NCBI GenBank assembly: GCA_017515105.1
Contig: JAFWHO010000001.1
Span: 266,903-330,110, forward strand
Direction of reading: 5' to 3'
DNA: 63,208 nt
From: Candidatus Saccharimonadota bacterium
GTDB lineage: Bacteria; Patescibacteriota; Saccharimonadia; Saccharimonadales; Saccharimonadaceae
Shown here: piece after piece, positions 1 to 63,208 of the stretch
Numbering within the stretch: the first letter of the stretch is position 1
Layout of the letters: every line of letters starts with the position of its first letter
Notes under the pieces: generated by a model
Told to the model about the DNA's origin: nothing
Seen by the model: only the letters and a program-made list of their open reading frames with translations
Databases searched by the model: none
Translations under genes and position numbers: made by a program

Positions 1-32
1 TAATACAACAAAATTAAGGAAGGATAGAATAA

Positions 33-227
33 ATGAAAAAAATTAAGAATGACCCAAATCTTTACTTCGATTATCGCGATGTAAAGACTTTGAGCCGCTA
101 CATCGATAGCTACGGCCGTATTGAGCCTATCGCCAAGACCGGCCTTTCAAGCAAGCAGCAGCGTCAACTCGCGACCGCCATCAAGCGCGCTCGCCACTTG
201 GCTCTCTTGCCATTCGTATCAAAATAA
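33..227 (+). CDS. rpsR: 30S ribosomal protein bS18
   Basis: This 64-residue basic protein matches the S18 family over its whole length. The core with CPR-like residues [14 protein letters not shown] and the conserved C-terminal helix [19 protein letters not shown] are both visible. S18 sits on the platform of the 30S subunit next to S6. The start is set by a purine-rich AAGGAAGG at 16-23. The usual partners rpsF and ssb would lie upstream, outside the window. The gene is followed after 9 bases by efp, which has its own Shine-Dalgarno overlapping the rpsR stop region, so the two are probably co-transcribed translation genes. Confidence 0.95.
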
Positions 228-236
228 GGAGAAAAT

Positions 237-797
237 ATGTACGGACCAACAGATCTAAAGAAAAATACTCTTATCACTTTAGACGGTCAGCCGTATAAGG
301 TGGTAGAATACTCTCAAAAAGTCATGGGCCGAGGTGGCTCCATCGTAAACGTAAAAGTTAAGAACCTAATCACCGGCGCGCTTCTCCCTAAGACCTTCAA
401 AGGTCAAGAGAAAATCGAGCCTGCAGAGGTGACCAACAGAAAGGTTCAATACCTCTACAAAGACGACGAAAAATTCTATTTCATGGATCCAGAATCCTTT
501 GAGCAATACGAATTGTCAGCTGACATGGTTGGAGATTCTAAGGACTTCATGAGAGATGGCGACGAGATGGAAATCCAATTCTATAACGGAAGCCCTATCA
601 ACCTAGAACTTCCTAAGAACATTTGGCTCAAAGTTACTTACACCGAAAATGCTGTCAAGGGTGACACTACAAGCTCAGTCATGAAAGACGCTAAGCTTGA
701 GACTGGTGTAGTAATCAAAGTCCCTGCGTTCATTAAAGAAGGCGATATCGTCTCAGTGGATACTGACACCTATGCCTACAGGGAACGCAAAAAATAG
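237..797 (+). CDS. efp: Elongation factor P
   Basis: EF-P binds between the P and E sites and relieves stalling at polyproline. The 186 residues give the three expected domains: a KOW-like N-terminal domain (1-62), a central OB domain (65-125) and a C-terminal OB domain ending in the typical VDTDTYAYRER. The domain I tip loop reads MGRGGS, so the modified position is Arg32, not the lysine used by EpmA or YmfI systems. Arginine at this site is rhamnosylated by EarP in some proteobacteria. No modification enzyme is seen here. The Shine-Dalgarno AAGGAG at 226-231 fixes the start. The 3' end overlaps the next gene by 26 bases. Confidence 0.96.
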   Translation: MYGPTDLKKNTLITLDGQPYKVVEYSQKVMGRGGSIVNVKVKNLITGALLPKTFKGQEKIEPAEVTNRKVQYLYKDDEKFYFMDPESFEQYELSADMVGDSKDFMRDGDEMEIQFYNGSPINLELPKNIWLKVTYTENAVKGDTTSSVMKDAKLETGVVIKVPAFIKEGDIVSVDTDTYAYRERKK

Positions 798-1341
798 GGG
801 TTATTTCAAAATTAAAAGCGCCGCAAGCGCTTTTAATTTTGATTTCAAAGGCAAAATCGTCTTAGATATCGGTTCCTCCACCGGTGGCTTTACTCAGTAC
901 GCTCTGGAGCACGGCGCCACGAAGGTCATCGCGGTCGAGAAGGGAACTAACCAAATGGTCTCCCCCCTCCGCCACGACCCACGTGTTGAATTACATGAAA
1001 AAACCGATATTTTCGACTTCAAGATAGCAAGTATATCTGTTGTCTTGGCCGACGTGTCGTTTATCTCACTAACTAAAGTCTTAGACTATGCGAAGAATTA
1101 TTTGGCGGACAAAGACACCGAGTTTCTCGTCATGGTCAAGCCTCAGTTCGAAGCGAACGAAGCCGAACTAAATCACGGCATAGTCAAAAATGAAAAGATC
1201 CGTCGCGAAATCCTTAAAAGATTTGAAATTTGGCTAAAACAAAACGATTTTTTCATTGTAGATAAGCATGACAACGAGCTAAAAGGAAAAAACGGCAACA
1301 AGGAGAGATTCTATCTCCTAAAACTTGCCAAAACCAACTAA
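772..1341 (+). CDS. TlyA-like (FtsJ-fold) rRNA methyltransferase lacking the S4 domain
   Basis: A class I SAM-dependent methyltransferase of the TlyA/FtsJ family. The SAM-binding motif VLDIGSSTGGFTQYAL is at residues 30-45, the acidic loop ADVSFISL at 93-100, and the VKPQFE strand at 122-127. TlyA proteins 2'-O-methylate rRNA and usually carry an N-terminal S4 RNA-binding domain of about 60 residues. Here the protein starts directly before the YFKIKSAASAF linker, so the S4 domain is missing. The ATG at 772 lies inside efp, giving a 26-base overlap and suggesting translational coupling. A fragment left after loss of the S4 part is the alternative reading, but the catalytic domain looks whole. 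Confidence 0.8.
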   Translation: MPTGNAKNRGYFKIKSAASAFNFDFKGKIVLDIGSSTGGFTQYALEHGATKVIAVEKGTNQMVSPLRHDPRVELHEKTDIFDFKIASISVVLADVSFISLTKVLDYAKNYLADKDTEFLVMVKPQFEANEAELNHGIVKNEKIRREILKRFEIWLKQNDFFIVDKHDNELKGKNGNKERFYLLKLAKTN

Positions 1342-1360
1342 AATAAACCACTATTTTAGC

Positions 1361-1388
1361 TTGACATTAATCTCAAAACGCTTATAAT
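1361..1388 (+). promoter_or_regulatory. Sigma-70 promoter of the pilus operon, leaderless
   Basis: TTGACA at 1361-1366, a 16-base spacer and TATAAT at 1383-1388 form a near-ideal promoter. The pilM ATG at 1396 begins 7 bases after the -10 box, where the transcription start is expected. The mRNA would therefore start at, or within a base of, the start codon, with no room for a ribosome binding site. Confidence 0.85.
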
Positions 1389-1395
1389 TAAATAC

Positions 1396-2442
1396 ATGAA
1401 CTTATTGCATGGCGTGGGCGAATTCTTTTCCCTAGATATAGGGACGAATTCGATGCGAATTGTACAGCTCTCTGGTAACTCCCAACATGGTTGGACGCTC
1501 CAGAAGTTCGCATATGTGCCAATTGACCAAAAGTTAACACAAGACTCCTCTGAATTAGGCCAAAAACGCCTTGGGGAGGCCATTTTGGGTGCTGTCGAAC
1601 AAGCCGGCATCAAGACCAAAAACATGGCGCTTGGTCTTTCGGCTAATAAGACTTTCACCTCGATCGTCGAGACAGACACGCTTCCAGAAAAAGAGCTAGA
1701 CAAAGCATTCAAATACGAAATTGATAAATATGTACCAATGCCGATGAACGATGCTAAGGCAGATTACCTCATTCTTGGCCCCAGCCCGAATGATCCAGCT
1801 AAGACCGAAGTATTGGTTAGTTCAGTTGCCAAAGACTTCGCTGAGTCCACTATGGAAATGATCGAAAAAACCGGTCTCAATATTATCGCCATGGAGCCAG
1901 AACCACTAGCAATGGCTAGATCCTTAGCTGTTCCAGGCGCCATCGATGCGAATTTGATCGTCGACCTTGGCGAAAAATCAACAGACCTCGTCATCACCTA
2001 TAAGAATCAGCCTCGTCTCGTACGCTCAATCCCAGGCGGTTTTGACGCCCTAGTTAAAGCCGTTGCGAACGGCCTTAGCGTGCGCGAGGATCAATCTCGT
2101 CAGTTTATCCTAAAATTCGGCCTAGACCAGAACCAAGTCGAAGGCAAAGTATTTGAAATCTTGAACAACCAGCTCAGTGGTTATGCAGCTGAGCTCACCA
2201 AATCCGTCCGTTTCTTCCAGACTAAATACATCAACGGTAAAGTTGGTGGTATTGTCTTGTCCGGCTACGCCGAGATGGTTCCACTCTTCCCAGAATATAT
2301 CGAATCAAAGACCGGTGTTCCTACAATGAAAGGCAACCCATGGCAGCTAGTACGCACGACGTCAAGCCAGCAACAAGCTCTTGCCGGCGTGGCCAGCGAA
2401 TTTGCTGTTGCAATTGGCTTGTCAGAAAGGAGCAATGACTAA
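1396..2442 (+). CDS. pilM: Type IV pilus assembly protein PilM
   Basis: PilM is an actin-fold ATP-binding protein that forms the cytoplasmic base of the pilus alignment complex and binds the N-terminus of PilN. The 348 residues include the phosphate-1 motif FSLDIGTNSMRIVQL (11-25), a second DLGEKSTDLVI motif near residue 190, and a C-terminal GGIVLSGYAE phosphate-2/adenosine region. Length matches the family. It is the first gene of the pilus operon. Its stop overlaps the pilN start by one base (TAATG), indicating coupled translation. The mRNA is predicted to be leaderless. Confidence 0.92.
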   Translation: MNLLHGVGEFFSLDIGTNSMRIVQLSGNSQHGWTLQKFAYVPIDQKLTQDSSELGQKRLGEAILGAVEQAGIKTKNMALGLSANKTFTSIVETDTLPEKELDKAFKYEIDKYVPMPMNDAKADYLILGPSPNDPAKTEVLVSSVAKDFAESTMEMIEKTGLNIIAMEPEPLAMARSLAVPGAIDANLIVDLGEKSTDLVITYKNQPRLVRSIPGGFDALVKAVANGLSVREDQSRQFILKFGLDQNQVEGKVFEILNNQLSGYAAELTKSVRFFQTKYINGKVGGIVLSGYAEMVPLFPEYIESKTGVPTMKGNPWQLVRTTSSQQQALAGVASEFAVAIGLSERSND

Positions 2443-3653
2443 TGTCGCGTGAAATCAACCTCGTACCCGATATTAAAGGGGAGATGATCAAAACCCTCAA
2501 GCTCAGGAACTTCATCTTTTTCCTATGTATTGTGGTCTCTGCCGCCAGCGCAGGTGTAGCTGCTATAGTCGGGACGATTATGCTCGGGCAACAAGCTGCC
2601 GTCGATAGCAACAAAGAATCAATCACTGAATTATCCAAAAAGCTTAATTCATACTCTGACTTAGACGATTTTCTTACCATCAAGGATCAGCTAGGGAATA
2701 TTAACACACTGACTAGCAACAAAAAGGTACTCTCTCGCACTTTTAACATTTTGTCTGCTCTAATTCCAAACGGGCCAGACACTATCACTGTTTCAGAATT
2801 AAATGTCAACTTGGAGGGCGATGCTCCTACCTTTACTTTTGACGCTCAGGCGGACGCCAAAAAAGATCCATTCATTGATTATGGCGTACTAGAATCATTT
2901 AAGAAAAGCATGGAATATATGCGCTTTGACTACGGCGATTATGTGGACAAAAGTGGCAACATTATTCCAACCTATTGCATGATCGAAAACAACCAAGACG
3001 GGTCCTTCCTAAATGACTCAAACAAAGGTCTTTACGCATATTGGTCTATTGACGACGAGGGTTGTAGCCCAGCCGATATCGCCTCAGGCACTTCTTCGGA
3101 GACAGAGGGCACCGTTCAAAACAATTACTCAATCGAAACATATGATGGCAAAAAAGTTGTTCGCATTTGGCGTACTCCACAATTCTCAGACTGGTACAAA
3201 TCAACCCCGACCGAAGGACAACCCTACATGAGCCTTGATGGCACAATCTCAAATGTTGAACATTTTAATAGTAATTGCAAGAAATATGTCGGCGTAGTCA
3301 CGAACGCGAACAGCGCTCCTAAGTGGGAAGAGCTCAACGATGAATGCAAGCTCGTACCGGGCCAGGAGGTAGACCAGCGCATTAAGATTACTAGCTCATC
3401 AAATGGTAAAGGCTCCGACGATAGTCTGGTACTTCGCTTCTCAGCCATCATTACGCTTAATCCGGCAGTATACTTGTTCAATAACCATCATATGATCGCA
3501 TTGGCTCCATCTGGCCACTATAACGTAACCGATTCTTATGTACAAATTCAATCTATGTTTGGCGAGAGGGCTGCTGATTGTGAAGAAGGAGACACAACGT
3601 GTGACAATGCAGCCAACGCTGGGGCGGACGCCAATTCGAAGGGAGGTAACTAA
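2442..3653 (+). CDS. pilN: PilN-like inner-membrane pilus alignment protein
   Basis: The N-terminus SREINLVPDIKGE carries the INLLP-like PilM-binding motif of PilN, followed by one membrane helix (about 22-47) and a coiled-coil stretch. At 403 residues it is about twice the usual PilN length. The extra C-terminal part (from about residue 150) contains paired cysteines and many polar residues and ends in a disordered tail rich in D, A and G. The position between pilM and pilO supports the call. The extended extracytoplasmic portion may be a lineage-specific addition. Overlaps of one base at both ends show tight coupling with its neighbours. Confidence 0.82.
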   Translation: MSREINLVPDIKGEMIKTLKLRNFIFFLCIVVSAASAGVAAIVGTIMLGQQAAVDSNKESITELSKKLNSYSDLDDFLTIKDQLGNINTLTSNKKVLSRTFNILSALIPNGPDTITVSELNVNLEGDAPTFTFDAQADAKKDPFIDYGVLESFKKSMEYMRFDYGDYVDKSGNIIPTYCMIENNQDGSFLNDSNKGLYAYWSIDDEGCSPADIASGTSSETEGTVQNNYSIETYDGKKVVRIWRTPQFSDWYKSTPTEGQPYMSLDGTISNVEHFNSNCKKYVGVVTNANSAPKWEELNDECKLVPGQEVDQRIKITSSSNGKGSDDSLVLRFSAIITLNPAVYLFNNHHMIALAPSGHYNVTDSYVQIQSMFGERAADCEEGDTTCDNAANAGADANSKGGN

Positions 3654-4528
3654 TGGCCAAAGAAATAGCAATCGGCAAAAGAGCCAAAATATCCGAAGCG
3701 CAGCAATATATGATCTTGTCAGTGCTGGGCGCTTCGATAGTTCTAGGTGCCGCAATTTCACTTACAGTCAATTTCGTAAACCACATTATATTCAATGCTA
3801 AAGTTATTGCCGCAGAGGAAGAATCGATCGCTTCTTATTCTAACGTTATTAAGACTACCGGTGTCTGCGAAAAACCAAAGGGAAGTAATTATACTCAAGA
3901 AGAATTAAAGAAGTGTAATCCTGACGCCATCGAGGCCTCACAGATACCCGGTACACTCCGGGCTAATGTCCTGCTTAACCTAGCTGCAAACGAAGCATTA
4001 AATTCAGTACCAAAAGAAGGTAATTCCGCCTGCCAAAACAACAGCACCGGCAAACAATATACTTACAAAGAACTATCCGAAATGTATAACAACGCTAAAA
4101 CTGCCCAAGAATTAAATAATGCCAGCCAACTTATTAAGAGCTGCTCTGCTCTTCGTGTTATCCCTGATGCACTTCCGGCCTATTATAACGAAGAGGCTTT
4201 GCTCGCCAGCCTTAACAAACTATTTAACGAATCAGATTGGACGCCAGAAAGCCTTAGCCCGGGTGGAAGCTCAGGTGGCAGCAAAGCCGTCAATGGACTA
4301 AATCCACTATCAGTTAACCTATCAGTTGAGGCAGATACTGCCGTCACTATGTCCGTACTCAATAATATAGAGCGTTCCATCCGCGAATTTGATATCGGAA
4401 GAGCTAGTATTGAATGGAAAGATAATAATACCCTCAGTCTTCAAGCTCAGTCTAATGCTTACTATATGAATCCGTCATCCATTACGGAGAGAGACACAAC
4501 CATAAAAGTGGAGGATAAGAAGAAATGA
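3653..4528 (+). CDS. pilO: PilO-like pilus alignment protein
   Basis: A 291-residue bitopic membrane protein with one helix at about 20-42, then a long extracytoplasmic region with a coiled-coil start. A C-terminal ferredoxin-like segment (LSVNLSVEADTAVTMSVLNNIERSIREFDI) resembles the PilO fold. Sequence identity to classical PilO is weak, and the call rests on topology, length and position after pilN. It contains four to five extracytoplasmic cysteines that could form disulfides. The start is coupled to the pilN stop by a one-base overlap, and the 3' end overlaps the next gene by four bases (ATGA). Confidence 0.75.
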   Translation: MAKEIAIGKRAKISEAQQYMILSVLGASIVLGAAISLTVNFVNHIIFNAKVIAAEEESIASYSNVIKTTGVCEKPKGSNYTQEELKKCNPDAIEASQIPGTLRANVLLNLAANEALNSVPKEGNSACQNNSTGKQYTYKELSEMYNNAKTAQELNNASQLIKSCSALRVIPDALPAYYNEEALLASLNKLFNESDWTPESLSPGGSSGGSKAVNGLNPLSVNLSVEADTAVTMSVLNNIERSIREFDIGRASIEWKDNNTLSLQAQSNAYYMNPSSITERDTTIKVEDKKK

Positions 4529-4794
4529 AAAAGGATCTCGCAACTGCTATCGGCACAGCCATCATAGGTATGCTTATCGCTTTCTTTGTCACGAACCTCA
4601 TAGTAAAACCTGCTGAACCGGTTACCTTCAAAACTCTCGATACAAAAGTATCTGCTGACATACAAGAGCCAAGCAAAGAAGTATTTAATTCCAAATCACT
4701 TAATCCTACCGTTGAGGTATACGTTGGTGACTGCGCGGAAACTAATGAATTGGGTGAATGTGTCAAAAACAATGACGCTACGGGGGGTAACTAA
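4525..4794 (+). CDS. Small bitopic membrane protein of the pilus operon
   Basis: I do not recognise this 89-residue protein by sequence. It has a short cytoplasmic start, one membrane helix (about 8-26, IGTAIIGMLIAFFVTNLI) and a 60-residue polar extracytoplasmic tail with two cysteines. It sits where pilP is found in proteobacterial pilMNOPQ clusters, overlapping pilO by four bases and ending 2 bases before pilB. It is too short for PilP, has no lipobox, and no PilQ follows. A role in the PilN/PilO membrane platform is inferred only from position. Confidence 0.7.
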   Translation: MKKDLATAIGTAIIGMLIAFFVTNLIVKPAEPVTFKTLDTKVSADIQEPSKEVFNSKSLNPTVEVYVGDCAETNELGECVKNNDATGGN

Positions 4795-4796
4795 TA

Positions 4797-6560
4797 ATGG
4801 CTTCACTAACCAAAGAGGCTGAAGACAAAATCATCGAACTCCTCGTCGTTGAGGGGCTTGCTGATGCCAATTTGGTTAACACTATTAAACAACAGGCCGA
4901 AATGAGCGGCAGTCCAGTACTTGCCGAGCTGATCGCCAAAAAAATCATTAGCGACGACATGGTTGCTCACGCCACCGCTTTAATCATCGGCGTGCCTTAT
5001 GTTGAGTTGAAAAACATTACCATAGACCAAGACGTATTGCTAAAAATTCCTGCCGATGCTTCCACTAGAGTCCTCGCCGTACCACTAGGTGAAAAAGATG
5101 GCATGCTAAATATAGCTATGGTAGACGCTACTAACGTCCAATCTACTGATTACTTGTCTAACCTCATTAATCAACCTATTCGTGTTTGGATGTCGTCCGA
5201 GCGTGGTGTCCGCGAAATCCTTGAGCAATACCACGGTGATTTCTCCGGCGTCAAGGAAGCTGTCCGCGAAACAGATCAAGAGACCGGCTCGTCATCCGAC
5301 TCAAATGTTAAAACAATCGTACAAGATTCTCCGATTTCGAAAGCTCTCACCACAATCCTAAGCTATGCCGCCAAAACCAAGGCCTCGGATATTCATATCG
5401 AGCCTCTCGAAAATTCGCTCATCATCCGTTGCCGTATCGATGGCGTGCTTCGCAAAATTATGGACCTCCCAAAGACCGTCGCCCCTGCCCTCGTTTCTCG
5501 TATTAAGATCCTAAGCAACCTCAAAATCGACGAACACCGTATCCCTCAGGACGGTCAGTTTACGGTATTAGTAGATGATCAGGAAATCGATCTACGTATT
5601 GCGATTTCACCAGTCACCTGGGGCGAGCAAGTCGTTATTCGTCTTCTCGACAAAAAAGGTGTCAGTATGGAAATTGAAAAAATGGGTATGAGTGGTCGCG
5701 CTCTTCGCTCAGTACTAGAGGGGATTAAGAAGCCAAACGGCATGATTCTAACCTCCGGTCCTACTGGTTCTGGTAAGTCCACTACTCTTTATGCTCTCAT
5801 TCAAAAGATTAAATCGGAAGCTATCAATATTGTTACATTGGAAGACCCGGTCGAGTATAAAATGGAAGGTATCAACCAAATTCAGGTCAATGTTGACGCC
5901 GGCCTCACCTTTGCTTCCGGCCTCCGTTCAATTTTGCGTCAGGACCCAGATGTAGTAATGGTAGGTGAGATTCGTGACTCCGAAACCGCCAGCCTCGCCG
6001 TGCAAGCTGCCCTTACCGGTCACTTAGTGTTTAGTACCTTACACACCAACTCTGCTGCCGGTATTTTGCCTCGTCTTCTTGATATGGGCATTGAGCCGTT
6101 CCTCCTGGCGTCCACTTTGAATGTGGTTATTGGCCAGCGTCTCGTTCGCCGTATTACCGAGAAACGCGAGATGTATAAATCCTCAGAAATTGAGACCAAA
6201 GGTATCAACGAGCTTATCGGTGATCTTCTCCCCGAAGACAAAGAAGCGGTTGCTAAGGTTAGCGAAGATTTAGGCTACCCAGGTCTCCCAGTCAGAAACG
6301 ATGACCACTACATGCTCGCACGCGGCATGAGCTCCAAGGAGACCCCCGGCGGCTATTCGGGTCGTGCCGGTCTTTATGAAACTATTGAAGTAGATGAAGA
6401 TATTCAAAAACTAATCATCTCCCACGCTACCGCTAACGAAATCATGCGCCTAGCCAAAGAGAAGGGAACTATCACAATGCGCCAAGACGGCATGCTCAAG
6501 GTCTTGTCAGGAATAACATCAATGGAGGAAGTCAATCGCGTTGCCAGTGATTTGTCGTAA
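4797..6560 (+). CDS. pilB: Type IV pilus extension ATPase PilB
   Basis: GspE/PilB-family hexameric ATPase that drives pilus polymerisation. An N-terminal MshEN-like domain (1-150) is followed by the ATPase domain. Walker A GPTGSGKST is near residue 321, the Asp box contains DPDVVMVGEIRD near 383, and the His box reads TGHLVFSTLHTNSA near 405. Length of 587 matches the family. The tetracysteine zinc motif normally found after the RLVRR segment is absent: the region from RRITEKREMY to GGYSGRAGLYE contains no cysteine. Gene order places it directly before pilT and pilC. Confidence 0.95.
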   Translation: MASLTKEAEDKIIELLVVEGLADANLVNTIKQQAEMSGSPVLAELIAKKIISDDMVAHATALIIGVPYVELKNITIDQDVLLKIPADASTRVLAVPLGEKDGMLNIAMVDATNVQSTDYLSNLINQPIRVWMSSERGVREILEQYHGDFSGVKEAVRETDQETGSSSDSNVKTIVQDSPISKALTTILSYAAKTKASDIHIEPLENSLIIRCRIDGVLRKIMDLPKTVAPALVSRIKILSNLKIDEHRIPQDGQFTVLVDDQEIDLRIAISPVTWGEQVVIRLLDKKGVSMEIEKMGMSGRALRSVLEGIKKPNGMILTSGPTGSGKSTTLYALIQKIKSEAINIVTLEDPVEYKMEGINQIQVNVDAGLTFASGLRSILRQDPDVVMVGEIRDSETASLAVQAALTGHLVFSTLHTNSAAGILPRLLDMGIEPFLLASTLNVVIGQRLVRRITEKREMYKSSEIETKGINELIGDLLPEDKEAVAKVSEDLGYPGLPVRNDDHYMLARGMSSKETPGGYSGRAGLYETIEVDEDIQKLIISHATANEIMRLAKEKGTITMRQDGMLKVLSGITSMEEVNRVASDLS

Positions 6561-6581
6561 CGCCAGCACTTAAGGAGTATT

Positions 6582-7667
6582 ATGGAAAACACCACACAGT
6601 CAACACAAGCAGTCAGAATCGAATCTTTGCTAGAAGAGTGCGTCCGCCACAACGCCTCAGATTTGCATATTCAGTATGGTCTCCCCCCCATCCTACGTAT
6701 TGATGGCGCCTTGACGCCTATTGCTGGGACCCCTGTCCTAAACGAGGAAGCGATTCGTGGTTTGATTTTCGCTACCCTAGATGAAGAACAGCAGAAAATC
6801 CTCATCAAAGACAAAGAGTTCGATTACTCCTTTGCTTTTGGCGACATCGCCAGATTCCGTGTCAACGCTTTTCACGAAAAAGGCAAACTCGCTGCGGCTT
6901 TCCGCTTGATTCCAAATAAAATCCAGAATATCAACGATCTCGGCATGCCTCCTATCGTCGAATCATTCGCTGACTTTCCTCGTGGTCTAGTCCTAGTCAC
7001 TGGACCAACCGGTTCGGGTAAATCTACGACTCTAGCAGCACTTGTCGATAAAATCAACCGTGAGAAGTCCACTCATATCATCACTATCGAGGATCCTATC
7101 GAGTTTACTCACAAATCTCAGCGCTCTATCATTGCTCAACGTGAAGTTCACTATGATACCTTTAGCTTTGCCGCTGCACTTCGTAGCGCCCTCCGTGAAG
7201 ACCCAGACGTGGTTCTAATTGGCGAGATGCGTGACCTTGAAACTATCCAGGCCGCTATTACCATTGCCGAGACCGGCCACCTTGTTTTCGCTACGCTTCA
7301 CACCAACTCCGCTGCTCAGTCTATTGACCGCATGGTTGATGTTTTCCCATCCCATCAGCAGCCTCAGGTTCGCACCCAGCTAGCCAACATGTTGATGGCT
7401 ATTTGTGCTCAGCGCCTCGTCCCCGCCATCGGTGGTGGTCGCGTGGTTGCTGCCGAAATCATGGTGGCGAACTCAGCCATCCGCTCCCTCATTCGCGATG
7501 GCAAAACTCACCAGATTGATACTGCCATCCAAACCGGTGCCGATCAAGGCATGCAGACCATGGATCGTACTCTAGCTAAGCTGGTTCAAACTGGTGTCGT
7601 TACTTACGATTCTGCTCGCGAATTTGCTGTAGATATCAACGAACTAAACAGGTTAGTCAAGGGCTAA
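6582..7667 (+). CDS. pilT: Type IV pilus retraction ATPase PilT
   Basis: PilT powers pilus depolymerisation and twitching. The 361 residues contain the N-terminal PAS-like domain (LLEECVRHNASDLHIQYGLPPILRIDG), Walker A GPTGSGKSTT from residue 141, the Asp/Walker B region DPDVVLIGEMRDLETI, the His box TGHLVFATLHTNSAAQSIDR and the AQRLVPA motif. Presence of PilT means the pilus can retract. A Shine-Dalgarno AAGGAG lies 7-12 bases before the ATG. The gap to pilB is 21 bases and to pilC one base. Confidence 0.95.
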   Translation: MENTTQSTQAVRIESLLEECVRHNASDLHIQYGLPPILRIDGALTPIAGTPVLNEEAIRGLIFATLDEEQQKILIKDKEFDYSFAFGDIARFRVNAFHEKGKLAAAFRLIPNKIQNINDLGMPPIVESFADFPRGLVLVTGPTGSGKSTTLAALVDKINREKSTHIITIEDPIEFTHKSQRSIIAQREVHYDTFSFAAALRSALREDPDVVLIGEMRDLETIQAAITIAETGHLVFATLHTNSAAQSIDRMVDVFPSHQQPQVRTQLANMLMAICAQRLVPAIGGGRVVAAEIMVANSAIRSLIRDGKTHQIDTAIQTGADQGMQTMDRTLAKLVQTGVVTYDSAREFAVDINELNRLVKG

Positions 7668-7668
7668 G

Positions 7669-8874
7669 ATGAGACGATTCAGCTACAAAGCAAAGGAAAA
7701 AGATACTGGCAAAGCCGTCAAAGGCGTCATTCAGGCTGAGAATGAACAAACTGCCGGTCACCTTTTGGTTGAACAGGGCTTTCTCCCCGATTCAATAACT
7801 GAAGAGGGAACTGGATTCCTCGGTGGTAAAGGACACGTTACAACCAAGGACCGAATTATGTTTACGCGCCAGCTATCTACCCTTATTGGTGCTGGCCTTC
7901 CACTCGCTACCAGCCTTCGCACCGTAGCCAACCAGACCCAGGCCAAAGCTATGAAGTCAATCATTGAAGATATTCTGACCAACGTAGAATCTGGTAAAAC
8001 TTTATACGATTCATTCTCCCAATATCCTGACGTGTTTAATGGCGTCTACCTCGCTTTGATCCGCGCCGGTGAGGCCTCCGGTACTTTGGACCTAGCCTTG
8101 AGGCGTTTAGCTGACCAGGAAGAAAAAGACGCCGCCATGATTAGCAAAATCAGGGGTGCGCTTGTCTACCCAGCCATTATTCTGGTAGTAATCATCGCCG
8201 TGCTTGCATTTATGATGGTTATGGTTGTTCCTCAGGTCAAGAATCTCTATGAAGACATGGGTGAAGAACTCCCAGTGCTCACCCAGACTTTAGTTAGTCT
8301 GTCCGATTTCTTTGGTAATTTCTGGTGGTTGATCGTCTTGGTTTTGGGCGGCATTGTTGGCGCAATAATTTACGCCGTCAAAAAAACCCCAGGCGGGCGT
8401 AGGGCTATGGATGGCTTCAAAATCCACATACCTATCTTTGGTGGACTCTTCCGCATGCTCTATGTTTCAAGGTTTGCTCGTACTGCCGAGATGATGCTTG
8501 CTACCGGTGTCCCGATGCTGGATTCTGTCAAGATTGCTATCGAGGCTGTCAGTAACACAGTCGTAGAAGAAGAGTATAGTAAATCAATCGAGGTTATCAA
8601 AGGTGGCAAACCGCTCTCAGAATCTCTGGAAGGTCGTAACTATATGCTACCACTCGTCCCTCAAATGGCCTCAATCGGTGAGGAATCCGGCAAGATTGAT
8701 GAAATGCTTGGCAAAGCAGCCCAGGTTTACGAAAATGAACTAGATGAGAAAATCAATAATATTTCTACCATGATTGAGCCAATTCTAATGGTCATTATGG
8801 CAGGCCTTATCGGTGTCGTAGTTGGCGGTACCCTTCTCCCGATCTACTCATTAGTAAACTCAGTTGCTAATTAG
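7669..8874 (+). CDS. pilC: Type IV pilus inner-membrane platform protein PilC
   Basis: PilC/GspF-family polytopic membrane protein that couples the ATPases to pilin addition. The 401 residues show two T2SSF repeats (about 60-190 and 265-390), three membrane helices (about 165-190, 217-240, 370-395) and the conserved C-terminal end IEPILMVIMAGLIGVVVGGTLLPIY. It follows pilT by one base. It is the last gene of the continuous part of the operon. The following pilin has its own promoter. Confidence 0.94.
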   Translation: MRRFSYKAKEKDTGKAVKGVIQAENEQTAGHLLVEQGFLPDSITEEGTGFLGGKGHVTTKDRIMFTRQLSTLIGAGLPLATSLRTVANQTQAKAMKSIIEDILTNVESGKTLYDSFSQYPDVFNGVYLALIRAGEASGTLDLALRRLADQEEKDAAMISKIRGALVYPAIILVVIIAVLAFMMVMVVPQVKNLYEDMGEELPVLTQTLVSLSDFFGNFWWLIVLVLGGIVGAIIYAVKKTPGGRRAMDGFKIHIPIFGGLFRMLYVSRFARTAEMMLATGVPMLDSVKIAIEAVSNTVVEEEYSKSIEVIKGGKPLSESLEGRNYMLPLVPQMASIGEESGKIDEMLGKAAQVYENELDEKINNISTMIEPILMVIMAGLIGVVVGGTLLPIYSLVNSVAN

Positions 8875-8882
8875 CAAAAATC

Positions 8883-8911
8883 TTGATTTTTGTAAGAAAC
8901 TAGGTTATTAT
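8883..8911 (+). promoter_or_regulatory. Promoter of the first pilin gene
   Basis: TTGATT at 8883-8888, a 17-base spacer and TATTAT at 8906-8911. The predicted leader is about 27 bases and contains the Shine-Dalgarno AGAAAGGA before the ATG at 8945. A separate strong promoter fits the high demand for major pilin. Confidence 0.7.
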
Positions 8912-8944
8912 AAGCATAAGTATAAAATCTAGAAAGGATTTATT

Positions 8945-9598
8945 ATGGCAAAAGATAATATCAAAACTAAACAAGGTTTCACCATCATCGAGGTCGTGCT
9001 TGTGCTCGCTATCGCAGGTCTTATCTTCTTGATGGTCTTCGTCGCGCTTCCTGCGCTCCAGCGTTCTCAGCGTGACTCTGCCCGTCGTAACGATATGTCT
9101 CGTGTTGATACTTCTCTTACTCAATACCAGACAAACCACAACAGCAACCCGGCTAGCAACTTGCCTGGCAATACAGCATCGAGCACCTGGACGGGCGCTA
9201 AGGGCACAGTCAACTGTACAGGTAATAATGCCACCGAAGCATGTCTCTTTGTTAGAGACTATATGAACTCTGGTTCTGGCGACGTTACAGAGAATGAATT
9301 CATCGATCCAGATGGCGAAGCGTATAGCGTTGCAATCTCTAAGAACGTTTCAGCCGGGCTCAACGATTTTGCCACTGTTACTGCCGAAGGCTGGGTAAGT
9401 CAATTAATTAATGATACAGCAAAGGGTGGCCTCACCATCGCTGACGCCCAAAACGGAAATGCATTCGACCAGCACGCTGTCTATATCATCCCGGGCGCAC
9501 GCTGCCAGGATGACGTAGCCGTTTCATCAACTGCACGTCACTTCGCAGTTCTTTATCGTCTTGAAGGTGCTGGTATTTATTGTATCGACGATCAATAG
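8945..9598 (+). CDS. Type IV prepilin, candidate major pilin
   Basis: A class III signal MAKDNIKTKQG is followed by FTIIEVVLVLAIAGLIFLMV, with the PilD cleavage site after Gly11 and Glu at mature position 5. The long N-terminal helix ends at ALPALQRSQRDSARR. The C-terminal 20 residues (FAVLYRLEGAGIYCIDDQ) and the N-terminal helix match the convergent pilin at 9693-10208, while the middle differs. Four cysteines in the globular part could form two disulfides. Own promoter, Shine-Dalgarno and terminator support high, separate expression, so this is the best major pilin candidate. That role is inferred. Confidence 0.9.
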   Translation: MAKDNIKTKQGFTIIEVVLVLAIAGLIFLMVFVALPALQRSQRDSARRNDMSRVDTSLTQYQTNHNSNPASNLPGNTASSTWTGAKGTVNCTGNNATEACLFVRDYMNSGSGDVTENEFIDPDGEAYSVAISKNVSAGLNDFATVTAEGWVSQLINDTAKGGLTIADAQNGNAFDQHAVYIIPGARCQDDVAVSSTARHFAVLYRLEGAGIYCIDDQ

Positions 9599-9621
9599 AA
9601 TTAGCATTTCATGCATAGCAT

Positions 9622-9652
9622 AAATGAACCGGGATGAAACCCGGTTCATTTT
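9622..9652 (+). terminator. Intrinsic terminator after the pilin
   Basis: An 11-bp stem AATGAACCGGG / CCCGGTTCATT with a 6-base loop is followed by TT and a short T-rich tract. The A-rich 5' side would also let it work for the convergent pilin gene on the other strand. Confidence 0.8.
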
Positions 9653-9692
9653 CATTACTATACTGCGCTATAATTAAATATCTCGGCCAAAA

Positions 9693-10208
9693 TTAAGTAT
9701 TACTACAGTAAACTCCAGCCCCCTCCAGCCTATATAGTACTGCCACATTGCGAGGATTTGATGTTTTTACCAACGTATCATTACTGCCACAATAAGCCTG
9801 TTTAACTACTAGAAGAGTATTGTCCCCATATGGGAAACTTGAGCTATATACGTCTTGAATCTGCGTTGCGCTACATGCCTCATCGGTTTTTACGTCGCTA
9901 CCGCAACTAACGATCTCTTGCGTATATACACCGCCCGAAGGATCGGCGTGTCCTGAAAAATAATCATTCATAAATTTCGCCCACTCTTGCTCGCCTTTAG
10001 GTAACGCTCCGCGGTTGTTTGTCTGGTATTTCTTAAGTTGCTCCAGGTACGTCATTACGTCCTCTCTACGCGTAGCATCGCGCTGACTTCGTTGCAAAGA
10101 CGGCAATGCCACGAAAACCATCAAGAAAATCAGCCCACCAACGGCAATCGTCAAGGCAACCTCTATAATCGTAAACCCCCTACTTTCTTTAGTAGCACCC
10201 TTTATCAT
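9693..10208 (-). CDS. Second type IV prepilin, paralogue of 8945-9598
   Basis: A 171-residue prepilin with leader MIKGATKESRG, cleavage after Gly11 and Glu at mature position 5 (FTIIEVALTIAVGGLIFLMV). The helix end ALPSLQRSQRDATRR and the C-terminus VAVLYRLEGAGVYCSNT are nearly the same as in the plus-strand pilin, while the central variable region is shorter and differs. It lies tail-to-tail with that gene and head-to-head with pilD. A Shine-Dalgarno AAGGAG precedes the ATG. It may be a minor pilin or an alternative major subunit; the sequence does not decide. Confidence 0.88.
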   Translation of the reverse strand: MIKGATKESRGFTIIEVALTIAVGGLIFLMVFVALPSLQRSQRDATRREDVMTYLEQLKKYQTNNRGALPKGEQEWAKFMNDYFSGHADPSGGVYTQEIVSCGSDVKTDEACSATQIQDVYSSSFPYGDNTLLVVKQAYCGSNDTLVKTSNPRNVAVLYRLEGAGVYCSNT

Positions 10209-10225
10209 ATTTTCTCCTTATGCTT

Positions 10226-10253
10226 ATTATAACCAAAACCAGATAAAAAACAA
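10226..10253 (-). promoter_or_regulatory. Promoter of the minus-strand pilin
   Basis: On the minus strand TTGTTT (10253-10248), a 16-base spacer and TATAAT (10231-10226), followed by a short leader with AAGGAG. It is back to back with the pilD promoter. Confidence 0.65.
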
Positions 10254-10264
10254 GACGCTTGTGA

Positions 10265-10270
10265 TACAAT
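10265..10270 (+). promoter_or_regulatory. -10 box of pilD, leaderless
   Basis: TACAAT preceded by TG (extended -10, TGATACAAT). Six bases separate it from the pilD ATG at 10277, so transcription should begin at the start codon. Confidence 0.65.
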
Positions 10271-10276
10271 AAAACC

Positions 10277-11080
10277 ATGCAGATCATATTTTTAGTTTTT
10301 CTATTTATCCTAGGTGCTTGTTTTGGTTCATTTCTTTGTTGTCAGGCTCGTCGTATGCAGTATCGTTCCTCCCACAAAAATGCCGCCAAATTAAGCAAGC
10401 GTTCCTTTTGCCCACACTGCAAAGCCAAAATATCCTGGTATGACAACATTCCTATTATTTCGTGGCTCATGCTCCGAGGCAAATGCCGCAAATGCCACCA
10501 CAAAATTGGCTTGGCTGAGATCCTCTCAGAAGTTTTATTTGCTCTCGCATTCTTAGGCCTCGGTACCACCGTTGATGTACTTGATACTCCTATCCTTGGT
10601 TGGGCTTCCTTCATAGTTCTTATCATCTTTGCACTCATCATCGGCTTTCTCGCGATTTACGATGGCCTCTACGGAGAACTCCCCACCAAATTCCTCGTCA
10701 TCGCTATCGTTATAGCATTCGTTTACCTTGTTTTGAAAGAAGTAGCTTTTCTCACATTACACCCTTTCTACCCAGAGCTCATCTCAAAACCGCTTCTTTC
10801 CGTACTCATTTTTGGTGGCCTTTACCTTATTCTATATCTTATTTCGAAAGGCAAATGGGTCGGCGACGGCGATTGGCTTCTCGCTAGCGCTCTCGCAATA
10901 GTTCTATTTGAGCCATGGCTTACGCTCGTTGCGCTCTGTCTCGCTAACGTCCTGGCCTGCCTCGTTATGACGCCATTCATGAGAGGGAAGAAAAGCCACC
11001 AAATCTACTTTGGCCCATTCATGGTCATCGCTTTCATAATTACGATCTCGCTTTCTCAATTTTTACTAAACATGATATAA
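10277..11080 (+). CDS. pilD: Prepilin peptidase PilD
   Basis: Bifunctional aspartic protease and N-methyltransferase that cleaves prepilin leaders after glycine. The 267-residue protein has about eight membrane helices. The cytoplasmic zinc loop holds C45-x2-C48 and C70-x2-C73. The two catalytic aspartates are D129 (IYDGLYGELPTKF) and D199 in the GDGDW motif (196-200). The zinc cysteines are intact, in contrast to PilB, DnaG and NrdR in the same window. Its stop codon lies inside the -10 box of the next gene. Substrates nearby are the two pilins and the pseudopilin at 11088. Confidence 0.94.
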   Translation: MQIIFLVFLFILGACFGSFLCCQARRMQYRSSHKNAAKLSKRSFCPHCKAKISWYDNIPIISWLMLRGKCRKCHHKIGLAEILSEVLFALAFLGLGTTVDVLDTPILGWASFIVLIIFALIIGFLAIYDGLYGELPTKFLVIAIVIAFVYLVLKEVAFLTLHPFYPELISKPLLSVLIFGGLYLILYLISKGKWVGDGDWLLASALAIVLFEPWLTLVALCLANVLACLVMTPFMRGKKSHQIYFGPFMVIAFIITISLSQFLLNMI

Positions 11081-11081
11081 T
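11076..11081 (+). promoter_or_regulatory. -10 box of the FISUMP pseudopilin, overlapping the pilD stop
   Basis: TATAAT whose inner TAA is the pilD stop codon. Six bases (AAGCTT) separate it from the ATG at 11088. The same 15-base cassette occurs at ftsA (41048-41062). Confidence 0.75.
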
Positions 11082-11087
11082 AAGCTT

Positions 11088-12611
11088 ATGATAAAAAAGG
11101 GTGATACTCTGATCGAGGTAACGCTGGCTATCGGCATTTTTTCCATGGTTGCCGTTTCCGTTGTCGCCGTCATGAGTAACGGCACCGCGGGCGCAGAGAC
11201 CGCCTTAGAAACTACCCTCACCCGTCAAGAAATTGACGCTCAGGCCGAGGCCCTCCGCTTCATCCACTCTTCCTACATTTCCGACCAGAACCTAGAAGAC
11301 GACAGGTATTACAAACTCTGGAAGACCATCACTGACCCCGAGAACGTCATTGATCTTACCACGATGAACGATGAAGCAAAGAATGAAATTTTAAACTACT
11401 CACCCACAACTTGCGATAGTTTATACACCAAAGGCGAAGATGGCGCGCCTCCAATGCTCGCGACCCAGAAGGCTTTTGTTATTAATACTAATTACTTGGG
11501 GAACTATTCTAGCCTAGACGCAGGGGTGTTTAGTGAAGAGTCTTCTGCCAAGGATCAGATCAACAAAACCGCCATTTCATATATTCGTAACGGGGACATA
11601 GATAATAGATTTAGTGCCGCCGAGACCTACCCCCATCTCGCATACAGAGAAGACGATTCATCGGGGCGCGAAGATGTGTCAGAGGAGAATAGCTCACTTA
11701 TCAGCAACGATTACAACGTTTTTGATCGAGCCGAAGGTATTTATGTGATCGCAGTGCGAGATACCGGTACCAACATTGCCGGGGACACCTCATTTGTTAC
11801 AGAATCTGCCTTTTATGATTTTTATATCCGTACTTGCTGGTACGGCATGGGCGACGAATTCCCCTCAACTATTTCTACAGTAATTCGCCTTTACAATCCA
11901 GATGTCATTGTCGCCCGCAAACCCAAACAAAAAGAGCCCGAGCCGGAACCGGAACCAGAACCAGAACCAGTCACTGACAAAACCATGCAGACCGTAGCAG
12001 CCAGTGATCTTGCTACCTCCCTGACGCCAAAAAGTGGTGATACCGTGTCTCTCAAAGACGAGCGTGACAATAATACATATCAGATTACAAATATCAACGG
12101 TTCTTTTTGGATGACTCAAAACTTACGTTTTACTGGTACTTCTCTCACGCCTTCTGATTCTAATGTATCTTCTGATGTTGATATTACTTACGGCGAGCTT
12201 ACCTCTGGCGAAGACTATAGCCAACCCAAAATCCATGATGGGGTGGATGGCAATGGTGATCCTACAATTTGGTATAATTACGCAGCAGCTACTGCTAAGA
12301 CGATTGTAGGTAGCAATGGCGACAACGCACCTACAACAAATGATATTTGTCCAGCGGGGTGGAAACTACCTACAGAAGATGAGTTTCGTGGCATAGTTTC
12401 ATATACTGACAGCTTTAACCCAGTTGCTGGCGGCTATTTTGGCACTTGGGGACAGTTCTATGATAGTGATAGCGGCTATTGGTGGTCTGCTACTAGTGTT
12501 GGAGGAGGTGGTATGGCTCGGCATGCTTTGTCTCGATCCGGTAGCGGTAGTCTTAGAATCAGCACTGGCAGACGTGATATGGGGTATTACGTTAGGTGCA
12601 TTAAGAAGTAA
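11088..12611 (+). CDS. Pseudopilin fused to a C-terminal FISUMP (C-type-lectin-like) domain
   Basis: The N-terminus MIKKG-DTLIEVTLAIGIFSMVAVSVV is a class III prepilin signal with a five-residue leader; mature position 1 is Asp in place of Phe and position 5 is Glu. A globular region (40-275) is followed by a Pro-Glu repeat linker (about 281-294). From about residue 305 to 507 there is a Fibrobacter succinogenes major paralogous (FISUMP) domain: NNTYQITNINGSFWMTQNLRF, ICPAGWKLPTEDEF, GYWWSATS, and the final GYYVRCIKK. FISUMP domains have a C-type-lectin/sulfatase-modifying-factor fold often used for display of variable loops. The design suggests a pilus-tip or minor pilin adhesin; this is inference. 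Confidence 0.88.
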   Translation: MIKKGDTLIEVTLAIGIFSMVAVSVVAVMSNGTAGAETALETTLTRQEIDAQAEALRFIHSSYISDQNLEDDRYYKLWKTITDPENVIDLTTMNDEAKNEILNYSPTTCDSLYTKGEDGAPPMLATQKAFVINTNYLGNYSSLDAGVFSEESSAKDQINKTAISYIRNGDIDNRFSAAETYPHLAYREDDSSGREDVSEENSSLISNDYNVFDRAEGIYVIAVRDTGTNIAGDTSFVTESAFYDFYIRTCWYGMGDEFPSTISTVIRLYNPDVIVARKPKQKEPEPEPEPEPEPVTDKTMQTVAASDLATSLTPKSGDTVSLKDERDNNTYQITNINGSFWMTQNLRFTGTSLTPSDSNVSSDVDITYGELTSGEDYSQPKIHDGVDGNGDPTIWYNYAAATAKTIVGSNGDNAPTTNDICPAGWKLPTEDEFRGIVSYTDSFNPVAGGYFGTWGQFYDSDSGYWWSATSVGGGGMARHALSRSGSGSLRISTGRRDMGYYVRCIKK

Positions 12612-12656
12612 GATACCTATAAACTGGTAATTGGGGATAATAGCAAGGCTTTTCAA

Positions 12657-12712
12657 TTGGCGAAAGTGAGACGCTAACTTAAAATACACGTCACTCGCTC
12701 AGCCAAGATTTT
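12657..12712 (+). terminator. Possible imperfect terminator between the pseudopilin and xerD
   Basis: TTGGC with the following GAAAGTGA can pair with TCACTCGC...GCCAA, followed by GATTTTTG. The stem has bulges and a large loop. A second overlapping inverted repeat, AGTGAGACG (12665-12673) with CGTCTCACT (12721-12729), reaches into the end of xerD. Confidence 0.4.
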
Positions 12713-12714
12713 TG

Positions 12715-13653
12715 TTATTTCGTCTCACTATGAAACCTCTCGTGCACTTCTCTGAGGTGCGCATCCGTCACGTGCGTATAAATCTGCGTAGTCGAAATGT
12801 CCGCGTGCCCCAGCATTGACTGTACCGCGCGAAGATCTGCCCCGTTCATGAGTAGATCCGTCGCGAAAGAATGCCTCAGCGTATGCGGCGACACATGCTT
12901 CGTTATCCCCGCCATCCGCGCATATTTCTCCACGATTCTTTCTACGCTCCGTGCTGTAATTCGGCGGTAATTGCCCGAAGTATCCGCCGTCTGCAAATTC
13001 CTTGAGTTATTTAAAAACAACGCCGGCAGGGAATCCTCTCTTGCATCAAGATAATCGCGCACTCTATCCGCGCAAGCTTCCGAAATGAATATCGGCCTAT
13101 CCTTTGATCCCTTACCTCGCACCATAAATTCTCGCCGCTCCAGGTTGATCGAATCCCGGTTTAGCCCCACCAGCTCCGACACACGTAGCCCACCAGAATA
13201 CAGAAGCTCAATAATCGCCCTGTCCCTTAACCCTGACTCCGTCGACAAATCAATCTGCTCCAACATCTCTTCCACTTCATCAAAATGCAAAAACGTTACT
13301 TGCTTTCTCACCACGCGTGGCAAATCCACCAGGGAAGGATCGAGCGATTTTATCTCCCGCCTCGCCAAATATTTCAAGAATCCCCTTAGCGCAATCAAAT
13401 GATACGCCTGCGTAATTACCTTTAAATCATCCTCGCCATTTTCGGACCCGTATCGATTCAGCTTGATACGATATTTCCGCACCAGTTCCTTTGTGATATC
13501 CTTCGGTCCCATCTCATCTTTATTCAAAATCTCCAGCGAAATCTCCACGAAGCGCTCCAGGTATAGCCTGTAATTATCGATCGTCTTCTTGCTTCGCCCC
13601 GATTCAATCTCGAGATGCTCCAGGAAGTCGTTGATGAGATCATAAATATCCAT
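12715..13653 (-). CDS. xerD: XerC/D-type tyrosine recombinase
   Basis: A 312-residue site-specific recombinase. The N-terminal SAM-like core-binding domain (1-105) is followed by the catalytic domain with Arg157 (GGLRVSEL), the lysine hairpin VRGKGSKDR, His257-x2-Arg260 (HTLRH), His283 (LGHAD) and the nucleophile Tyr292 (IYTHV). Length and conservation fit a chromosome dimer resolvase acting alone, as in XerH/XerS systems. A dif site is not visible in the window. A mobile-element integrase cannot be fully excluded, but the gene is in housekeeping surroundings. The ATG lies six bases after TATAAT, so the mRNA is predicted leaderless. Confidence 0.92.
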   Translation of the reverse strand: MDIYDLINDFLEHLEIESGRSKKTIDNYRLYLERFVEISLEILNKDEMGPKDITKELVRKYRIKLNRYGSENGEDDLKVITQAYHLIALRGFLKYLARREIKSLDPSLVDLPRVVRKQVTFLHFDEVEEMLEQIDLSTESGLRDRAIIELLYSGGLRVSELVGLNRDSINLERREFMVRGKGSKDRPIFISEACADRVRDYLDAREDSLPALFLNNSRNLQTADTSGNYRRITARSVERIVEKYARMAGITKHVSPHTLRHSFATDLLMNGADLRAVQSMLGHADISTTQIYTHVTDAHLREVHERFHSETK

Positions 13654-13659
13654 ATCTAA

Positions 13660-13665
13660 ATTATA
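13660..13665 (-). promoter_or_regulatory. -10 box of xerD, leaderless
   Basis: TATAAT on the minus strand (13665-13660), six bases before the xerD ATG at 13653. Confidence 0.7.
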
Positions 13666-13690
13666 CCAAAATCTCCACTGTAAGATGTGC

Positions 13691-13696
13691 TATAAT
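13691..13696 (+). promoter_or_regulatory. -10 box of ndk
   Basis: TGCTATAAT (extended -10). The ATG is at 13715, with AAGGAG at 13703-13708, so the leader is very short but does hold a Shine-Dalgarno. This box decides against the upstream ATG at 13685. Confidence 0.7.
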
Positions 13697-13714
13697 ATCA
13701 AAAAGGAGTTTTTT

Positions 13715-14260
13715 ATGACAAAATCAGAGAATACTAAATCAAAGTCTTCAAAATCACAAGACTTTATCCAAAGAAGTTTAGTCGTGTTGAAGCCGGACAC
13801 CGTCCAGCGGGGAATCATCGGCGAAGTCATTCAGCGCTTTGAGCGTGTCGGTCTTAAGATTGTTGGCATGAAGATGATTATGCCAGACGAGCACCTCTAC
13901 CGTGAGCACTACGAAGGCATCGGCCAAATGATCACTCGCCGCGGCGAGCAGGTTTTCCGCTACAACGTTGAGTATATGATGACTGGTCCGGTTATCGCTA
14001 TGGTCCTCGAAGGCGTCGAAGCTGTCCCACTAGTCCGTAAAATTGTCGGCCCAACCGAGCCAAAATCCGCAGAAATGGGTACCATCCGTGGTGACTACTC
14101 TCATATGAGCTTTGGTTATTCTGACGCTAAGGGTACCGGCGTACCAAACCTTGTCCACGCTTCCTCTAACGCCGAAGAAGCCAAGAAGGAAATCGACCTT
14201 TGGTTCAACGGCAACGAGCTCTACGATTACTCTGATCTTAACGAGAAATACACTCGCTAA
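13715..14260 (+). CDS. ndk: Nucleoside diphosphate kinase
   Basis: Transfers the gamma-phosphate of NTPs to NDPs through a phosphohistidine. Conserved LVVLKPDTVQRGIIGEVI (22-39) carries the ATP-contact lysine. The active-site His148 lies in NLVHASSNAEEAKKEI, where the family motif is NxxHGSD. At 181 residues it is longer than the usual 140-150, with a Lys/Ser-rich N-terminal extension of about 18 residues and a YSHMSFGYSDAKGTGVP insertion before the histidine. The ATG at 13715 is chosen because the -10 box lies between it and the upstream in-frame ATG at 13685. Confidence 0.93.
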   Translation: MTKSENTKSKSSKSQDFIQRSLVVLKPDTVQRGIIGEVIQRFERVGLKIVGMKMIMPDEHLYREHYEGIGQMITRRGEQVFRYNVEYMMTGPVIAMVLEGVEAVPLVRKIVGPTEPKSAEMGTIRGDYSHMSFGYSDAKGTGVPNLVHASSNAEEAKKEIDLWFNGNELYDYSDLNEKYTR

Positions 14261-14283
14261 CAAGAAATTTTGAGCAAAAAAAG

Positions 14284-14316
14284 AGTGGGCCTGTTAGAAC
14301 TCCGGCCCACTTTTTT
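14284..14316 (+). terminator. Bidirectional terminator between ndk and the SLH gene
   Basis: The stem AGTGGGCC / GGCCCACT with a 12-base loop is flanked by A-rich and T6 tracts on the two sides, so it can end transcription of both convergent genes. Confidence 0.85.
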
Positions 14317-14325
14317 CAGCCTGCC

Positions 14326-14790
14326 CTATCGGCGAGGCTTAAAGAGCTTTGAAAAGTCTACAAATACTTTTGTGTACTGGGAGGCTAACGCCCGTGTAAG
14401 AACGGTGTTGTCTCCTTCCCATTTTATGGACATTCCCAGCCTTTTCGCAACGCGAACAAACTTATCACACGCGTATTCTGCTCGTATCTTTTTGTTCCAT
14501 TTCTTCAAATCTTTTTCGGAAATAGGAACGTTTTCGATTCCGTAAGAATTAACGAGCATAATGATAAATTCGCCTCTTGTGATCTTTTTGTATGGTTTAA
14601 ATTTCTTGCCAGTGAAAAGGTCATCGTACACATGGTGTTGCGAAAGATAAGTGATTGCTTGGTAAGCTTTCTTACCCACACTTTCTTTCGTAACGTCAGT
14701 ATACTTTACGGCGGCGAACGCCGTAGTTGCCATCATCAAAGAGATGACTCCTACCATAACTACAAGTACCATTTTTCTTAACACCTTCAT
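14326..14790 (-). CDS. Secreted SLH-domain protein
   Basis: A 154-residue exported protein with a Sec signal (MKVLRKMVLVVMVGVISLMMATTAFA, cleavage near residue 26). The mature part contains an S-layer-homology-like unit: YTDVTKESVGKKAYQAITYL, the VYDDLFTGKKFKPYKKITRGEFIIML core, and a second weaker repeat (ACDKFVRVAKRLGM...LTRALASQYTKVF). SLH domains bind secondary cell-wall polymers. A single SLH protein of this size could be an envelope anchor or a regulator. It has a Shine-Dalgarno AGGAGG and a leader of about 50 bases with a small hairpin (14828-14841). Confidence 0.78.
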   Translation of the reverse strand: MKVLRKMVLVVMVGVISLMMATTAFAAVKYTDVTKESVGKKAYQAITYLSQHHVYDDLFTGKKFKPYKKITRGEFIIMLVNSYGIENVPISEKDLKKWNKKIRAEYACDKFVRVAKRLGMSIKWEGDNTVLTRALASQYTKVFVDFSKLFKPRR

Positions 14791-14845
14791 AACACTACCT
14801 CCTAAATTTTTTTGCTCTTACAACGATGTAGAAAAATCTACCCTA

Positions 14846-14874
14846 ATTATATCACACATAAGAGTATATGTCAA
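14846..14874 (-). promoter_or_regulatory. Consensus promoter of the SLH gene
   Basis: TTGACA (14874-14869), a 17-base spacer and TATAAT (14851-14846) on the minus strand, with TG before the -10. It lies 35 bases past the end of the ABC ATPase gene and separates the SLH gene from that operon. Confidence 0.85.
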
Positions 14875-14908
14875 CCTCCCACCCCAAGAAAAGCATAATA
14901 GGCTTATC

Positions 14909-15643
14909 TTACAACACTTTTTTCAAGAATTCTTGGACTCTCTCTGTTTTGGGATGGCGGAAGAACTCCTCTGGAGCCCCCTCCTCAATGATTTTGCCCC
15001 TGTCAAGAAATACTACTCTAGTAGCAATCTCCTTAGCGAAACTCATTTCGTGTGTCACTATCATTATAGTCATACCCCTGTCAGCCAGCTCTCTTATCAG
15101 GGATAATACATCGCCGATCGATTCTGGGTCCAGAGCCGAGGTTGGCTCATCAAAGAGTAGCACCTCTGGCGACAACATCATTGCGCGAGCGATCGCCACT
15201 CTCTGTTTTTGCCCGCCCGACAGGGAAGCAGGGTATGATTTCGCCTTTTTTGTCAGCCCGATATGGGATAATAGCTCCATCGCGCGCTTTTCCGCCGCTT
15301 CTTTCTTCATTAAATGCAATTTAACAGGGGCCAGAATAAGGTTTTCCGTCACATTCATATTATTTATCAGGTTAAAATGTTGGAACACCATCCCTACATT
15401 TTGCCTCACCCGCCGAATATTCTTCTCGGTCACTTCTTCGCCATCGAAGATAATCTTGCCACTAGTAGGCTCTTCCATCCAGTTTATACATCTAAGAAAT
15501 GTAGATTTGCCAGATCCAGATGGCCCAAGTACTACCACGCGCTCACCCTCTTTTAGCTCAAAATTAATGCCACTAAGCACCTTGTTTTTACCAAAACTTT
15601 TGTGCAAATTCTTTATCACGAGATCGGTTTTCTTATCTTCCAT
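14909..15643 (-). CDS. Amino-acid ABC transporter ATP-binding protein
   Basis: GlnQ/HisP-family ATPase of 244 residues. Walker A GPSGSGKST (40-48), Q-loop VFQHFNLI, signature LSGGQKQRVAIARAM, Walker B EVLLFDEPTSALD and the H-loop IVTHE are all present. It energises uptake of a polar amino acid with the permease and binding protein encoded just upstream. It starts one base after the permease gene. Amino-acid import fits an organism with few biosynthetic genes. Substrate cannot be read from the ATPase. Confidence 0.94.
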   Translation of the reverse strand: MEDKKTDLVIKNLHKSFGKNKVLSGINFELKEGERVVVLGPSGSGKSTFLRCINWMEEPTSGKIIFDGEEVTEKNIRRVRQNVGMVFQHFNLINNMNVTENLILAPVKLHLMKKEAAEKRAMELLSHIGLTKKAKSYPASLSGGQKQRVAIARAMMLSPEVLLFDEPTSALDPESIGDVLSLIRELADRGMTIMIVTHEMSFAKEIATRVVFLDRGKIIEEGAPEEFFRHPKTERVQEFLKKVL

Positions 15644-16348
15644 CTACTCCTCCGCCCTGAGGTCGCTTCGCCTCAAACCCTTCTCAATTCGCTTTACAAT
15701 AAACGTGATCAGATAGATTGTAGCAAGGTAGAACAATGCCGCCACAAACATCGGTACGATATAGCTGGCCATATTCTGGCCCGACCCGATGTCTTTCGCT
15801 GCCATATTGAGGTCATACATCCCCACCATACTCACGATTGCGGTTTCCTTGATCACTGTGATTATTTCATTTCCGAGCGCCGGAATCACATTTTTGATCG
15901 CCTGTGGCGCCACGATCTTCGTAAAAATCGTAAATCTAGACAGCCCAAGCGCTAGTCCCGCCTCAGTTTGCCCCTTATCAACCGAAAGTATCCCACCCCT
16001 GATCACTTCCGCCGCGTAAGCTGCTGAGTTTAGCCCGAAGGCAATAATCGCTGTGATAATACTCGGAAAACCCTTTATCGCAAATATCACAAAGAACATG
16101 ATAAAGAGTTGCAAAGCCATCGGTGTGCCACGGATTATCCCTACATATACTCGACAAATAAACTTCGGTACGGCGAGCCACCGCGAAGGCTTGGCGGTGT
16201 CGACAAGAGCAATAATTGTTCCCAGCAAAAACCCAATCAAGAGCGCAAAATACGAAATCTGCAGGGTCAACAGGAACCCGTGTAGCAGCGCATCGATATA
16301 CTCTGGGGTGCTAAACAGTTCACCTATTTTACTAAAGAAATCATTCAT
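15644..16348 (-). CDS. Amino-acid ABC transporter permease
   Basis: HisM/GlnP-type permease of 234 residues with about five membrane helices. The EAA loop AEVIRGGILSVDKGQTEAGLALGLSRFTIFTKIVAPQAI contacts the ATPase. One permease gene is present, so the channel is probably a homodimer. The start overlaps the end of the binding-protein gene by 8 bases, indicating coupled translation. Confidence 0.93.
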   Translation of the reverse strand: MNDFFSKIGELFSTPEYIDALLHGFLLTLQISYFALLIGFLLGTIIALVDTAKPSRWLAVPKFICRVYVGIIRGTPMALQLFIMFFVIFAIKGFPSIITAIIAFGLNSAAYAAEVIRGGILSVDKGQTEAGLALGLSRFTIFTKIVAPQAIKNVIPALGNEIITVIKETAIVSMVGMYDLNMAAKDIGSGQNMASYIVPMFVAALFYLATIYLITFIVKRIEKGLRRSDLRAEE

Positions 16349-17192
16349 CGGAAAACCCCGTATATTTTAATACTAATCTGTCGACCTCGGTCTTGCCCTC
16401 ATCGTCTTCGGTCAGCATCTCAGAAAGGACTTCATTAAACGCCTCAAGCAGATCCCCCTTATCGCGATTTACTGCAATAGCGTATGATTCTTCTACCGGG
16501 TAGTCATCTTCGCGCGTCTCTCCCGAATAATATAGCGGTAGAGCCATCAGCTCTGGATTCTTCTCTACGATAAATCGTGCCACCAACTCATCCGCAATTG
16601 CGTAATCAATAATGTGTGCCGAGATGGCGTCCGCTGCGAGCTGATGAGAATCGATCCCTTTAATGGCCGTCCCGGTCCCGGCTAGCACGCCATTTTCAAT
16701 CTCGTCTTCCACAAACAAATATCCAGTACTACCGATCTGCGACCCGAGCGTTGTCCCAGCTAAGGACTCCCATACCACATGGTCGTCGCGTAGCGACGGC
16801 GGCATGTCTTTGTTATAAATCACATACTGTACCGAAGTATAGTAGGGAATTGTAAAGTTTACTTTCTCTTCGCGCGCCGGAGTAATTGTAATCCCAGCCG
16901 CTCCCGCATCAGCAATTTTGCCAGCCTCAACGTTATCGATAATTACGTCAAACTCAACGTTTTTGATCTGAATCGTTTTGTTCATCTTTTCAGCCACACG
17001 ATTCACGATGTCAACATCTACCCCCACAATCTCTCGGTTTTCATAAAACTCAAATGGCGTGAATGGCACACTGGTCTCGACCACATAGTCCGCCCCTCTC
17101 TCGTCGGCAATCGAAAAATACACGCTCACCCCCATCCCCGCGGTCACAAGTAAGAATATAATCACATATACTAAACTTTTGACCTTATGCAT
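16341..17192 (-). CDS. Amino-acid ABC transporter substrate-binding protein, membrane anchored
   Basis: Periplasmic-binding-protein fold of family 3 (GlnH/HisJ): VETSVPFTPFEFYENREIVGVDVDIVNRVAEKM, NVEAGKIADAGAAGITITPAREEKVNFTIPYYTSVQYVIY, and GSTGYLFVE-type hinge region. The N-terminal hydrophobic helix (about residues 7-27) has no lipobox cysteine, so it looks like an uncleaved anchor and not a lipoprotein signal. Of three possible ATGs (17210, 17198, 17192) the last is chosen because it lies six bases after TATAAT. The gene heads the three-gene operon. Confidence 0.92.
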   Translation of the reverse strand: MHKVKSLVYVIIFLLVTAGMGVSVYFSIADERGADYVVETSVPFTPFEFYENREIVGVDVDIVNRVAEKMNKTIQIKNVEFDVIIDNVEAGKIADAGAAGITITPAREEKVNFTIPYYTSVQYVIYNKDMPPSLRDDHVVWESLAGTTLGSQIGSTGYLFVEDEIENGVLAGTGTAIKGIDSHQLAADAISAHIIDYAIADELVARFIVEKNPELMALPLYYSGETREDDYPVEESYAIAVNRDKGDLLEAFNEVLSEMLTEDDEGKTEVDRLVLKYTGFSDE

Positions 17193-17198
17193 AAGCAT

Positions 17199-17204
17199 AT
17201 TATA
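17199..17204 (-). promoter_or_regulatory. -10 box of the ABC transporter operon, leaderless
   Basis: TATAAT (17204-17199) with six bases (ATGCTT) before the ATG at 17192. The same 15-base cassette is found at the D-lactate dehydrogenase gene (18503-18517). Confidence 0.72.
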
Positions 17205-17273
17205 GCACACCCAAAATATTTTTGTCTTGGCAGTTTTGAGGTTTAACCGAGAATAAAAGTATTACAAGTATGG

Positions 17274-17279
17274 TATAAT
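17274..17279 (+). promoter_or_regulatory. -10 box of tRNA-Arg
   Basis: TATAAT about 14 bases before the first base of the tRNA. Confidence 0.6.
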
Positions 17280-17292
17280 ATATTTGTACTAT

Positions 17293-17368
17293 GGTCCGGT
17301 AGCTCAATGGATAGAGCAATTCCGTCCTAAGGAAGAGGTTGTGCGTTCGACTCGCACCCGGATCACCA
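17293..17368 (+). tRNA. tRNA-Arg (CCT anticodon)
   Basis: A 76-base cloverleaf with acceptor GGTCCGG / CCGGATC, D-arm GCTC...GAGC, anticodon loop GTCCTAA with anticodon CCT, T-arm GTGCG TTCGACT CGCAC, discriminator A and an encoded CCA. It reads AGG codons. The 27:43 pair is A-G. The 3' end is repeated downstream at 17410-17433. Confidence 0.95.
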
Positions 17369-17409
17369 TTAACACTGCGTGTATCCAATGCTCGTCGAAC
17401 CTCTGGTGC

Positions 17410-17433
17410 GACTCGCATCCGGATCACCATTAA
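17410..17433 (+). repeat. Partial copy of the tRNA-Arg 3' end
   Basis: The 24 bases from GACTCGCA to CACCATTAA repeat tRNA-Arg positions 17349-17372 with one mismatch (C to T), 61 bases downstream. The copy includes the T-arm 3' side, acceptor strand, CCA and four bases beyond, but no D- or anticodon arm. Confidence 0.85.
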
Positions 17434-17445
17434 ACAAAATCAATT

Positions 17446-18468
17446 ATGAATATAGGTAAAGCCAAAGACTCTAAAAAAACAGAGCAAGAAAAAGTCGAAG
17501 AACGTCGTGAGGAGGTACTAGCTACTGGGCGCAAATTCAAATACCCGCTTCAGTGGACGCGACACCGCATTATTGTTAGTACTATCCTAATTACGATTGT
17601 AGTCTTTGCTGTTATTATTGTCGGTGGTTGGCTCGCCCTCTATCGTTTAGGTATGACCGATGACCTTCTCTTTAAAGTTACCGAAATCGTCCCGATCCCA
17701 GTCGCTAGCGTCGACGGAGCAGAGACCAGATTCTCAGATTATCTCATGTTTTATCGCAGTAGCATGACCTCAATCGAACGCCAGTCCGGCAGCCAGTTCG
17801 ATAGCGAATCCTACGAATCCTTGAAGAACGAATACAAGCGCGCAGCCCTCACCGAGGCAGAGGATTACACCTACGCTCTGAAGCTAGCCAAGGAACTAAA
17901 TATCTCCGTTACCGACGAAGAGGTTCAGAACGAGTTTGATCGCCACCTCAGAATCGGCGGCATTGACCGCTCCGAGGAGGGCTTTATCAAGATTATTTCC
18001 GACAACTTTGGCCTTACCAAATCCGAATACGAGCGCATGCTCTATCTTACTCTCGTGAAGGCCAAAGTCTCCATCGCGATCGACGAAGAGGCCAACAAAA
18101 CCGCGGCTAGAGTCGAATCACTTCTTTCCTCGAACGGCAACGACTTTCCAGCTATTGCGGAGGCCTTAGGTAGCAGCATCAACTACGAGGAAACTGGCGG
18201 CCTAGTCGACAGCAAGAATATCGACGGCGGCCGTGCCACCGAAGCAATGAAACTAGAGCCAGGCGAGACCAGTAAGAAATTTATCTCCATGAACGGCGAC
18301 GGTTACTATTTCGTCAAGCTAGTCAAAAAGACCGACAACTCCGTCGATTTCGTCTCAATCAAAGTCCCATTCACAGAATTCGATAAACGTATCGCCGCCC
18401 TCCGCGACGAAGGCAAGGTCAACGAATTAATCGACCTCAGCAACCAGGGTGAGCAGACAGAACAATAA
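17446..18468 (+). CDS. Membrane-anchored SurA/PrsA-like foldase
   Basis: A 340-residue protein with a charged cytoplasmic N-terminus, one membrane helix (about 42-66) and an extracytoplasmic part of SurA_N type (EDYTYALKLAKELNISVTDEEVQNEFD...FGLTKSEYERML). A degenerate parvulin (PpiC) domain follows (about 210-320: FPAIAEALGSSINYEETGGLVDSKNIDGGRATEAMKLEPGETSKKF). It likely assists folding of exported proteins. The gene has no clear Shine-Dalgarno or own -10 and may be transcribed from the tRNA-Arg promoter. Confidence 0.82.
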   Translation: MNIGKAKDSKKTEQEKVEERREEVLATGRKFKYPLQWTRHRIIVSTILITIVVFAVIIVGGWLALYRLGMTDDLLFKVTEIVPIPVASVDGAETRFSDYLMFYRSSMTSIERQSGSQFDSESYESLKNEYKRAALTEAEDYTYALKLAKELNISVTDEEVQNEFDRHLRIGGIDRSEEGFIKIISDNFGLTKSEYERMLYLTLVKAKVSIAIDEEANKTAARVESLLSSNGNDFPAIAEALGSSINYEETGGLVDSKNIDGGRATEAMKLEPGETSKKFISMNGDGYYFVKLVKKTDNSVDFVSIKVPFTEFDKRIAALRDEGKVNELIDLSNQGEQTEQ

Positions 18469-18502
18469 GTCTTGACGACGCTCCGCTATCCAAAAGCTAT
18501 GT

Positions 18503-18508
18503 TATAAT
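18503..18508 (+). promoter_or_regulatory. -10 box of the D-lactate dehydrogenase gene, leaderless
   Basis: TATAAT followed by ATGCTT and the ATG at 18515. The overlapping ATG at 18509 directly abuts the box and is less likely to be used. Confidence 0.72.
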
Positions 18509-18514
18509 ATGCTT

Positions 18515-19513
18515 ATGAATAAAATTCGCGATCGGAAAATCAAAATTGCAGTTTTTGACACAAAACAAAACGATATCAATTATTTTAATGCAGCCAACCA
18601 AGATGGCAAATTTGAAATAAGCTTTTTTGAGGAAAGACTAGACCCAGACACGGCCCACCTCGCCGTCGGCTACGATGTGGCCTGTGTTTTTACTAACGAC
18701 ATCGTGAATAAGGAAGTGATCAATATCCTGTCGGACGAGATGGTCGACTTTGTCGCCTTACGATGCGCAGGGTACAACAACGTAGATTTGACGACCGCCC
18801 ACAAAAGACTTCATCTCGCCAATGTGCCAAATTACTCTCCGTACGCAGTAGCAGAACACGCAATGGCTATGCTACTAACGTCGGTCAGACGCATCCACAA
18901 AGCCTATAACCGTACCAGGGAATATAACTTTGATATAGACGATCTAGTCGGCTTTGAACTGCACGGCAAAACCGTCGGCGTGATTGGCACCGGTAAAATC
19001 GGTAAGAAGTTTATTAATATTTGTAAAGGCTTCGGAATGAACATCATTGCTTACGATAAGTTCCCAGACGAAAAGAGCAACATTAACTATGTAGACAAAG
19101 AAGTACTTTTCAAAGAAAGTGACATCATCTCTATTCACTGTCCACTAACAAACTCTTCTAAGCATATGGTTAATAAGACATCCATTTCGAAAATGAAAAA
19201 AGGCGTTATCATCGTAAACACATCAAGGGGCGGATTGATAGATTCCGACGCCCTAGTTGAGGGTTTGCTGAGTAAAAAAGTTGGAGCAGCTTGTCTAGAT
19301 GTTTACGAAGACGAATCCAACGTATTCTTCCACGATCTGTCAAATCATATAATGCGAGACGGCGTTTTGGCGCGTTTACTATCTATGCCAAATGTCATAA
19401 TCACCTCACACCAAGCCTTTCTCACCGACGAAGCCCTTAAAAGCATCGCCAACACTACATTGCAAAACATCGAAGACTTCTTCAATAAAGGTTTCTGCAA
19501 AAACGAGTTATAG
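18515..19513 (+). CDS. ldhA: D-lactate dehydrogenase (D-2-hydroxyacid dehydrogenase)
   Basis: Reduces pyruvate to D-lactate with NADH, regenerating NAD in fermentation. The 332 residues carry the Rossmann motif VGVIGTGKIGKKF, the substrate region LRCAGYNNVDL, the catalytic Arg in NTSRGGLIDS, the Glu in LDVYEDES and the His in ITSHQAFLT. YSPYAVAEHAMAMLL is typical of the LdhA branch. The start at 18515 is chosen from the -10 spacing. It stands as a single gene. Confidence 0.93.
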   Translation: MNKIRDRKIKIAVFDTKQNDINYFNAANQDGKFEISFFEERLDPDTAHLAVGYDVACVFTNDIVNKEVINILSDEMVDFVALRCAGYNNVDLTTAHKRLHLANVPNYSPYAVAEHAMAMLLTSVRRIHKAYNRTREYNFDIDDLVGFELHGKTVGVIGTGKIGKKFINICKGFGMNIIAYDKFPDEKSNINYVDKEVLFKESDIISIHCPLTNSSKHMVNKTSISKMKKGVIIVNTSRGGLIDSDALVEGLLSKKVGAACLDVYEDESNVFFHDLSNHIMRDGVLARLLSMPNVIITSHQAFLTDEALKSIANTTLQNIEDFFNKGFCKNEL

Positions 19514-19614
19514 CCTGCGGCTAACCCCTAACTTTTCTTTTTTGGCCTCAAGAAAAGCATAGTGTAATAATTATAACAAAGTTGAGCTTATCCGGGTCTG
19601 TCGGTTGATTATGG

Positions 19615-19620
19615 TATAAT
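19615..19620 (+). promoter_or_regulatory. -10 box of the DMT transporter gene, leaderless
   Basis: TATAAT seven bases before the ATG at 19628, with no convincing -35 hexamer. Confidence 0.65.
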
Positions 19621-19627
19621 ACCAAAC

Positions 19628-20557
19628 ATGGTAATACCGATTATTCTGGCCATAATCGCTGCCGTTTTCTATGCGGCCACTAATCATATAGATAAATATC
19701 TTATTTCCAAAGCGGTCAAAAACGCCGATTACCGCGCCCTGATTTTGGTTTCAACTATCATTGCTGGTGGCGTAATGGCTATAATTTATTCGTTCGTTTG
19801 TAATTTTGAGCTTACTTTCGATATCCCGAGCATTCTGCTATTGCTCTTCAATTCAGCACTCTATACGGTCGCGAACATTTTTTGGTTTAAGGCATTAGAT
19901 AGGGACGACACGACAATAGTAGTGATTATGTTCCAACTTATACCGGTATTTATGTTGCTTTTGTCACCGCTCATATTGCAGGACCAACATATCAACCCGT
20001 TACAGCTCGTGGGCGGGTTACTAATTACCCTCGCGGCCGTATTCTTAACATATGAACCAACCCACAAAAAGTTCAACAAGGAAAAACTGATCACGTTAGC
20101 AATTATGGCTTTCGTGTCTCTGGCTTACGCAATCTGGTTTATTATTGAACGGCGCATCAACCAAGAGCACGACTTTAATCAGACCATACTATGGTCAAAC
20201 ATCACATTATTTATCGTGGGTATATTCATCTTTATATTCATTAAATCATTTCGCAAATCTTTCTCGAAAATGCTAAAAACCAATGGCCCAAAAGTCATCG
20301 GCCTAAACCTTGTTAATGAGATGCTTAATTCGTTTGGCGGCGTCCTCTCAACCTTTGCGGGTACTATGGCATCAGTCGCCTTAGTGTCATTTGTGACGCA
20401 GGGCGTCCAGCCATTTGCGGTCATGCTGATGGGGATCCTAATAACGAGACTGTTTCCAAAGATAGAGAAGGAAAAAATAACCAAAACGGATATTATAAAG
20501 AGAGTGGCAACCATAATCGTCTGCATGGTCGGGATTGGGTTTATTGAGTTTGGTTAG
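19628..20557 (+). CDS. EamA/DMT-family transporter
   Basis: A 309-residue protein of ten membrane helices in two EamA repeats (1-145 and 155-309). The second repeat has conserved features such as FGGVLSTFAGTMASVALVSFVTQGVQPFAVMLMGILITRLFPK. DMT proteins export or import small metabolites; the substrate cannot be told. The gene ends just upstream of an isochorismatase-like gene and may share its transcript. Confidence 0.85.
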   Translation: MVIPIILAIIAAVFYAATNHIDKYLISKAVKNADYRALILVSTIIAGGVMAIIYSFVCNFELTFDIPSILLLLFNSALYTVANIFWFKALDRDDTTIVVIMFQLIPVFMLLLSPLILQDQHINPLQLVGGLLITLAAVFLTYEPTHKKFNKEKLITLAIMAFVSLAYAIWFIIERRINQEHDFNQTILWSNITLFIVGIFIFIFIKSFRKSFSKMLKTNGPKVIGLNLVNEMLNSFGGVLSTFAGTMASVALVSFVTQGVQPFAVMLMGILITRLFPKIEKEKITKTDIIKRVATIIVCMVGIGFIEFG

Positions 20558-20561
20558 TAAG

Positions 20562-21140
20562 ATGCGCAACAATAGTTTACTACTGGTAGTGGATTTACAA
20601 AATGAATTCATTAACGATAATACCAAAAAGGCTACCAGAGAAATAGCAAAGCTTGTGAATTCCGGTAAGTTTACCGATGTGGTCTTCACCCGGTTTATCA
20701 ATAGTCCAAATAACCCCACTTTTACTAGACTTGGTTGGAAAGGGTGCATGGATGAAAACAGTAGGAAAATCTGTATAGACACCGGCAAACACAAAGTTTT
20801 TGACAAGACGACCTATTCCGCCTATGGAGAGGATCTCACTAGGTATATCCACCAGAATAATTTGGATAAAATCTATATCTGCGGCATAGATGCCGATTGT
20901 TGTGTGTTGGTCACAGCGATGAATTTGTTCGAAAATAACTATGACGTCTATGTGCTGGAAGACCACATTTACTCTAGCAGCGGAGAAAAAGCAAAGCAAA
21001 ACGCAGTTGATATCCTGAAAAGGAACATCGGGGAAGATAGGGTCCAACCCTTTTTGATGGCTTGGCGCGGGTACAGGGAGTTAGCTCGCTACGCTCGCTA
21101 TTCGCCTTCGGCGAGCGGACCCACGGGTCCTTCTCCCTAA
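20562..21140 (+). CDS. Isochorismatase-fold cysteine hydrolase
   Basis: A cysteine hydrolase of the isochorismatase/nicotinamidase superfamily. The Asp of LLLVVDLQNEFIND and the nucleophile Cys in GIDADCCVLVTAMNLFENNYDVYVLED are visible, with the lysine expected around TRLGWKG. Nicotinamidase or another amidase is possible. The ATG at 20562 is preferred over the TTG at 20535 inside the transporter gene. The last 25 or so residues are not family-like: this stretch is encoded by a copy of the tRNA-Gly 3' end (21063-21081) and by small hairpins. Confidence 0.8.
   Translation: MRNNSLLLVVDLQNEFINDNTKKATREIAKLVNSGKFTDVVFTRFINSPNNPTFTRLGWKGCMDENSRKICIDTGKHKVFDKTTYSAYGEDLTRYIHQNNLDKIYICGIDADCCVLVTAMNLFENNYDVYVLEDHIYSSSGEKAKQNAVDILKRNIGEDRVQPFLMAWRGYRELARYARYSPSASGPTGPSP
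21063..21081 (-). repeat. Partial copy of the tRNA-Gly 3' end inside the hydrolase gene
   Basis: GCGGGTACAGGGAGT at 21067-21081 is identical to 21193-21207 in the minus-strand tRNA-Gly, and the neighbouring TGG (CCA on the tRNA strand) is also kept. The copy is 126 bases downstream of the tRNA in its own direction. Confidence 0.75.
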
Positions 21141-21159
21141 ACCATATCGGAAAACAAAT

Positions 21160-21180
21160 AAAGAGCCTTCGGCTCTTTCT
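21160..21180 (+). terminator. Terminator after the isochorismatase-like gene
   Basis: A compact stem AAGAGCC TTC GGCTCTT followed by TCTTCGTTTT; A-rich on the 5' side, so it may also end the tRNA-Gly transcript on the minus strand. Confidence 0.75.
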
Positions 21181-21188
21181 TCGTTTTC

Positions 21189-21263
21189 TGGTGCGGGTAC
21201 AGGGAGTCGGACCCTGATCTCATCCTTGGGAAGGATACATAATAGCCGCTATACGATACCCGC
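21189..21263 (-). tRNA. tRNA-Gly (CCC anticodon)
   Basis: A 75-base tRNA with acceptor GCGGGTA / TACCCGC, anticodon stem TATCC/GGATG with loop TTCCCAA (anticodon CCC), T-arm CAGGG TCCGACT CCCTG, discriminator A and encoded CCA. It reads GGG. Confidence 0.93.
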
Positions 21264-21273
21264 GGGTACCACC

Positions 21274-21279
21274 ATTATA
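21274..21279 (-). promoter_or_regulatory. -10 box of tRNA-Gly
   Basis: TATAAT (21279-21274), preceded by TGTGA, about 10 bases before the tRNA. It lies back to back with the argS -10 box. Confidence 0.65.
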
Positions 21280-21300
21280 TCACATCCCTGTAAACTATGA

Positions 21301-21306
21301 TATAAT
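21301..21306 (+). promoter_or_regulatory. -10 box of argS, leaderless
   Basis: TATAAT six bases before the ATG at 21313. Confidence 0.72.
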
Positions 21307-21312
21307 ATTTTT

Positions 21313-22950
21313 ATGCAAGAAATCTGCACTGCGCTTAAAAAAGTTATTCAAGATCTCTATGATCTTGATTTTGATCCCGAGCTTACTCCTTCTCCGGAGA
21401 ATATCGACGCAGATTATTCTACTAACGTGCCTCTACGGCTCACCAAGGAGCTCCACAAGGCCCCAATGGAAATAGCTAAAGAGATCGAAGGCGCACTCCA
21501 GGAAGAAGTCTTTCTCAGCCCTCCAGGCTTTCTTAATTTCACCTTATCAGACAAGAGCTTAGTAAGTGCCATCAACGGTTTCGGCGGCACTTTCAAATCG
21601 GATGAATACAAAGGCCAGACCATAGTCTGTGAGTTCAGCGACCCTAACCCCTTCAAAATCCTCCACGTCGGCCACCTTTATACATCTATCGTCGGTGACT
21701 CCATTGCCAGATTATTCGAATATGCGGGTGCCAAAGTCATTCGCGCCAACTTCGGTGGCGATGTTGGCCTCCACGTAGCTAAGACCATGTACGCCCTCCG
21801 CCAGAAGTCTTTGGACGAACTCACTATCGAGGATGTCGCAGACTGCTACATCAAAGGCACCGCTCTCTACGAAGACGACGAGGAAGCTCACCAAGAAATC
21901 ACGAGACTCAACAAAGAAATATACAAGATCAACTCCGAAAATCTCCATGATTCCGACGTCGCTAAATTATACTGGCTGGGAAGAGAACTATCCTATGATT
22001 ATTTCAAAGAGTTCTATAACTCTATCGGTGTCCATTTCGACAAATATTACCCTGAATCCACCGTCGTAGACCTAGGACTCACGAAGGTCAAAGAACAGCT
22101 AGAAAAAGGTGTTTATGAATATTCTAACGGTGCGGTCATTTTCGATGGTGATAAATATGGGCTTCACACTCGAGTCTTTATCAACAAAGAAGGCGTCCCG
22201 ACCTACGAGACCAAAGACGTCGGTCTCATCTTTACCAAGTGGCAAGATTACCATTTTGCGAGATCTATCGTAATCACTGGCTCCGAACAAAAAGATTACA
22301 TGACCGTGGTCCTTAAATCTATCGAGCAATACGCCCCAGAACTCACCGAGCGCACCACACATCTAACTCACGGCCTCGTCAAACTTCCAGGCAACGTCAA
22401 AATGTCCTCCCGAAAAGGGAACATCTTGAAAGCCGTCGATGTCCTCAATCTAGTCCGTGACGCTTTTGAAGCCGAGCACGAATCCACTGACGACGTAATC
22501 TCTCTTGCCGCTACCAAATATGCATTCCTAAAATACAAAATGGGTGGGAACATCGTTTTTGACCCTAAAGAATCCGTCAAAATGACCGGAAACTCTGGCC
22601 CATATCTCCTCTACTCCTGCGTCCGTGCCAAGAAAATCCTCCAAAAAGCCCCGGCCAAAACAGAGTCAAAAGAAAATAGCGCCCTCACCCTAAATCCATC
22701 CGAGCGCAACCTCATGAAAAAGCTTCTTGAATACACATCGGTCTTAGACGAAGCGGTCACCGAGCTAGCCCCCCACAAGGTAGCAAATTACCTCTACGAA
22801 CTAGCTCAAAGCTTCAGCCGTTTCTACGAAGCTAGCCCTGTCATCGGTCACGATAACGAAAAAGAACGCTTAAAGCTCGTTCAAATCTTCCTAGACGTTA
22901 TGACTCACGGCCTAGACCTCCTTGGCATCTCTGTCCCTGAGTCGATGTAG
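21313..22950 (+). CDS. argS: Arginyl-tRNA synthetase
   Basis: Class I synthetase of 545 residues that charges tRNA-Arg. The N-terminal Add1 domain (1-95) recognises the tRNA D-loop. The HIGH-like motif is in PFKILHVGHLYTSIVGDS (about 118-135), and the KMSKS-like motif is in VKMSSRKGN (about 362-370). The C-terminal DALR anticodon-binding domain covers about 430-545. Length is at the short end for ArgS. The mRNA is predicted leaderless. Confidence 0.95.
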   Translation: MQEICTALKKVIQDLYDLDFDPELTPSPENIDADYSTNVPLRLTKELHKAPMEIAKEIEGALQEEVFLSPPGFLNFTLSDKSLVSAINGFGGTFKSDEYKGQTIVCEFSDPNPFKILHVGHLYTSIVGDSIARLFEYAGAKVIRANFGGDVGLHVAKTMYALRQKSLDELTIEDVADCYIKGTALYEDDEEAHQEITRLNKEIYKINSENLHDSDVAKLYWLGRELSYDYFKEFYNSIGVHFDKYYPESTVVDLGLTKVKEQLEKGVYEYSNGAVIFDGDKYGLHTRVFINKEGVPTYETKDVGLIFTKWQDYHFARSIVITGSEQKDYMTVVLKSIEQYAPELTERTTHLTHGLVKLPGNVKMSSRKGNILKAVDVLNLVRDAFEAEHESTDDVISLAATKYAFLKYKMGGNIVFDPKESVKMTGNSGPYLLYSCVRAKKILQKAPAKTESKENSALTLNPSERNLMKKLLEYTSVLDEAVTELAPHKVANYLYELAQSFSRFYEASPVIGHDNEKERLKLVQIFLDVMTHGLDLLGISVPESM

Positions 22951-22979
22951 GCTTCCTACCGACCGTATCAGATGTATGA

Positions 22980-22985
22980 TATAAT
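22980..22985 (+). promoter_or_regulatory. -10 box of orn, leaderless
   Basis: TGTATGATATAAT region with TATAAT at 22980-22985, six bases before the ATG at 22992. Confidence 0.7.
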
Positions 22986-22991
22986 ATCTAC

Positions 22992-23516
22992 ATGAAAAAA
23001 GCCAAACTACTTTGGGTTGATCTCGAAATGACCGGCCTCGATCCAGTAAAAGACAGGATTATGGAAGTCGCCGCCATTGCAACCGACATGGAACTAAACG
23101 AAATAGCTACCTTTGAAGCGGTAGTGAGAGTCGATGAAGAACTCATGAAGTCCCGCATGGTCGGTGACTTTTGGGAGAAAAACCACGTTTCGCGCGACGC
23201 CCTTCAAGCCCAAAATAGCGAAGGCCAGCCCATAAGTGAGGTCGAAAAAGAACTTCTTGATTTCATTGATCATTACTGTGCCAAGGAAATCTACCTTGCC
23301 GGTAACTCCATTCACCAAGACCGCAAGTTCATCGAAAGGGAAATGCCTACCTTAAATAGCAGACTTCACTACCGCATGCTCGATGTTTCGGCCTGGAAGA
23401 TTTATTTCGAGAACGCCCTGAACAAGAAGTTTGTTAAACCCGAGAACCACCGCGCGCTAGACGATATTAACGGAAGTATAGAGGAATTAAAATGGTATTT
23501 GACGTTTCTAAAATAA
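22992..23516 (+). CDS. orn: Oligoribonuclease
   Basis: DEDDh 3'-5' exoribonuclease that degrades 2-5 nucleotide RNAs, including pGpG. The 174 residues show motif I WVDLEMTGLDP (Asp/Glu), motif II YLAGNSIHQDRKFIEREMP (Asp) and motif III ENHRALDDI (His and Asp). Length is close to the 180 expected. The 3' end overlaps the next gene by 25 bases. Confidence 0.94.
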   Translation: MKKAKLLWVDLEMTGLDPVKDRIMEVAAIATDMELNEIATFEAVVRVDEELMKSRMVGDFWEKNHVSRDALQAQNSEGQPISEVEKELLDFIDHYCAKEIYLAGNSIHQDRKFIEREMPTLNSRLHYRMLDVSAWKIYFENALNKKFVKPENHRALDDINGSIEELKWYLTFLK

Positions 23517-23779
23517 GCGGTATTGGACCCTTCGAAATTAAGGCAGAGCCAGATCGCGAAATTTATTTCAAGGATAAAGCGGCCTTCCTAGTCGTACACC
23601 GCAATACTATCGAGGTTCGTTGCGATATTCGCCTCAGCGATAACTTGAAAGAGAAGTATGAATCAGTAATGGAATCCCGCTACTATGGTAAGGGTGGCAT
23701 CGAAATCGTCCTTGCTGGCCAACTCAGCCCCAAGGAAATCGAAGATTTAATCCGACTAAGCTATAACCTAACCGTCTAG
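23492..23779 (+). CDS. MmcQ/YjbR-like small protein
   Basis: A 95-residue protein resembling the MmcQ/YjbR family (double-wing DNA-binding fold). EPDREIYFKDKAAFLVV, EVRCDIRLSDNLKEKY and the C-terminal SPKEIEDLIRLSYNLTV match the family pattern; the lysine/tryptophan segment in the middle is reduced to YYGKGGIEIVL. Function in the family is not established. A GAGG ribosome site lies just upstream inside orn, and the gene is translationally linked to it. Confidence 0.7.
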   Translation: MVFDVSKISGIGPFEIKAEPDREIYFKDKAAFLVVHRNTIEVRCDIRLSDNLKEKYESVMESRYYGKGGIEIVLAGQLSPKEIEDLIRLSYNLTV

Positions 23780-23789
23780 AACCTAAAGT

Positions 23790-24185
23790 TTAAGCTTTCG
23801 CTTCTTCTTTTTTAGTTCTTTTCGCGTCGCGTTTGCGGTTCAGTCTATTCATGCCCTTAATCACCATGAAGATTACCCAGGCAATTACCAAGAATTGAAC
23901 AACGTTCTGGATAAAATTACCATACGCAATCACTGCTTCATCACCCGTACCGAAGAAATTCGGAATGTGAAGAGAAAGTCCGGTGAAGTCTACACCACCA
24001 AGCAGTAGCCCAACGATCGGCATCACGATATCATTGACGAGGGAATTAACAATTGCTGTAAAGGCGCCACCTACTGCCACACCTACTGCGAGATCAATCA
24101 TCGATCCACGATTGATAAATTCAATAAACTCCGCTTTAAGACCTTGCTTCTCTTGGATCTTTTTTGCCTCCTCAGATTTTGCCAT
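23790..24185 (-). CDS. mscL: Large-conductance mechanosensitive channel MscL
   Basis: Pentameric emergency valve opened by membrane tension. The 131 residues include the N-terminal amphipathic helix FIEFINRGSMIDLAVGVAVGGAF with TM1 and its gate glycines, a periplasmic loop, TM2 (FLVIAWVIFMVIKGMNRL) and a charged C-terminal bundle ending KRTKKEEAKA. It starts after a Shine-Dalgarno AAGGAG and follows the membrane protein gene at 24201 by 15 bases, in one operon. mscS is also present in the window, so osmotic protection is well covered. Confidence 0.95.
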   Translation of the reverse strand: MAKSEEAKKIQEKQGLKAEFIEFINRGSMIDLAVGVAVGGAFTAIVNSLVNDIVMPIVGLLLGGVDFTGLSLHIPNFFGTGDEAVIAYGNFIQNVVQFLVIAWVIFMVIKGMNRLNRKRDAKRTKKEEAKA

Positions 24186-24200
24186 AAAACTCCTTTCTAA

Positions 24201-24839
24201 TTATTTAGATTCTGAAAAATTGCTTATTTGGTTATGCAAGTTTTCCAGACTATTGTAAGAATCGGCCAAAACTTCTTTCAGGGTGCTATCACCAGTGCTC
24301 TTCGCAATATCACTCTCTTCGTTCATGAACGTAGCAATTTCATATACCATTTTATACTCAAATACTCGGTCCAGGTTTCCGTTAATCTTAGCTTCAAATA
24401 ACTCATTCTCTAAGCCATCTTTCTCTAAAGTGAGCTGATCGATCATTTTCTCCCCAAGCACATTCTCGGCAGTCTCACTTTTTCCGTTATTCTTCTCGCT
24501 GAGGTAAGTCTCAAGTTTCCCCTTCACATTAACCAAAAGACTAGAAAGTGTAGTACTGTAAGAGCGCAGGTTTGATGATTTTACCTTGGTGCGGTAATTA
24601 TCAAATACTTCCATCGTATTATCTACGTGAGTGTTGAAGGCATACATCTTCTCTTTAGCGCTACTCTTAGAACCAGAAAGAATACCACCAATTACCGCAA
24701 ACAGAATAAACAGTGCCACAGCACCAACAACCAGCCACGTAATCTTTGAAGACAGAATATTTCCAAATTTGCCATTTGTTTTTGTGTTTACGGGCCTATT
24801 TGACGCGGAAATCTGGTCCAAATACTCTTGCCTATCCAT
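24201..24839 (-). CDS. Bitopic membrane protein of unknown function
   Basis: I do not recognise this 212-residue protein. It has a 30-residue polar cytoplasmic N-terminus, one membrane helix (about 33-54, ITWLVVGAVALFILFAVIGGIL) and a helical extracytoplasmic region of about 150 residues rich in S, N, E and K, predicted to be coiled coil. It contains no cysteine. It is co-oriented with mscL and divergent from dnaG. Its ATG lies inside the palindrome that also holds the dnaG ATG, so its mRNA is predicted leaderless. Confidence 0.75.
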   Translation of the reverse strand: MDRQEYLDQISASNRPVNTKTNGKFGNILSSKITWLVVGAVALFILFAVIGGILSGSKSSAKEKMYAFNTHVDNTMEVFDNYRTKVKSSNLRSYSTTLSSLLVNVKGKLETYLSEKNNGKSETAENVLGEKMIDQLTLEKDGLENELFEAKINGNLDRVFEYKMVYEIATFMNEESDIAKSTGDSTLKEVLADSYNSLENLHNQISNFSESK

Positions 24840-24860
24840 ATGCTATAATTATAGCATATG
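24837..24860. promoter_or_regulatory. Perfect 24-bp palindrome holding two divergent -10 boxes and two start codons
   Basis: The half-site CATATGCTATAA is followed exactly by its reverse complement. The plus strand reads TATAAT at 24844-24849 and the dnaG ATG at 24858-24860. The minus strand reads TATAAT at 24849-24844 and the ATG of the membrane protein at 24839-24837. The two -10 boxes are the same six base pairs, so only one direction can be melted from them at a time. Confidence 0.85.
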
Positions 24861-26489
24861 TACGACCTAAAAGAGGAAATAAAATCACGCCTTGGCGTTG
24901 AAGAAGTGGTGGGTCAGTATGTAGAACTAAAACGCGCAGGCCGTAGTCTAAAAGGGCGTTCTCCCTGGGGCGTAGATAAGACCCCGTCTTTTATGGTATC
25001 GCCAGAAAAAGGCATCTGGCACGATTTTTCCGCCAATAAAGGTGGCGATATTTTTAGCTTCGTCATGGAAGTTGAAGGCATCAGCTTCAAAGAAGCCCTC
25101 GAGAAGCTTGCCGCGCGTGCCGGTGTGGATATTTCGAAATACCGCGGCGGCGATCAAGCAATCGCCCAGAAAAAAACCCGCGCCAAAGAAGCTCTTGCGC
25201 TCGCAGCCAAATATTATCAAGCCTGCCTCATCCGCAACCCCAAAGTTTGCGAGTACGTTTTTTACAAACGCAATCTTAACCGCCAAACAGTCTCAAAGTT
25301 TAAAATCGGCTACGCCCCAGCCGGCGGCAAGGCTACCCTAAATGTTCTCACGAAACGAGGTTTTACCGTAGAAGAACTTGAAGCTGCCGGCCTCCTCAGC
25401 CGCTATCATAACGACATCTTTCGCGACCGCATGACCGTACCGTTCATCGATACGCTAGGCAACGTGATTGGCTTTACCGCTCGTACGATTAGCGGCGAAG
25501 AGCCTAAATATCTCAACACGCCAGAGACGATCCTCTTCAACAAATCAAGATTTATCTTCGGCCTCTACCAGGCTAAGGAGGCCATCCGCCGTGAGGGCTA
25601 TGTTGTGATTGTCGAAGGAAACATGGATGTTATTTCTTCCCACCAAGCAGGTGTAAGCACCGCCGTAGCCACTTCTGGCACCGCCATGACCGACCAACAT
25701 TTAAAGGCACTTTCAAAACTTACTTCTGATATCAGACTAGCCTACGACGGCGACGAAGCTGGCGTTAGGGCCACCGAGCGCGCCATCATGATGGCCGGCG
25801 ATCTCGGCATCGATCTCACCGTCATCTCTGACTACCATGGTGCCAAAGACCCAGACGAACTCATCCAAAAAGATCCTAAACTCTGGCAGGAAGCTGTAAA
25901 CCACAGTGTCCCAGCAGTTGACTGGCTTCTCCAAAAATACGAAGAAGATCTCAACCTCTCCACCCCGACAGGGAAGCGAAAATATTCTGACGTTGCCTTG
26001 AAACTCCTCGGCTACGTAAAAGACGAAGTTGAGCGCGCCAGTTACGAAACCAAAATCGCCAAAAAACTCGGCGTCAGCGTTGAAACGTTGCGAGAAAAAG
26101 GCGACCGTCTAGCGAAGAAGCTCTCAGAAACCCCCAAGAAATATCTTAAAAAACCTAAAACCATTGCCGTGAACCAAAAACTCGAGAAGCTCGAAAACTC
26201 ACTTCTAGCCCTTAAAATTTACGGCGGTATCACTAAGACCGACATCCCGCTTGAAATTCCCGAAGACGATACCAGGCTAGCTGAACTTGAACTAGTTTTT
26301 AACTCAGAACATCAATTAGAATCTCCGGAAGGCTACGAAGCTGAAGCCAAAGCCCTCCTCATTTCCTACCAAAAAGAGCTAGACAAAGCCAAAATTGCCG
26401 ACTTGAAGAGTAAGCTTTCGGAGCTCGATGAAGAATCAGAAAAATATCTAGAGGTTCTTGGCGAAATAAACCGTTTGCAAAAAAAATAA
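24858..26489 (+). CDS. dnaG: DNA primase, zinc-finger ligands lost
   Basis: Synthesises RNA primers at the fork. The N-terminal CHC2 region (1-95) keeps its frame (KTPSFMVSPEKGIWHDF, KGGDIFSFVMEVEGISFKEAL) but the four zinc ligands are replaced: Ser35 and Gly38 where Cys and His are expected, and Asp56 and Ala59 where two Cys are expected. The catalytic core is intact: TOPRIM Glu in VVIVEGNMDV, and LAYDGDEAG. A C-terminal helical domain follows (about 430-543). The mRNA is predicted leaderless. rpoD follows after 22 bases, the remnant of the macromolecular synthesis operon. Confidence 0.94.
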   Translation: MYDLKEEIKSRLGVEEVVGQYVELKRAGRSLKGRSPWGVDKTPSFMVSPEKGIWHDFSANKGGDIFSFVMEVEGISFKEALEKLAARAGVDISKYRGGDQAIAQKKTRAKEALALAAKYYQACLIRNPKVCEYVFYKRNLNRQTVSKFKIGYAPAGGKATLNVLTKRGFTVEELEAAGLLSRYHNDIFRDRMTVPFIDTLGNVIGFTARTISGEEPKYLNTPETILFNKSRFIFGLYQAKEAIRREGYVVIVEGNMDVISSHQAGVSTAVATSGTAMTDQHLKALSKLTSDIRLAYDGDEAGVRATERAIMMAGDLGIDLTVISDYHGAKDPDELIQKDPKLWQEAVNHSVPAVDWLLQKYEEDLNLSTPTGKRKYSDVALKLLGYVKDEVERASYETKIAKKLGVSVETLREKGDRLAKKLSETPKKYLKKPKTIAVNQKLEKLENSLLALKIYGGITKTDIPLEIPEDDTRLAELELVFNSEHQLESPEGYEAEAKALLISYQKELDKAKIADLKSKLSELDEESEKYLEVLGEINRLQKK

Positions 26490-26497
26490 TAGTATAT

Positions 26498-26503
26498 TAT
26501 AAT
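26498..26503 (+). promoter_or_regulatory. -10 box of rpoD, leaderless
   Basis: TATAAT in the short dnaG-rpoD gap, eight bases before the ATG at 26512. Confidence 0.65.
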
Positions 26504-26511
26504 GCAATGTA

Positions 26512-27486
26512 ATGAGCTTGAAAAAAGATGAAATTTTGAATGCAAAAGAACAAGTGCCAGATTTCGATGAACCAGAAACGCACGATCTCGAAAACGAAGA
26601 AGAACTTTCCGATGAAGAGTTAGCTATTACTGCCGAAAACGTTGATGCTTTTGCTGACGACTCCGTTAGGCTGTATCTTCGTGAAATCGGTAAAATTCCT
26701 CTTCTCACTGCCGAGGAAGAAGCTGACCTCGCCCAGCGTATTGTTAAGGGTGACAAAAAAGCCAAAGACAAAATGGTCGAGGCCAACATGCGTCTTGTTG
26801 TGTCTATCGCTAAGCGCTACGGCGGCCGCGGTCTTGATTTTCTTGATTTGATCCAGGAAGGGAACACCGGTTTACTTAGAGCAGTTGATAAGTTCGATCC
26901 CAAAAAAGGCTTCAAATTCTCAACTTATGCAACTTGGTGGGTCCGCCAGGCTATTACCCGCGCTATCGCTGACCAGGCTCGCACTATTCGTATCCCAGTT
27001 CACATGGTGGAGACTATCAACAAAGTCCTTCGTACCACCCGTAAGCTTACTACCGAACTAAACCGCGAGCCAACTAATGAAGAAATTGCGAAAGCTCTGG
27101 ATATGGAGCCAGAGAAAATTGACTACGTAATGCGCATCAAGCAAGACATCGCTTCACTTGATGCTTCCGTTGGCCGTGATGGCGATGATGAAGATTCGGT
27201 TCTAGGCGACTTCGTTGAGGACGAAGAGCGTGACTCACCTGAAGAAGCCGCTTCTAACCAAATCTTGAAAGAGCAACTCTCAGAAATCATCGCTACTTTG
27301 AGCGATAGGGAACAGAAGATCATCCGCTTGAGATTCGGTATCGGTGGCGGCCGCCCCCATACTCTAGAAGAAGTCGGTGCAGAATTTGATGTTACTCGCG
27401 AACGCATTCGCCAGATCGAGGCGAAGGCTCTTTCAAAGCTACGCAAAAACAAAGACACCAAAAAATTACACGAATATCTAAAATAG
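26512..27486 (+). CDS. rpoD: Primary sigma factor
   Basis: A 324-residue sigma-70 lacking the long region 1.1 and non-conserved insert. Region 1.2 [28 protein letters not shown], region 2 [49 protein letters not shown] (-10 recognition), region 3 and region 4.2 [28 protein letters not shown] (-35 recognition) are all canonical. This fits the TTGACA/TATAAT promoters found throughout the window. The start is taken at 26512 from -10 spacing; the ATG at 26507 is followed at once by a stop. Confidence 0.96.
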
Positions 27487-27493
27487 GAGGAAT

Positions 27494-27916
27494 ATGAAGA
27501 AAATCGTTGCTGGTATTATGATGGTCTGCATGGCCCTCGTTGTTACTGTGGCCCCAGTTTATGCCGATGATGGTGGATGCGTCCCCACTTCTGTGCTTGG
27601 CGGGTCTAAGTGTAAATATAATGAAAAAACCAAAGAATATACCAAATCCGAAAACGGTGAATACAACTGTTCTTGCGACGACGGTAAGGGCTCTAGTGTC
27701 ACCGCGCAACTAAATCTTGTCGTGGATATCATGACTATTGGTATTGGCATCCTCGGCGTAATTGGTATCACTATCGTTGGTATACAATACCTCACTGCAG
27801 GCGGCAGCGAGGAAAAAACCCGCAAAGCCAAACGTCGCATGTTTGAAATTGTTATTGGTCTTGTTGCCTACGTTGTGCTGTACGCATTTGTAAAATGGCT
27901 TATACCTACCTCCTAA
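27494..27916 (+). CDS. T4SS_pilin-type (VirB2/TrbC-like) membrane protein
   Basis: A 140-residue exported protein with a signal peptide (1-24, cut after VYA), a cysteine-containing polar segment (about 25-70) and two membrane helices (IMTIGIGILGVIGITIVGIQYL and IVIGLVAYVVLYAFVKWLI) separated by TAGGSEEKTRKAKRRMFE. This matches the pilin-like families annotated T4SS_pilin in CPR genomes and resembles VirB2. No other type IV secretion gene is in the window. A Shine-Dalgarno AGGAGG lies upstream. It sits between rpoD and a lipid kinase gene. Confidence 0.75.
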   Translation: MKKIVAGIMMVCMALVVTVAPVYADDGGCVPTSVLGGSKCKYNEKTKEYTKSENGEYNCSCDDGKGSSVTAQLNLVVDIMTIGIGILGVIGITIVGIQYLTAGGSEEKTRKAKRRMFEIVIGLVAYVVLYAFVKWLIPTS

Positions 27917-27927
27917 GGAGAGCCATA

Positions 27928-28830
27928 GTGAAACGATTAATCGTTGTCTTCAATCCCCGTTCGTCTCGTTATGATAAGGTTCGTCATGACGTTATTAATC
28001 GTTTAAATAGTCTTAAAGGCTATCTTATAGGCAAATACGAAGTCGAACCAACCGATCTTGACCATAATATCAAGAAGCTTTCTAAACTGTTAAAAGATGG
28101 CGACCTAGTCATCTCAGCTGGCGGTGATGCCACCGGCATCATTGCATCGAATGCGATATTGATGTCAGAAAAAGACGCTATGCTTTCAGCCCTCCCTTAT
28201 GGTAATTTCAATGATCTGGCCAGAACTTTAGGTACCAAATCTTTAGACGACATTCTTTTTGGCGAAACACGAGAGTTATATCCCCTCGAAATTTATATCG
28301 ATGACAAATTCTTCCGCTACTCCACTTGCTACACTACTATTGGTATGACCGCGGCAGCTGTCCATATTTACGATTCACCTAAAATGCGCGCAAAACTAAA
28401 AAGCGATATTGGCCGCAAAATCGGCTCATACACTAGCCTCGCCGGCTGGTATTTCAAAAACCGCCACAAGCAGGTTTTTATGCCAGAATTTGTTTTAAAC
28501 GGCTTGCCTGTAGCACGCAAAACTTCCGACTACACGGCTGTGAACGGTCGCTTCATGGCTCGAGTTATGAAGGGCAGGGAAGATTATCGTGATTCCGAAT
28601 ATTTCCGCAGCGAAATCGATTATTTAGTTAGCTTCTATCGCTTATCCAAAATGATGGCGAAAAGCATCTTCACTCGCATCCCCGGCTCCCTTACCACTAA
28701 AGACACGCTAGAATTCTTGCAACCATCCACCGTAGTCATCCAAACAGAAGGCGAATACCGCACCTGTGAAAAAATTTGTAAGATAGAAATCAAAAAAAGT
28801 AAAAAACGACTGAAAGTAGTTGAACACTAA
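27928..28830 (+). CDS. Diacylglycerol/sphingosine kinase-family lipid kinase
   Basis: A 300-residue DAGK-catalytic-domain protein (YegS/DgkB type). IVVFNPRSSRYDK at the start, LVISAGGDATGIIASNAIL (nucleotide-binding GGDGT-like motif, here GGDAT) and ALPYGNFNDLARTLG are typical. A beta-sandwich C-terminal domain follows. It likely phosphorylates a lipid at the membrane. A GTG start at 27928 with AAGGAG at 27915-27920 is preferred to the ATG at 27895, which lies inside the preceding gene. Confidence 0.85.
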   Translation: MKRLIVVFNPRSSRYDKVRHDVINRLNSLKGYLIGKYEVEPTDLDHNIKKLSKLLKDGDLVISAGGDATGIIASNAILMSEKDAMLSALPYGNFNDLARTLGTKSLDDILFGETRELYPLEIYIDDKFFRYSTCYTTIGMTAAAVHIYDSPKMRAKLKSDIGRKIGSYTSLAGWYFKNRHKQVFMPEFVLNGLPVARKTSDYTAVNGRFMARVMKGREDYRDSEYFRSEIDYLVSFYRLSKMMAKSIFTRIPGSLTTKDTLEFLQPSTVVIQTEGEYRTCEKICKIEIKKSKKRLKVVEH

Positions 28831-28848
28831 GATAGCTATCAGGTATGA

Positions 28849-28854
28849 TATACT
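28849..28854 (+). promoter_or_regulatory. -10 box of the P-loop kinase gene, leaderless
   Basis: TATACT six bases before the ATG at 28861. Confidence 0.6.
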
Positions 28855-28860
28855 ATATAC

Positions 28861-29427
28861 ATGGACAATGTTAAAATTTTAGCCGTCGTCGGCATGTCTG
28901 GCTCCGGTAAGTCAGTTATAGTCGATTATCTTACTGACCAAGGTTGCCCCAAAGTCTATTTTGGAGGAATGATCTATAAGGAAATGGAAAAACGCGGCAT
29001 TGAGCGCACCGAAGATGGCGAATCCGAGAAAAAATTCCGCGAAGAAATTCGCAAACAAGAAGGCAAGGATTGGGTAGTCAATCAAGTTATTGCCGAAACC
29101 AAAGATTTAATAAATGCAGGCCAAAAGCGCATCGTGCTAGACGGCGTATATTCATGGACTGAGTACAAGATCTTAAAACACGAATTCCCGAAAGCTCTCA
29201 CCTTTGTCGCGGTTGTTGTCGATAAAAAAATACGTTATGAACGCGTTGCTGAGCGTCCAGGACGTTCCTTCGACGCCAAAGCCATCCGTGAACGCGATCG
29301 TAGCGAGATCGAGAATCTCGAAAAGGGCGGCCCAATTGGTGCAGCTGATTACTACCTCTTAAATAACGGTACGATCGAAGAATTGCAGGAAAATCTAAAA
29401 ACCCTCCTAAAGAGGATCGAGTTTTAA
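28861..29427 (+). CDS. P-loop nucleotide/CoA kinase-like protein
   Basis: A 188-residue P-loop kinase with Walker A VVGMSGSGKSVIVDYL (9-24), a lid region (KFREEIRKQEGKDWVVNQV), a Walker B-like strand RIVLDGVYSW and a DPCK-like segment YERVAERPGRSFDAKAIRERDRSEIENLEKGGPIGAADYYLLNNGT. It is closest to dephospho-CoA kinase-related and archaeal UPF0200 proteins. The exact substrate is not clear. polA starts 8 bases downstream. Confidence 0.75.
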   Translation: MDNVKILAVVGMSGSGKSVIVDYLTDQGCPKVYFGGMIYKEMEKRGIERTEDGESEKKFREEIRKQEGKDWVVNQVIAETKDLINAGQKRIVLDGVYSWTEYKILKHEFPKALTFVAVVVDKKIRYERVAERPGRSFDAKAIRERDRSEIENLEKGGPIGAADYYLLNNGTIEELQENLKTLLKRIEF

Positions 29428-29435
29428 CTAAGTAT

Positions 29436-31814
29436 ATGGCCACGATGAAAAGATTAGTGCTAATAGACGGAAAATCAGTTTTCTATCGTGGTTATTACGC
29501 AATGGGCGCCCTCAGCCTCACCGACGGCACCCCGACTGGTGGCATTTATGGCTTTGCTGCCATCTCTATGGAAATCGTTAAAAAGCTGAACCCTACTAAG
29601 GTCGTAGTGGCCTGGGATTCCAAGTCTTCCACCTCTAAACGTCGCGCAATTTATGCAGACTACAAAGCCGGACGCGTCAAACCGGGCGAGGATTTTTATG
29701 CCCAGATCCCGTTTCTTGAAACCCTCATTAACGATCTTGGTTGGGATTTTGTTGAAATTCCAGACTACGAAGCCGACGATATCATCGGCACCCTGAGTAA
29801 ACAAGCCGATGATGCCGGCGACTGGGAAACCTATATTATTTCTAGCGACCTCGATATGCTTCAAATCGTCGACGACAACACTCATATGTGGCGCATCCTT
29901 AAGGGCTTTACTAATATTGAACAAATAAATGTACCAGAGCTAGAGGCTAAGTACGGCATCAATAAATCTCAATTCTTAGATCTCAAGGCCTTGAAAGGTG
30001 ATTCTTCGGACAACATTCCAGGCGTCCCTGGTATAGGCGAAAAAACCGCCGCGAAGTTACTTAACCAATATGACAACCTTGATGGAGTCTACTCGCACCT
30101 TGATGAGATCACTAGCTCCACCAAGGCCAAGCTCGAATCCGGCAAAGAATCGGCTTATATGTCACGCGATTTAGCCCGTATCATGTTTGACGCCCCAGTT
30201 AAGCTTGACGATCTCCCGGACTTCTCGTTTGACGAAGAACGCGTGGTTGCGGGCCTAAAAAAGCTCGAATTCAACTCCCTCATTCGTAAGGTGAAACACG
30301 CGTCAACATTCGAGAGCGGCACTTCGAAGGAGCAAACTATAGAGCCTAGGAAAGAGCCCGAAACTCCTAAGAAAGCCCCGATCATGGCTCCTCTAGGCGA
30401 CGCCGTCATTGATTGGGATATCAAATCCTTAATGCACCAAAACGACAAAATTGCAGAGAAAATCCTAAAAGGTGAGAGTTTTTGGGACCTTGGCCAGGCC
30501 GCATTCCTTTTGAACCCCTTGATGCGAGAAATTCCTCAACTTGTCGTCCCCGAAGAGGAGCGAGAACGCCAGTATTTCGAATTTGAAAAATACCCCAAAC
30601 TTTATGACATTTATCAAGACCTAGACTTACCCCTCATCCCAATTCTTTACAAGATGGAAAAGAAGGGAATGCTGATCGATCGCGACTATTTCAAAAACCT
30701 CCAGGCCGAGTACACCGCCGAAGTATCAAGACTAGAATCCGAAGTCCAAGAGTTGGCCGGAACCAGTTTTAATGTTAATTCGCCTGTTCAGCTCTCCGAA
30801 GTTTTGTTCACCAAGCTAGGGCTCCCGGTTAAAGGCATCAAGAAGACTACTCGCGGCTACTCCACTGGCGCCAAAGAGTTAGAGAAACTAAAAGACGAGC
30901 ATCCTATTATCGAGAAAATTACTGAATATCGCGAAGCTGCGAAGCTTCTAAATACCTATATCGTCCCAATGCCAAACTTAGCCGACGCCGACGGCCGTAT
31001 TCATACCACCTTTACTCAGAACGTAACCGCAACTGGACGTCTTAGCTCTAAGGATCCAAATTTGCAAAACATCCCGGTCCGCACCGAAGAAGGTAAACGC
31101 ATCCGTACCGGCTTTGTGGCTAGCAAAGGCAAAATTTTCGTTTCCGCCGATTATTCTCAGTTCGAATTGCGCTTAGCTGCTGTCTTGTCTGGCGACCAGG
31201 CCTTAATTGACGATTTTAATCACGACATCGATATTCATACTAAGACTGCCGCCGAAGCCTTCAAAATCCCGATGGATAAGGTTACCAAAGACCAACGTCG
31301 TGCCGCCAAGGTGATTAATTTTGGTATTCTATATGGCATGAGCGTTAAAGGTCTTGCCGATGCCGCCAAGATGCCAATCGGCGAAGCCAAGAAATTTATC
31401 GATAATTATTTCGTACTTCGCGCTCCAATCAAGCGAAAATTAGAAGAGATCTTGAGGCAAGCCAGGGAAGAAGGCTATGTCGAAACTTATTACGGACGTC
31501 GCCGTCCTACTCCTGACGTTAAATCCCCGAACTTTATTATCCGCCAAGCCGCCGAGCGCGCCGCGCAGAACATGCCAATTCAGGGTACCGAGGCCGATCT
31601 CATGAAACGCGCCATGATCAAAATTGACCAAGCCCTTCCGAAGGGCGCCGAGCTAGTCATGCAAGTGCACGACTCTCTTATTGTTGAATGTGACGAGAAA
31701 CAAAAAGACGAAGTGAGCAAGATTCTTCAAGCCGAAATGGAATCAGTCGCTCCCGAACTCCCTATTAAACTGGCCACTGAAGTAACAACTGGACACAACT
31801 GGGGCGAATTATAA
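29436..31814 (+). CDS. polA: DNA polymerase I without a 3'-5' exonuclease domain
   Basis: A 792-residue PolA. The N-terminal 5' nuclease/FEN domain (1-290) includes DGKSVFYRGYYAM, DYEADDIIGTL, and LKGDSSDNIPGVPGIGEKTA. The polymerase domain (about 385-792) has motif A VSADYSQFELRLAAVL, motif B RRAAKVINFGILYGMS and motif C VMQVHDSLIVEC. The central segment (about 290-385) is short and lacks DEDD residues, so proofreading is absent. A second ATG at 29445 is possible. No Shine-Dalgarno is seen; translation may be coupled to the upstream gene. Confidence 0.95.
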   Translation: MATMKRLVLIDGKSVFYRGYYAMGALSLTDGTPTGGIYGFAAISMEIVKKLNPTKVVVAWDSKSSTSKRRAIYADYKAGRVKPGEDFYAQIPFLETLINDLGWDFVEIPDYEADDIIGTLSKQADDAGDWETYIISSDLDMLQIVDDNTHMWRILKGFTNIEQINVPELEAKYGINKSQFLDLKALKGDSSDNIPGVPGIGEKTAAKLLNQYDNLDGVYSHLDEITSSTKAKLESGKESAYMSRDLARIMFDAPVKLDDLPDFSFDEERVVAGLKKLEFNSLIRKVKHASTFESGTSKEQTIEPRKEPETPKKAPIMAPLGDAVIDWDIKSLMHQNDKIAEKILKGESFWDLGQAAFLLNPLMREIPQLVVPEEERERQYFEFEKYPKLYDIYQDLDLPLIPILYKMEKKGMLIDRDYFKNLQAEYTAEVSRLESEVQELAGTSFNVNSPVQLSEVLFTKLGLPVKGIKKTTRGYSTGAKELEKLKDEHPIIEKITEYREAAKLLNTYIVPMPNLADADGRIHTTFTQNVTATGRLSSKDPNLQNIPVRTEEGKRIRTGFVASKGKIFVSADYSQFELRLAAVLSGDQALIDDFNHDIDIHTKTAAEAFKIPMDKVTKDQRRAAKVINFGILYGMSVKGLADAAKMPIGEAKKFIDNYFVLRAPIKRKLEEILRQAREEGYVETYYGRRRPTPDVKSPNFIIRQAAERAAQNMPIQGTEADLMKRAMIKIDQALPKGAELVMQVHDSLIVECDEKQKDEVSKILQAEMESVAPELPIKLATEVTTGHNWGEL

Positions 31815-31927
31815 TTGTTTTAACCTTAGACGTTTTCTTTTAAAATGCTTATGCAATAGATTTTTAGTTTTGAGGTTGTTTTTTAGCTGGTGCTGTGTTT
31901 TATATGTCCCAATATAAAGGAGACATC

Positions 31928-33682
31928 ATGCTAAAAACACTTCAAAATGCCATACATGCACCCTTGCCCAGTAGAGCTCGCAAAATCTGCTACATTATTA
32001 TTCTCCTCGCATTCATCTTCTTACTATTCTTGAAGCCAGCTGCGTCACCAACCCACGCTGCTTCATCTTGCCCCGACCTAAAAGTGATCTTCGCTCGCGG
32101 CTCTGGCGGTGAACGCTACAACAACGGCGAATATCAGGCCTTCAAGAGCTCTCTAGAAGCAAAGCTTTCAACCTCGTCTCTGTCTTACACTTTTGACGAC
32201 CTAGAATATCCAGCTGTTAGCGTAGGCATCAGCGACGGGCACTTTGGTACTATGCTTGGCGCCTACATCAGCGGAGGCGACTCTTATGAGTTTGGTGAGA
32301 GTGTCAAAGAGGGAACAAAGAAACTACATAGAATTATTAACTCCAGCACTTGCCCAAACACTAAATACATCATAGCTGGCTATTCGCAAGGGGCACTGGT
32401 TGTATTGAAAGATCTCGCGGAAATCAATCCTGATAAACTCATCTACGCCGCCACCTTTGGCGACCCAAAAATCTATCTACCAGAAGGTGCGGGGTTATTG
32501 CCAGCAGCTTGCCGAGGAGACAATCTGTCAGAATACCGCGCCTACGTCCCAGACTGCCGTGCCTACAAGGGACTACTCGGCGCCAGGGAACCATATGTCG
32601 CGTCGGGCTTTCAGGGTAAAATCGGGACTTGGTGTAATAAAGCGGACCTATTCTGTAGCTCTCATTTTAGTATCGAGGATCACACCCACTATGTCGAGGA
32701 TGGCCTCTATGAAGATGCCTCTCGCCTCATTTTTAGCAAAATTGCCGCAGAATTTGGCTTCAAAAACCAATATACCTCGCCCCACGACACTGCCATCCTG
32801 ATCGACTCGACCGGGTCCATGAGAAGTCTTATAGACGAGTATAAAGCTGAAGCCCTGAGGCTAGCTGAAAAAACTATCAATTCCGGTGGGCGCGTCGCTC
32901 TTTACGACTATCGTGATCTGAACGATCCCTACCAACCAGTTGAGCGATGCAATTTTGAAACCTGTAATATGGAGACTTTCAAAGCTGGTCTTGATCGAAT
33001 ACTCACTAAAGGTGGTGGCGACACCAACGAATCTCTCCTCTCCGCCTCTCTCCATGTCATGAAGAGTCTGGACTGGCAGCTCGGCTCCACTAAGTCACTA
33101 GTCATTCTGACGGACGCCGGATATCATTCTCCCGATCGCGACGGCACCACTTTCTATGATGTCAAAACCCTTAGCAAACAGATCGATCCAGTCAACTTCT
33201 ACATTATTACTACGCCAAAAAACCTATCGTCCTACCAATCCCTGGCCGAAGCAACCGATGGGTCTGTGGTTTCTTCCGTCGATGACCTTAGCCTTCTCAC
33301 AGATAACATTATTGAACGTTTCGATAGTTTACCTCGCATCGAAGAAGACCTCACGGACCCAGGCGAAACTACACTCCACCTAGAAATTACCAACAGTGCC
33401 ATTCTTCCTGATAGCTCAGTCAAAGTGACCTTCACCAATGACGCTCCGTACGCCCTTGTGGTTCTAAATGATGTACTGCTTGGCATGACCGACCGCACTG
33501 AGTTCACCATAACTGGGCTAGATTTAGGTCAGGACAACACCCTCATCCTCGTTCCTTTTGATGGGATCAAGCGCAGCGATCCAGTCTCTGTAGAACTAAA
33601 TACTGGCTACGGCAGTACTACCATCCCTGAGCTGAGTAGCGTAACGATAGTCCCGAAAGCCCCTAATACCGGCAGAAAATAA
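31928..33682 (+). CDS. Secreted cutinase fused to a von Willebrand factor A domain
   Basis: A 584-residue exported protein. A signal/anchor helix (about 17-38) is followed by a cutinase domain (about 45-280): LKVIFARGSGGE, nucleophile Ser153 in AGYSQGAL, Asp240 in WCNKADLFC, and His252/254 in DHTHYVEDG, with paired cysteines. Next is a VWA domain (about 288-465) with MIDAS DSTGS at 293-297. A beta-rich domain and the end VPKAPNTGRK follow. Cutinases hydrolyse lipid or cutin esters and are common in mycolate actinobacteria. The ATG at 31928 follows AAAGGAG at 31916-31922. Confidence 0.88.
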   Translation: MLKTLQNAIHAPLPSRARKICYIIILLAFIFLLFLKPAASPTHAASSCPDLKVIFARGSGGERYNNGEYQAFKSSLEAKLSTSSLSYTFDDLEYPAVSVGISDGHFGTMLGAYISGGDSYEFGESVKEGTKKLHRIINSSTCPNTKYIIAGYSQGALVVLKDLAEINPDKLIYAATFGDPKIYLPEGAGLLPAACRGDNLSEYRAYVPDCRAYKGLLGAREPYVASGFQGKIGTWCNKADLFCSSHFSIEDHTHYVEDGLYEDASRLIFSKIAAEFGFKNQYTSPHDTAILIDSTGSMRSLIDEYKAEALRLAEKTINSGGRVALYDYRDLNDPYQPVERCNFETCNMETFKAGLDRILTKGGGDTNESLLSASLHVMKSLDWQLGSTKSLVILTDAGYHSPDRDGTTFYDVKTLSKQIDPVNFYIITTPKNLSSYQSLAEATDGSVVSSVDDLSLLTDNIIERFDSLPRIEEDLTDPGETTLHLEITNSAILPDSSVKVTFTNDAPYALVVLNDVLLGMTDRTEFTITGLDLGQDNTLILVPFDGIKRSDPVSVELNTGYGSTTIPELSSVTIVPKAPNTGRK

Positions 33683-33692
33683 CACGTCAAAA

Positions 33693-33721
33693 AAGAATTG
33701 GACGCGGAGTCCAATTCTTTC
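33693..33721 (+). terminator. Terminator after the cutinase-VWA gene
   Basis: Stem AAGAATTGGAC / GTCCAATTCTT with loop GCGGA. A-rich 5' side and T-rich 3' side make it usable from both strands; the next gene is convergent. Confidence 0.85.
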
Positions 33722-33738
33722 ATTATTAAACATAGATT

Positions 33739-34176
33739 CTAGCGAGTATAGGCTAAGTTTTGCGCCATAGCTTGAGTTTCAAGTGCTACCAAGCGTTCTG
33801 CGTCATTGATGGACGAATTCACGCAGTGTTTGACACGCGCTTTCTCTTCAGCTTTCTTTGCATCATTCCATCTGTCTAAAGTCCCGACTAGGTATCCAGT
33901 AATTCGGCGTAGTCTTTCAAATTTACCTTCGTCAAACCATTCAGCATGCTCATCAAAATACTCTTTCATTGCTGTATCACCAGCCTTCGCACCAATTAAC
34001 TTCATTCCCACCTCAACTAGGCAGGAAACGTGCATAGTTTCATATTGATCAAACTCAGCGAGTGCCTCTTTCACTTCCTTCTGTGTGACCTTGGCATACT
34101 TCGCAATCGACTTTTCAAACCTTTTCAAATCGAAGTTTTCGATATCGTTTGGGTTTTTGTATACGATTTTTTTCAT
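33739..34176 (-). CDS. Small protein with a class III ribonucleotide reductase-like glycyl-radical motif
   Basis: A 145-residue protein. Residues 90-117 (RRITGYLVGTLDRWNDAKKA followed by EEKARVKH) resemble the C-terminal glycyl-radical loop of anaerobic ribonucleotide reductase NrdD, whose motif is RxxGY followed by a basic RVKH-like end; Gly94 would be the radical site. The N-terminal 80 residues are helical and not recognised. No catalytic NrdD body is present, so it may be a stand-alone glycyl-radical domain, as GrcA is for pyruvate formate-lyase, or a relic. The ATG at 34176 with AAAGGAAA is chosen over 34200. Confidence 0.6.
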   Translation of the reverse strand: MKKIVYKNPNDIENFDLKRFEKSIAKYAKVTQKEVKEALAEFDQYETMHVSCLVEVGMKLIGAKAGDTAMKEYFDEHAEWFDEGKFERLRRITGYLVGTLDRWNDAKKAEEKARVKHCVNSSINDAERLVALETQAMAQNLAYTR

Positions 34177-34253
34177 GATTTTCCTTTCTTTTTGCTGCAT
34201 AGGGCTGAATTCCCGATTAGCAGAATCACTTTTATAAGCATTACCTGGAATCT

Positions 34254-34282
34254 ATTCTAACCCCACATATAGCGTATGTCAA
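34254..34282 (-). promoter_or_regulatory. Promoter of the glycyl-radical-like gene
   Basis: TTGACA (34282-34277), a 17-base spacer and TAGAAT (34259-34254) on the minus strand. A leader of about 70 bases follows. Confidence 0.75.
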
Positions 34283-34308
34283 GACCTAATATACGCTAAA
34301 TATAGTGT
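34265..34308. promoter_or_regulatory. Candidate NrdR-box pair
   Basis: ACGCTAAATATAGTGT at 34293-34308 fits the NrdR box pattern (ACAC, AT-rich centre, GTGT) at most positions, just upstream of the -35 box. ACATATAGCGTATGT at 34265-34279 is a weaker ACA/TGT-ended inverted repeat inside the promoter spacer. An overlapping inverted repeat TAGCGTAT / ATACGCTA spans 34270-34298. NrdR is encoded at 43559. Confidence 0.45.
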
Positions 34309-34347
34309 TTTTCCACAATTAGCGGCCCCTATATATTATATATATGG

Positions 34348-34353
34348 TAGAAT
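34348..34353 (+). promoter_or_regulatory. -10 box of the Zn-phospholipase-like gene, leaderless
   Basis: TAGAAT six bases before the ATG at 34360. Confidence 0.55.
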
Positions 34354-34359
34354 ATAGAT

Positions 34360-34998
34360 ATGCCGAGTTGGAATATACATCTAGAAGCGGGGAACCGCCT
34401 TGCTGATAAATTGAAATTCAAAGGAAAAGCCAGACAAGAGTTTTTGTTGGGCTGTCTTTTGCCCGACATCAATAATGGCTACATCAATAAAGTCAGCACT
34501 AGAAAAGAACACGGTGAAACACACTATGCTTACAACCAGCGCTCGTCCCTCAACTTTTATGCCGAGAATAAGGACGAGATCGACCGCAAAGACCCAATTT
34601 TTTTAGGCTATCTATTTCATTTGTACACTGATGGGTTCTTTAATTATGATTTTTATCGCACTATCAAGCGCCATCGCCTTGGCGAGGGGTTAAGCCATGA
34701 AGAGAAGCAGAGAATCAAACACCATGATTTTTGGGTCTACGACACCAACTTTCATCACCACCTAGAGTATACTCCATCCGATCTTGGGCGGCTCGCTTCC
34801 TATGCTAATCAAATTAACGTCACCGACATTACTCCTGAGGACATCGAAAACATTGAACACATTTTGACCGACGAAGCCTTTGGCCAAAACATGAAAGGTG
34901 AAAAATACCAGTTTTATACCAAGAAACGCCTTGATGATCTTATGGAAGATATGATTGATAGTTTTTCTCACGATTATCTCGGGGAGGATTATGCCTGA
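34360..34998 (+). CDS. Zinc-dependent phospholipase C-like protein
   Basis: A 212-residue protein similar to the Zn_dep_PLPC family: PSWNIHLEAGNRLADKLKF, FLLGCLLPDINNGYI with the metal-type Asp, HYAY, FLGYLFHLYTDGFFNYDFY with His and Asp, and HHDFWVYDTNFHHHL. These His/Asp residues could form a metal site. No signal peptide is visible, so it is probably cytoplasmic. It overlaps mutM by 8 bases, forming a mutM-holA transcription unit with it. Confidence 0.75.
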   Translation: MPSWNIHLEAGNRLADKLKFKGKARQEFLLGCLLPDINNGYINKVSTRKEHGETHYAYNQRSSLNFYAENKDEIDRKDPIFLGYLFHLYTDGFFNYDFYRTIKRHRLGEGLSHEEKQRIKHHDFWVYDTNFHHHLEYTPSDLGRLASYANQINVTDITPEDIENIEHILTDEAFGQNMKGEKYQFYTKKRLDDLMEDMIDSFSHDYLGEDYA

Positions 34999-35887
34999 GC
35001 TCCCTGAAGTCGAAACAATTCGTCGTGGGTTGAATAAATATATTGTTCATAAAAAAATCATACGTACCGAAGTTCTGTGCGACAAATCTTTTATAGGAGA
35101 ACCAGCTACGGGTGTAGTCAAAACCCTCCGGCGCTTTGGTAAGGCGCTCGTTGTTGATCTAAATAACGATTTGTCCCTAATGATCCACCTTCGTATGACC
35201 GGCCAATTAATATTCGACCCGGGGCCAGGCGGTAAGTCAGACACTCGTTTTGCTGCCGGCCACCCGAGCGATAACTTCACCGATCAATTGCCCAATAAAC
35301 AAACCCGAGTCATCTTAAAATTTGATGACGGGAGTCACCTGTTCTTCAACGACCAACGCAAATTTGGTTTCATCAAAGTTCTTCCGACTAGCGAGGTGGA
35401 GAACGATCCCTTCATCAAAAAACTCGCCAAGGAACCTTGGCAGATGAAAGAAGACGATTTCTACGAAAAACTAAAGAAGCGTCAGAATTCTTGCATCAAG
35501 ACTACAATCCTAGATCAGTCGGTTATTTGCGGGCTTGGCAACATTTACGCCGATGAAGCTTTGTTTATGTCCAAAATCCACCCCGAGAGAAAATGTGGCT
35601 CGATCACCAAAAAAGAAGCCAGCCTTCTTCTAGAATCGGCGTGTGAAGTCATGGATAAATCCATAAATTCGGGTGGCTCCACTATGCATACTTATGTCAA
35701 AGCTGATGGCACCAAAGGAGACTATCTCGAACTCTTTGCTAATGTGTTCCGCCGTAACGGCAAGCCTTGCCCGCGTTGTGGCACCGAGATTCAGAAAATC
35801 AGGGTTGCAGGCCGCGGCACGCACGTTTGCCCAAAATGCCAGCAACTAAAAGGCGGCTCAAAAAGCCAAAGAAAGGAAGACTCATGA
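34991..35887 (+). CDS. mutM: Formamidopyrimidine-DNA glycosylase
   Basis: Base-excision repair enzyme for 8-oxoguanine and FaPy. The mature N-terminus PELPEVETIRRGL supplies the catalytic Pro and Glu. The helix-two-turn-helix QSVICGLGNIYADEALF and the C-terminal zinc finger CPRCG...CPKCQ with its basic RVAGRGTH loop are intact. Length 298 fits. The ATG at 34991 follows GAGGATT. It overlaps the upstream gene by 8 bases and the downstream gene by 4 (ATGA). Confidence 0.96.
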   Translation: MPELPEVETIRRGLNKYIVHKKIIRTEVLCDKSFIGEPATGVVKTLRRFGKALVVDLNNDLSLMIHLRMTGQLIFDPGPGGKSDTRFAAGHPSDNFTDQLPNKQTRVILKFDDGSHLFFNDQRKFGFIKVLPTSEVENDPFIKKLAKEPWQMKEDDFYEKLKKRQNSCIKTTILDQSVICGLGNIYADEALFMSKIHPERKCGSITKKEASLLLESACEVMDKSINSGGSTMHTYVKADGTKGDYLELFANVFRRNGKPCPRCGTEIQKIRVAGRGTHVCPKCQQLKGGSKSQRKEDS

Positions 35888-36489
35888 TCAGAATTTTTAC
35901 CGGCGACGACCGCGTTAGAGCCAGCCAAGAAATCGCTAAAATACTAGGTGATTCGTACGAGATAATCGAAGGGGCAGACTTAACCCCAGATGATTTGCCC
36001 AGCGTCTTTCTCGGCAATTCACTTTTTTCCGATCGGCGTAAAATCCTAATCCGCGATATCAGCACTAATAAGCTCGTCTTCGAAAAGCTCCCAAACTATC
36101 TTGATACCCCGCACGACGTTATCATCCAAGAATTAAAACTAGACAAACGCTCCAGCGCCTATAAAGCCATCAAGGACAAGGTCGAATTCAAAGACTTTCC
36201 GCTTCCCGAGAATCCTAACCTTCGTCTCGTTTTTGACATTTATAAAACCGCCAAAACAGATGGCAAAAAAGCCGTCGAAATGCTAGAAAGAATCAAGACA
36301 GAAGAAGACCCGATTATGTTTTTTGGTCTCCTAGTCTCGCAGGCAGTCAAGGATTATAACAACAGGCAGGGAATCAAAGAAAAACGAGTTCTAAGAGAAC
36401 TCGCTAAACTTGACTTAAGTCTGAAATCTTCATACCACGATCCATGGCTGTTGATAGAAGCGTTTTTACTTCTTCTTCGCAGCTTTTAG
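35884..36489 (+). CDS. holA: DNA polymerase III delta subunit-like protein, short
   Basis: A 201-residue protein resembling the clamp-loader delta subunit: IRIFTGDDRVRASQEIAKIL at the start, DLTPDDLPSVFLGNSLFSDRRKILIRDI, and a C-terminal helical half with RVLRELAKLDLSLKSSYHDPWLLIEAFLLLL. The usual length is about 340, so domain II is much reduced. It starts at the ATGA overlap with mutM. Its last 24 bases overlap the end of rpsT on the other strand. Confidence 0.78.
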   Translation: MIRIFTGDDRVRASQEIAKILGDSYEIIEGADLTPDDLPSVFLGNSLFSDRRKILIRDISTNKLVFEKLPNYLDTPHDVIIQELKLDKRSSAYKAIKDKVEFKDFPLPENPNLRLVFDIYKTAKTDGKKAVEMLERIKTEEDPIMFFGLLVSQAVKDYNNRQGIKEKRVLRELAKLDLSLKSSYHDPWLLIEAFLLLLRSF

Positions 36490-36714
36490 GATAGCATGAA
36501 GCTTTGCTTTACGGCGAGAAGCAGTATTCTTTTTCATCAAATCCTTCTTTACGGCTTTGTCGTACTCTGACTGAGCCTTCGCCAAAGTCTTCTGTGAAGG
36601 TTTCTCTTTAAAAGCCTTCAACGCAACCTTAATATCTTTCTTGATTTGCTGGTTGTGTGCAGTACGTTTTTCTGCTTGTCTCGCTGCTTTTTTGGCAGAT
36701 TTTATAATCGGCAT
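36466..36714 (-). CDS. rpsT: 30S ribosomal protein bS20
   Basis: An 82-residue highly basic helical protein: MPIIKSAKKAARQAEKRTAHNQ and LMKKNTASRRKAKLHAILKAAKKK are typical of S20, which binds the bottom of 16S rRNA. It stands alone on the minus strand, convergent with holA and overlapping it by 24 bases. Confidence 0.95.
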   Translation of the reverse strand: MPIIKSAKKAARQAEKRTAHNQQIKKDIKVALKAFKEKPSQKTLAKAQSEYDKAVKKDLMKKNTASRRKAKLHAILKAAKKK

Positions 36715-36916
36715 TTAAATTCCTATTTAGATTAAAAATTAATAACTTTTGATTATTATATCTCATAATCCCGAAATTGTAAAGAGTAGTTTCCCCAAGA
36801 ACTTTAGGCTAAAACTAGGGAGGCTAATTTGGCAGCCAATCTGCGTCAAGTCGCAAAATATAACCTTGCGAATTTGAAAAGCTTATGCTATATATATTCT
36901 ATAGAAAGGTTAAAAA

Positions 36917-38971
36917 ATGCCAGACGATAGCGCTACTACAATTCAAGACAACAACGTAACTACCCCGCCGGCAGATGATTTTGCCACTCCAGCGATGCCA
37001 GATTCTGGTGCCGCTGACCCTTCCACGCCTGCGCCAGATCCCACCCCAACAGCGGACGGTAGTTTTGATGTAAACCCTGCACCTGAGCCTACGCCTGGTC
37101 CAATACCAGAACCGAACCCAGAACCGACAGTACCGGCCAGCGAACTGAGCGAGGCTCCTATCGAGGAAAGTGCTGCTGATCGTGAAATGTATACCAACAT
37201 CGCAAACAAAATTTCCGAATCACACAATATCCTAATTGCGCTCTCAAGCGATCCATCGGTTGACGAGATGTCTGCCGCTATCGGCCTCTCTCTCTTTCTG
37301 GACAAATTAGGCAAGCGCGCTACTGCTATTTATTCCGGCTCAACTCCAAACGCTCTCGAATTTTTAAACCCAGAGCAAACATTTGAGCCGTCGGCTGACT
37401 CCCTTCAGGATTTCGTTATTGCTCTGAATAAGGACAAAGCAGACCACTTACGCTATAAACTTGACGGTGACTATGTTAAGATTTATATCACCCCATATCA
37501 ATCTAAGATAAACCCAGAAGATCTTGAATTCTCTTACGGTGATTTCAATGTCGATTTGGTACTTGCCCTAGATATCGCAAACGGCATCGATTTAGATTCT
37601 GCTCTCCGTGAACATGGTCGTATTATGCATGATGCTGTGATTATCAATATTACCACAGGGAATCCTGGCAAATTCGGTGAAATCGAATGGAGCGACAAGC
37701 GGGCCAGCTCGGTTTCCGAAATGGTGGCCAAATTGCTCTACAGTATCAATAGTGAAGTTCCGATCGGCAAGGAAGAGGCCACTGCCTTCCTCACCGGTAT
37801 TGTTGCCGCAACCAACCGTTTCTCCAAGGCGAACACCACCCCGGAGACTATGCAAATATCTAGCAAGCTTATGCGGTCCGGAGCCAACCAGCAATTGATT
37901 TCTAAGAATATCACGCCAGACGTTGAGAACGAAATGATCTCCATGTTAAACACTCCTAGCGAATCTCAGTCTAAAGTAGCTAAATCTGACGAGTCGGCTG
38001 AACCTGCTGCTAACGACGCTACAAAACTAGACATAAAGCACGACGGCGGAGATGCTGTAGATGAGTCAGCAGAAGTAAGCGATACTATCACGGAAAAACC
38101 ATCAACTTTGCTTGATGATTTGAAGGCTGCCGAGGCGAGCCTTGCCCAAACTGGTAGCGAAACTACTCCAGACACGAGCAATCAGCCAAAGCTTATCGGC
38201 AATACGACCCCGAAAGAAGAACCAGTAGCCGAAACGCAAGAAGAAACCCCCGCTCAATTAGACACTTTGCCAGAAGTCCAACCGATGTCAGAGCCGGAGA
38301 CCGAAGCAGAATCTTCGCCTGCTCCAGAGCTAAACTCTTTACCTGAACCAGAAACCACTACCCCTGGAATCACTTTAAATCCAGAGAATGCGGCCGCAGA
38401 CACCTTAGATACAGATACTCCAGTTACGGATGCCGCCCCAGAAATAGGTATTATTGGTTCAGATACTGCACCAGACACAGAGCCTGCCACTACTGATTCT
38501 TTGCCAGAAGTTCCTGGTGATGCCGATAAAGCAGAGAAAGTCATTGCCCCATCGGCCGATTTCGAACAATCTGCGGCTGAAGCAGACAGTGATAAATATG
38601 GCCGTATGCTAGAAGAGGCTATATCTGATCTCACTAATCCAGGCAGTGCAACCGCTTTAAATAGCAATCCCGCCACTGCTAGCACCCCAGAAGTGTCTAC
38701 TGAACCCGAAATCAATGGAGTCCCAGAAATGAATTTTAATCCTCCTGAAGGAGAGAACATTCTCCCACCGCCGCCTGCCCCTCCGATAGATATGTCTGCA
38801 GGTAGTTTGGATGCTAGTCTACCGACCGAGCCAGCTCCAGCAGCCCCACTAACCCCAGCCGCTCCGGCCGCAGAGCCCGCAGCCACCGCTCCGCTTGACG
38901 CTCAGCCAACCATGCAGTCTCCAGCCTCCCAGGCAGACAATGCCGGCGCTTTCAAAATCCCAGGCATGTAA
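36917..38971 (+). CDS. DHH-like phosphoesterase domain inside long disordered P/E/T-rich tails
   Basis: A 684-residue protein. Residues 1-85 are disordered and rich in P, A, D, T and E. Residues about 90-345 form a DHH/NrnA-like fold: ISESHNILIALSSDPSVDEMSAAIGLSLFLDKLGKRATAIYSG, LVLALDIANGIDLDSAL, and EEATAFLTGIVAATNRFSKANTTPETMQISSKLMRSGANQQLI. The motif residues are degenerate: Asp-Pro-Ser replaces NPDGD, and Asp-Ile-Ala replaces DHH. Residues about 345-684 are acidic, proline-rich and repetitive. The domain may bind nucleotides without hydrolysing them. No signal peptide is seen. It stands alone before tRNA-Asp. Confidence 0.72.
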   Translation: MPDDSATTIQDNNVTTPPADDFATPAMPDSGAADPSTPAPDPTPTADGSFDVNPAPEPTPGPIPEPNPEPTVPASELSEAPIEESAADREMYTNIANKISESHNILIALSSDPSVDEMSAAIGLSLFLDKLGKRATAIYSGSTPNALEFLNPEQTFEPSADSLQDFVIALNKDKADHLRYKLDGDYVKIYITPYQSKINPEDLEFSYGDFNVDLVLALDIANGIDLDSALREHGRIMHDAVIINITTGNPGKFGEIEWSDKRASSVSEMVAKLLYSINSEVPIGKEEATAFLTGIVAATNRFSKANTTPETMQISSKLMRSGANQQLISKNITPDVENEMISMLNTPSESQSKVAKSDESAEPAANDATKLDIKHDGGDAVDESAEVSDTITEKPSTLLDDLKAAEASLAQTGSETTPDTSNQPKLIGNTTPKEEPVAETQEETPAQLDTLPEVQPMSEPETEAESSPAPELNSLPEPETTTPGITLNPENAAADTLDTDTPVTDAAPEIGIIGSDTAPDTEPATTDSLPEVPGDADKAEKVIAPSADFEQSAAEADSDKYGRMLEEAISDLTNPGSATALNSNPATASTPEVSTEPEINGVPEMNFNPPEGENILPPPPAPPIDMSAGSLDASLPTEPAPAAPLTPAAPAAEPAATAPLDAQPTMQSPASQADNAGAFKIPGM

Positions 38972-39014
38972 TCTCGAAGTAAAAAAACATCTCCAACAAT
39001 ACGCCTCTAACCCC

Positions 39015-39043
39015 TTGCTTTTGTTTTATTATTGCGGTATAAT
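39015..39043 (+). promoter_or_regulatory. Promoter of tRNA-Asp
   Basis: TTGCTT (39015-39020), a 17-base spacer and TATAAT (39038-39043), 11 bases before the tRNA. Confidence 0.8.
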
Positions 39044-39054
39044 ACTAACACAAT

Positions 39055-39131
39055 GGATTCGTAGCTCAGTTGGTTAGAGCGCTGCCCTGTCACGGCAGAG
39101 GTCGCGAGTTCGAGTCTCGTCGGATCCGCCA
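39055..39131 (+). tRNA. tRNA-Asp (GTC anticodon)
   Basis: A 77-base tRNA: acceptor GGATTCG / CGGATCC, D-arm with GCTC...GAGC, anticodon loop CTGTCAC with GTC, T-arm GCGAG TTCGAGT CTCGT, discriminator G and encoded CCA. The identity fits with G73, typical for Asp. Confidence 0.96.
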
Positions 39132-39177
39132 TGAATAAATAAAACAAGACCCAAAAGGTCTTATTTTATTTATTCAT
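39131..39177 (+). terminator. Long hairpin terminator of tRNA-Asp
   Basis: A stem of about 20 bp with one mismatch: AAGACC / GGTCTT at the top and an A/T-only lower part, starting at the last A of the encoded CCA. Its 3' side is T-rich. Confidence 0.8.
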
Positions 39178-39348
39178 AACCGGAAGCCGACCGAGTCGCG
39201 AACGAAGTTCGCCCGGACGACGCGGCGAGGGAATATCATGAGCTCGCTCATGATATTCCGAGCTAGGAGGACGGTGTCCTTTTGCGCCAGCAAAAGGACT
39301 GACTCGTCTTTCTCGCCAGAGTCCCTTGCGCATCTCCCCACTCTGTGA
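39178..39348. repeat. Hairpin-rich intergenic stretch
   Basis: There is no convincing gene. Three successive perfect stem-loops are visible: GCGAAC/GTTCGC at 39197-39211; a 13-bp stem, GGAATATCATGAG at 39230-39242 with its complement at 39247-39259 and loop CTCG; and GTCCTTTTGC/GCAAAAGGAC at 39276-39299. GC-rich linkers join them. They could be a palindromic repeat element or a structured RNA. Confidence 0.6.
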
Positions 39349-39354
39349 TATAAT
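39349..39354 (+). promoter_or_regulatory. -10 box of rpsU, nearly leaderless
   Basis: TGTGATATAAT region with TATAAT at 39349-39354; nine bases to the ATG at 39364. Confidence 0.65.
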
Positions 39355-39363
39355 TACTCTAAT

Positions 39364-39582
39364 ATGACAATTAAAGTAACTAGAAAAGATCAGGGCGAGG
39401 CGAACGAGAACATCATTCGTCGTTTTAATCGCAAAGTCCTTCAGAGTGGCATGATGCCCCTTAAGAAGTCGCAAATGCGCTTTAGTAAGCCAATTTCTAA
39501 GCGCGAACGTCGCCTTAAGGCCATCATTCGCGAAGCTCGCAAGGCTGAGAAGACCGAACGCATCAAGCTAGGACTTAAATAA
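39364..39582 (+). CDS. rpsU: 30S ribosomal protein bS21
   Basis: A 72-residue basic protein with the S21 pattern: TIKVTRKDQGEANENIIRRFNRKVLQSG and the C-terminal helix PISKRERRLKAIIREARKAEKTERIK. S21 acts in initiation, helping the anti-Shine-Dalgarno region of the 30S subunit. It is a single gene with its own promoter and a strong terminator. Confidence 0.93.
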   Translation: MTIKVTRKDQGEANENIIRRFNRKVLQSGMMPLKKSQMRFSKPISKRERRLKAIIREARKAEKTERIKLGLK

Positions 39583-39587
39583 TCGCA

Positions 39588-39615
39588 AATCTCCCTGTCA
39601 AAAGGGAGATTTTTT
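39588..39615 (+). terminator. Terminator after rpsU
   Basis: Stem AATCTCCC / GGGAGATT with an 8-base loop and a T6 run. Confidence 0.88.
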
Positions 39616-39619
39616 GTAG

Positions 39620-39625
39620 TATAAT
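39620..39625 (+). promoter_or_regulatory. -10 box of adk
   Basis: TATAAT directly after the rpsU terminator. The short leader holds AAGGAG before the ATG at 39642. Confidence 0.7.
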
Positions 39626-39641
39626 AAAGAAAAGGAGATTT

Positions 39642-40235
39642 ATGATAATATTATTTGGTTTAGCAGGTTCCGGTAAGGGAACACAAGGAAAAGCATTGTC
39701 TGAGATTTTTGGCTGGCGCTGGCTATCGAACGGAGAAGTCATCCGCCAGAGCAAAAAGTTTGATGACATCATCAACCGCGGTGAGTTAATTCCTGATGAA
39801 GAAGTAATTAGGATGATGAACGAACAGATTGAGAAAGCCGAAGCCGAAGGTTTTGATGTCATTTTGGATGGTTACCCACGTGATATCGTACAGGCTAGAT
39901 ACATCATGGACACCATGGCAGAAAAAATTGACGGAGCTATCATTCTCGACGTCTCCAAAGAAGAGTTGTATGAACGCCTCGCCCTACGCGGCCGCGACGA
40001 TGACAGAGAAAAAGAATCCATTGATCGCCGCTTCGATATCTTTGAACAAAATATTTCCCAAATTATTCCTCTGTTTGAATCTCACGGAGTTCCAGTTGAA
40101 CGCATTAATGGTTCGGGCAAGATTGAAGAAGTCACCAATCGTCTAGTTGAAGTAGTCAAACAGCTAAATCCAGAAGCTGTCGCTCAGACGCAAGACGTTA
40201 ACGGCGGAGAAATCGAGCATAGCTATGGGGAATAA
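39642..40235 (+). CDS. adk: Adenylate kinase-like nucleoside monophosphate kinase
   Basis: A 197-residue kinase converting AMP + ATP to 2 ADP. Walker A LFGLAGSGKGTQGKAL, the NMP-binding segment NGEVIRQ, VILDGYPRD, and the lid RGRDDDREKESIDRRFDIF are visible. The lid is of the short type without a zinc site. In many bacteria adk and map lie in the spc ribosomal operon; here the pair is retained alone. It overlaps map by 11 bases. Confidence 0.9.
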   Translation: MIILFGLAGSGKGTQGKALSEIFGWRWLSNGEVIRQSKKFDDIINRGELIPDEEVIRMMNEQIEKAEAEGFDVILDGYPRDIVQARYIMDTMAEKIDGAIILDVSKEELYERLALRGRDDDREKESIDRRFDIFEQNISQIIPLFESHGVPVERINGSGKIEEVTNRLVEVVKQLNPEAVAQTQDVNGGEIEHSYGE

Positions 40236-41016
40236 GGGTCTTATCAATATCGAGACCGCAGCCCGTGCCGAGGTCGACCAGAAGATTTCCGCTATGCGTG
40301 AAGGAGGCAAAATCCTTGGCAATCTTTTAAGAGATCTCAAAGAATACGTCAAACCAGGCATGACTGGTAAGCAAATAGACGCCTGGGTCCGTCAGGAAAT
40401 AGTTAAGCGTGGCGCTGGAGTAGCCTACGACATGTTGGATGAAGAATTCCCAGGGGCCATCTGTATTTCGGTGAACGACGCACTCGTTCATGGCGCCCCT
40501 ACCGACGATGTACTAGAAGAAGGCGACAAAGTCTCATTCGATTTAGACATTTATTACAAGGGTTATTTCACTGACTCAGCCTTTACTATGCTAGTTGGCG
40601 GTAAAGGCAGCCCAGCAGTTAAGAAGATGATCGAAGTTACCGAAGCCTCCATGTGGGAGGGAATTGAACAGGTAAAGCCCGGCGCCCACATCGGTGACAT
40701 TGGCCAGGCCGTTGAGAAAGTCTTAAGGAAAGGCCATCTTGGCGTAATTGAGAATTATATCGGTCACGGCATCGGCAAAACCATGCACGAACTGCCAGAA
40801 GTTCCGAATTACGGCAAAAAAGGCCACGGTTACAAGCTGGTCGAAGGCGACACTATCTGTATTGAACCAATGTCTGCTCTTGGAAAACCAGCCAATTACA
40901 TCGACAAAGATAGCAACTGGACTGTCCGCATGAAGGACGGCAGCACTGGCTGTCATTGTGAACATACCGTTCTTGTTACCGCTACCGGCTACGAGATCCT
41001 AACCATGCCAGATTAA
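40225..41016 (+). CDS. map: Methionine aminopeptidase type I
   Basis: Removes N-terminal Met from nascent proteins. A 263-residue pita-bread metalloenzyme with metal ligands in SFDLDIYYKGYFTDSAFT (two Asp), GHGIGKTMHELPEVPNY (His), ICIEPM (Glu) and CEHTVLVT (Glu), and the substrate His in NDALVHGAP. The start ATG lies 11 bases before the end of adk. Confidence 0.95.
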   Translation: MGNKGLINIETAARAEVDQKISAMREGGKILGNLLRDLKEYVKPGMTGKQIDAWVRQEIVKRGAGVAYDMLDEEFPGAICISVNDALVHGAPTDDVLEEGDKVSFDLDIYYKGYFTDSAFTMLVGGKGSPAVKKMIEVTEASMWEGIEQVKPGAHIGDIGQAVEKVLRKGHLGVIENYIGHGIGKTMHELPEVPNYGKKGHGYKLVEGDTICIEPMSALGKPANYIDKDSNWTVRMKDGSTGCHCEHTVLVTATGYEILTMPD

Positions 41017-41047
41017 GCCAATCTAGCACACTTTATAATTAATATGC

Positions 41048-41053
41048 TATAAT
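41048..41053 (+). promoter_or_regulatory. -10 box of ftsA, leaderless
   Basis: TGCTATAAT with TATAAT at 41048-41053, then AAGCTT and the ATG at 41060. The TATAAT-to-ATG cassette is identical to that at 11076-11090. Confidence 0.75.
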
Positions 41054-41059
41054 AAGCTT

Positions 41060-42298
41060 ATGGATGACAACAAACGCTTTGTTACAGGCCTAGATGTCGG
41101 CACGGAGAACATTCGCGCCGTAATTGCAAGCGTCAACAAATCTGGAGAAATCGCCATAGTTGGCTACAATGAAGGCAAATCTGCCGGTATGCGAAAAGGT
41201 GTCCCTGCTAATCTTGCTGGCCCCGCTGGCGCCATCGATAGAACCTTAGGTGATGCCGAGCGTATGGGTGGTTACGATGTCCGTAGTGCGTTTGTTTCAA
41301 TCAATGGTTCAACTCTTATTTCTACTCATGTTGAGGGTATGATCGCAGTTGGCGCCGCAGAACATGAGATTAATGACGAAGATTTAGATCGCGTCGAAAG
41401 TGTCGCAGTTAGCGGCCGCATTCCGGCAAACCGCGACGTTCTAGACGTTATTCCATTAGAATATGCTTTGGATGGTCAGGGTGGCATTAAAGATCCCCTT
41501 GGTATGTCCGGTGCCCGCCTCGAGATGCGTACCAACGTTGTCTCGGCTCTAACTCCGAACTGTGAAAACCTCAAAAGATCCACCGCTGCAGCCGATGTCC
41601 AGGCCCTGCGCCTTATCCCTAGCCCAGTCGCCGCCGCTAAAGCCGTTCTTACCGAGAAGCAGAAAGAAAACGGCGTCGCCGTTGTTGATTTTGGTGCAGC
41701 CACTACTTCTATCGCTGTTTACGAAGAGGGTGATCTACAATACGTCGGCGTCATTCCGGCCGGTTCCAACAACATCACGAACGACCTCGCTATTGTTCTC
41801 GCAATCGATCCCGAACTTGCCGAAGAAATCAAAACTCGTTTCATCACCGGTGACTTTAATTCCGAAAAATCCATCGCTATCAAAGTAGGGAAGAACGGTG
41901 AACGTACCTTTGAACGCAAAGAAGTGGAAGAAGTCGTAAAGGCTCGTCTCGACGAAATCTTCGCTGAAATTCGCAAGAAACTAAAGAGCGCCCACTACGA
42001 TCAACGTCTCCCAGAAGGTATCATTCTAACAGGCGGTGGCGCCAAGATGCGCGACATCGAAGTATTTGCGAAAGACGCCCTCGAAGCCTCTGTCAAAGTC
42101 GGTACTCCGGTTGCCCTCGGCGGCGTTTCCGAATCTGTCGCAAAACCAGAATTTGCCGTAGCCATTGGTCTTGCTATTATCGCTGCAGAATCCGGTGAGC
42201 TCTCCGTTGCTACCGGTAAGAAGTCCAAGAAATCCGGCAAGAAGCCATCGGTTCCAAATCCATTGAAATTCGTCAAAAAGATCTTCTCCAAGTTCTAA
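41060..42298 (+). CDS. ftsA: Cell division protein FtsA
   Basis: Actin-like membrane tether for FtsZ, 412 residues. Phosphate-1 VTGLDVGTENIRAVIA, the 1C domain (about 85-165), phosphate-2 VAVVDFGAATTSIAVYEEG and GIILTGGGAKMRDIEVFA are all present. The C-terminus is basic and amphipathic (NPLKFVKKIFSKF), matching the membrane-targeting helix. ftsZ follows under its own promoter. The mRNA is predicted leaderless. Confidence 0.95.
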   Translation: MDDNKRFVTGLDVGTENIRAVIASVNKSGEIAIVGYNEGKSAGMRKGVPANLAGPAGAIDRTLGDAERMGGYDVRSAFVSINGSTLISTHVEGMIAVGAAEHEINDEDLDRVESVAVSGRIPANRDVLDVIPLEYALDGQGGIKDPLGMSGARLEMRTNVVSALTPNCENLKRSTAAADVQALRLIPSPVAAAKAVLTEKQKENGVAVVDFGAATTSIAVYEEGDLQYVGVIPAGSNNITNDLAIVLAIDPELAEEIKTRFITGDFNSEKSIAIKVGKNGERTFERKEVEEVVKARLDEIFAEIRKKLKSAHYDQRLPEGIILTGGGAKMRDIEVFAKDALEASVKVGTPVALGGVSESVAKPEFAVAIGLAIIAAESGELSVATGKKSKKSGKKPSVPNPLKFVKKIFSKF

Positions 42299-42321
42299 GC
42301 ACCTCCCACACCCGAAAGCCC

Positions 42322-42350
42322 TTGATTTTGGTGGCTTTTCGGTGTATACT
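42322..42350 (+). promoter_or_regulatory. Promoter of ftsZ
   Basis: TTGATT (42322-42327), a 17-base spacer and TATACT (42345-42350). The leader includes GAGGTG before the ATG at 42376, so ftsZ is leadered, unlike ftsA. Confidence 0.78.
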
Positions 42351-42375
42351 AAATCTAAAATAAAGTGAGGTGATT

Positions 42376-43542
42376 ATGCCAGAAGTTAAACCAACAGAGG
42401 TGGAAAGTAAAGCAAGTATTAAAGTAGTAGGTGTAGGTGGCGCCGGTGGTTCTGCGGTTGAGCGCATGAAAGAAGTAGGTCTTTCTGGCGTTGAATTCGT
42501 TGCAATTAACACCGATGCACAAGCCCTTCATCATTCTCCTGCCGACGTCAAAGTTCATATCGGCAAGGGTTTAGGTGCAGGTGGTGACCCTGAGAAAGGC
42601 CGCGAAGCTGCCGAAGAGGGTAGAGAAGCCATTGACAAGGCTCTAGACGGTGCCGACATGGTCTTCATTACACTCGGTGCAGGCGGTGGTACCGGTTCCG
42701 GTGCTGGTCCTATCGTAGCCGAAGAGGCCCGCAAGAAAGATATTCTGACCGTAGGTGTTGCTACTAAACCATTCACATTCGAAGGCGCTCGTCGTCGTGC
42801 TAACGCTGACGTTGCTATCGACAAATTGTCACGTCAAGTAGATGCCCTAATCACAATTCCAAATGATAGATTATTGCAAACTATTGATCCTCGCACCCCA
42901 TTACTTGAGACTTTCAAGATTGCTGACGATGTATTAAGGCAGGGTGTCCAAGGTATTTCTGAGCTTATTACTGAGCACTCACTTATCAACCTAGACTTCG
43001 CCGATGTTAAAGCCATCATGAAGAACGCCGGCTCCGCCCTCATGGGCATCGGTCGTGCTTCAGGCGAGAATCGTGCCGTTATTGCTGCTCAGCAAGCTGT
43101 CGAGTCACCACTTATCGAAGTCAAGATCGAAGGTGCCCGTGGCGTACTATTTAGCGTCGCTGGTGGTTATGATATGTCCATGAGCGAAATTCAAGAGGCG
43201 GCCGAGGTTATTACTGGAGCTGTTTCACCTGACGCTAACATTATCTTCGGTGCGTCTATCCGTCCAGAACTAGAAGACGAGATCGTTGTTACCGTGGTTG
43301 CTACTGGATTTGACTCTGATTACTACAACGAGCCAGAGCTAGACGAAACCCCAGTATCTACTGTCGAGAACGAAAAACCAGCCGCTGAACCTAAAGATTT
43401 CGCTCTTGAGAACAAATCCAACATGTGGGATTCTATCAAGCACGAACCCGAACCAGAAGAAACACCAGCTCTTAGCGAGGAAGAGGATATGGATGTCCCG
43501 CCTTCCCTGAGAGATCGTCTTAAAAACCGCAAAAAGAAATAA
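42376..43542 (+). CDS. ftsZ: Cell division GTPase FtsZ
   Basis: Tubulin-like GTPase of the Z ring, 388 residues. KVVGVGGAGGSAVERM, the tubulin signature GGGTGSG (103-109), the T7 loop NLDFADVKAIM, and an acidic linker rich in E and P lead to the C-terminal DVPPSLRDRLKNRKKK, which matches the conserved FtsA-binding tail. The ATG at 42376 is preferred to the GTG at 42370, which overlaps the ribosome site. Confidence 0.96.
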   Translation: MPEVKPTEVESKASIKVVGVGGAGGSAVERMKEVGLSGVEFVAINTDAQALHHSPADVKVHIGKGLGAGGDPEKGREAAEEGREAIDKALDGADMVFITLGAGGGTGSGAGPIVAEEARKKDILTVGVATKPFTFEGARRRANADVAIDKLSRQVDALITIPNDRLLQTIDPRTPLLETFKIADDVLRQGVQGISELITEHSLINLDFADVKAIMKNAGSALMGIGRASGENRAVIAAQQAVESPLIEVKIEGARGVLFSVAGGYDMSMSEIQEAAEVITGAVSPDANIIFGASIRPELEDEIVVTVVATGFDSDYYNEPELDETPVSTVENEKPAAEPKDFALENKSNMWDSIKHEPEPEETPALSEEEDMDVPPSLRDRLKNRKKK

Positions 43543-43558
43543 ATAAGGCAAAGCGCGG

Positions 43559-44011
43559 ATGGAACGACAGTTTAGAATCGGAGATAGCAAAGTTCTAGAA
43601 AGCCGCGAGACGGTAGACGGCACCATGATTCGACGCCGCCGTGAATCGAGCGACGGCCATCGTTTTACCACCTACGAACGCATCGAAATGCCCCAGCTTA
43701 CCGTCATAAAGCGTAGTGGCAATAAAGAGATCTATGACCGCGACAAGCTTCTTCTAGCTGTCAAACGCAGCGTTGGTAAATTCTTCAACTCCGAGCTCGA
43801 AATTGAAGAAGTAGTCAACCGCGCCTCTGATATTCTATATTCTTATAATACTGACCAAATCACCAGCAAGCAAATCGGTGAAGCCGTCTTGGACGTTCTT
43901 GCTGATGTTAATCAGGTTGCTTACGTTCGTTTTGCCAGCGTCTTTCGCGAATTCAAAACCCTAGATGACTTTGAAAACATTCTAAAAGAGCAAAAAAAGA
44001 AACGAAGCTAA
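43559..44011 (+). CDS. nrdR: NrdR-like transcription regulator, zinc ribbon cysteines lost
   Basis: NrdR represses ribonucleotide reductase genes using a zinc ribbon for DNA and an ATP-cone for nucleotide sensing. The ATP-cone is intact (VIKRSGNKEIYDRDKLLLAVKRSV to AYVRFASVFREFKTLDDF). The N-terminal 45 residues align with the ribbon (DSKVLESRETVDGTMIRRRRE, HRFTTYERIE), but no cysteine remains: Arg3 and Arg6 stand where the first pair should be, and the ECxxC pair has become ESSDGH. DNA binding without zinc, or loss of binding, is possible. It lies 17 bases after ftsZ. Confidence 0.88.
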   Translation: MERQFRIGDSKVLESRETVDGTMIRRRRESSDGHRFTTYERIEMPQLTVIKRSGNKEIYDRDKLLLAVKRSVGKFFNSELEIEEVVNRASDILYSYNTDQITSKQIGEAVLDVLADVNQVAYVRFASVFREFKTLDDFENILKEQKKKRS

Positions 44012-44034
44012 CAATTAAAAGGGAAGGGAAAACT

Positions 44035-44289
44035 ATGAGAGTTGTATGTGTCTATAGAGATAACCAGGATTATTCAAGATCGGTTAACGATTGGATCGAA
44101 AATGTTCGTCGTCAAACCGGCCGGGAGATTGAAACCATGGACCCAGACACTAACACTGGTTTCTGCGAGGCATATGACATAGTTGAATACCCTACCATCC
44201 TAGCCCTCGGTGAAAATGGTGATGTTCGTGCATCATGGCGAGGCCCGAGCTTGCCACTCATCAACGAAGTACTATATTATATGGTATAA
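44035..44289 (+). CDS. Thioredoxin-fold-like small protein without CxxC
   Basis: An 84-residue protein. MRVVCVYRDNQDYSRSVNDWIENV, the central EIETMDPDTNTGFCEAYDIVEYPTILAL (with the cis-Pro-type EYPT) and DVRASWRG suggest a thioredoxin fold. The redox CxxC is replaced by a DYSRS segment, so oxidoreductase activity is unlikely. A strong purine-rich ribosome site (AAGGGAAGGG) precedes it. Its stop codon lies inside the mscS -10 box. Confidence 0.7.
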   Translation: MRVVCVYRDNQDYSRSVNDWIENVRRQTGREIETMDPDTNTGFCEAYDIVEYPTILALGENGDVRASWRGPSLPLINEVLYYMV

Positions 44290-44290
44290 T
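44285..44290 (+). promoter_or_regulatory. -10 box of mscS, overlapping the upstream stop
   Basis: TATAAT whose TAA is the stop of the thioredoxin-like gene. Six bases to the ATG at 44297. Confidence 0.72.
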
Positions 44291-44296
44291 AAACAT

Positions 44297-45097
44297 ATGG
44301 ATTTTATTAGGGATATTGTAGAAAATGTATGGGTTAGACGCTGTTTTTGGTCAGCAATCGTTATTCTAATAAGCATCTTGATCTACGTCATTATCTCTAG
44401 GTTTTTGACCAGAAAAGAGAAGAAGAATTCTAAAATTCTCTCTAATAAACAGAATAAAACCTTCATCCGCATGCTAAAGAGTATCGTGGGGTATACTTTG
44501 AGCATCTTTACGTTGTTAGTTATTCTTCAAGTCTTTGGCGTCAATGTCACTTCTATGCTTGCCGGTGTAGGCATTGTCAGTATTGTCATCGGCCTTGCGC
44601 TGCAGGATGCATTGAAAGACATCTTCCGTGGCTTTGAGATCATCTCCGACAATTACTATAGCATTGGTGACGTTATCAAATACGGTGACAACACCGGCCA
44701 GGTTCAATCCATTAGCCTTCGCACCACTAAAATCCAAGACATCAACACAATGAATATTGTATCCATTGCTAACCGTAACATTGACCAGGTCGAGGTTCTT
44801 TCTGGCAATATTTATATCCCTATTCCACTCCCCTACGACCTCAAGGTTAAAGACGCCGAAGCGATTATGGGAGAAATAATTAAGACTCTAGAGAAGGAAG
44901 AAACTATTAAGAGTGTTAGATACCAGGGGATCAACGCCTTTTCGGACTCCTCACTTAATTACCAAATAGTTGTCACCTGCGACCCCATGAATCAGCTCCA
45001 AGTCCGTCGCGACGCCCTGAAGACCATCGTCCTAACGCTCGAAGAGCACAAGCTCAGCATCCCATACCCTCAGCTCGACATCCACACCAAAAAATAA
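44297..45097 (+). CDS. mscS: Small-conductance mechanosensitive channel MscS family
   Basis: A 266-residue channel with TM1 (about 12-34), TM2 (about 60-80) and the pore helix TM3 (VTSMLAGVGIVSIVIGLALQDALKDIFRGFEIISDNYYSIGDVI). The beta domain motif LRTTKIQDINTMNIVSIANRNI follows. The cytoplasmic cage is present and complete. The ATG at 44297 is chosen because the longer reading frame from 44210 would overlap the preceding gene and place the -10 box inside the gene. Confidence 0.92.
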   Translation: MDFIRDIVENVWVRRCFWSAIVILISILIYVIISRFLTRKEKKNSKILSNKQNKTFIRMLKSIVGYTLSIFTLLVILQVFGVNVTSMLAGVGIVSIVIGLALQDALKDIFRGFEIISDNYYSIGDVIKYGDNTGQVQSISLRTTKIQDINTMNIVSIANRNIDQVEVLSGNIYIPIPLPYDLKVKDAEAIMGEIIKTLEKEETIKSVRYQGINAFSDSSLNYQIVVTCDPMNQLQVRRDALKTIVLTLEEHKLSIPYPQLDIHTKK

Positions 45098-45135
45098 CCA
45101 GCGGACCCCCTCTGGCCATTTTTTGGTTAATATGT

Positions 45136-45311
45136 TAAAATGAAAAAAAGCGTTAGAGCAGCTATCACCTGCGAGCTGGCGGAAGAAAGGGAATCAACCC
45201 GATTAGACCCGCCCGTGAATCCGCGTAAGAGACAAATTAAGTGTCGGCATTAGCCGGAAATTGGATGGTACCGCTCATCATGAGTTCCAATGGTTAACAT
45301 TGGAATTTTTT
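45136..45311 (+). promoter_or_regulatory. Isoleucine T-box riboswitch upstream of ileS
   Basis: A weak -10 (TAAAAT, 45136-45141) precedes a structured leader. The GCAG/CTGC stem carries ATC at 45164-45166, the likely Ile specifier, followed by A. Further stems GGCGG/CCGCC (45178-45213) and CGGC/GCCG (45245-45256) follow. The T-box motif GGATGGTACCGC is at 45263-45274, and its TGGT matches a tRNA ending ACCA. ATTGGA before it can pair with TTCCAAT to form the antiterminator. The competing terminator TTCCAATG/CATTGGAA (45285-45305) ends in T6. Uncharged tRNA-Ile should therefore allow read-through. Confidence 0.85.
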
Positions 45312-45326
45312 AATGAAAGGAGCGAT

Positions 45327-48323
45327 ATGAAATACCAAGCCGGCCAAAGAAGAAAAGCCGCCGAATACGAAAAAGCCGTTTCGGAGTGGTGGCAAAAAAA
45401 CAAGGTTTTCGAACAATCTATTGAAAACAGACCAGTCGACAAATCTTTTGTTTTTTATGATGGCCCGCCGTTCATTACCGGTAATCCGCACCACGGTACT
45501 CTTCTAAGCTCCGTTGTCAAAGACGCCGTCCCGCGCTACTGGACCATGAATGGATATCGCGTCGAACGCCGTTGGGGCTGGGACTGCCACGGTTTGCCAG
45601 CCGAGAATTTTGTTGAAAAACAGCTTGGTATTACTGATCGTCGCGACATCGGCACTAAATGGACTCTTGAGGACTATATCTTAAAAGCTCGCGAATCCAT
45701 GGTAGAGAACTCCGAAACCTGGCAAAGCACCATCAACCGTGTCGGCCGCTGGGTTGATCTCGATAACTGCTACCGCACCATGAATAAAGATTTTATGGAA
45801 TCCGTTTGGTGGGCTTTCAAACAACTCTACGATGCCGGTAAAATTTACGAAGGTCGTAAAGTCTTGATGTATGATACCAAATTTGCTACACCTGTTTCCA
45901 AAGCTGAAGTCACCATGGATAACGACGCTTACCAGACTGTCACCGATCCTAGTGCATATGTCAAGTTTAGACTGGTAGATTTAGAGGATAACCTTTCATC
46001 TATCTCTGAATCTACCTATCTCCTCGCCTGGACCACTACCCCTTGGACCCTGCCAGCCAATATGTGTCTTGCTATCAATCCTGAGTTAGACTATGGTGTC
46101 TACGACGTCGATGGCGAGAGATTTATCCTAGCCGTGGACCGCGCCAAAGTTCTATTCGAAGGCAAAAAACCAGAAAAAGCCTTCAAAGGTACAGCCCTTG
46201 TCGGCAAAAAATACCAGCCGATCATCGAGGTAGCTGACGGTCTTTACGACCTCGGCCTCAGAGGCGACGACGGTACGATCGAGCGAAAGGACACCTACAC
46301 TGTGCTCCCAGCCGACTTTGTCTCGTCCGAAGAGGGTACCGGTATTGTTCACTGCGCCCCTGCCTACGGTGAGGACGACTACTCATTAACGAACAAATAC
46401 GAACTAGATTTTGTCGACTGCCTAGACGAGAACGGATATTATTTGCCAGAGATGGCCGATAAGCTCCACGCTCTTGGCGTCCGCGATACCGACGAGCACG
46501 GCATCCAAATCTGGGCCGCCAACAAATTCATCGCCAAATGCCTAGAACAAGAGGGAATCATCTACAAAATCGACTATATCCAGCACGAATATCCGTTTAA
46601 CCCTCGCAGCAAAGAGCGCATCATGTACCGCGCATTCCCGAGCTGGTTCTTCGATATAGAAGGCCAAAAACAAATGATGCTTGACGAAAACGAGAACATC
46701 AACTGGTTCCCGAGCCATTTGAAGCACGGCCGCTTCGCTAAAAACATCGAGGCTGCCCCCGACTGGAATCTGTCGCGTGACCGCTTCTGGGCCACTGCTA
46801 TGCCGGTCTGGAAGGGCGACAAAGGCTCCGTTAAGGTCGTCGGCTCCTATGCCGAGCTAAAAGAGCTCTCCGGCAAGGAATTAGAGGACTACCACCGCCC
46901 TTGGGTTGATGAAATTGAATTCGACATCGATGGCGAACACTTCACTCGCATCGAGAAGGTCCTAGACTGCTGGTTCGAATCTGGCTCCATGCCGTTCGCC
47001 CAGCTACATTATCCTTTCGAAAACAAAGAGAAATTCGAACGAAATTACCCCGCCGATTTCATCGTAGAATATGTCGGCCAGGTTCGCGCTTGGTTCTACT
47101 ACGTCCACGCTGTTAATACTGCATTGGCTAGTATCGGCGCCTTCGGCGAAAAGGCCAAAAAAGGCCCTAAGAACGCTTACAAAAACGTCATCACCACAGG
47201 CACTCTAGCCGGCAACGATGGCCGCAAAATGAGTAAATCTCTCGGCAACTACACCGATCCAAATGAACTCATGGACCAATTTTCTGCCGACGCTTACCGC
47301 TTCTTGCTCCTCTCAAGTCCAGTCATGTCAGGCGAGGACTTTACTATGCTTGATAAGGACGTTTCCGACGTCAACCGCAAGCTCGCTATGGTCTGGAACG
47401 TTTACGACTTCTTTACTACCTACGCCGAACTCGAAGGGCTAGGCCCTGAAGATTTCGACGACACTAAGGACGCGGAAAAACAGGGCTTCACAGGCCTCGA
47501 TAACCCTCTAGACATCTGGATCATCTCTCGAGTATTCCAACTCCGCGACAGCATCACGGAGGGCATGAATGAATACAATATTCCAAAAGCCCTTGAGCCA
47601 GTACTCCCGTTTATCGACGACCTCAGCAACTGGTTCGTCCGCCGCTCTCGCCGCCGCTTCAGCAAGAACGATAACGCAGCCGACAAATATCAGGCGTTCT
47701 CCACGCTAGGGTATGTGTTAACTTATTTATCCAAGCTTCTTGCACCATTTACTCCGTTCCTCGCCGAGGAACTGTACCAAAAGATGACTTTGACGACTAA
47801 CTCAGTCCACCTTCTTGACTGGCCTAAGACAGGCGTTATCGACACAGAAGTTCTAGATAACATGGCCAGAACCCGCCAGATTATCACCGACGCCTTGGCT
47901 CTCAGGATGCAAAAATCCGACACCGAGGATCAGATCAAAATCCGCCAGCCATTAAGCTCGCTCACCTATGACGGCGACAAACTCGACGACTTCTATGAAC
48001 AGATCATCGCCGACGAAGTCAATGTAAAAAAGGTTACAAATGGTAAAGAGCTCGCTCTCGATAAGACTCTAACCGAGGAGCTCCTAGAAGAGGGAAGGGC
48101 CCGCGAGATCATTCGCGCCGTCCAGGCCGCCCGTAAACACGCCGGCCTGCGCCAAGACGACCAGATTAAGCTATCACTCACTTGCGGCCTCCCAGCAGGC
48201 TATGAGGACCTCATTAAGTCCGAAGTTGGCGCCGCCGACATAGATAAGGACCAGAACTACGCCCACGACGAGGTCGCCAAGGTAAACGGCGAGAACATCA
48301 CTATCTCACTCGAAAAAGCCTAA
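45327..48323 (+). CDS. ileS: Isoleucyl-tRNA synthetase, type-2-like
   Basis: Class I synthetase of 998 residues. HIGH-type motif in GPPFITGNPHHGTLLSS, editing domain LAWTTTPWTLPANMCLAINP and EEGTGIVHCAPAYGEDDY, and KMSKS in NDGRKMSKSLGNY. The region HEYPFNPRSKERIMYRAFPSWF resembles the eukaryote-like type 2 form. The CP1 zinc cysteines of type 1 enzymes are absent. Type 2 enzymes often tolerate mupirocin. The true start is the ATG at 45327 after AAAGGAG; the open frame upstream from 45261 runs through the T-box and is not coding. Confidence 0.94.
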   Translation: MKYQAGQRRKAAEYEKAVSEWWQKNKVFEQSIENRPVDKSFVFYDGPPFITGNPHHGTLLSSVVKDAVPRYWTMNGYRVERRWGWDCHGLPAENFVEKQLGITDRRDIGTKWTLEDYILKARESMVENSETWQSTINRVGRWVDLDNCYRTMNKDFMESVWWAFKQLYDAGKIYEGRKVLMYDTKFATPVSKAEVTMDNDAYQTVTDPSAYVKFRLVDLEDNLSSISESTYLLAWTTTPWTLPANMCLAINPELDYGVYDVDGERFILAVDRAKVLFEGKKPEKAFKGTALVGKKYQPIIEVADGLYDLGLRGDDGTIERKDTYTVLPADFVSSEEGTGIVHCAPAYGEDDYSLTNKYELDFVDCLDENGYYLPEMADKLHALGVRDTDEHGIQIWAANKFIAKCLEQEGIIYKIDYIQHEYPFNPRSKERIMYRAFPSWFFDIEGQKQMMLDENENINWFPSHLKHGRFAKNIEAAPDWNLSRDRFWATAMPVWKGDKGSVKVVGSYAELKELSGKELEDYHRPWVDEIEFDIDGEHFTRIEKVLDCWFESGSMPFAQLHYPFENKEKFERNYPADFIVEYVGQVRAWFYYVHAVNTALASIGAFGEKAKKGPKNAYKNVITTGTLAGNDGRKMSKSLGNYTDPNELMDQFSADAYRFLLLSSPVMSGEDFTMLDKDVSDVNRKLAMVWNVYDFFTTYAELEGLGPEDFDDTKDAEKQGFTGLDNPLDIWIISRVFQLRDSITEGMNEYNIPKALEPVLPFIDDLSNWFVRRSRRRFSKNDNAADKYQAFSTLGYVLTYLSKLLAPFTPFLAEELYQKMTLTTNSVHLLDWPKTGVIDTEVLDNMARTRQIITDALALRMQKSDTEDQIKIRQPLSSLTYDGDKLDDFYEQIIADEVNVKKVTNGKELALDKTLTEELLEEGRAREIIRAVQAARKHAGLRQDDQIKLSLTCGLPAGYEDLIKSEVGAADIDKDQNYAHDEVAKVNGENITISLEKA

Positions 48324-48379
48324 ATAGGCCTAGGTGGGCGCCAGCAGGGCACTAAATAGCGCGGCCAGCGCCCACATAT

Positions 48380-48412
48380 AACACGTGGCTAAGCACAAGC
48401 CACGTGTTTTTT
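48380..48412 (+). terminator. Terminator after ileS
   Basis: Stem ACACGTGGCT / AGCCACGTGT with a 7-base loop and T6. Confidence 0.9.
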
Positions 48413-48482
48413 GTATAAAAAACTATTGCAGAATTTACCTCTGTTAATTTGACAAAATATCAAAAAATTAGCATAAACAGTA

Positions 48483-48511
48483 TTGACAAATTTCGCATTG
48501 TGTGCTATACT
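48483..48511 (+). promoter_or_regulatory. Consensus promoter of the small gene at 48593
   Basis: TTGACA (48483-48488), a 17-base spacer and TATACT (48506-48511) with TGTGC before it. The leader of about 75 bases is A/C-rich, with one small hairpin GTTAGAA/TTCTAAC, and ends in AAGGAAAAAT. Confidence 0.82.
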
Positions 48512-48592
48512 CAAAACAAGTTAGAACACAAAATAAAAATTCTAACAAACAAAAACAAAAATAATAAAATAACAAAAACAAAAAGGAAAAAT

Positions 48593-48823
48593 ATGGAAAA
48601 AGACAGAACGTATAAAAAGGTCGAAAAAGAAAAAGGCATGGAGTGGGAAAACGATAGCGATGTTTTCTATATTCCATATTACAAGGAGGGAGAATTCATA
48701 TCGCCAAAGGAGGTGTCTAAAAAATCCATCGAAAAAATTAAAAACGCAAAAATCTTTGCAAAACGTGGACATGTGGCACGCTTGGCATTTAAGAGAAACA
48801 GCAAAGATTTATTAGCAGCCTAA
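48593..48823 (+). CDS. Small charged protein of unknown function
   Basis: I do not recognise this 76-residue protein. It is rich in Lys and Glu: a charged start (MEKDRTYKKVEKEKGMEWENDSD), an aromatic segment VFYIPYYKEGEF, then a basic helical end with GHVARLAFKRNSKDLLAA. No membrane helix or cysteine is present. The ATG at 48593 follows AAGGAAAAAT; the frame is open further upstream but that part is the A-rich leader. A consensus promoter and long leader suggest strong or regulated expression. Confidence 0.68.
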   Translation: MEKDRTYKKVEKEKGMEWENDSDVFYIPYYKEGEFISPKEVSKKSIEKIKNAKIFAKRGHVARLAFKRNSKDLLAA

Positions 48824-48954
48824 CCATATTTTTCCAAATAACCAAAAGAAAGGAAAAACTACCGATGTAAGACGTGTAACAAAAACAAAAACAATATAAA
48901 TCATCAACAGGAGAAGCTGCCTATACGATAGACAAAACTAACCATAAATTACGC

Positions 48955-48983
48955 AAAAAACCGAACATCTCGTTCGGTTTTTT
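48955..48983 (+). terminator. Terminator after the 48593 gene
   Basis: Stem AAAAAACCGAAC / GTTCGGTTTTTT with loop ATCTC, symmetric and usable from either strand. Between 48824 and 48954 I see no gene. Confidence 0.88.
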
Positions 48984-49007
48984 GTCGCTCTGAGTCCGAA
49001 ATAAAAG

Positions 49008-49055
49008 TTGACCAAGAAAACCGATTATGCTAAACTTTAAACCAGAAAGGTCAAC
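49008..49055 (+). promoter_or_regulatory. Promoter and inverted repeat before the envelope operon
   Basis: TTGACC (49008-49013), a 17-base spacer and TGCTAAACT with the -10 TAAACT at 49031-49036. GTTGACC (49007-49013) and GGTCAAC (49049-49055) form an inverted repeat around the promoter and could be an operator or an mRNA-leader stem. Confidence 0.6.
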
Positions 49056-49080
49056 AATATCAAATTAACAAAAGGCTTCC

Positions 49081-49419
49081 ATGGACAATTATCTTCTCGA
49101 TCGCGAAACGTTGGAAAAAATCGTTGACGGCATCATGTCAGCGAAAGAGGCTGAGGCACCCTCCTCGCAAAACGCCGAAGAAAAAAGCGCTCTTCGCGAA
49201 GAATACATCAAACAATTAGACGACAAAATCGCCACCGCGGTTTTTAGCTCTCTAAACAACCAACAACTACAAGAAATCAAGCAACTATTCAACAGGGAAG
49301 ATAGTTCGCCTGAGTCTTTTGAGCAATTCTTTAAAAACGCCGGAATCAATGTCGAAAAAATCATCACCGACACTGCAATGGATTTTAAAGATGAAATCTC
49401 AGGAGGCATTAATGTCTAG
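49081..49419 (+). CDS. DUF5663-like small protein
   Basis: A 112-residue acidic helical protein. NYLLDRETLEKIVDGIM, EYIKQLDDKIATAVFSSLNNQQLQEIKQLF and SFEQFFKNAGINVEKIITDTAMDFKDE resemble small CPR proteins annotated DUF5663. Function is unknown. It is the first gene of a three-gene unit leading to an LPNTG surface protein and overlaps the next gene by 8 bases. Confidence 0.65.
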   Translation: MDNYLLDRETLEKIVDGIMSAKEAEAPSSQNAEEKSALREEYIKQLDDKIATAVFSSLNNQQLQEIKQLFNREDSSPESFEQFFKNAGINVEKIITDTAMDFKDEISGGINV

Positions 49420-51214
49420 GGTTGAAAAGATGGGTAATAATAGTGGAATTAATCCGGAAGTTACCGGAGAACAGGCTCGTCAAGTTGCCGAAGAGAGGGG
49501 AGAGAAAACAATCGAAGCCGAGAAAAAGAAAAGAATCGAGGAGCTACTAGACGAAAGAGAAACAATAGCCAAAAGGTTAGAAGCAAACAAAAAAGAGCTC
49601 GCAAGACGACGCGCAGCGCGAGCGGCAGCTGGAGGCGAAGAATCAACCCCGGCAGACACCAGCGGGAACGCAGACCCGACCGCAGGGTCTGAACCAACCC
49701 CAACTGCGGATATCGCTCCGGATACTGACCCAGACACCGCTCCAGACACCGCCCCAAAAGATAGCGAACCTACCGCAGAAGACGATGCTCCGGAAGACAC
49801 CCCCAAGACGGACGACGAGGTTCAAGGGATTGATGATGAAACAGTCGATAAAGCAGTCGATGAAGTCATCAAGAAAGCAGGGGAGGGTCAACCGAACCCC
49901 GAAGACGTCAAAGATGCAATAAATAAAGCCAAAAAAGACAATAAATTCAAGAAATTCTTCGGCAGGGCAGGCGTTGCCGCTGCCATTGCTATTGTAGGCC
50001 TACTCTCCATATTGGGGAGCTTTAAGATCACCGAATATATTCAGCGCAAGTTAGCCCAAAGAAATGCCAAGCAAACTGAGGAAACCGTGAATCCAGGCCA
50101 AACCGAAGACAGCGAAGAAGACGAAGAAGCCATTAGTGAAGATAAAGAGTCCCCATTCGATTACGAGTCTGTAAGCGGTATTATAGATGGCTACGGTGAA
50201 AAAGGCATGTTCTTGTCTCCGAACAAGGGTGGCCAATACGACTTTGCTGCAGCCCAGGAAGTCGCCAAAGTCTGCAAAAACGACAGAAATGAGATGCTGA
50301 AATATGTGTCTAGATTGCAGGTCGGGAATCTAGCATCCTATATCGCCGGTATGCCAGAAGAGTTGCAGCCAGAAGGATTCAAAGGACTCTCGATCCTTGA
50401 AGCGGAAGAAAAAATTGAAAGCCTTAGCCCTGATAAGTATGACGCACTTTTCAAAGACTATGGTCTAAAGATAAAAGACGCATTGACTAGAGAAGTCGTG
50501 TTGGACGGCGAATATGAAAATGTCTATATGAGGATTATAGATCCTTCAAAGCCGGTTACGCATGAGAATATTGAGCTGGTAACGTGTGTTACGGAAGAGC
50601 ATGGCACGAAGGCGATAGAATACTACTGGCTAGACGACGAGGGCAATGAGATCGGCTCCATAATCACCAAGATGGAGTACGATGAAAACGGAAACATTAT
50701 TGGCGGGTGTACGCAATTGCTTAAAAAGAAAGGCATCTCGGTTATCTTCAAACGCCTGAAGAGAATTGACGGAGAACCAACGAAGCCAGAAGAAATAATT
50801 AAGCAGAAAAATGGAAAAAAGCTCGTCAAAATCGACAAAAAAATGAACAAAGAAACCGCAAAAAATATTAAAACCAAAGAAGTCAAAGACTACGTTAACC
50901 CAGGCGTCAAGAAGGAAGATAAAACTACCGAACCGGCGATCAAGCAGGAAACCGCGGTCCAGAACGATGACTCGAAACCAGCCGAAAAAGTGACCACAGA
51001 GCTTCCAGCCAATGATTACGGGACCAATCAAGGTGGAGCCAATAGTGACGAATACCAACCGGTCGAAGATGAAACTCCAACCCTCATACTGTCGAAAGAC
51101 TCCACGCCGCAAGACATCTACGATGCTATCGGTGATATGATGGACGAGTTTGATCGTATTGGTGCAGAGAGAGCACAGCAAAAACAACAGCAGTTAGAAC
51201 AGCAGCAACAATAA
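49412..51214 (+). CDS. Large bitopic envelope protein with coiled-coil and disordered regions
   Basis: Not recognised. A 600-residue protein: an N-terminal coiled coil rich in E, K and R (about 15-70), an acidic proline/threonine segment (about 75-150), and a membrane helix near 190-210 (VAAAIAIVGLLSILGSFKI). After another acidic linker comes a compact domain (about 250-440). The C-terminal tail is rich in K, E, N and Q and ends in a glutamine run (QQKQQQLEQQQQ). There is no N-terminal signal. The ATG at 49412 with AGGAGG at 49401-49406 is the likely start. It may span the envelope. Confidence 0.7.
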   Translation: MSRVEKMGNNSGINPEVTGEQARQVAEERGEKTIEAEKKKRIEELLDERETIAKRLEANKKELARRRAARAAAGGEESTPADTSGNADPTAGSEPTPTADIAPDTDPDTAPDTAPKDSEPTAEDDAPEDTPKTDDEVQGIDDETVDKAVDEVIKKAGEGQPNPEDVKDAINKAKKDNKFKKFFGRAGVAAAIAIVGLLSILGSFKITEYIQRKLAQRNAKQTEETVNPGQTEDSEEDEEAISEDKESPFDYESVSGIIDGYGEKGMFLSPNKGGQYDFAAAQEVAKVCKNDRNEMLKYVSRLQVGNLASYIAGMPEELQPEGFKGLSILEAEEKIESLSPDKYDALFKDYGLKIKDALTREVVLDGEYENVYMRIIDPSKPVTHENIELVTCVTEEHGTKAIEYYWLDDEGNEIGSIITKMEYDENGNIIGGCTQLLKKKGISVIFKRLKRIDGEPTKPEEIIKQKNGKKLVKIDKKMNKETAKNIKTKEVKDYVNPGVKKEDKTTEPAIKQETAVQNDDSKPAEKVTTELPANDYGTNQGGANSDEYQPVEDETPTLILSKDSTPQDIYDAIGDMMDEFDRIGAERAQQKQQQLEQQQQ

Positions 51215-51237
51215 TAATGGTGGGAGGAAGGAACTAA

Positions 51238-52710
51238 ATGAAAAAACTAAAAATTAACCACAAAGTACTGGGAGCCGTAGCGACACTAGGGCTTAGCCTA
51301 GCAGCCGTCGCCAACGTCTCCGCCTGGGGGCCAGAGCGCACAACCTTCACCATGAAGAGCCCGGCGACCTACCCAACATTTAACTCTATAACTGACAACC
51401 CGTCCATTGGTGACGAAAGAGATTTTGTCAGGGTTGGGGAAATCAACGCCGATGTTACGCAATTGAAAAACGAAATCGAAGTGGTGCCGGGTAGACAGTA
51501 TCTAGTCTCTATTTATTTCCATAACAATGCCTCTTCGACTTTTAATGACGCGGCCCACAATTATTCCGGTGTCGCAATAGGCACACGCATGTCCTCAACT
51601 TTCACAACCTATTTAACGCCAGGCGCGAAAGGAACTATTGCCGCCACTATCAAGGCGAACAATACAAAGCCGGGTTCGGTTTGGGACGAGGCCTACATGA
51701 CCACAAAGAGCGACAGGGTTGTCATGCGTTACGTCGCAGGCTCCGCCAAAATTTACAATAACTGGAAAACAAGTAATACCAACATGCCGTCAACTCTCTT
51801 TACGGAAGGGGGCGCCTACCTTGGGCTCAACGCTCTTAATGGTTTAATCCCTGGATGTGAAGAATATCACGGCGTTGTGAGGTATGTCCTCCAAGCCGAA
51901 GAGCTTGGCGGGTCAATCACAAAGTCCGTCTCGAAAGACGGGGCAAACTTCAGTGAAAGCGTCACCCTTGCCCCTAACGAAGAAGCAACCTATAAACTCA
52001 CCATCAGAAACACTGGCGATATGGCTTTAACTAATGCTACGGTCAAAGATGTTTTGCCGGCCGGTCTAACTTTGGTCTCAGGCAGCGTACAGATTTCCGC
52101 TAACGAATCGACAACGCCAGAACCTTTGTCCGATAACATCTTCGGGACTGGCTACAATCTCGGCACCATCGGCACAGGTAACACAGTCTACATAACTTAT
52201 AGGGTTAAAGCGGGACCGGATTTCGACTGTAACGGTACAGAGCTTACTAACAAAGCAACTTTGACGTACGACACTAATAAATCTAGCGGTGAGACCAAGG
52301 AGGCCTCTACTACTATCACGGTCAAACGCACCGACGGATGCGACGAGCCGGAGCCAACACCGGACACCTGTGAGACCAACCCAGCCTTACCGGAATGTCA
52401 AGAAGAAAACTGTCAAACCAACCCGAACTTGCCAGGCTGCCAGAACCCGGATCAAAACTGTAAAACCAACCCTGACATGGAGGGTTGCCAGGAGCTCCCA
52501 AACACTGGCCCGCTAGAGATAATCCTCGCGATCATTATCGTTCTCGGTATCGGTGGTGGTGGCTACTACTTCTACCGCACTAAGAAAACATTGAAAGCCG
52601 TTAAGGATAACGTTTCAGGCAAAGACGCCAATAAACCTGCGGATAAAGAAGAGCCAAAAAAAGAAGACTCCGCAAAAGAACAAAAAGTCGACACCACTGA
52701 CAAGAAATAA
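51238..52710 (+). CDS. LPNTG surface protein with a DUF11-type repeat and cysteine repeats
   Basis: A 490-residue exported protein: a Sec signal (1-30, VANVSA-W), a jelly-roll-like N-terminal half, and a DUF11-type beta domain (about 225-370: KSVSKDGANFSESVTLAPNEEATYKLTIRNTGDMALTNATVKDVLPAGL). Three tandem cysteine repeats of the type C-x-TNP-x5-CQ follow. The sorting signal LPNTG lies near residue 420, then a membrane helix and YFYRTKK. Unusually, a lysine/glutamate-rich tail of about 43 residues follows, much longer than a standard sortase tail. No sortase gene is in the window. Confidence 0.82.
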   Translation: MKKLKINHKVLGAVATLGLSLAAVANVSAWGPERTTFTMKSPATYPTFNSITDNPSIGDERDFVRVGEINADVTQLKNEIEVVPGRQYLVSIYFHNNASSTFNDAAHNYSGVAIGTRMSSTFTTYLTPGAKGTIAATIKANNTKPGSVWDEAYMTTKSDRVVMRYVAGSAKIYNNWKTSNTNMPSTLFTEGGAYLGLNALNGLIPGCEEYHGVVRYVLQAEELGGSITKSVSKDGANFSESVTLAPNEEATYKLTIRNTGDMALTNATVKDVLPAGLTLVSGSVQISANESTTPEPLSDNIFGTGYNLGTIGTGNTVYITYRVKAGPDFDCNGTELTNKATLTYDTNKSSGETKEASTTITVKRTDGCDEPEPTPDTCETNPALPECQEENCQTNPNLPGCQNPDQNCKTNPDMEGCQELPNTGPLEIILAIIIVLGIGGGGYYFYRTKKTLKAVKDNVSGKDANKPADKEEPKKEDSAKEQKVDTTDKK

Positions 52711-52762
52711 CTAAAGAATACTTCACCACCAGAATAGTGCTGCTATTAACCTTGGCTACCTC

Positions 52763-52791
52763 TTCACAAAATCAATAAAATGTGATAGAAT
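52763..52791 (+). promoter_or_regulatory. Promoter of rplU
   Basis: TTCACA (52763-52768), a 17-base spacer and TAGAAT (52786-52791). The leader holds AAAGGA before the ATG at 52816. Confidence 0.72.
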
Positions 52792-52815
52792 AGTACGGAT
52801 AAATAAAGGAAAATT

Positions 52816-53124
52816 ATGAAAAAAGCAGTCATTCTGGTTGGCGGTAAGCAATATATCGTCGCCGAAAAAGAGACCCTACGGGTGGACCTCCTCCCGGCAG
52901 GCACCAAAGAGCTCGAACTTGACGCTTTACTCGTAACCGATGGTGACAAAACCACAGTCGGTACACCTACAGTAAAGGGCGTAAAAGTTTCAGCTAAAGT
53001 CAAAACGCCCGAAGTTAAGGGTGACAAGATCCGCGTTATCCGCTACAAAGCAAAGAAGCGCGTTCACAAAGAAACTGGCCACCGCCAGAAATACTCTGAA
53101 ATCGAAATCACCAAAATCGGTTAA
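52816..53124 (+). CDS. rplU: 50S ribosomal protein bL21
   Basis: A 102-residue L21: AVILVGGKQYIVAEKETLRVDLLPAG, LLVTDGDKTTVGTPTVKGVKVSAKV and the C-terminal RYKAKKRVHKETGHRQKYSEIEITKI that binds 23S rRNA. The usual neighbour rpmA (L27) is missing here; a strong terminator follows at once, so the common rplU-rpmA operon is broken up. Confidence 0.96.
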   Translation: MKKAVILVGGKQYIVAEKETLRVDLLPAGTKELELDALLVTDGDKTTVGTPTVKGVKVSAKVKTPEVKGDKIRVIRYKAKKRVHKETGHRQKYSEIEITKIG

Positions 53125-53137
53125 GGGATATCGTAAA

Positions 53138-53169
53138 AATAAACTTACCTCAGGTAAGTTTATTTTTTT
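53138..53169 (+). terminator. Terminator after rplU
   Basis: A 12-bp perfect stem AATAAACTTACC / GGTAAGTTTATT with loop TCA and a T-rich tail. Confidence 0.9.
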
Positions 53170-53194
53170 ACTTTATGCTTTTCGCCTTTTATGC

Positions 53195-53200
53195 TATAAT
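53195..53200 (+). promoter_or_regulatory. -10 box of parA
   Basis: TGCTATAAT with TATAAT at 53195-53200; 11 bases to the ATG at 53212, so a leader of only a few bases is expected and no Shine-Dalgarno is seen. Confidence 0.65.
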
Positions 53201-53211
53201 ACTTAAGTATT

Positions 53212-53982
53212 ATGAGTGCGAAGGTAATTTGTGTCACAAACCAAAAAGGCGGCGTAGGGAAGACCACCACGGCCGTCAATCTCGCCTATTACCTCGCCAA
53301 AGACAAGTTCAAAACTCTTCTAATCGATTTTGACCCCCAGGGCAATGCTACCTCCGGCCTCGGTGTCGACAAAGCTAATGGCTTAGAGGGCACCATGACC
53401 GAAGTTGTACTCGGCGAAGCGAAGCTAGAGGCTATTATCAAGCCTACCAAATACAAGAACTACGACCTCGCTCCCACTACCCCAGAGCTTGCCAACGCCG
53501 AAGTCGAGATCACTTCTCAGAACAAAAAATTTACTCGTCTCCGCGACGCTATCCGTACCGTATCTGATAACTATGACTATATCATTATTGACCTCCCACC
53601 ATCTCTTAGTCTTCTCACCGTGAACGGTATGATCGCATCCAATTATCTTCTCCTTCCAGTCCAGACTGAATTCTACGCTCTAGAAGGCGTCGCACAGCTT
53701 CTCGAATCCATGAAGCTCGTCATGAAGCAGGCGAACCCGAACCTCAAGCTTCTCGGTGTACTTGCCACTATGTATGACAAGCGTACCAGCTTAAGCGCAC
53801 AAGTTTACGACGAAATTAAGAAATACTTCAAGCAACTTACTTTCAAGACTACCATCCCCCGCAATGTACGCGTCGCTGAGGCCCCTTCCCACGGCGTCCC
53901 AGTAGGAGCATATGATAAATTCAGTAAAGGCGCCAAAGCCTACAAAGAATTCACTAAAGAAGTAGAGGAGAGAACCAAATGA
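53212..53982 (+). CDS. parA: Chromosome partitioning ATPase ParA (Soj)
   Basis: A 256-residue deviant Walker ATPase: CVTNQKGGVGKTTTAVNLAYYL (Walker A with signature lysine), IDFDPQGNATSGLG (A'), and YIIIDLPPSLSLLT (Walker B). It moves ParB-parS complexes for chromosome segregation. It overlaps parB by 4 bases (ATGA). Confidence 0.95.
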   Translation: MSAKVICVTNQKGGVGKTTTAVNLAYYLAKDKFKTLLIDFDPQGNATSGLGVDKANGLEGTMTEVVLGEAKLEAIIKPTKYKNYDLAPTTPELANAEVEITSQNKKFTRLRDAIRTVSDNYDYIIIDLPPSLSLLTVNGMIASNYLLLPVQTEFYALEGVAQLLESMKLVMKQANPNLKLLGVLATMYDKRTSLSAQVYDEIKKYFKQLTFKTTIPRNVRVAEAPSHGVPVGAYDKFSKGAKAYKEFTKEVEERTK

Positions 53983-54818
53983 AAGGACTAGGTCGCGGTT
54001 TTGAATCACTAATTCCTACCGAGCTCATCGATGACGAGTTCGATCCTACAGCAGTCGAGGACAAGAAAGAGAGCAAACTAAAAGACATTAAACTAGACGA
54101 CATCATTCGTGACGAGGATCAGCCCCGTCGTGAATTTGACCAAGGCGCCCTCGAGGCTCTCGCCGCATCCATCAAAGAGCACGGCGTCCTTCAGCCAATC
54201 GTCGTTACGAAAGAAGAAGGTAAATACAAAATCGTCGCCGGCGAACGCCGTTGGCGAGCTAGTAAATTAGCTGGCCTCACCACCATCCCCGCTATCATCC
54301 GTACCCTCGATTCCCAGAACCGTCTCGAATTATCCATCATCGAGAACGCTCAGCGTGAAGATCTGAACGCTGTCGAGCTCGCGACTGCTTACGCCAAGTT
54401 GCAAACTCAATTCAACCTCAGCACCGAAGATATTGCCGCCAAAGTCGGCAAGTCCGAATCCACCATTCAGAACACTATGCGCTTACTTAGCCTCCCAGAA
54501 GAAGTTAAGAAGACCATGGTCAAAGAGAAACTCACTGAAGGCGTCATGCGCCCACTAGTTTCTTGCGACCAAGAAACTATCGACAAAATCCTCCCAAAGA
54601 TCGTCAAAGAAGAATGGACCGCTCGCAAAGTAGAACGCTACATCGCCGAACACAAGAAGAGCTCCAGTGCTGCCGCCATCAAGCGCAGCGAACACGTCAA
54701 AGAAGAAAACGCCCTTTCGGCCAAGTATAACGCCACCGCCGTCATCCGCGGCCGCTCACTTACCTTTAAGTGCAAAAGTGGAGCAGAGCTCCAAAAACTC
54801 GTCAAAGATTTGTTATAA
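53979..54818 (+). CDS. parB: Chromosome partitioning protein ParB
   Basis: A 279-residue ParB: N-terminal KGLGRGFESLIP, the CTPase/N-domain with IIRDEDQPRREFDQGALEALAASIKEHGVLQPIVV and the arginine motif GERRWRASKLAGL, and the helix-turn-helix domain LSTEDIAAKVGKSESTIQNTMRLLSLP. A short C-terminal dimerisation segment follows. No parS-like site is recognised in the window. Its stop codon is inside the -10 box of rel. Confidence 0.95.
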   Translation: MKGLGRGFESLIPTELIDDEFDPTAVEDKKESKLKDIKLDDIIRDEDQPRREFDQGALEALAASIKEHGVLQPIVVTKEEGKYKIVAGERRWRASKLAGLTTIPAIIRTLDSQNRLELSIIENAQREDLNAVELATAYAKLQTQFNLSTEDIAAKVGKSESTIQNTMRLLSLPEEVKKTMVKEKLTEGVMRPLVSCDQETIDKILPKIVKEEWTARKVERYIAEHKKSSSAAAIKRSEHVKEENALSAKYNATAVIRGRSLTFKCKSGAELQKLVKDLL

Positions 54819-54819
54819 T
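54814..54819 (+). promoter_or_regulatory. -10 box of rel, overlapping the parB stop
   Basis: TATAAT whose TAA is the parB stop codon. Six bases to the ATG at 54826. Confidence 0.72.
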
Positions 54820-54825
54820 AGAGAA

Positions 54826-56295
54826 ATGGAAGATTCACCACGGATCCAAAAAGCCGTCGAAATCGCCAAAAAGGCCCACGAAGGCCAGCTCCGAAAAAAT
54901 GGCGAGCCTTATATCGTCCACCCCTTAGCTGTCAAAAAAATCCTTGAAGAATGGGGCATGGATGAAGATACCACCATCGCCGGCATCCTCCACGACACAG
55001 TCGAAGATACCGACCTGACTTTAGAAGACATCAAAAAAGAATTTGGTGAATCAGTAGCCTTCCTTGTTGATGGCGTCACTAAGCTTTCAACGGCGCGCAA
55101 CGGTATGCGTGATCTCGATACTTATCTCCCGGCCACCAAGGATAATTTCCTGAGGCTCATGATCGCCCTTGGCGACGACATCCGTGTCCTCATCATCAAA
55201 CTTGCCGACCGCCTGCATAACCTAAGGACCTTAAACGCCCTCCCGCCGGACAAGCAAAAAAAGATCGCCAAAGAAACCCTTGAAGTTTTCGCCCCCCTCG
55301 CCGACCGTTTGAACATGGGTTTGCTCCGTGTCGAGCTCGCTGATCTTGCCTTCAAATACGTCGACCCGCGCCGTTTCGAAGAACTCAGCAACCTCATCAA
55401 AAAATACAACAAATCCGCCGAGAAATCCCTCAAAAATATCGAAGACGAAATCGGACAAGCCCTCAAAAAAGAGGGAATAAAATACCAAATCTCCGGCCGC
55501 GTGAAGTCAGTTTACTCACTTCACAAAAAACTCGCCAAACACAACCAAAACATGGGCGAGATTTACGACCTCGTGGCTCTTCGCATCATCGTGAATGACG
55601 TGACCGACTGTTACCTTGTCCTCGGCCTCATTCACTCCCTTTACACCCCGATGAACGGCCGCATCAAAGACTACATTGCCATGCCAAAACAAAACGGTTA
55701 CCAGTCTCTTCACACTACCGTCATCACCAAAGACAAACGTATCGTCGAATTCCAAATCCGCACCAAAGAAATGCATGAATACGCTGAACGCGGTCTCGCC
55801 GCCAGCTTCTACTACAATGAGCAAAAACTCACCGAAAACTACAAAAAAGGAAAGATCGAACATCTCCCCACCAACCTGCTCTGGATCACCGAGCTTCAAA
55901 TGACCGCCGCTCGCCTCCGCGAAGGCAAAAAGGTCGACCTAAAGAAGCTCAAAATCAACCTTTTCGCCGACAAAATCTTCGTCTACACCCCTAAAGGCGA
56001 CATTATCGACCTACCAAAAGGCGCCCTCCCTCTAGACTTCGCCTACAAACTTCACTCCGAAATCGGCGACCACGTCGTAGGCGTTAAGGTCAATGGCAAG
56101 ATGAGTAACTTGAACAAAAGATTAGAACAAGGCGACGTCGTCGAGATCCTCACCTCAAAGAACCAAACCCCTAAATCCAGCTGGCTCGACAAAATCTTCA
56201 CCCCTCACGCCCGCTCCAAACTCCTCCGCGCCATCCGCATTTCAAATAGCGACCCTTCCTCCCCCTCCAAGAAAAAGCGCAAACCCCGCAAATAA
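54826..56295 (+). CDS. rel: RelA/SpoT-family (p)ppGpp synthetase/hydrolase without the ACT domain
   Basis: A 489-residue RSH protein. The HD hydrolase domain (about 20-130) has PYIVHPLAV and ILHDTVEDTDLT. The synthetase domain (about 200-330) has GRVKSVYSLHKKL, YDLVALRIIV and RIKDYIAMPKQNGYQSLHTTV. A TGS domain (about 370-440: IFVYTPKGDIIDLPKGALPLDFAYKLHSEIGDH) follows. Zinc-finger and ACT domains of full-length Rel are missing. Both activities look intact, so it is likely bifunctional. The longer frame from 54667 overlaps parB and is rejected. The mRNA is predicted leaderless. Confidence 0.93.
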   Translation: MEDSPRIQKAVEIAKKAHEGQLRKNGEPYIVHPLAVKKILEEWGMDEDTTIAGILHDTVEDTDLTLEDIKKEFGESVAFLVDGVTKLSTARNGMRDLDTYLPATKDNFLRLMIALGDDIRVLIIKLADRLHNLRTLNALPPDKQKKIAKETLEVFAPLADRLNMGLLRVELADLAFKYVDPRRFEELSNLIKKYNKSAEKSLKNIEDEIGQALKKEGIKYQISGRVKSVYSLHKKLAKHNQNMGEIYDLVALRIIVNDVTDCYLVLGLIHSLYTPMNGRIKDYIAMPKQNGYQSLHTTVITKDKRIVEFQIRTKEMHEYAERGLAASFYYNEQKLTENYKKGKIEHLPTNLLWITELQMTAARLREGKKVDLKKLKINLFADKIFVYTPKGDIIDLPKGALPLDFAYKLHSEIGDHVVGVKVNGKMSNLNKRLEQGDVVEILTSKNQTPKSSWLDKIFTPHARSKLLRAIRISNSDPSSPSKKKRKPRK

Positions 56296-56309
56296 TAGAT
56301 AAGGAAATC

Positions 56310-57020
56310 ATGGTGATAAAACTATTACAATGGAACATCTGGTTCAAGGAAAACATTGATAATATATTAACAGAGTTAAGAAGGTTCGATACTGATATTG
56401 TTTGCCTACAAGAACTTAGTATAACCACCGCTGATGATAGCAACGCGAAAAAACTAAAAGAACTGTATCCCTTTGTTTATTATGAGATTGCCGATACTTT
56501 TCAGGATGGTAGAAGCCAATGCAATGCGATACTATCCAAGTATCCTTTCCTGAAAACAGGGAAGCATTTCGTACAAGAACCATCGGATGACAAGAATGAT
56601 TATTCTAAAGAAGGCAGGGTGTATCTTGAGGCGCAATTAGATATTGACGGCAAAGAGATAACTATAGGAACAACCCACTTATCATACACTCACAAGTTTG
56701 AGGAGACACCGCTTAAAGACGAAGAGATTAATAAGCTGGTAAGTTATATCAATAAAAAAGAAAGATTTATTTTCACGGGTGACTTAAACACAACCAAAAC
56801 TTCAAAGTATATCAAACAGATTGAACAGCTTTTAATCAGCAATGACACGACAAACACTTGGACAACTAAACCATTCTCCTACCAAGGGTTCAACGAAGAT
56901 AAACTAAACTGGAAACTCGACTATGTTTTTTCTACACCAGATATACAGATTGAAGAAACAAAAACACTAGAGACTCGTTTTAGTGATCATCTCCCCATTT
57001 TGTGTGTCTTCGATTTTTAG
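56310..57020 (+). CDS. Endonuclease/exonuclease/phosphatase-family hydrolase
   Basis: A 236-residue EEP-fold hydrolase: IKLLQWNIWF, DIVCLQELS (metal Glu), ITIGTTHLSYTH (His), FIFTGDLNTTKTSKY (Asp/Asn) and TRFSDHLPILCVFDF (Asp-His). Substrates in the family include DNA, sphingomyelin and phosphoinositides; no signal peptide is seen, so it is probably intracellular. Base composition is more AT-rich than rel next to it, which may point to acquisition. AAGGAAATC precedes the ATG. Confidence 0.85.
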   Translation: MVIKLLQWNIWFKENIDNILTELRRFDTDIVCLQELSITTADDSNAKKLKELYPFVYYEIADTFQDGRSQCNAILSKYPFLKTGKHFVQEPSDDKNDYSKEGRVYLEAQLDIDGKEITIGTTHLSYTHKFEETPLKDEEINKLVSYINKKERFIFTGDLNTTKTSKYIKQIEQLLISNDTTNTWTTKPFSYQGFNEDKLNWKLDYVFSTPDIQIEETKTLETRFSDHLPILCVFDF

Positions 57021-57042
57021 CGCAACCATTCACCGAGCGTAC

Positions 57043-57067
57043 AAAAAACGCCGGGATGCCGGCTTTT
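57043..57067 (+). terminator. Terminator after the EEP hydrolase
   Basis: AAAAAAC, stem GCCGG/CCGGC with loop GATG, then TTTT. Its symmetry suits the convergent tRNA-Thr transcript too. Confidence 0.65.
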
Positions 57068-57078
57068 GGCTCAAATAA

Positions 57079-57099
57079 TGGAGCCGATGGCAGGGATCG
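57079..57099 (-). repeat. Partial copy of the tRNA-Thr 3' end
   Basis: A 21-base segment beginning TGGAGCCGATGG is identical to 57154-57174 at the 3' end of tRNA-Thr (minus strand), including the CCA. It lies 75 bases downstream in the tRNA direction. Confidence 0.85.
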
Positions 57100-57153
57100 C
57101 ACCGAAGGTACGAACCCCCAACTAAAAAATGCCCCTGGAGGCAATGTTCTCTG

Positions 57154-57229
57154 TGGAGCCGATGGCAGGGATCGAACCTGTGACCTGCTCGTTACGAATG
57201 AGCTGCTCTACCAACTGAGCTACATCGGC
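57154..57229 (-). tRNA. tRNA-Thr (CGT anticodon)
   Basis: A 76-base tRNA on the minus strand: acceptor GCCGATG / CATCGGC, D-arm GCTC...GAGC, anticodon loop TTCGTAA with CGT, T-arm GGTTCGATC type, discriminator T and encoded CCA. The last anticodon-stem pair is A-C. Confidence 0.93.
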
Positions 57230-57233
57230 ACTC

Positions 57234-57262
57234 GTTACATTATATCACATTTGTGCTATAAT
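57234..57262 (+). promoter_or_regulatory. Promoter of the DUF308 gene
   Basis: GTTACA (57234-57239), a 17-base spacer and TATAAT (57257-57262). The leader includes CGGAG before the ATG at 57288. Confidence 0.65.
57239..57244 (-). promoter_or_regulatory. -10 box of tRNA-Thr
   Basis: TATAAT (57244-57239) preceded by TGTGA, nine bases before the tRNA. It lies inside the divergent promoter of the DUF308 gene. Confidence 0.65.
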
Positions 57263-57287
57263 AGATTGCATAAACGGAGTTAATGAT

Positions 57288-57881
57288 ATGTCAAAGGTGG
57301 AAATAATCAAAAGACCAATAGAACAGGTCAGTGGCAGTCTCAAAAAGTCAGCCTGGTCGGCTGTTTTTGAGTCACTTATCCTAATTATATTAGGTATATT
57401 GTTTATCGTTCTCCAAGACGCAATGGTGAGAGTTCTCGCCTATCTTGTTGGCGCATTCTTTATCGTCAAAGGCGGCTTTCAAATCATCAATTATTTCATG
57501 GAAAAAGGCCAAAACGATTTCCTCAACAACGGCTTACTCTCAGGCGTCGTCTCCGTTTTAATTGGTATAGCCGCGCTCCTTATTGGTGAAAATATCGCCA
57601 ATGTTTTCCGCGTCGTTATCGGTATTATCATTATCTATGAATCCCTAGTTCGTATTAACACCGCCTCTAAGCTCGCGAGCGCCGGTATCAATGTTTGGAA
57701 ATACATCATAATAATTGCTCTTATTATGCTCGTCCTTGGCATCTTTGTAACATTTAACTCTGGTGCAGTAGTCGTATTAGTTGGGTGGCTAATGATCGCA
57801 ACCGGTATTGTCGGTATAGTCGGCGACGTTATGTTTATTCAACATGTTAATCAAGTAGTAGATAAGTTGACTGGAAAATAA
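57288..57881 (+). CDS. HdeD/DUF308-family membrane protein
   Basis: A 197-residue protein with six membrane helices in three DUF308 hairpins, with the typical pattern WSAVFESLILIILGILFIVLQDAMVRVLAYLVGAFFIVKGGFQII and VLGIFVTFNSGAVVVLVGWLMIATGIVGIVGDVMFI. The role in most bacteria is not known; HdeD is linked to acid resistance. A membrane protein gene and a glycosyltransferase follow closely in the same direction. Confidence 0.82.
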   Translation: MSKVEIIKRPIEQVSGSLKKSAWSAVFESLILIILGILFIVLQDAMVRVLAYLVGAFFIVKGGFQIINYFMEKGQNDFLNNGLLSGVVSVLIGIAALLIGENIANVFRVVIGIIIIYESLVRINTASKLASAGINVWKYIIIIALIMLVLGIFVTFNSGAVVVLVGWLMIATGIVGIVGDVMFIQHVNQVVDKLTGK

Positions 57882-57887
57882 TCCAAA

Positions 57888-58250
57888 ATGAACAATTTTA
57901 AGTCTGATTTTGCTAAGTTGTATCAGAACGAGCGGGGAATTATCGTTCTTATGATTTTGAACCTCTTGCTCGCTCTCGTCTTCTTTGTGTTTTCACTCAT
58001 CCATTTAAATCCTAACGCCGCCGTGGTTAAGATCGGCTATGGCGATATCGGTGGTTATCGTGACGGAAGCTGGTTTGATATGCTTGCTTTTCCGCTTTTA
58101 TTCCTCACCTTTGGTATTTTGCATGGCCTCCTCACTGTTAGGATCTTCCATAAGCGCGGTGGAGGCATGGCAAAATTCTTCTTGATCACCACTACCATGT
58201 TAATTCTAGGATGTTTTCTCGCGTTAATCCGCCTCCTTGGCGAAGGCTAA
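57888..58250 (+). CDS. Small polytopic membrane protein
   Basis: A 120-residue protein with three membrane helices (about 19-40, 64-84, 95-115). It has a short extracytoplasmic loop HLNPNAAVVKIGYGDIGGYRDGSWFDM between helices 1 and 2. I do not recognise a family with confidence. It lies between the DUF308 gene (6-base gap) and a glycosyltransferase gene (14-base gap), so all three are probably co-transcribed. Confidence 0.72.
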   Translation: MNNFKSDFAKLYQNERGIIVLMILNLLLALVFFVFSLIHLNPNAAVVKIGYGDIGGYRDGSWFDMLAFPLLFLTFGILHGLLTVRIFHKRGGGMAKFFLITTTMLILGCFLALIRLLGEG

Positions 58251-58264
58251 AAAAAGGCAACAAA

Positions 58265-59899
58265 ATGAACCGTAGAGATCTCGAGATTCCCCAGGGCAAA
58301 AGAACAAAGCTATACCGGTTTTTTGAAATTTTGCCTGGAGTCATCTCTTACGGAGCAATCATTTTGCTTTTCCTTTTATCTTGGCTTGACCCAGTCGCCG
58401 GCGCCGTCTATCTGTTTATTCTGATCTCCGCTACACTTGTTAAGGCTATCGGTGTAGCCTACCGTACAGTGCAAGGCTATAACGTGATCAAAAGGGCCCT
58501 TCATGTCGATTGGCGAAAACGTATCGAAGATTTGGAAAACCCACACGAAGCTTATGAGCGCTTGCGTGACAGTAATAACAAAAGCTACCATTTTGACGAG
58601 CATGTCGAGAACCTCAAACTAATCGCCGCTATGGGCAAAGAATACCCCACCCCATCAAAGATTTATCATGTCGTTATCATGACCGCATACAACGAAGGGG
58701 AAGAGGTGCTTACTCCTTCCATCGAGGCGGTCAAGGATACTACTTTCCCGAACGACCGCATCATTTTTGCCCTAGCTTACGAGGAGCGTGGTGGCGCCGC
58801 TATGGAAGCTACCGCCGAAGCCCTTGAGAAAAAGTACAAAGGCGTTTTCAAACAATTCCTACTGGTTAAGCATCCCGACAATATCCCCGGCGAAATCGTC
58901 GGCAAAGGACCAAATCTTGCCTATGCTGGCAACGCCGTCAAAGAATATGTCGCAGAAGCTAATCTCCCAGTTGAAAATATTATCGTTACCTCACTAGATA
59001 GCGACAATCACATGCATCCAAAGTACCTTGACTCCGTCGCCTACGAGTTTATTACACACCCCAATCGCCAGCGCCTCAGCTACCAACCAGTCTCAATTTT
59101 CACCAACAACATCTGGGACGCCCCCGCTCCGTCCCGGGTCATTGCGGTATCAAACTCATTCTTCAACGTTATTACGACTATGCGCCCACACGTGATTCGC
59201 AACTTTGCCTCTCACTCGCAACCACTCCAGGCTCTAGAGGCAATGGATTTTTGGAGCAAACGCACCATTGTTGAAGACGGGCACCAGTACTGGCGCAGCC
59301 TGTTCTTCTTCCATGGAGATTATACTGTGCTGCCTATTCGTGTCCCAATCTACCAGGACGCTGTTATTGACGACACCTTCTGGAAAACCGTCAAAGCCCA
59401 GTTCGTCCAAGTGCGTCGCTGGTATTATGGTGCGAGTGACGTTGCTTATGTTGGTACCCGCCTCTTCGCCAAAAGGGAAGACCGCATCATGCCATTCTGG
59501 CAACTTTTCCCGAAGTTTTGGCGTCTCCTTGATGGACACATTACTTTGGCAATCCTTGCTCCGATCGTCGCATTTGGTGGTTGGGTCCCTATGATCATGA
59601 ATACTTCAGCCCATACCATGGTGGCTTACAATCTCCCCAATATCGTGAGCGTAGTCGAGACGGTCGCCTCTATCGGTCTTATCGTTTCTGTTTTGGTCTC
59701 TTTCAAAATCTTACCAAAGCGCCCAGCCAAATATCGTAAAGGCCGCAGCATCCTCATGCTGATCCAATGGATCCTGATGCCTATCACCTCTATTATTTAC
59801 CAGTCACTAGCTGCTTTTTATGCCCAAACTCGCCTCATGCTCGGCCTATATATGGAGAAATTTGACGTTACCAAGAAAGTGGTAAAGAAGGCCAAGTAA
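58265..59899 (+). CDS. Membrane glycosyltransferase family 2
   Basis: A processive-type GT2 of 544 residues. Two N-terminal helices (about 22-60) are followed by the GT-A domain: VVIMTAYNEGEEVLTPSIEAV, the DxD-type TSLDSDNHMHPKYLD, the acceptor-site TIVEDGHQYWRS and QFVQVRRWYYG (QxxRW). At least three C-terminal helices follow. It likely makes or decorates an envelope polysaccharide; the sugar is unknown. The ATG at 58265 follows AAAAAAGG; the frame from 58211 overlaps the previous gene. Confidence 0.88.
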   Translation: MNRRDLEIPQGKRTKLYRFFEILPGVISYGAIILLFLLSWLDPVAGAVYLFILISATLVKAIGVAYRTVQGYNVIKRALHVDWRKRIEDLENPHEAYERLRDSNNKSYHFDEHVENLKLIAAMGKEYPTPSKIYHVVIMTAYNEGEEVLTPSIEAVKDTTFPNDRIIFALAYEERGGAAMEATAEALEKKYKGVFKQFLLVKHPDNIPGEIVGKGPNLAYAGNAVKEYVAEANLPVENIIVTSLDSDNHMHPKYLDSVAYEFITHPNRQRLSYQPVSIFTNNIWDAPAPSRVIAVSNSFFNVITTMRPHVIRNFASHSQPLQALEAMDFWSKRTIVEDGHQYWRSLFFFHGDYTVLPIRVPIYQDAVIDDTFWKTVKAQFVQVRRWYYGASDVAYVGTRLFAKREDRIMPFWQLFPKFWRLLDGHITLAILAPIVAFGGWVPMIMNTSAHTMVAYNLPNIVSVVETVASIGLIVSVLVSFKILPKRPAKYRKGRSILMLIQWILMPITSIIYQSLAAFYAQTRLMLGLYMEKFDVTKKVVKKAK

Positions 59900-59941
59900 C
59901 CATATTTCTTTCGCTGACTGGTAATATCCTTAAAGATGTGA

Positions 59942-59947
59942 TATAAT
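59942..59947 (+). promoter_or_regulatory. -10 box of tRNA-Val
   Basis: TGTGATATAAT with TATAAT at 59942-59947, nine bases before the tRNA. Confidence 0.65.
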
Positions 59948-59956
59948 TACCGCCAT

Positions 59957-60033
59957 GGGTTGTTAGCTCAGTTGGCTAGAGCGTCTCGTTTACACCGAGA
60001 AGGTCGGGGGTTCGAGCCCCTCACAACCCACCA
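59957..60033 (+). tRNA. tRNA-Val (TAC anticodon)
   Basis: A 77-base tRNA: acceptor GGGTTGT / ACAACCC, D-arm GCTC...GAGC, anticodon stem TCTCG/CGAGA with loop TTTACAC (anticodon TAC), T-arm GGGGG TTCGAGC CCCTC, discriminator A and encoded CCA. Its last seven bases begin a 65-bp direct repeat. Confidence 0.95.
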
Positions 60034-60091
60034 TTCAGGTTATAAAATCGTTTTCAACTATTCCGCAATCTATAAATGTCTGTTAAATCCC
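60027..60091 (+). repeat. Direct repeat copy 1, starting in the tRNA-Val 3' end (att-like)
   Basis: This 65-base segment starts with CCCACCA of tRNA-Val and ends with GTTAAATCCC. It matches 61083-61147 without gaps at 53 of 65 positions. A further partial copy of the end (CTGTTAAATCCC) is present at 60169-60182. Confidence 0.8.
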
Positions 60092-60095
60092 TCGT

Positions 60096-60115
60096 AAAAA
60101 TAGAGGGCTATTTTT
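60096..60115 (+). terminator. Terminator of tRNA-Val
   Basis: Stem AAAAATAG / CTATTTTT with loop AGGG. The rest of 60116-60260 is AT-rich and holds no gene that I can support, only a short ATTCTT/AAGAAT hairpin near 60121-60139. Confidence 0.75.
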
Positions 60116-60264
60116 GTGCCATTCTTGCGATAAGAATGTGCCGAAAAACATAATTTACCTCTATAATTTATCTGTTAAATCCCCAACAATTTGCCCTAAT
60201 CAATGTAATCTAATAATTCTTTGAACTTTTAAAGTAACCGTTTCTTCGAATGATTTATAGCCCA

Positions 60265-60293
60265 TGAAAAAGTCCGCTTGAAAAAGCGGACTT
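60265..60293 (-). terminator. Terminator of the foreign-looking gene
   Basis: Read on the minus strand: a stem AAGTCCGCTT with AAGCGGACTT and then T5. Confidence 0.8.
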
Positions 60294-60333
60294 CATCTTG
60301 TTTAAAGAGCAAATGTCATCGGCGGAATCATGT

Positions 60334-60771
60334 CTACGCTTTATCGTACTCAGCGCCGCGGCGTTCATAGGATTCCTTCTGGGCCTTGCACCACTCATCC
60401 CACTTGGGGTGGTCAGGACCGAAGTCCTCGCCATAAGGCGGAATGCCGTCCATCTCGATGGAATCATCGATAAAGGACTGCGCGTAGCACCGGTCTTTCA
60501 GATTGTGATGGATTTCCTCCTGTGTGAAAACGCCGGAGCGAATCATCATCAGCGTGCGAGCAAACTTATTAGGATCGCGCCCACAGCAGTCGTTGTTGAG
60601 CATATACAGATGCGAACCGCGAATATCCATGCTGTCCAGCATAAGGATATCCATGAGGCCGGCGGGGCTTTCCATCATCCTCGTCAGAACCATCATTGCG
60701 CCGGGGTTACCCTCGCACATGGTTATGATCGCGTCCATTCCGCTCATGTTGCCGTTCAGTTTCTCAGCCAT
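60334..60771 (-). CDS. Unrecognised protein, probably horizontally acquired
   Basis: A 145-residue protein I cannot assign. It is unusually rich in Met and acidic residues (MAEKLNGNMSGMDAIITMCE, MMVLTRMMESPAGLMDILMLDSMDIRG), with a C-terminal part GIPPYGEDFGPDHPKWDEWCKAQKES. No membrane helix or signal is visible. Codon use and higher GC content than the AT-rich flanks suggest another origin, possibly Firmicutes. It has a complete set of signals: consensus promoter, AGGGAGGG ribosome site and terminator. It lies between two direct repeats that begin at a tRNA 3' end. The ATG at 60771 is chosen from the ribosome site. Confidence 0.75.
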   Translation of the reverse strand: MAEKLNGNMSGMDAIITMCEGNPGAMMVLTRMMESPAGLMDILMLDSMDIRGSHLYMLNNDCCGRDPNKFARTLMMIRSGVFTQEEIHHNLKDRCYAQSFIDDSIEMDGIPPYGEDFGPDHPKWDEWCKAQKESYERRGAEYDKA

Positions 60772-60866
60772 TTTATAGCCCTCCCTAAAAAATTGATTTG
60801 AGAAATAGCACAATTCTTCTGAGTTTTTGAATGTGCTATCTATGACACCTCGTCATAGTTAATGCT

Positions 60867-60895
60867 ATTATAGCATACATAAGCGAAAATGTCAA
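60867..60895 (-). promoter_or_regulatory. Consensus promoter of the foreign-looking gene
   Basis: TTGACA (60895-60890), 17 bases and TGCTATAAT (-10 at 60872-60867) on the minus strand, followed by a leader of about 90 bases. The -10 is in a small inverted repeat (ATGCTA/TAGCAT). Confidence 0.82.
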
Positions 60896-61005
60896 TATTT
60901 ATGTAATAGTTTATTAAATTTACAACACTATAAGCCATACATTTATTTCATCTAAATAATATTGAGCAGGCAATTTTATATCACATTTATCTGTACGGCA
61001 AATGT

Positions 61006-61095
61006 TCAATCGTCATACTCATAGTTCTGTAGTTTTTCCTGTATGTCCTCCTTGTATGTTGTTAATACCTGGCGAATTAAGCCCCACCAAACGGT
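61006..61095 (-). pseudogene. Possible 3' remnant of a gene truncated at the repeat
   Basis: On the minus strand a 29-codon frame reads TVWWGLIRQVLTTYKEDI, continues with QEKLQNYEYDD and ends in a stop at 61008-61006. It has no start codon and is cut by a stop inside the direct repeat. The composition looks protein-like (helical, charged), but the piece is short and may be chance. Confidence 0.3.
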
Positions 61096-61147
61096 TTATA
61101 AAATAATTTTCAACTATTTCGTAGGCTATAAGTGTTTGTTAAATCCC
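61083..61147 (+). repeat. Direct repeat copy 2 (att-like)
   Basis: Partner of 60027-60091, the same length without gaps and starting with the same CCCACCA. The two copies are 1056 bases apart and enclose the foreign-looking gene. Confidence 0.8.
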
Positions 61148-61242
61148 TTCTGTGTTTATTAGAATCTTCTTAATTAGGTCTTCAACTCGATCGAGATCCT
61201 TGCCCCTCACGATTCACCTCTGTAGGCAATGGACTTTTTATC

Positions 61243-61270
61243 GAGATATGGGACATATGTCCCATATCTC
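61243..61270. promoter_or_regulatory. Perfect 28-bp palindrome
   Basis: The half-site GAGATATGGGACAT is followed by its exact reverse complement with no spacer. It lies 35 bases upstream of the -10 box of the racemase-like gene. It could be an operator for a dimeric or tetrameric regulator; as RNA it would be a perfect hairpin without a loop. Confidence 0.7.
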
Positions 61271-61304
61271 CAAATTTAATTTTTCTGAGGCTGCCAAATG
61301 GTGC

Positions 61305-61310
61305 TAGAAT
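61305..61310 (+). promoter_or_regulatory. -10 box of the racemase-like gene
   Basis: TGCTAGAAT (extended -10). The leader has GGAGGAG at 61321-61327 and AAAGGA before the ATG at 61339. Confidence 0.6.
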
Positions 61311-61338
61311 CAATCGCAACGGAGGAGAAAGGAATTAA

Positions 61339-62001
61339 ATGTTAAAAATAGTAGTTTATGATAGTGGATACGGCGGAGAAGATTTTGCTGATAGGCTAGA
61401 AGAAGAACTGCCGACTATCGATGTTATTAGAGTGATTGATTGGCGCCATGCCGACAAAATCCAGGCAAATGCAAAAGATGCCAGAAGATGCGCGGAAAAG
61501 GCTTTGACCCCTTATATAAACAAGGTTGATCTAATTATTTTTGCAAATCATTTATTGACGATCACGAGTCTTAAATATTTTGTTCAGAAGTACAAAGACC
61601 AGAGGTTTACCGGGCTAGGGTTAGAACACCCCTGTGCATTTATCGAACGAGATATACTTGCCCTTACTACGAAAGCCGTGTCAAAAACCATCAAATACCA
61701 CAATTTCGTCCGTCAGCTTAAGATGAATACTAAGACCCTCGTCCTAGATTCCTGGCCAGTCAAGATTGACGACGGGGAATTATCGTTCACTGAAATTAAA
61801 AATACGATGCAGCGTGAAGTCATCAACCACAATTTTCGGCCCCATGGCATCATAATTGCATGCTCCCAATTCAGCGATATTGTCCCCGATTTAAAGATAT
61901 TTTTCGGTAAAAGTATCAAAATTTATGATGGATATCGCGACGCGATCAGTAGTGTGTATAAATTACTTCATCTAAAAGGCTACGCTGGAAGAAAACGCTA
62001 A
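61339..62001 (+). CDS. Glutamate racemase-like protein, one catalytic cysteine missing
   Basis: A 220-residue protein with the Asp/Glu racemase outline: IVVYDSGYGGEDFADRL at the start matches the MurI DSGxGG motif, and IIIACSQFSDIVPDL matches the second catalytic Cys region (GCTHYP in MurI). The first Cys region (ACNT in MurI) reads IIFANHLLTITSL, so that cysteine is replaced. A racemase needs both acids, so this may be a non-racemising relative or a ligand-binding paralogue. MurI would provide D-Glu for peptidoglycan. It stands alone after the palindrome. Confidence 0.65.
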   Translation: MLKIVVYDSGYGGEDFADRLEEELPTIDVIRVIDWRHADKIQANAKDARRCAEKALTPYINKVDLIIFANHLLTITSLKYFVQKYKDQRFTGLGLEHPCAFIERDILALTTKAVSKTIKYHNFVRQLKMNTKTLVLDSWPVKIDDGELSFTEIKNTMQREVINHNFRPHGIIIACSQFSDIVPDLKIFFGKSIKIYDGYRDAISSVYKLLHLKGYAGRKR

Positions 62002-62019
62002 AAAAGTATATTATTTCTA

Positions 62020-62048
62020 TTGCACACATACCATAACCATGTTATTAT
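62020..62048 (+). promoter_or_regulatory. Promoter of the B-repeat surface protein
   Basis: TTGCAC (62020-62025), a 17-base spacer and TATTAT (62043-62048), then AAGGGA before the ATG at 62069. Confidence 0.6.
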
Positions 62049-62068
62049 AAAAGCATAAGGGATCATAC

Positions 62069-63208
62069 ATGAGTTTTAACATAAAACAAAAATTTTTGGG
62101 ATTGGGTAAAATCTCCTTTATGCCAGCGTTGCTCGCAGCCGTAGGTTTTTTGTTCTTCAGTTTATTCCTAAATGCCGGCTCAGCTTTTGCTGAAGGGTAC
62201 AACATTAACGTTTCTATTTCGCCATCACCACTGGATACGACGATCAATAATGGCGGTGTGTCCGTTAGTAGTGGGGAACTAGAAGTCACCACTAACTGCC
62301 AGGCGGGCTACGACCTGGTTCTTTATACCTCAGTCCCAGATAATAAAATCTATTTAAATGGCGATAGCTCTACTAACACTGGTTTTAATCCGTCCAACGG
62401 GACAAGCGCCCTCAACAACTCCCCTAATACCTGGGGCTTTATCTTCAACCCTAACGTAGCCCCCACTGGGGCTAGCATCTTCTCCGCAGTCTCTTCCTCA
62501 GCCCTCTATCCCAACATCCTAAGGAGTACCTCTGAAACTGCTTCAAGTTCTGACATCCACGATACATTTAATATATACTACGGCCTAAATGCTTCTACAG
62601 ACCTTCCTGCTGGTTCATATAGACTAATCCCAGACGGGAACGATAATAATGAAAACGGTGGTCTTACTTATTACGCTATCACTAGCCCCACTTGTGCCTC
62701 AGGCCTCGTAGTTGATTTTAACAAGAACCTAGACGGTGAAGGAGGAGAAACTCCACTAGATCCATCAGACATTGTTTCTAATTTCCCAACCCCATCAGAA
62801 AACGTGCTAGATCCAATTAATAATACTCTCACTTTGAGCAACAAAACCCCCACCCGTCCAAACTACATTTTTAAAGAATGGAATACCGAAGCAGACGGCA
62901 CTGGTAACTATTATTATCCGGGCGAAGTCATTCCTATCGCCGAGCAAGGAAGCGTCAGCAATGGTTCCCACAACCCACCAATCTCCGGCTCAATCACTCT
63001 CTATGCTATCTGGGTAGAGGTATGCGCCTCCGACACAATTTGTTACGATAGTAACCATGCAGATGATGGTACCATGGCAAACCAATCCATCAGCAGTACT
63101 GCTACCACGGCTACTCTTATTGCATCAAACTTCAGCAGATCAGGTTACGGTTTTGCTGGCTGGAACACGTCATCGGATGGTACCGGCACTCAGTATGGCC
63201 CAAATGAA
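62069..63208 (+). CDS. Secreted protein with InlB/Listeria-Bacteroides B-repeats, 3' end cut by window
   Basis: The frame is open from the ATG at 62069 to the window end, 380 codons. A signal peptide (about 1-41, ending SAFA-EGY) is followed by a beta-rich domain with NLTTNCQ-like composition (about 45-230). At least two B-repeat units follow: TPTRPNYIFKEWNTEADGTGNYYYPGEVIPI...ITLYAIW and FSRSGYGFAGWNTSSDGTGTQYGPNE. Such repeats are typical of large adhesins in Listeria and CPR bacteria. The C-terminus, and any cell-wall anchor, lies beyond the window. Confidence 0.85.
   Translation, partial: MSFNIKQKFLGLGKISFMPALLAAVGFLFFSLFLNAGSAFAEGYNINVSISPSPLDTTINNGGVSVSSGELEVTTNCQAGYDLVLYTSVPDNKIYLNGDSSTNTGFNPSNGTSALNNSPNTWGFIFNPNVAPTGASIFSAVSSSALYPNILRSTSETASSSDIHDTFNIYYGLNASTDLPAGSYRLIPDGNDNNENGGLTYYAITSPTCASGLVVDFNKNLDGEGGETPLDPSDIVSNFPTPSENVLDPINNTLTLSNKTPTRPNYIFKEWNTEADGTGNYYYPGEVIPIAEQGSVSNGSHNPPISGSITLYAIWVEVCASDTICYDSNHADDGTMANQSISSTATTATLIASNFSRSGYGFAGWNTSSDGTGTQYGPNE

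Follow-up and report, generated by a model that had tools for sequence, protein, structure and literature searches.

Positions 45144-45311 of the window (the whole 63,208-nucleotide stretch of DNA analysed here) are confirmed by sequence comparison as an isoleucine T-box leader lying 15 nt upstream of ileS (45327), and this leader very probably acts as a tRNA-Ile-sensing riboswitch that controls ileS through transcription attenuation. The anatomy of the leader, its covariation, the match between specifier and tRNA, and a conserved competing terminator are the sequence-based parts of this model; tRNA binding, sensing of aminoacylation and tRNA-dependent read-through we infer from established T-box biology. 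An earlier note on this DNA had proposed such an element in a CPR-like lineage, and the records of the closest relatives do indeed belong to Candidatus Saccharibacteria.

The features of the leader are listed in Table 1. Transcription from the candidate promoter would start at about 45148. The specifier, the helper stems and the TGGTACC bulge all lie where the earlier note had placed them, as do the antiterminator helix, in which ATTGGA (45260-45265) pairs with TCCAAT (45286-45291), and the terminator, whose arms TTCCAATG (45285-45292) and CATTGGAA (45298-45305) are followed by the T6 tract (45306-45311). Stem I is as compact as had been claimed, spanning 29 nt with the specifier in its apical loop. 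An S-turn in Stem II and a IIA/B pseudoknot are typical of T-boxes without being obligatory; the S-turn is AUUA in the window versus AGUA in many relatives, which counts against the T-box reading. By its modern definition the T-box discriminator consists of an RRRxG-Stem III-AA feature, a 7-nt bulge and a terminal G-U pair of A2 (PMC7583486), and all of these parts are found in the window leader, the first of them as AAGUG-UCGGC..GCCGG-AA.

Table 1. Features of the ileS leader and gene, in window coordinates.
Feature	Coordinates	Strand	Basis
Candidate promoter TGGCCA-17-TAAAAT, extended -10 (TG)	45113..45141	+	Consensus scan: 1 match, with 0.9 expected from shuffled sequence; weak alone
Ultrashort Stem I: AGC/GCT base, K-turn-like GTTAGA/GA, 4-bp GCAG/CTGC, 7-nt apical loop CTATCAC	45149..45177	+	Covarying helix pairs
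Specifier AUC, followed by conserved purine A45167	45164..45166	+	Invariant in 23 aligned leaders; complementary to tRNA-Ile(GAU)
Stem II with S-turn region (GAAGAAA / GATTAGA)	45178..45213	+	Lower part: 5 pairs, kept in 100%; double changes at 4
Stem IIA/B pseudoknot: CGU/GCG hairpin, and UCC with GAGA (one base bulged)	45214..45232	+	All pairs kept
RRRxG-Stem III-AA purine string and Stem III	45239..45259	+	5 pairs, 100% kept, 4 double-changed
Antiterminator: A1 (ATTGGA/TCCAAT), bulge TGGTACC (45266-45272), A2 (GCTC/GAGT), terminal G-U pair	45260..45291	+	Covariation
Intrinsic terminator TTCCAATG-GTTAA-CATTGGAA-T6, exclusive with A1	45285..45311	+	-9.3 kcal/mol, T6; equivalent hairpin in relatives
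Shine-Dalgarno AAAGGAG	45316..45322	+	Sequence
ileS, isoleucine--tRNA ligase, 998 aa	45327..48323	+	TIGR00392, 752 bits against a cut-off of 621

A default Rfam scan of the whole window reports only tRNAs and no T-box, because the leader, at 50 bits, misses the RF00230 gathering score of 93, which is a database threshold and not a biological feature, and which presupposes a long Stem I. When 501 bases were searched by a permissive local cmscan, the leader matched the whole RF00230 model with the distal part of Stem I deleted (50.0 bits, E=4.6e-10), so that the covariance-model match suggested by the earlier note is there by its E-value and falls short only of the gathering cut-off; an actinobacterial ileS T-box scores 31.9 bits in a comparable search. 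The ileS leader is also the sole T-box match in a scan of the entire 811-kb genome (E=1.8e-10).

Comparison with related loci gives strong support for the structure. The leader is present at 26 of the 80 closest ileS loci from other Saccharibacteria (27 of 81 including the window), and all 27 have a 4-bp stem fully paired around a 7-nt loop containing AUC. In an alignment of 23 leaders, 98.5% of 802 cells conform to the 35-pair structure, and double changes occur at 19 of the 35 pairs. The covariation score is 0.376; shuffled controls give 0.183, with none of 500 reaching the observed score, and slid ones do not exceed 0.081, a control that favours the structure because this was derived from the window with the relatives in view; the double changes are independent of how the structure was derived. 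RNAalifold, given no structure as input, returns a nearly identical one. Individual helices vary as expected of paired strands: the Stem I helix is found as GUGG/CCAC, ACAG/CUGU and GCGG/CCGC, for example, one pseudoknot pair changes from C-G to U-A in 9 of the 23 leaders, A1 is paired in 100% of them with a double change in L104, and the terminal G-U pair of A2 is present in 23/23. Both the AUC-A and the UGGUACC sequences are invariant in this alignment, and thus the covariation in homologous ileS leaders and the constancy of the ATC position, on which the earlier note had let its proposal depend, are both in evidence. A wider set comprises 126 parsed leaders, but is no independent test of AUC, since this triplet is part of the parsing pattern.

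The isoleucine specificity that had been proposed agrees with the tRNA complement of the genome: the anticodon of its tRNA-Ile(GAU) is complementary to AUC, and the discriminator A followed by CCA matches the UGGU of the bulge. We note a further tRNA-Ile, with anticodon TAT, at G000:C4:100378-100451 (L117), in addition to tRNA-Ile(GAT). A tRNA-Ile with this anticodon is unusual in bacteria.

The transcriptional mode of control, also part of the original proposal, is upheld by the conservation of the competing terminator and its T-run. Among the closest ileS loci, every leader except that of L104 (26 of 27) has a hairpin between the 3′ strand of A1 and the sequence downstream of it, followed by T6-7, and the upper pairs of this terminator change jointly (AATGC..GCATT, AATGG..CCATT, AATAGC..GCTATT). 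Judged from its sequence, an A1-strand hairpin followed by a T-run is the classical attenuator arrangement. The terminator stem in the window is modest, with 8 bp, and a simple terminator scanner did not report the window hairpin, probably because the stem gets extended into the T-run. In the mechanism that we favour, uncharged tRNA-Ile(GAU) would pair through its anticodon with the apical AUC of the ultrashort Stem I, with Stem II and the IIA/B pseudoknot acting as a brace, and through its ACCA end with the UGGU of the bulge, stabilizing A1/A2 together with Stem III; the A1 3′ strand would then be unavailable for the terminator and ileS would be transcribed. With charged tRNA, the A1 3′ strand would pair downstream instead, and transcription would stop at the T6 tract. 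Counting against attenuation is the absence from the window leader of the long Stem I with its elbow-binding motif, which transcriptional T-boxes generally require (PMC7583486).

The product of ileS was predicted to be a type-2-like enzyme, and its best solved relatives are in fact eukaryotic-type or MupA-like IleRS proteins, not the housekeeping type of S. aureus. The HIGH signature is HHGT in 79 of 81 sequences (residues ~54-57 of the window protein, P0001), with Thr replacing the last His. At three ileS genes (G253:C4, G270:C3 and G423:C1) the match is split near residue 220 by approximately 350-460 extra bases that keep the frame open, constituting an insertion near the editing domain.

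Of 393 genomes of the class, 238, representing 103 of its 153 genera, have a match at E<=0.01 to a covariance model built from the window-type leaders (R1), and most of the matches fetched are situated 5′ of ileS or of a small gene that comes before it. By this sequence criterion the T-box is widespread in the class and no one-genome curiosity. At L174, L183, L185 and L207 the T-box is separated from ileS by a small gene that appears by eye to be CYTH-, NUDIX- or inositol-monophosphatase-like, and the switch would therefore control an operon. In a sample drawn from the whole phylum, RF00230 has matches at E<=0.001 in 128 of 380 genomes, and 13 of these genomes exceed the curated cut-off. T-boxes of this survey in other Patescibacteria classes (L005, L012, L015, L023 and others) lie, by eye, upstream of argS, argG (argininosuccinate synthase), tyrS and an IleRS-like gene. 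The leader at L023, from a genome outside the class, precedes the IleRS-like gene, is ultrashort and bears a terminator. Canonical T-boxes appear from their sequences to occur in other Patescibacteria also. Among the closest relatives the element has been lost or replaced repeatedly, with 11 changes on the IleRS tree, at least 8 of which are forced by well-supported branches. At 41 of the 81 ileS loci (L034-L113, for example L035, L042 and L050), 6-8 nt separate the ATG from a sigma70-like -10 box upstream, which suggests that ileS mRNA is leaderless where the T-box is missing.

That the leader is a chance resemblance next to an ordinary terminator might be argued from the Rfam score below the cut-off and from promoter and terminator scans that do no better than shuffles, but the local E-value, the covariation in 23 sequences and the presence of the element upstream of the same gene across the class leave this with a negligible probability; the covariation by itself already rules it out. 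Scarcely more credible is a decaying relic that has lost its regulatory role. The T-box is patchily missing in close relatives, most of which have the -10 box close to the ATG, and L066 has an apparent relic; in the window, though, all of the functional motifs are intact and the pairs are kept by compensation, whereas erosion should quickly cost the specifier or the T-box bulge, as in L066. The L066 remnant lies approximately 55 nt upstream of ileS and has a Stem I without AUC, with the Stem II 5′ strand GGAAGAAAGGGAG at the Shine-Dalgarno position.

A more serious contender, albeit an unlikely one, is an ultrashort-Stem-I T-box that acts on translation, or at both levels, much as in the Actinobacteria, with the freed A2 5′ strand masking the Shine-Dalgarno sequence when uncharged tRNA is lacking. 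The aptamer is the kind found in translational T-boxes of Actinobacteria, CGCUC in the window can pair with GAGCG around the Shine-Dalgarno sequence, which is only 33% unpaired in tRNA-free folds, and the leaders of two relatives (L104 and L256) have GCCCGC opposite the Shine-Dalgarno sequence GGCGGGAG, have no classical terminator beside A1 and look truly translational; these two probably combine the same aptamer with a sequestering hairpin. Against this, T6-7 directly 3′ of the hairpin is conserved in window-type leaders, the Shine-Dalgarno sequence lies outside the conserved hairpin, and complementarity between the A2 strand and the Shine-Dalgarno sequence shows no coevolution (own pairings -7.97 kcal/mol, permuted -8.11 kcal/mol, 883 of 1000 as low), a permutation test over 39 leaders that rejects masking as a conserved second layer of control. 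In the window itself the freed A2 5′ strand CGCUC may still pair with the Shine-Dalgarno region in folding models, and so could have some effect on translation. Transcription attenuation is therefore the reading that we prefer for the window leader.

The terminator of the window, which competes with A1, is by sequence a minority arrangement in the class. Most genera, other than that of the window and one other of its family, have no hairpin 3′ of A1; in these (for example L179, L198, L207 and L262, among L174-L273 outside the genus of the window) Stem III contributes its 3′ strand to a helix with the arm directly before the T-run. Pairs between this strand and the arm are bimodal in free MFE folds, with 0 in the window type and 6-16 in 64 of 104 non-redundant leaders, and the pairs beside the T-run vary in type (C-G, U-A, G-C and A-U). 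The MAFFT alignment has poor register in the outer helix of this terminator, and a permutation and fold-based counts were used instead of a covariation count. For 30 dissimilar leaders the summed energy is -449 kcal/mol with their own arms versus -211 +- 17 kcal/mol with swapped arms, the lowest of 1000 permutations being -268. At least 6 pairs also form in 28% of shuffled-arm and 44% of swapped-arm trials, because the arms and Stem III sequences resemble each other across related genera, and the energy permutation is thus a stronger test than the fold-based count.

Both A1 and A2 remain formed inside the terminator hairpin in these folds, so that only Stem III is surrendered. Stem III is required for binding the tRNA 3′ end (PMC7583486), and a Stem III locked by tRNA would for that reason be expected to block the terminator. 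We consider it likely that most genera of the class use an undescribed ileS T-box mechanism, in which Stem III and the terminator both draw on the Stem III 3′ strand, and in which the terminator encloses intact A1 and A2 and has Stem III as its sole competitor. Taken with the ultrashort Stem I on transcriptional switches, this would mean that CPR T-boxes attenuate transcription without a grip on the tRNA elbow and that those of most genera leave the antiterminator intact. We found no description of a platform of this kind in the accessible open-access literature. In four leaders of one family of the same order (L194, L204, L208 and L219) Stem III is apparently missing, a short A-rich stretch lies between the purine string and A1, and the terminator is downstream of A1.

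The T-box as a kind of element and the ultrashort aptamer, from translational ileS T-boxes, are known already, and the combination of this aptamer with transcription attenuation is treated as atypical in the accessible literature. As far as the open-access literature shows, its combination with intrinsic termination across a CPR class is new, as are the description of T-boxes in Patescibacteria and the terminator that competes with Stem III; no paper there brings together T-box, Saccharibacteria and riboswitch. In 2008 T-boxes were reported from a few phyla only, with ileS T-boxes of Deinococcus and Dehalococcoides mentioned (PMC2494555), and ultrashort transcriptional cases could already be among these or in existing T-box tables. 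The present data extend the range of T-boxes into Patescibacteria. The need for tRNA to bind before the polymerase has gone past the terminator is the reason why a long, elbow-gripping Stem I has been tied to transcriptional T-boxes; the ultrashort form has been tied mostly to translational ones (PMC7583486). Ultrashort T-boxes bearing terminators throughout a class make this kinetic argument directly testable. Because the natural variants (competing with A1, competing with Stem III, masking the Shine-Dalgarno sequence, or apparently without Stem III) share one aptamer, they offer a way to dissect what Stem III contributes to switching.

The window leader resembles the ultrashort-Stem-I translational ileS T-boxes of Actinobacteria (Nocardia farcinica and Mycobacterium tuberculosis; PMC7583486, first seen in PMC1262725) in the apical position of its specifier on a very short Stem I, and also in its K-turn, its Stem II with a putative S-turn, its IIA/B pseudoknot, Stem III and T-box bulge, as well as in its predicted control of ileS. 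A Tsukamurella ileS T-box of this known type matches R1 (E=2.8e-11) with identical aptamer anatomy and has no T-run, being the only actinobacterial T-box locus inspected; a Rhodococcus plasmid ileS gave no T-box match. In contrast to the actinobacterial elements, the window leader has an intrinsic terminator, not a hairpin sequestering the Shine-Dalgarno sequence, and its host belongs to the Patescibacteria; from its sequence we take it to share the actinobacterial aptamer and do not class it as a translational T-box. With the transcriptional T-boxes of Firmicutes (B. subtilis, for example; RF00230) it shares an A1/A2 antiterminator opposed to an intrinsic terminator made from the A1 3′ strand, but its Stem I, of equally short length in the relatives and with an apical specifier, is not the long one of those elements, and it therefore lacks the interdigitated double T-loop motif that grips the tRNA elbow. 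The T-boxes of other genera of the class (L179, L198 and L207) have the same ultrashort aptamer, specifier, T-run and target gene or operon, and differ in that their terminator recruits the 3′ strand of Stem III while A1 and A2 stay paired, whereas that of the window uses the 3′ strand of A1.
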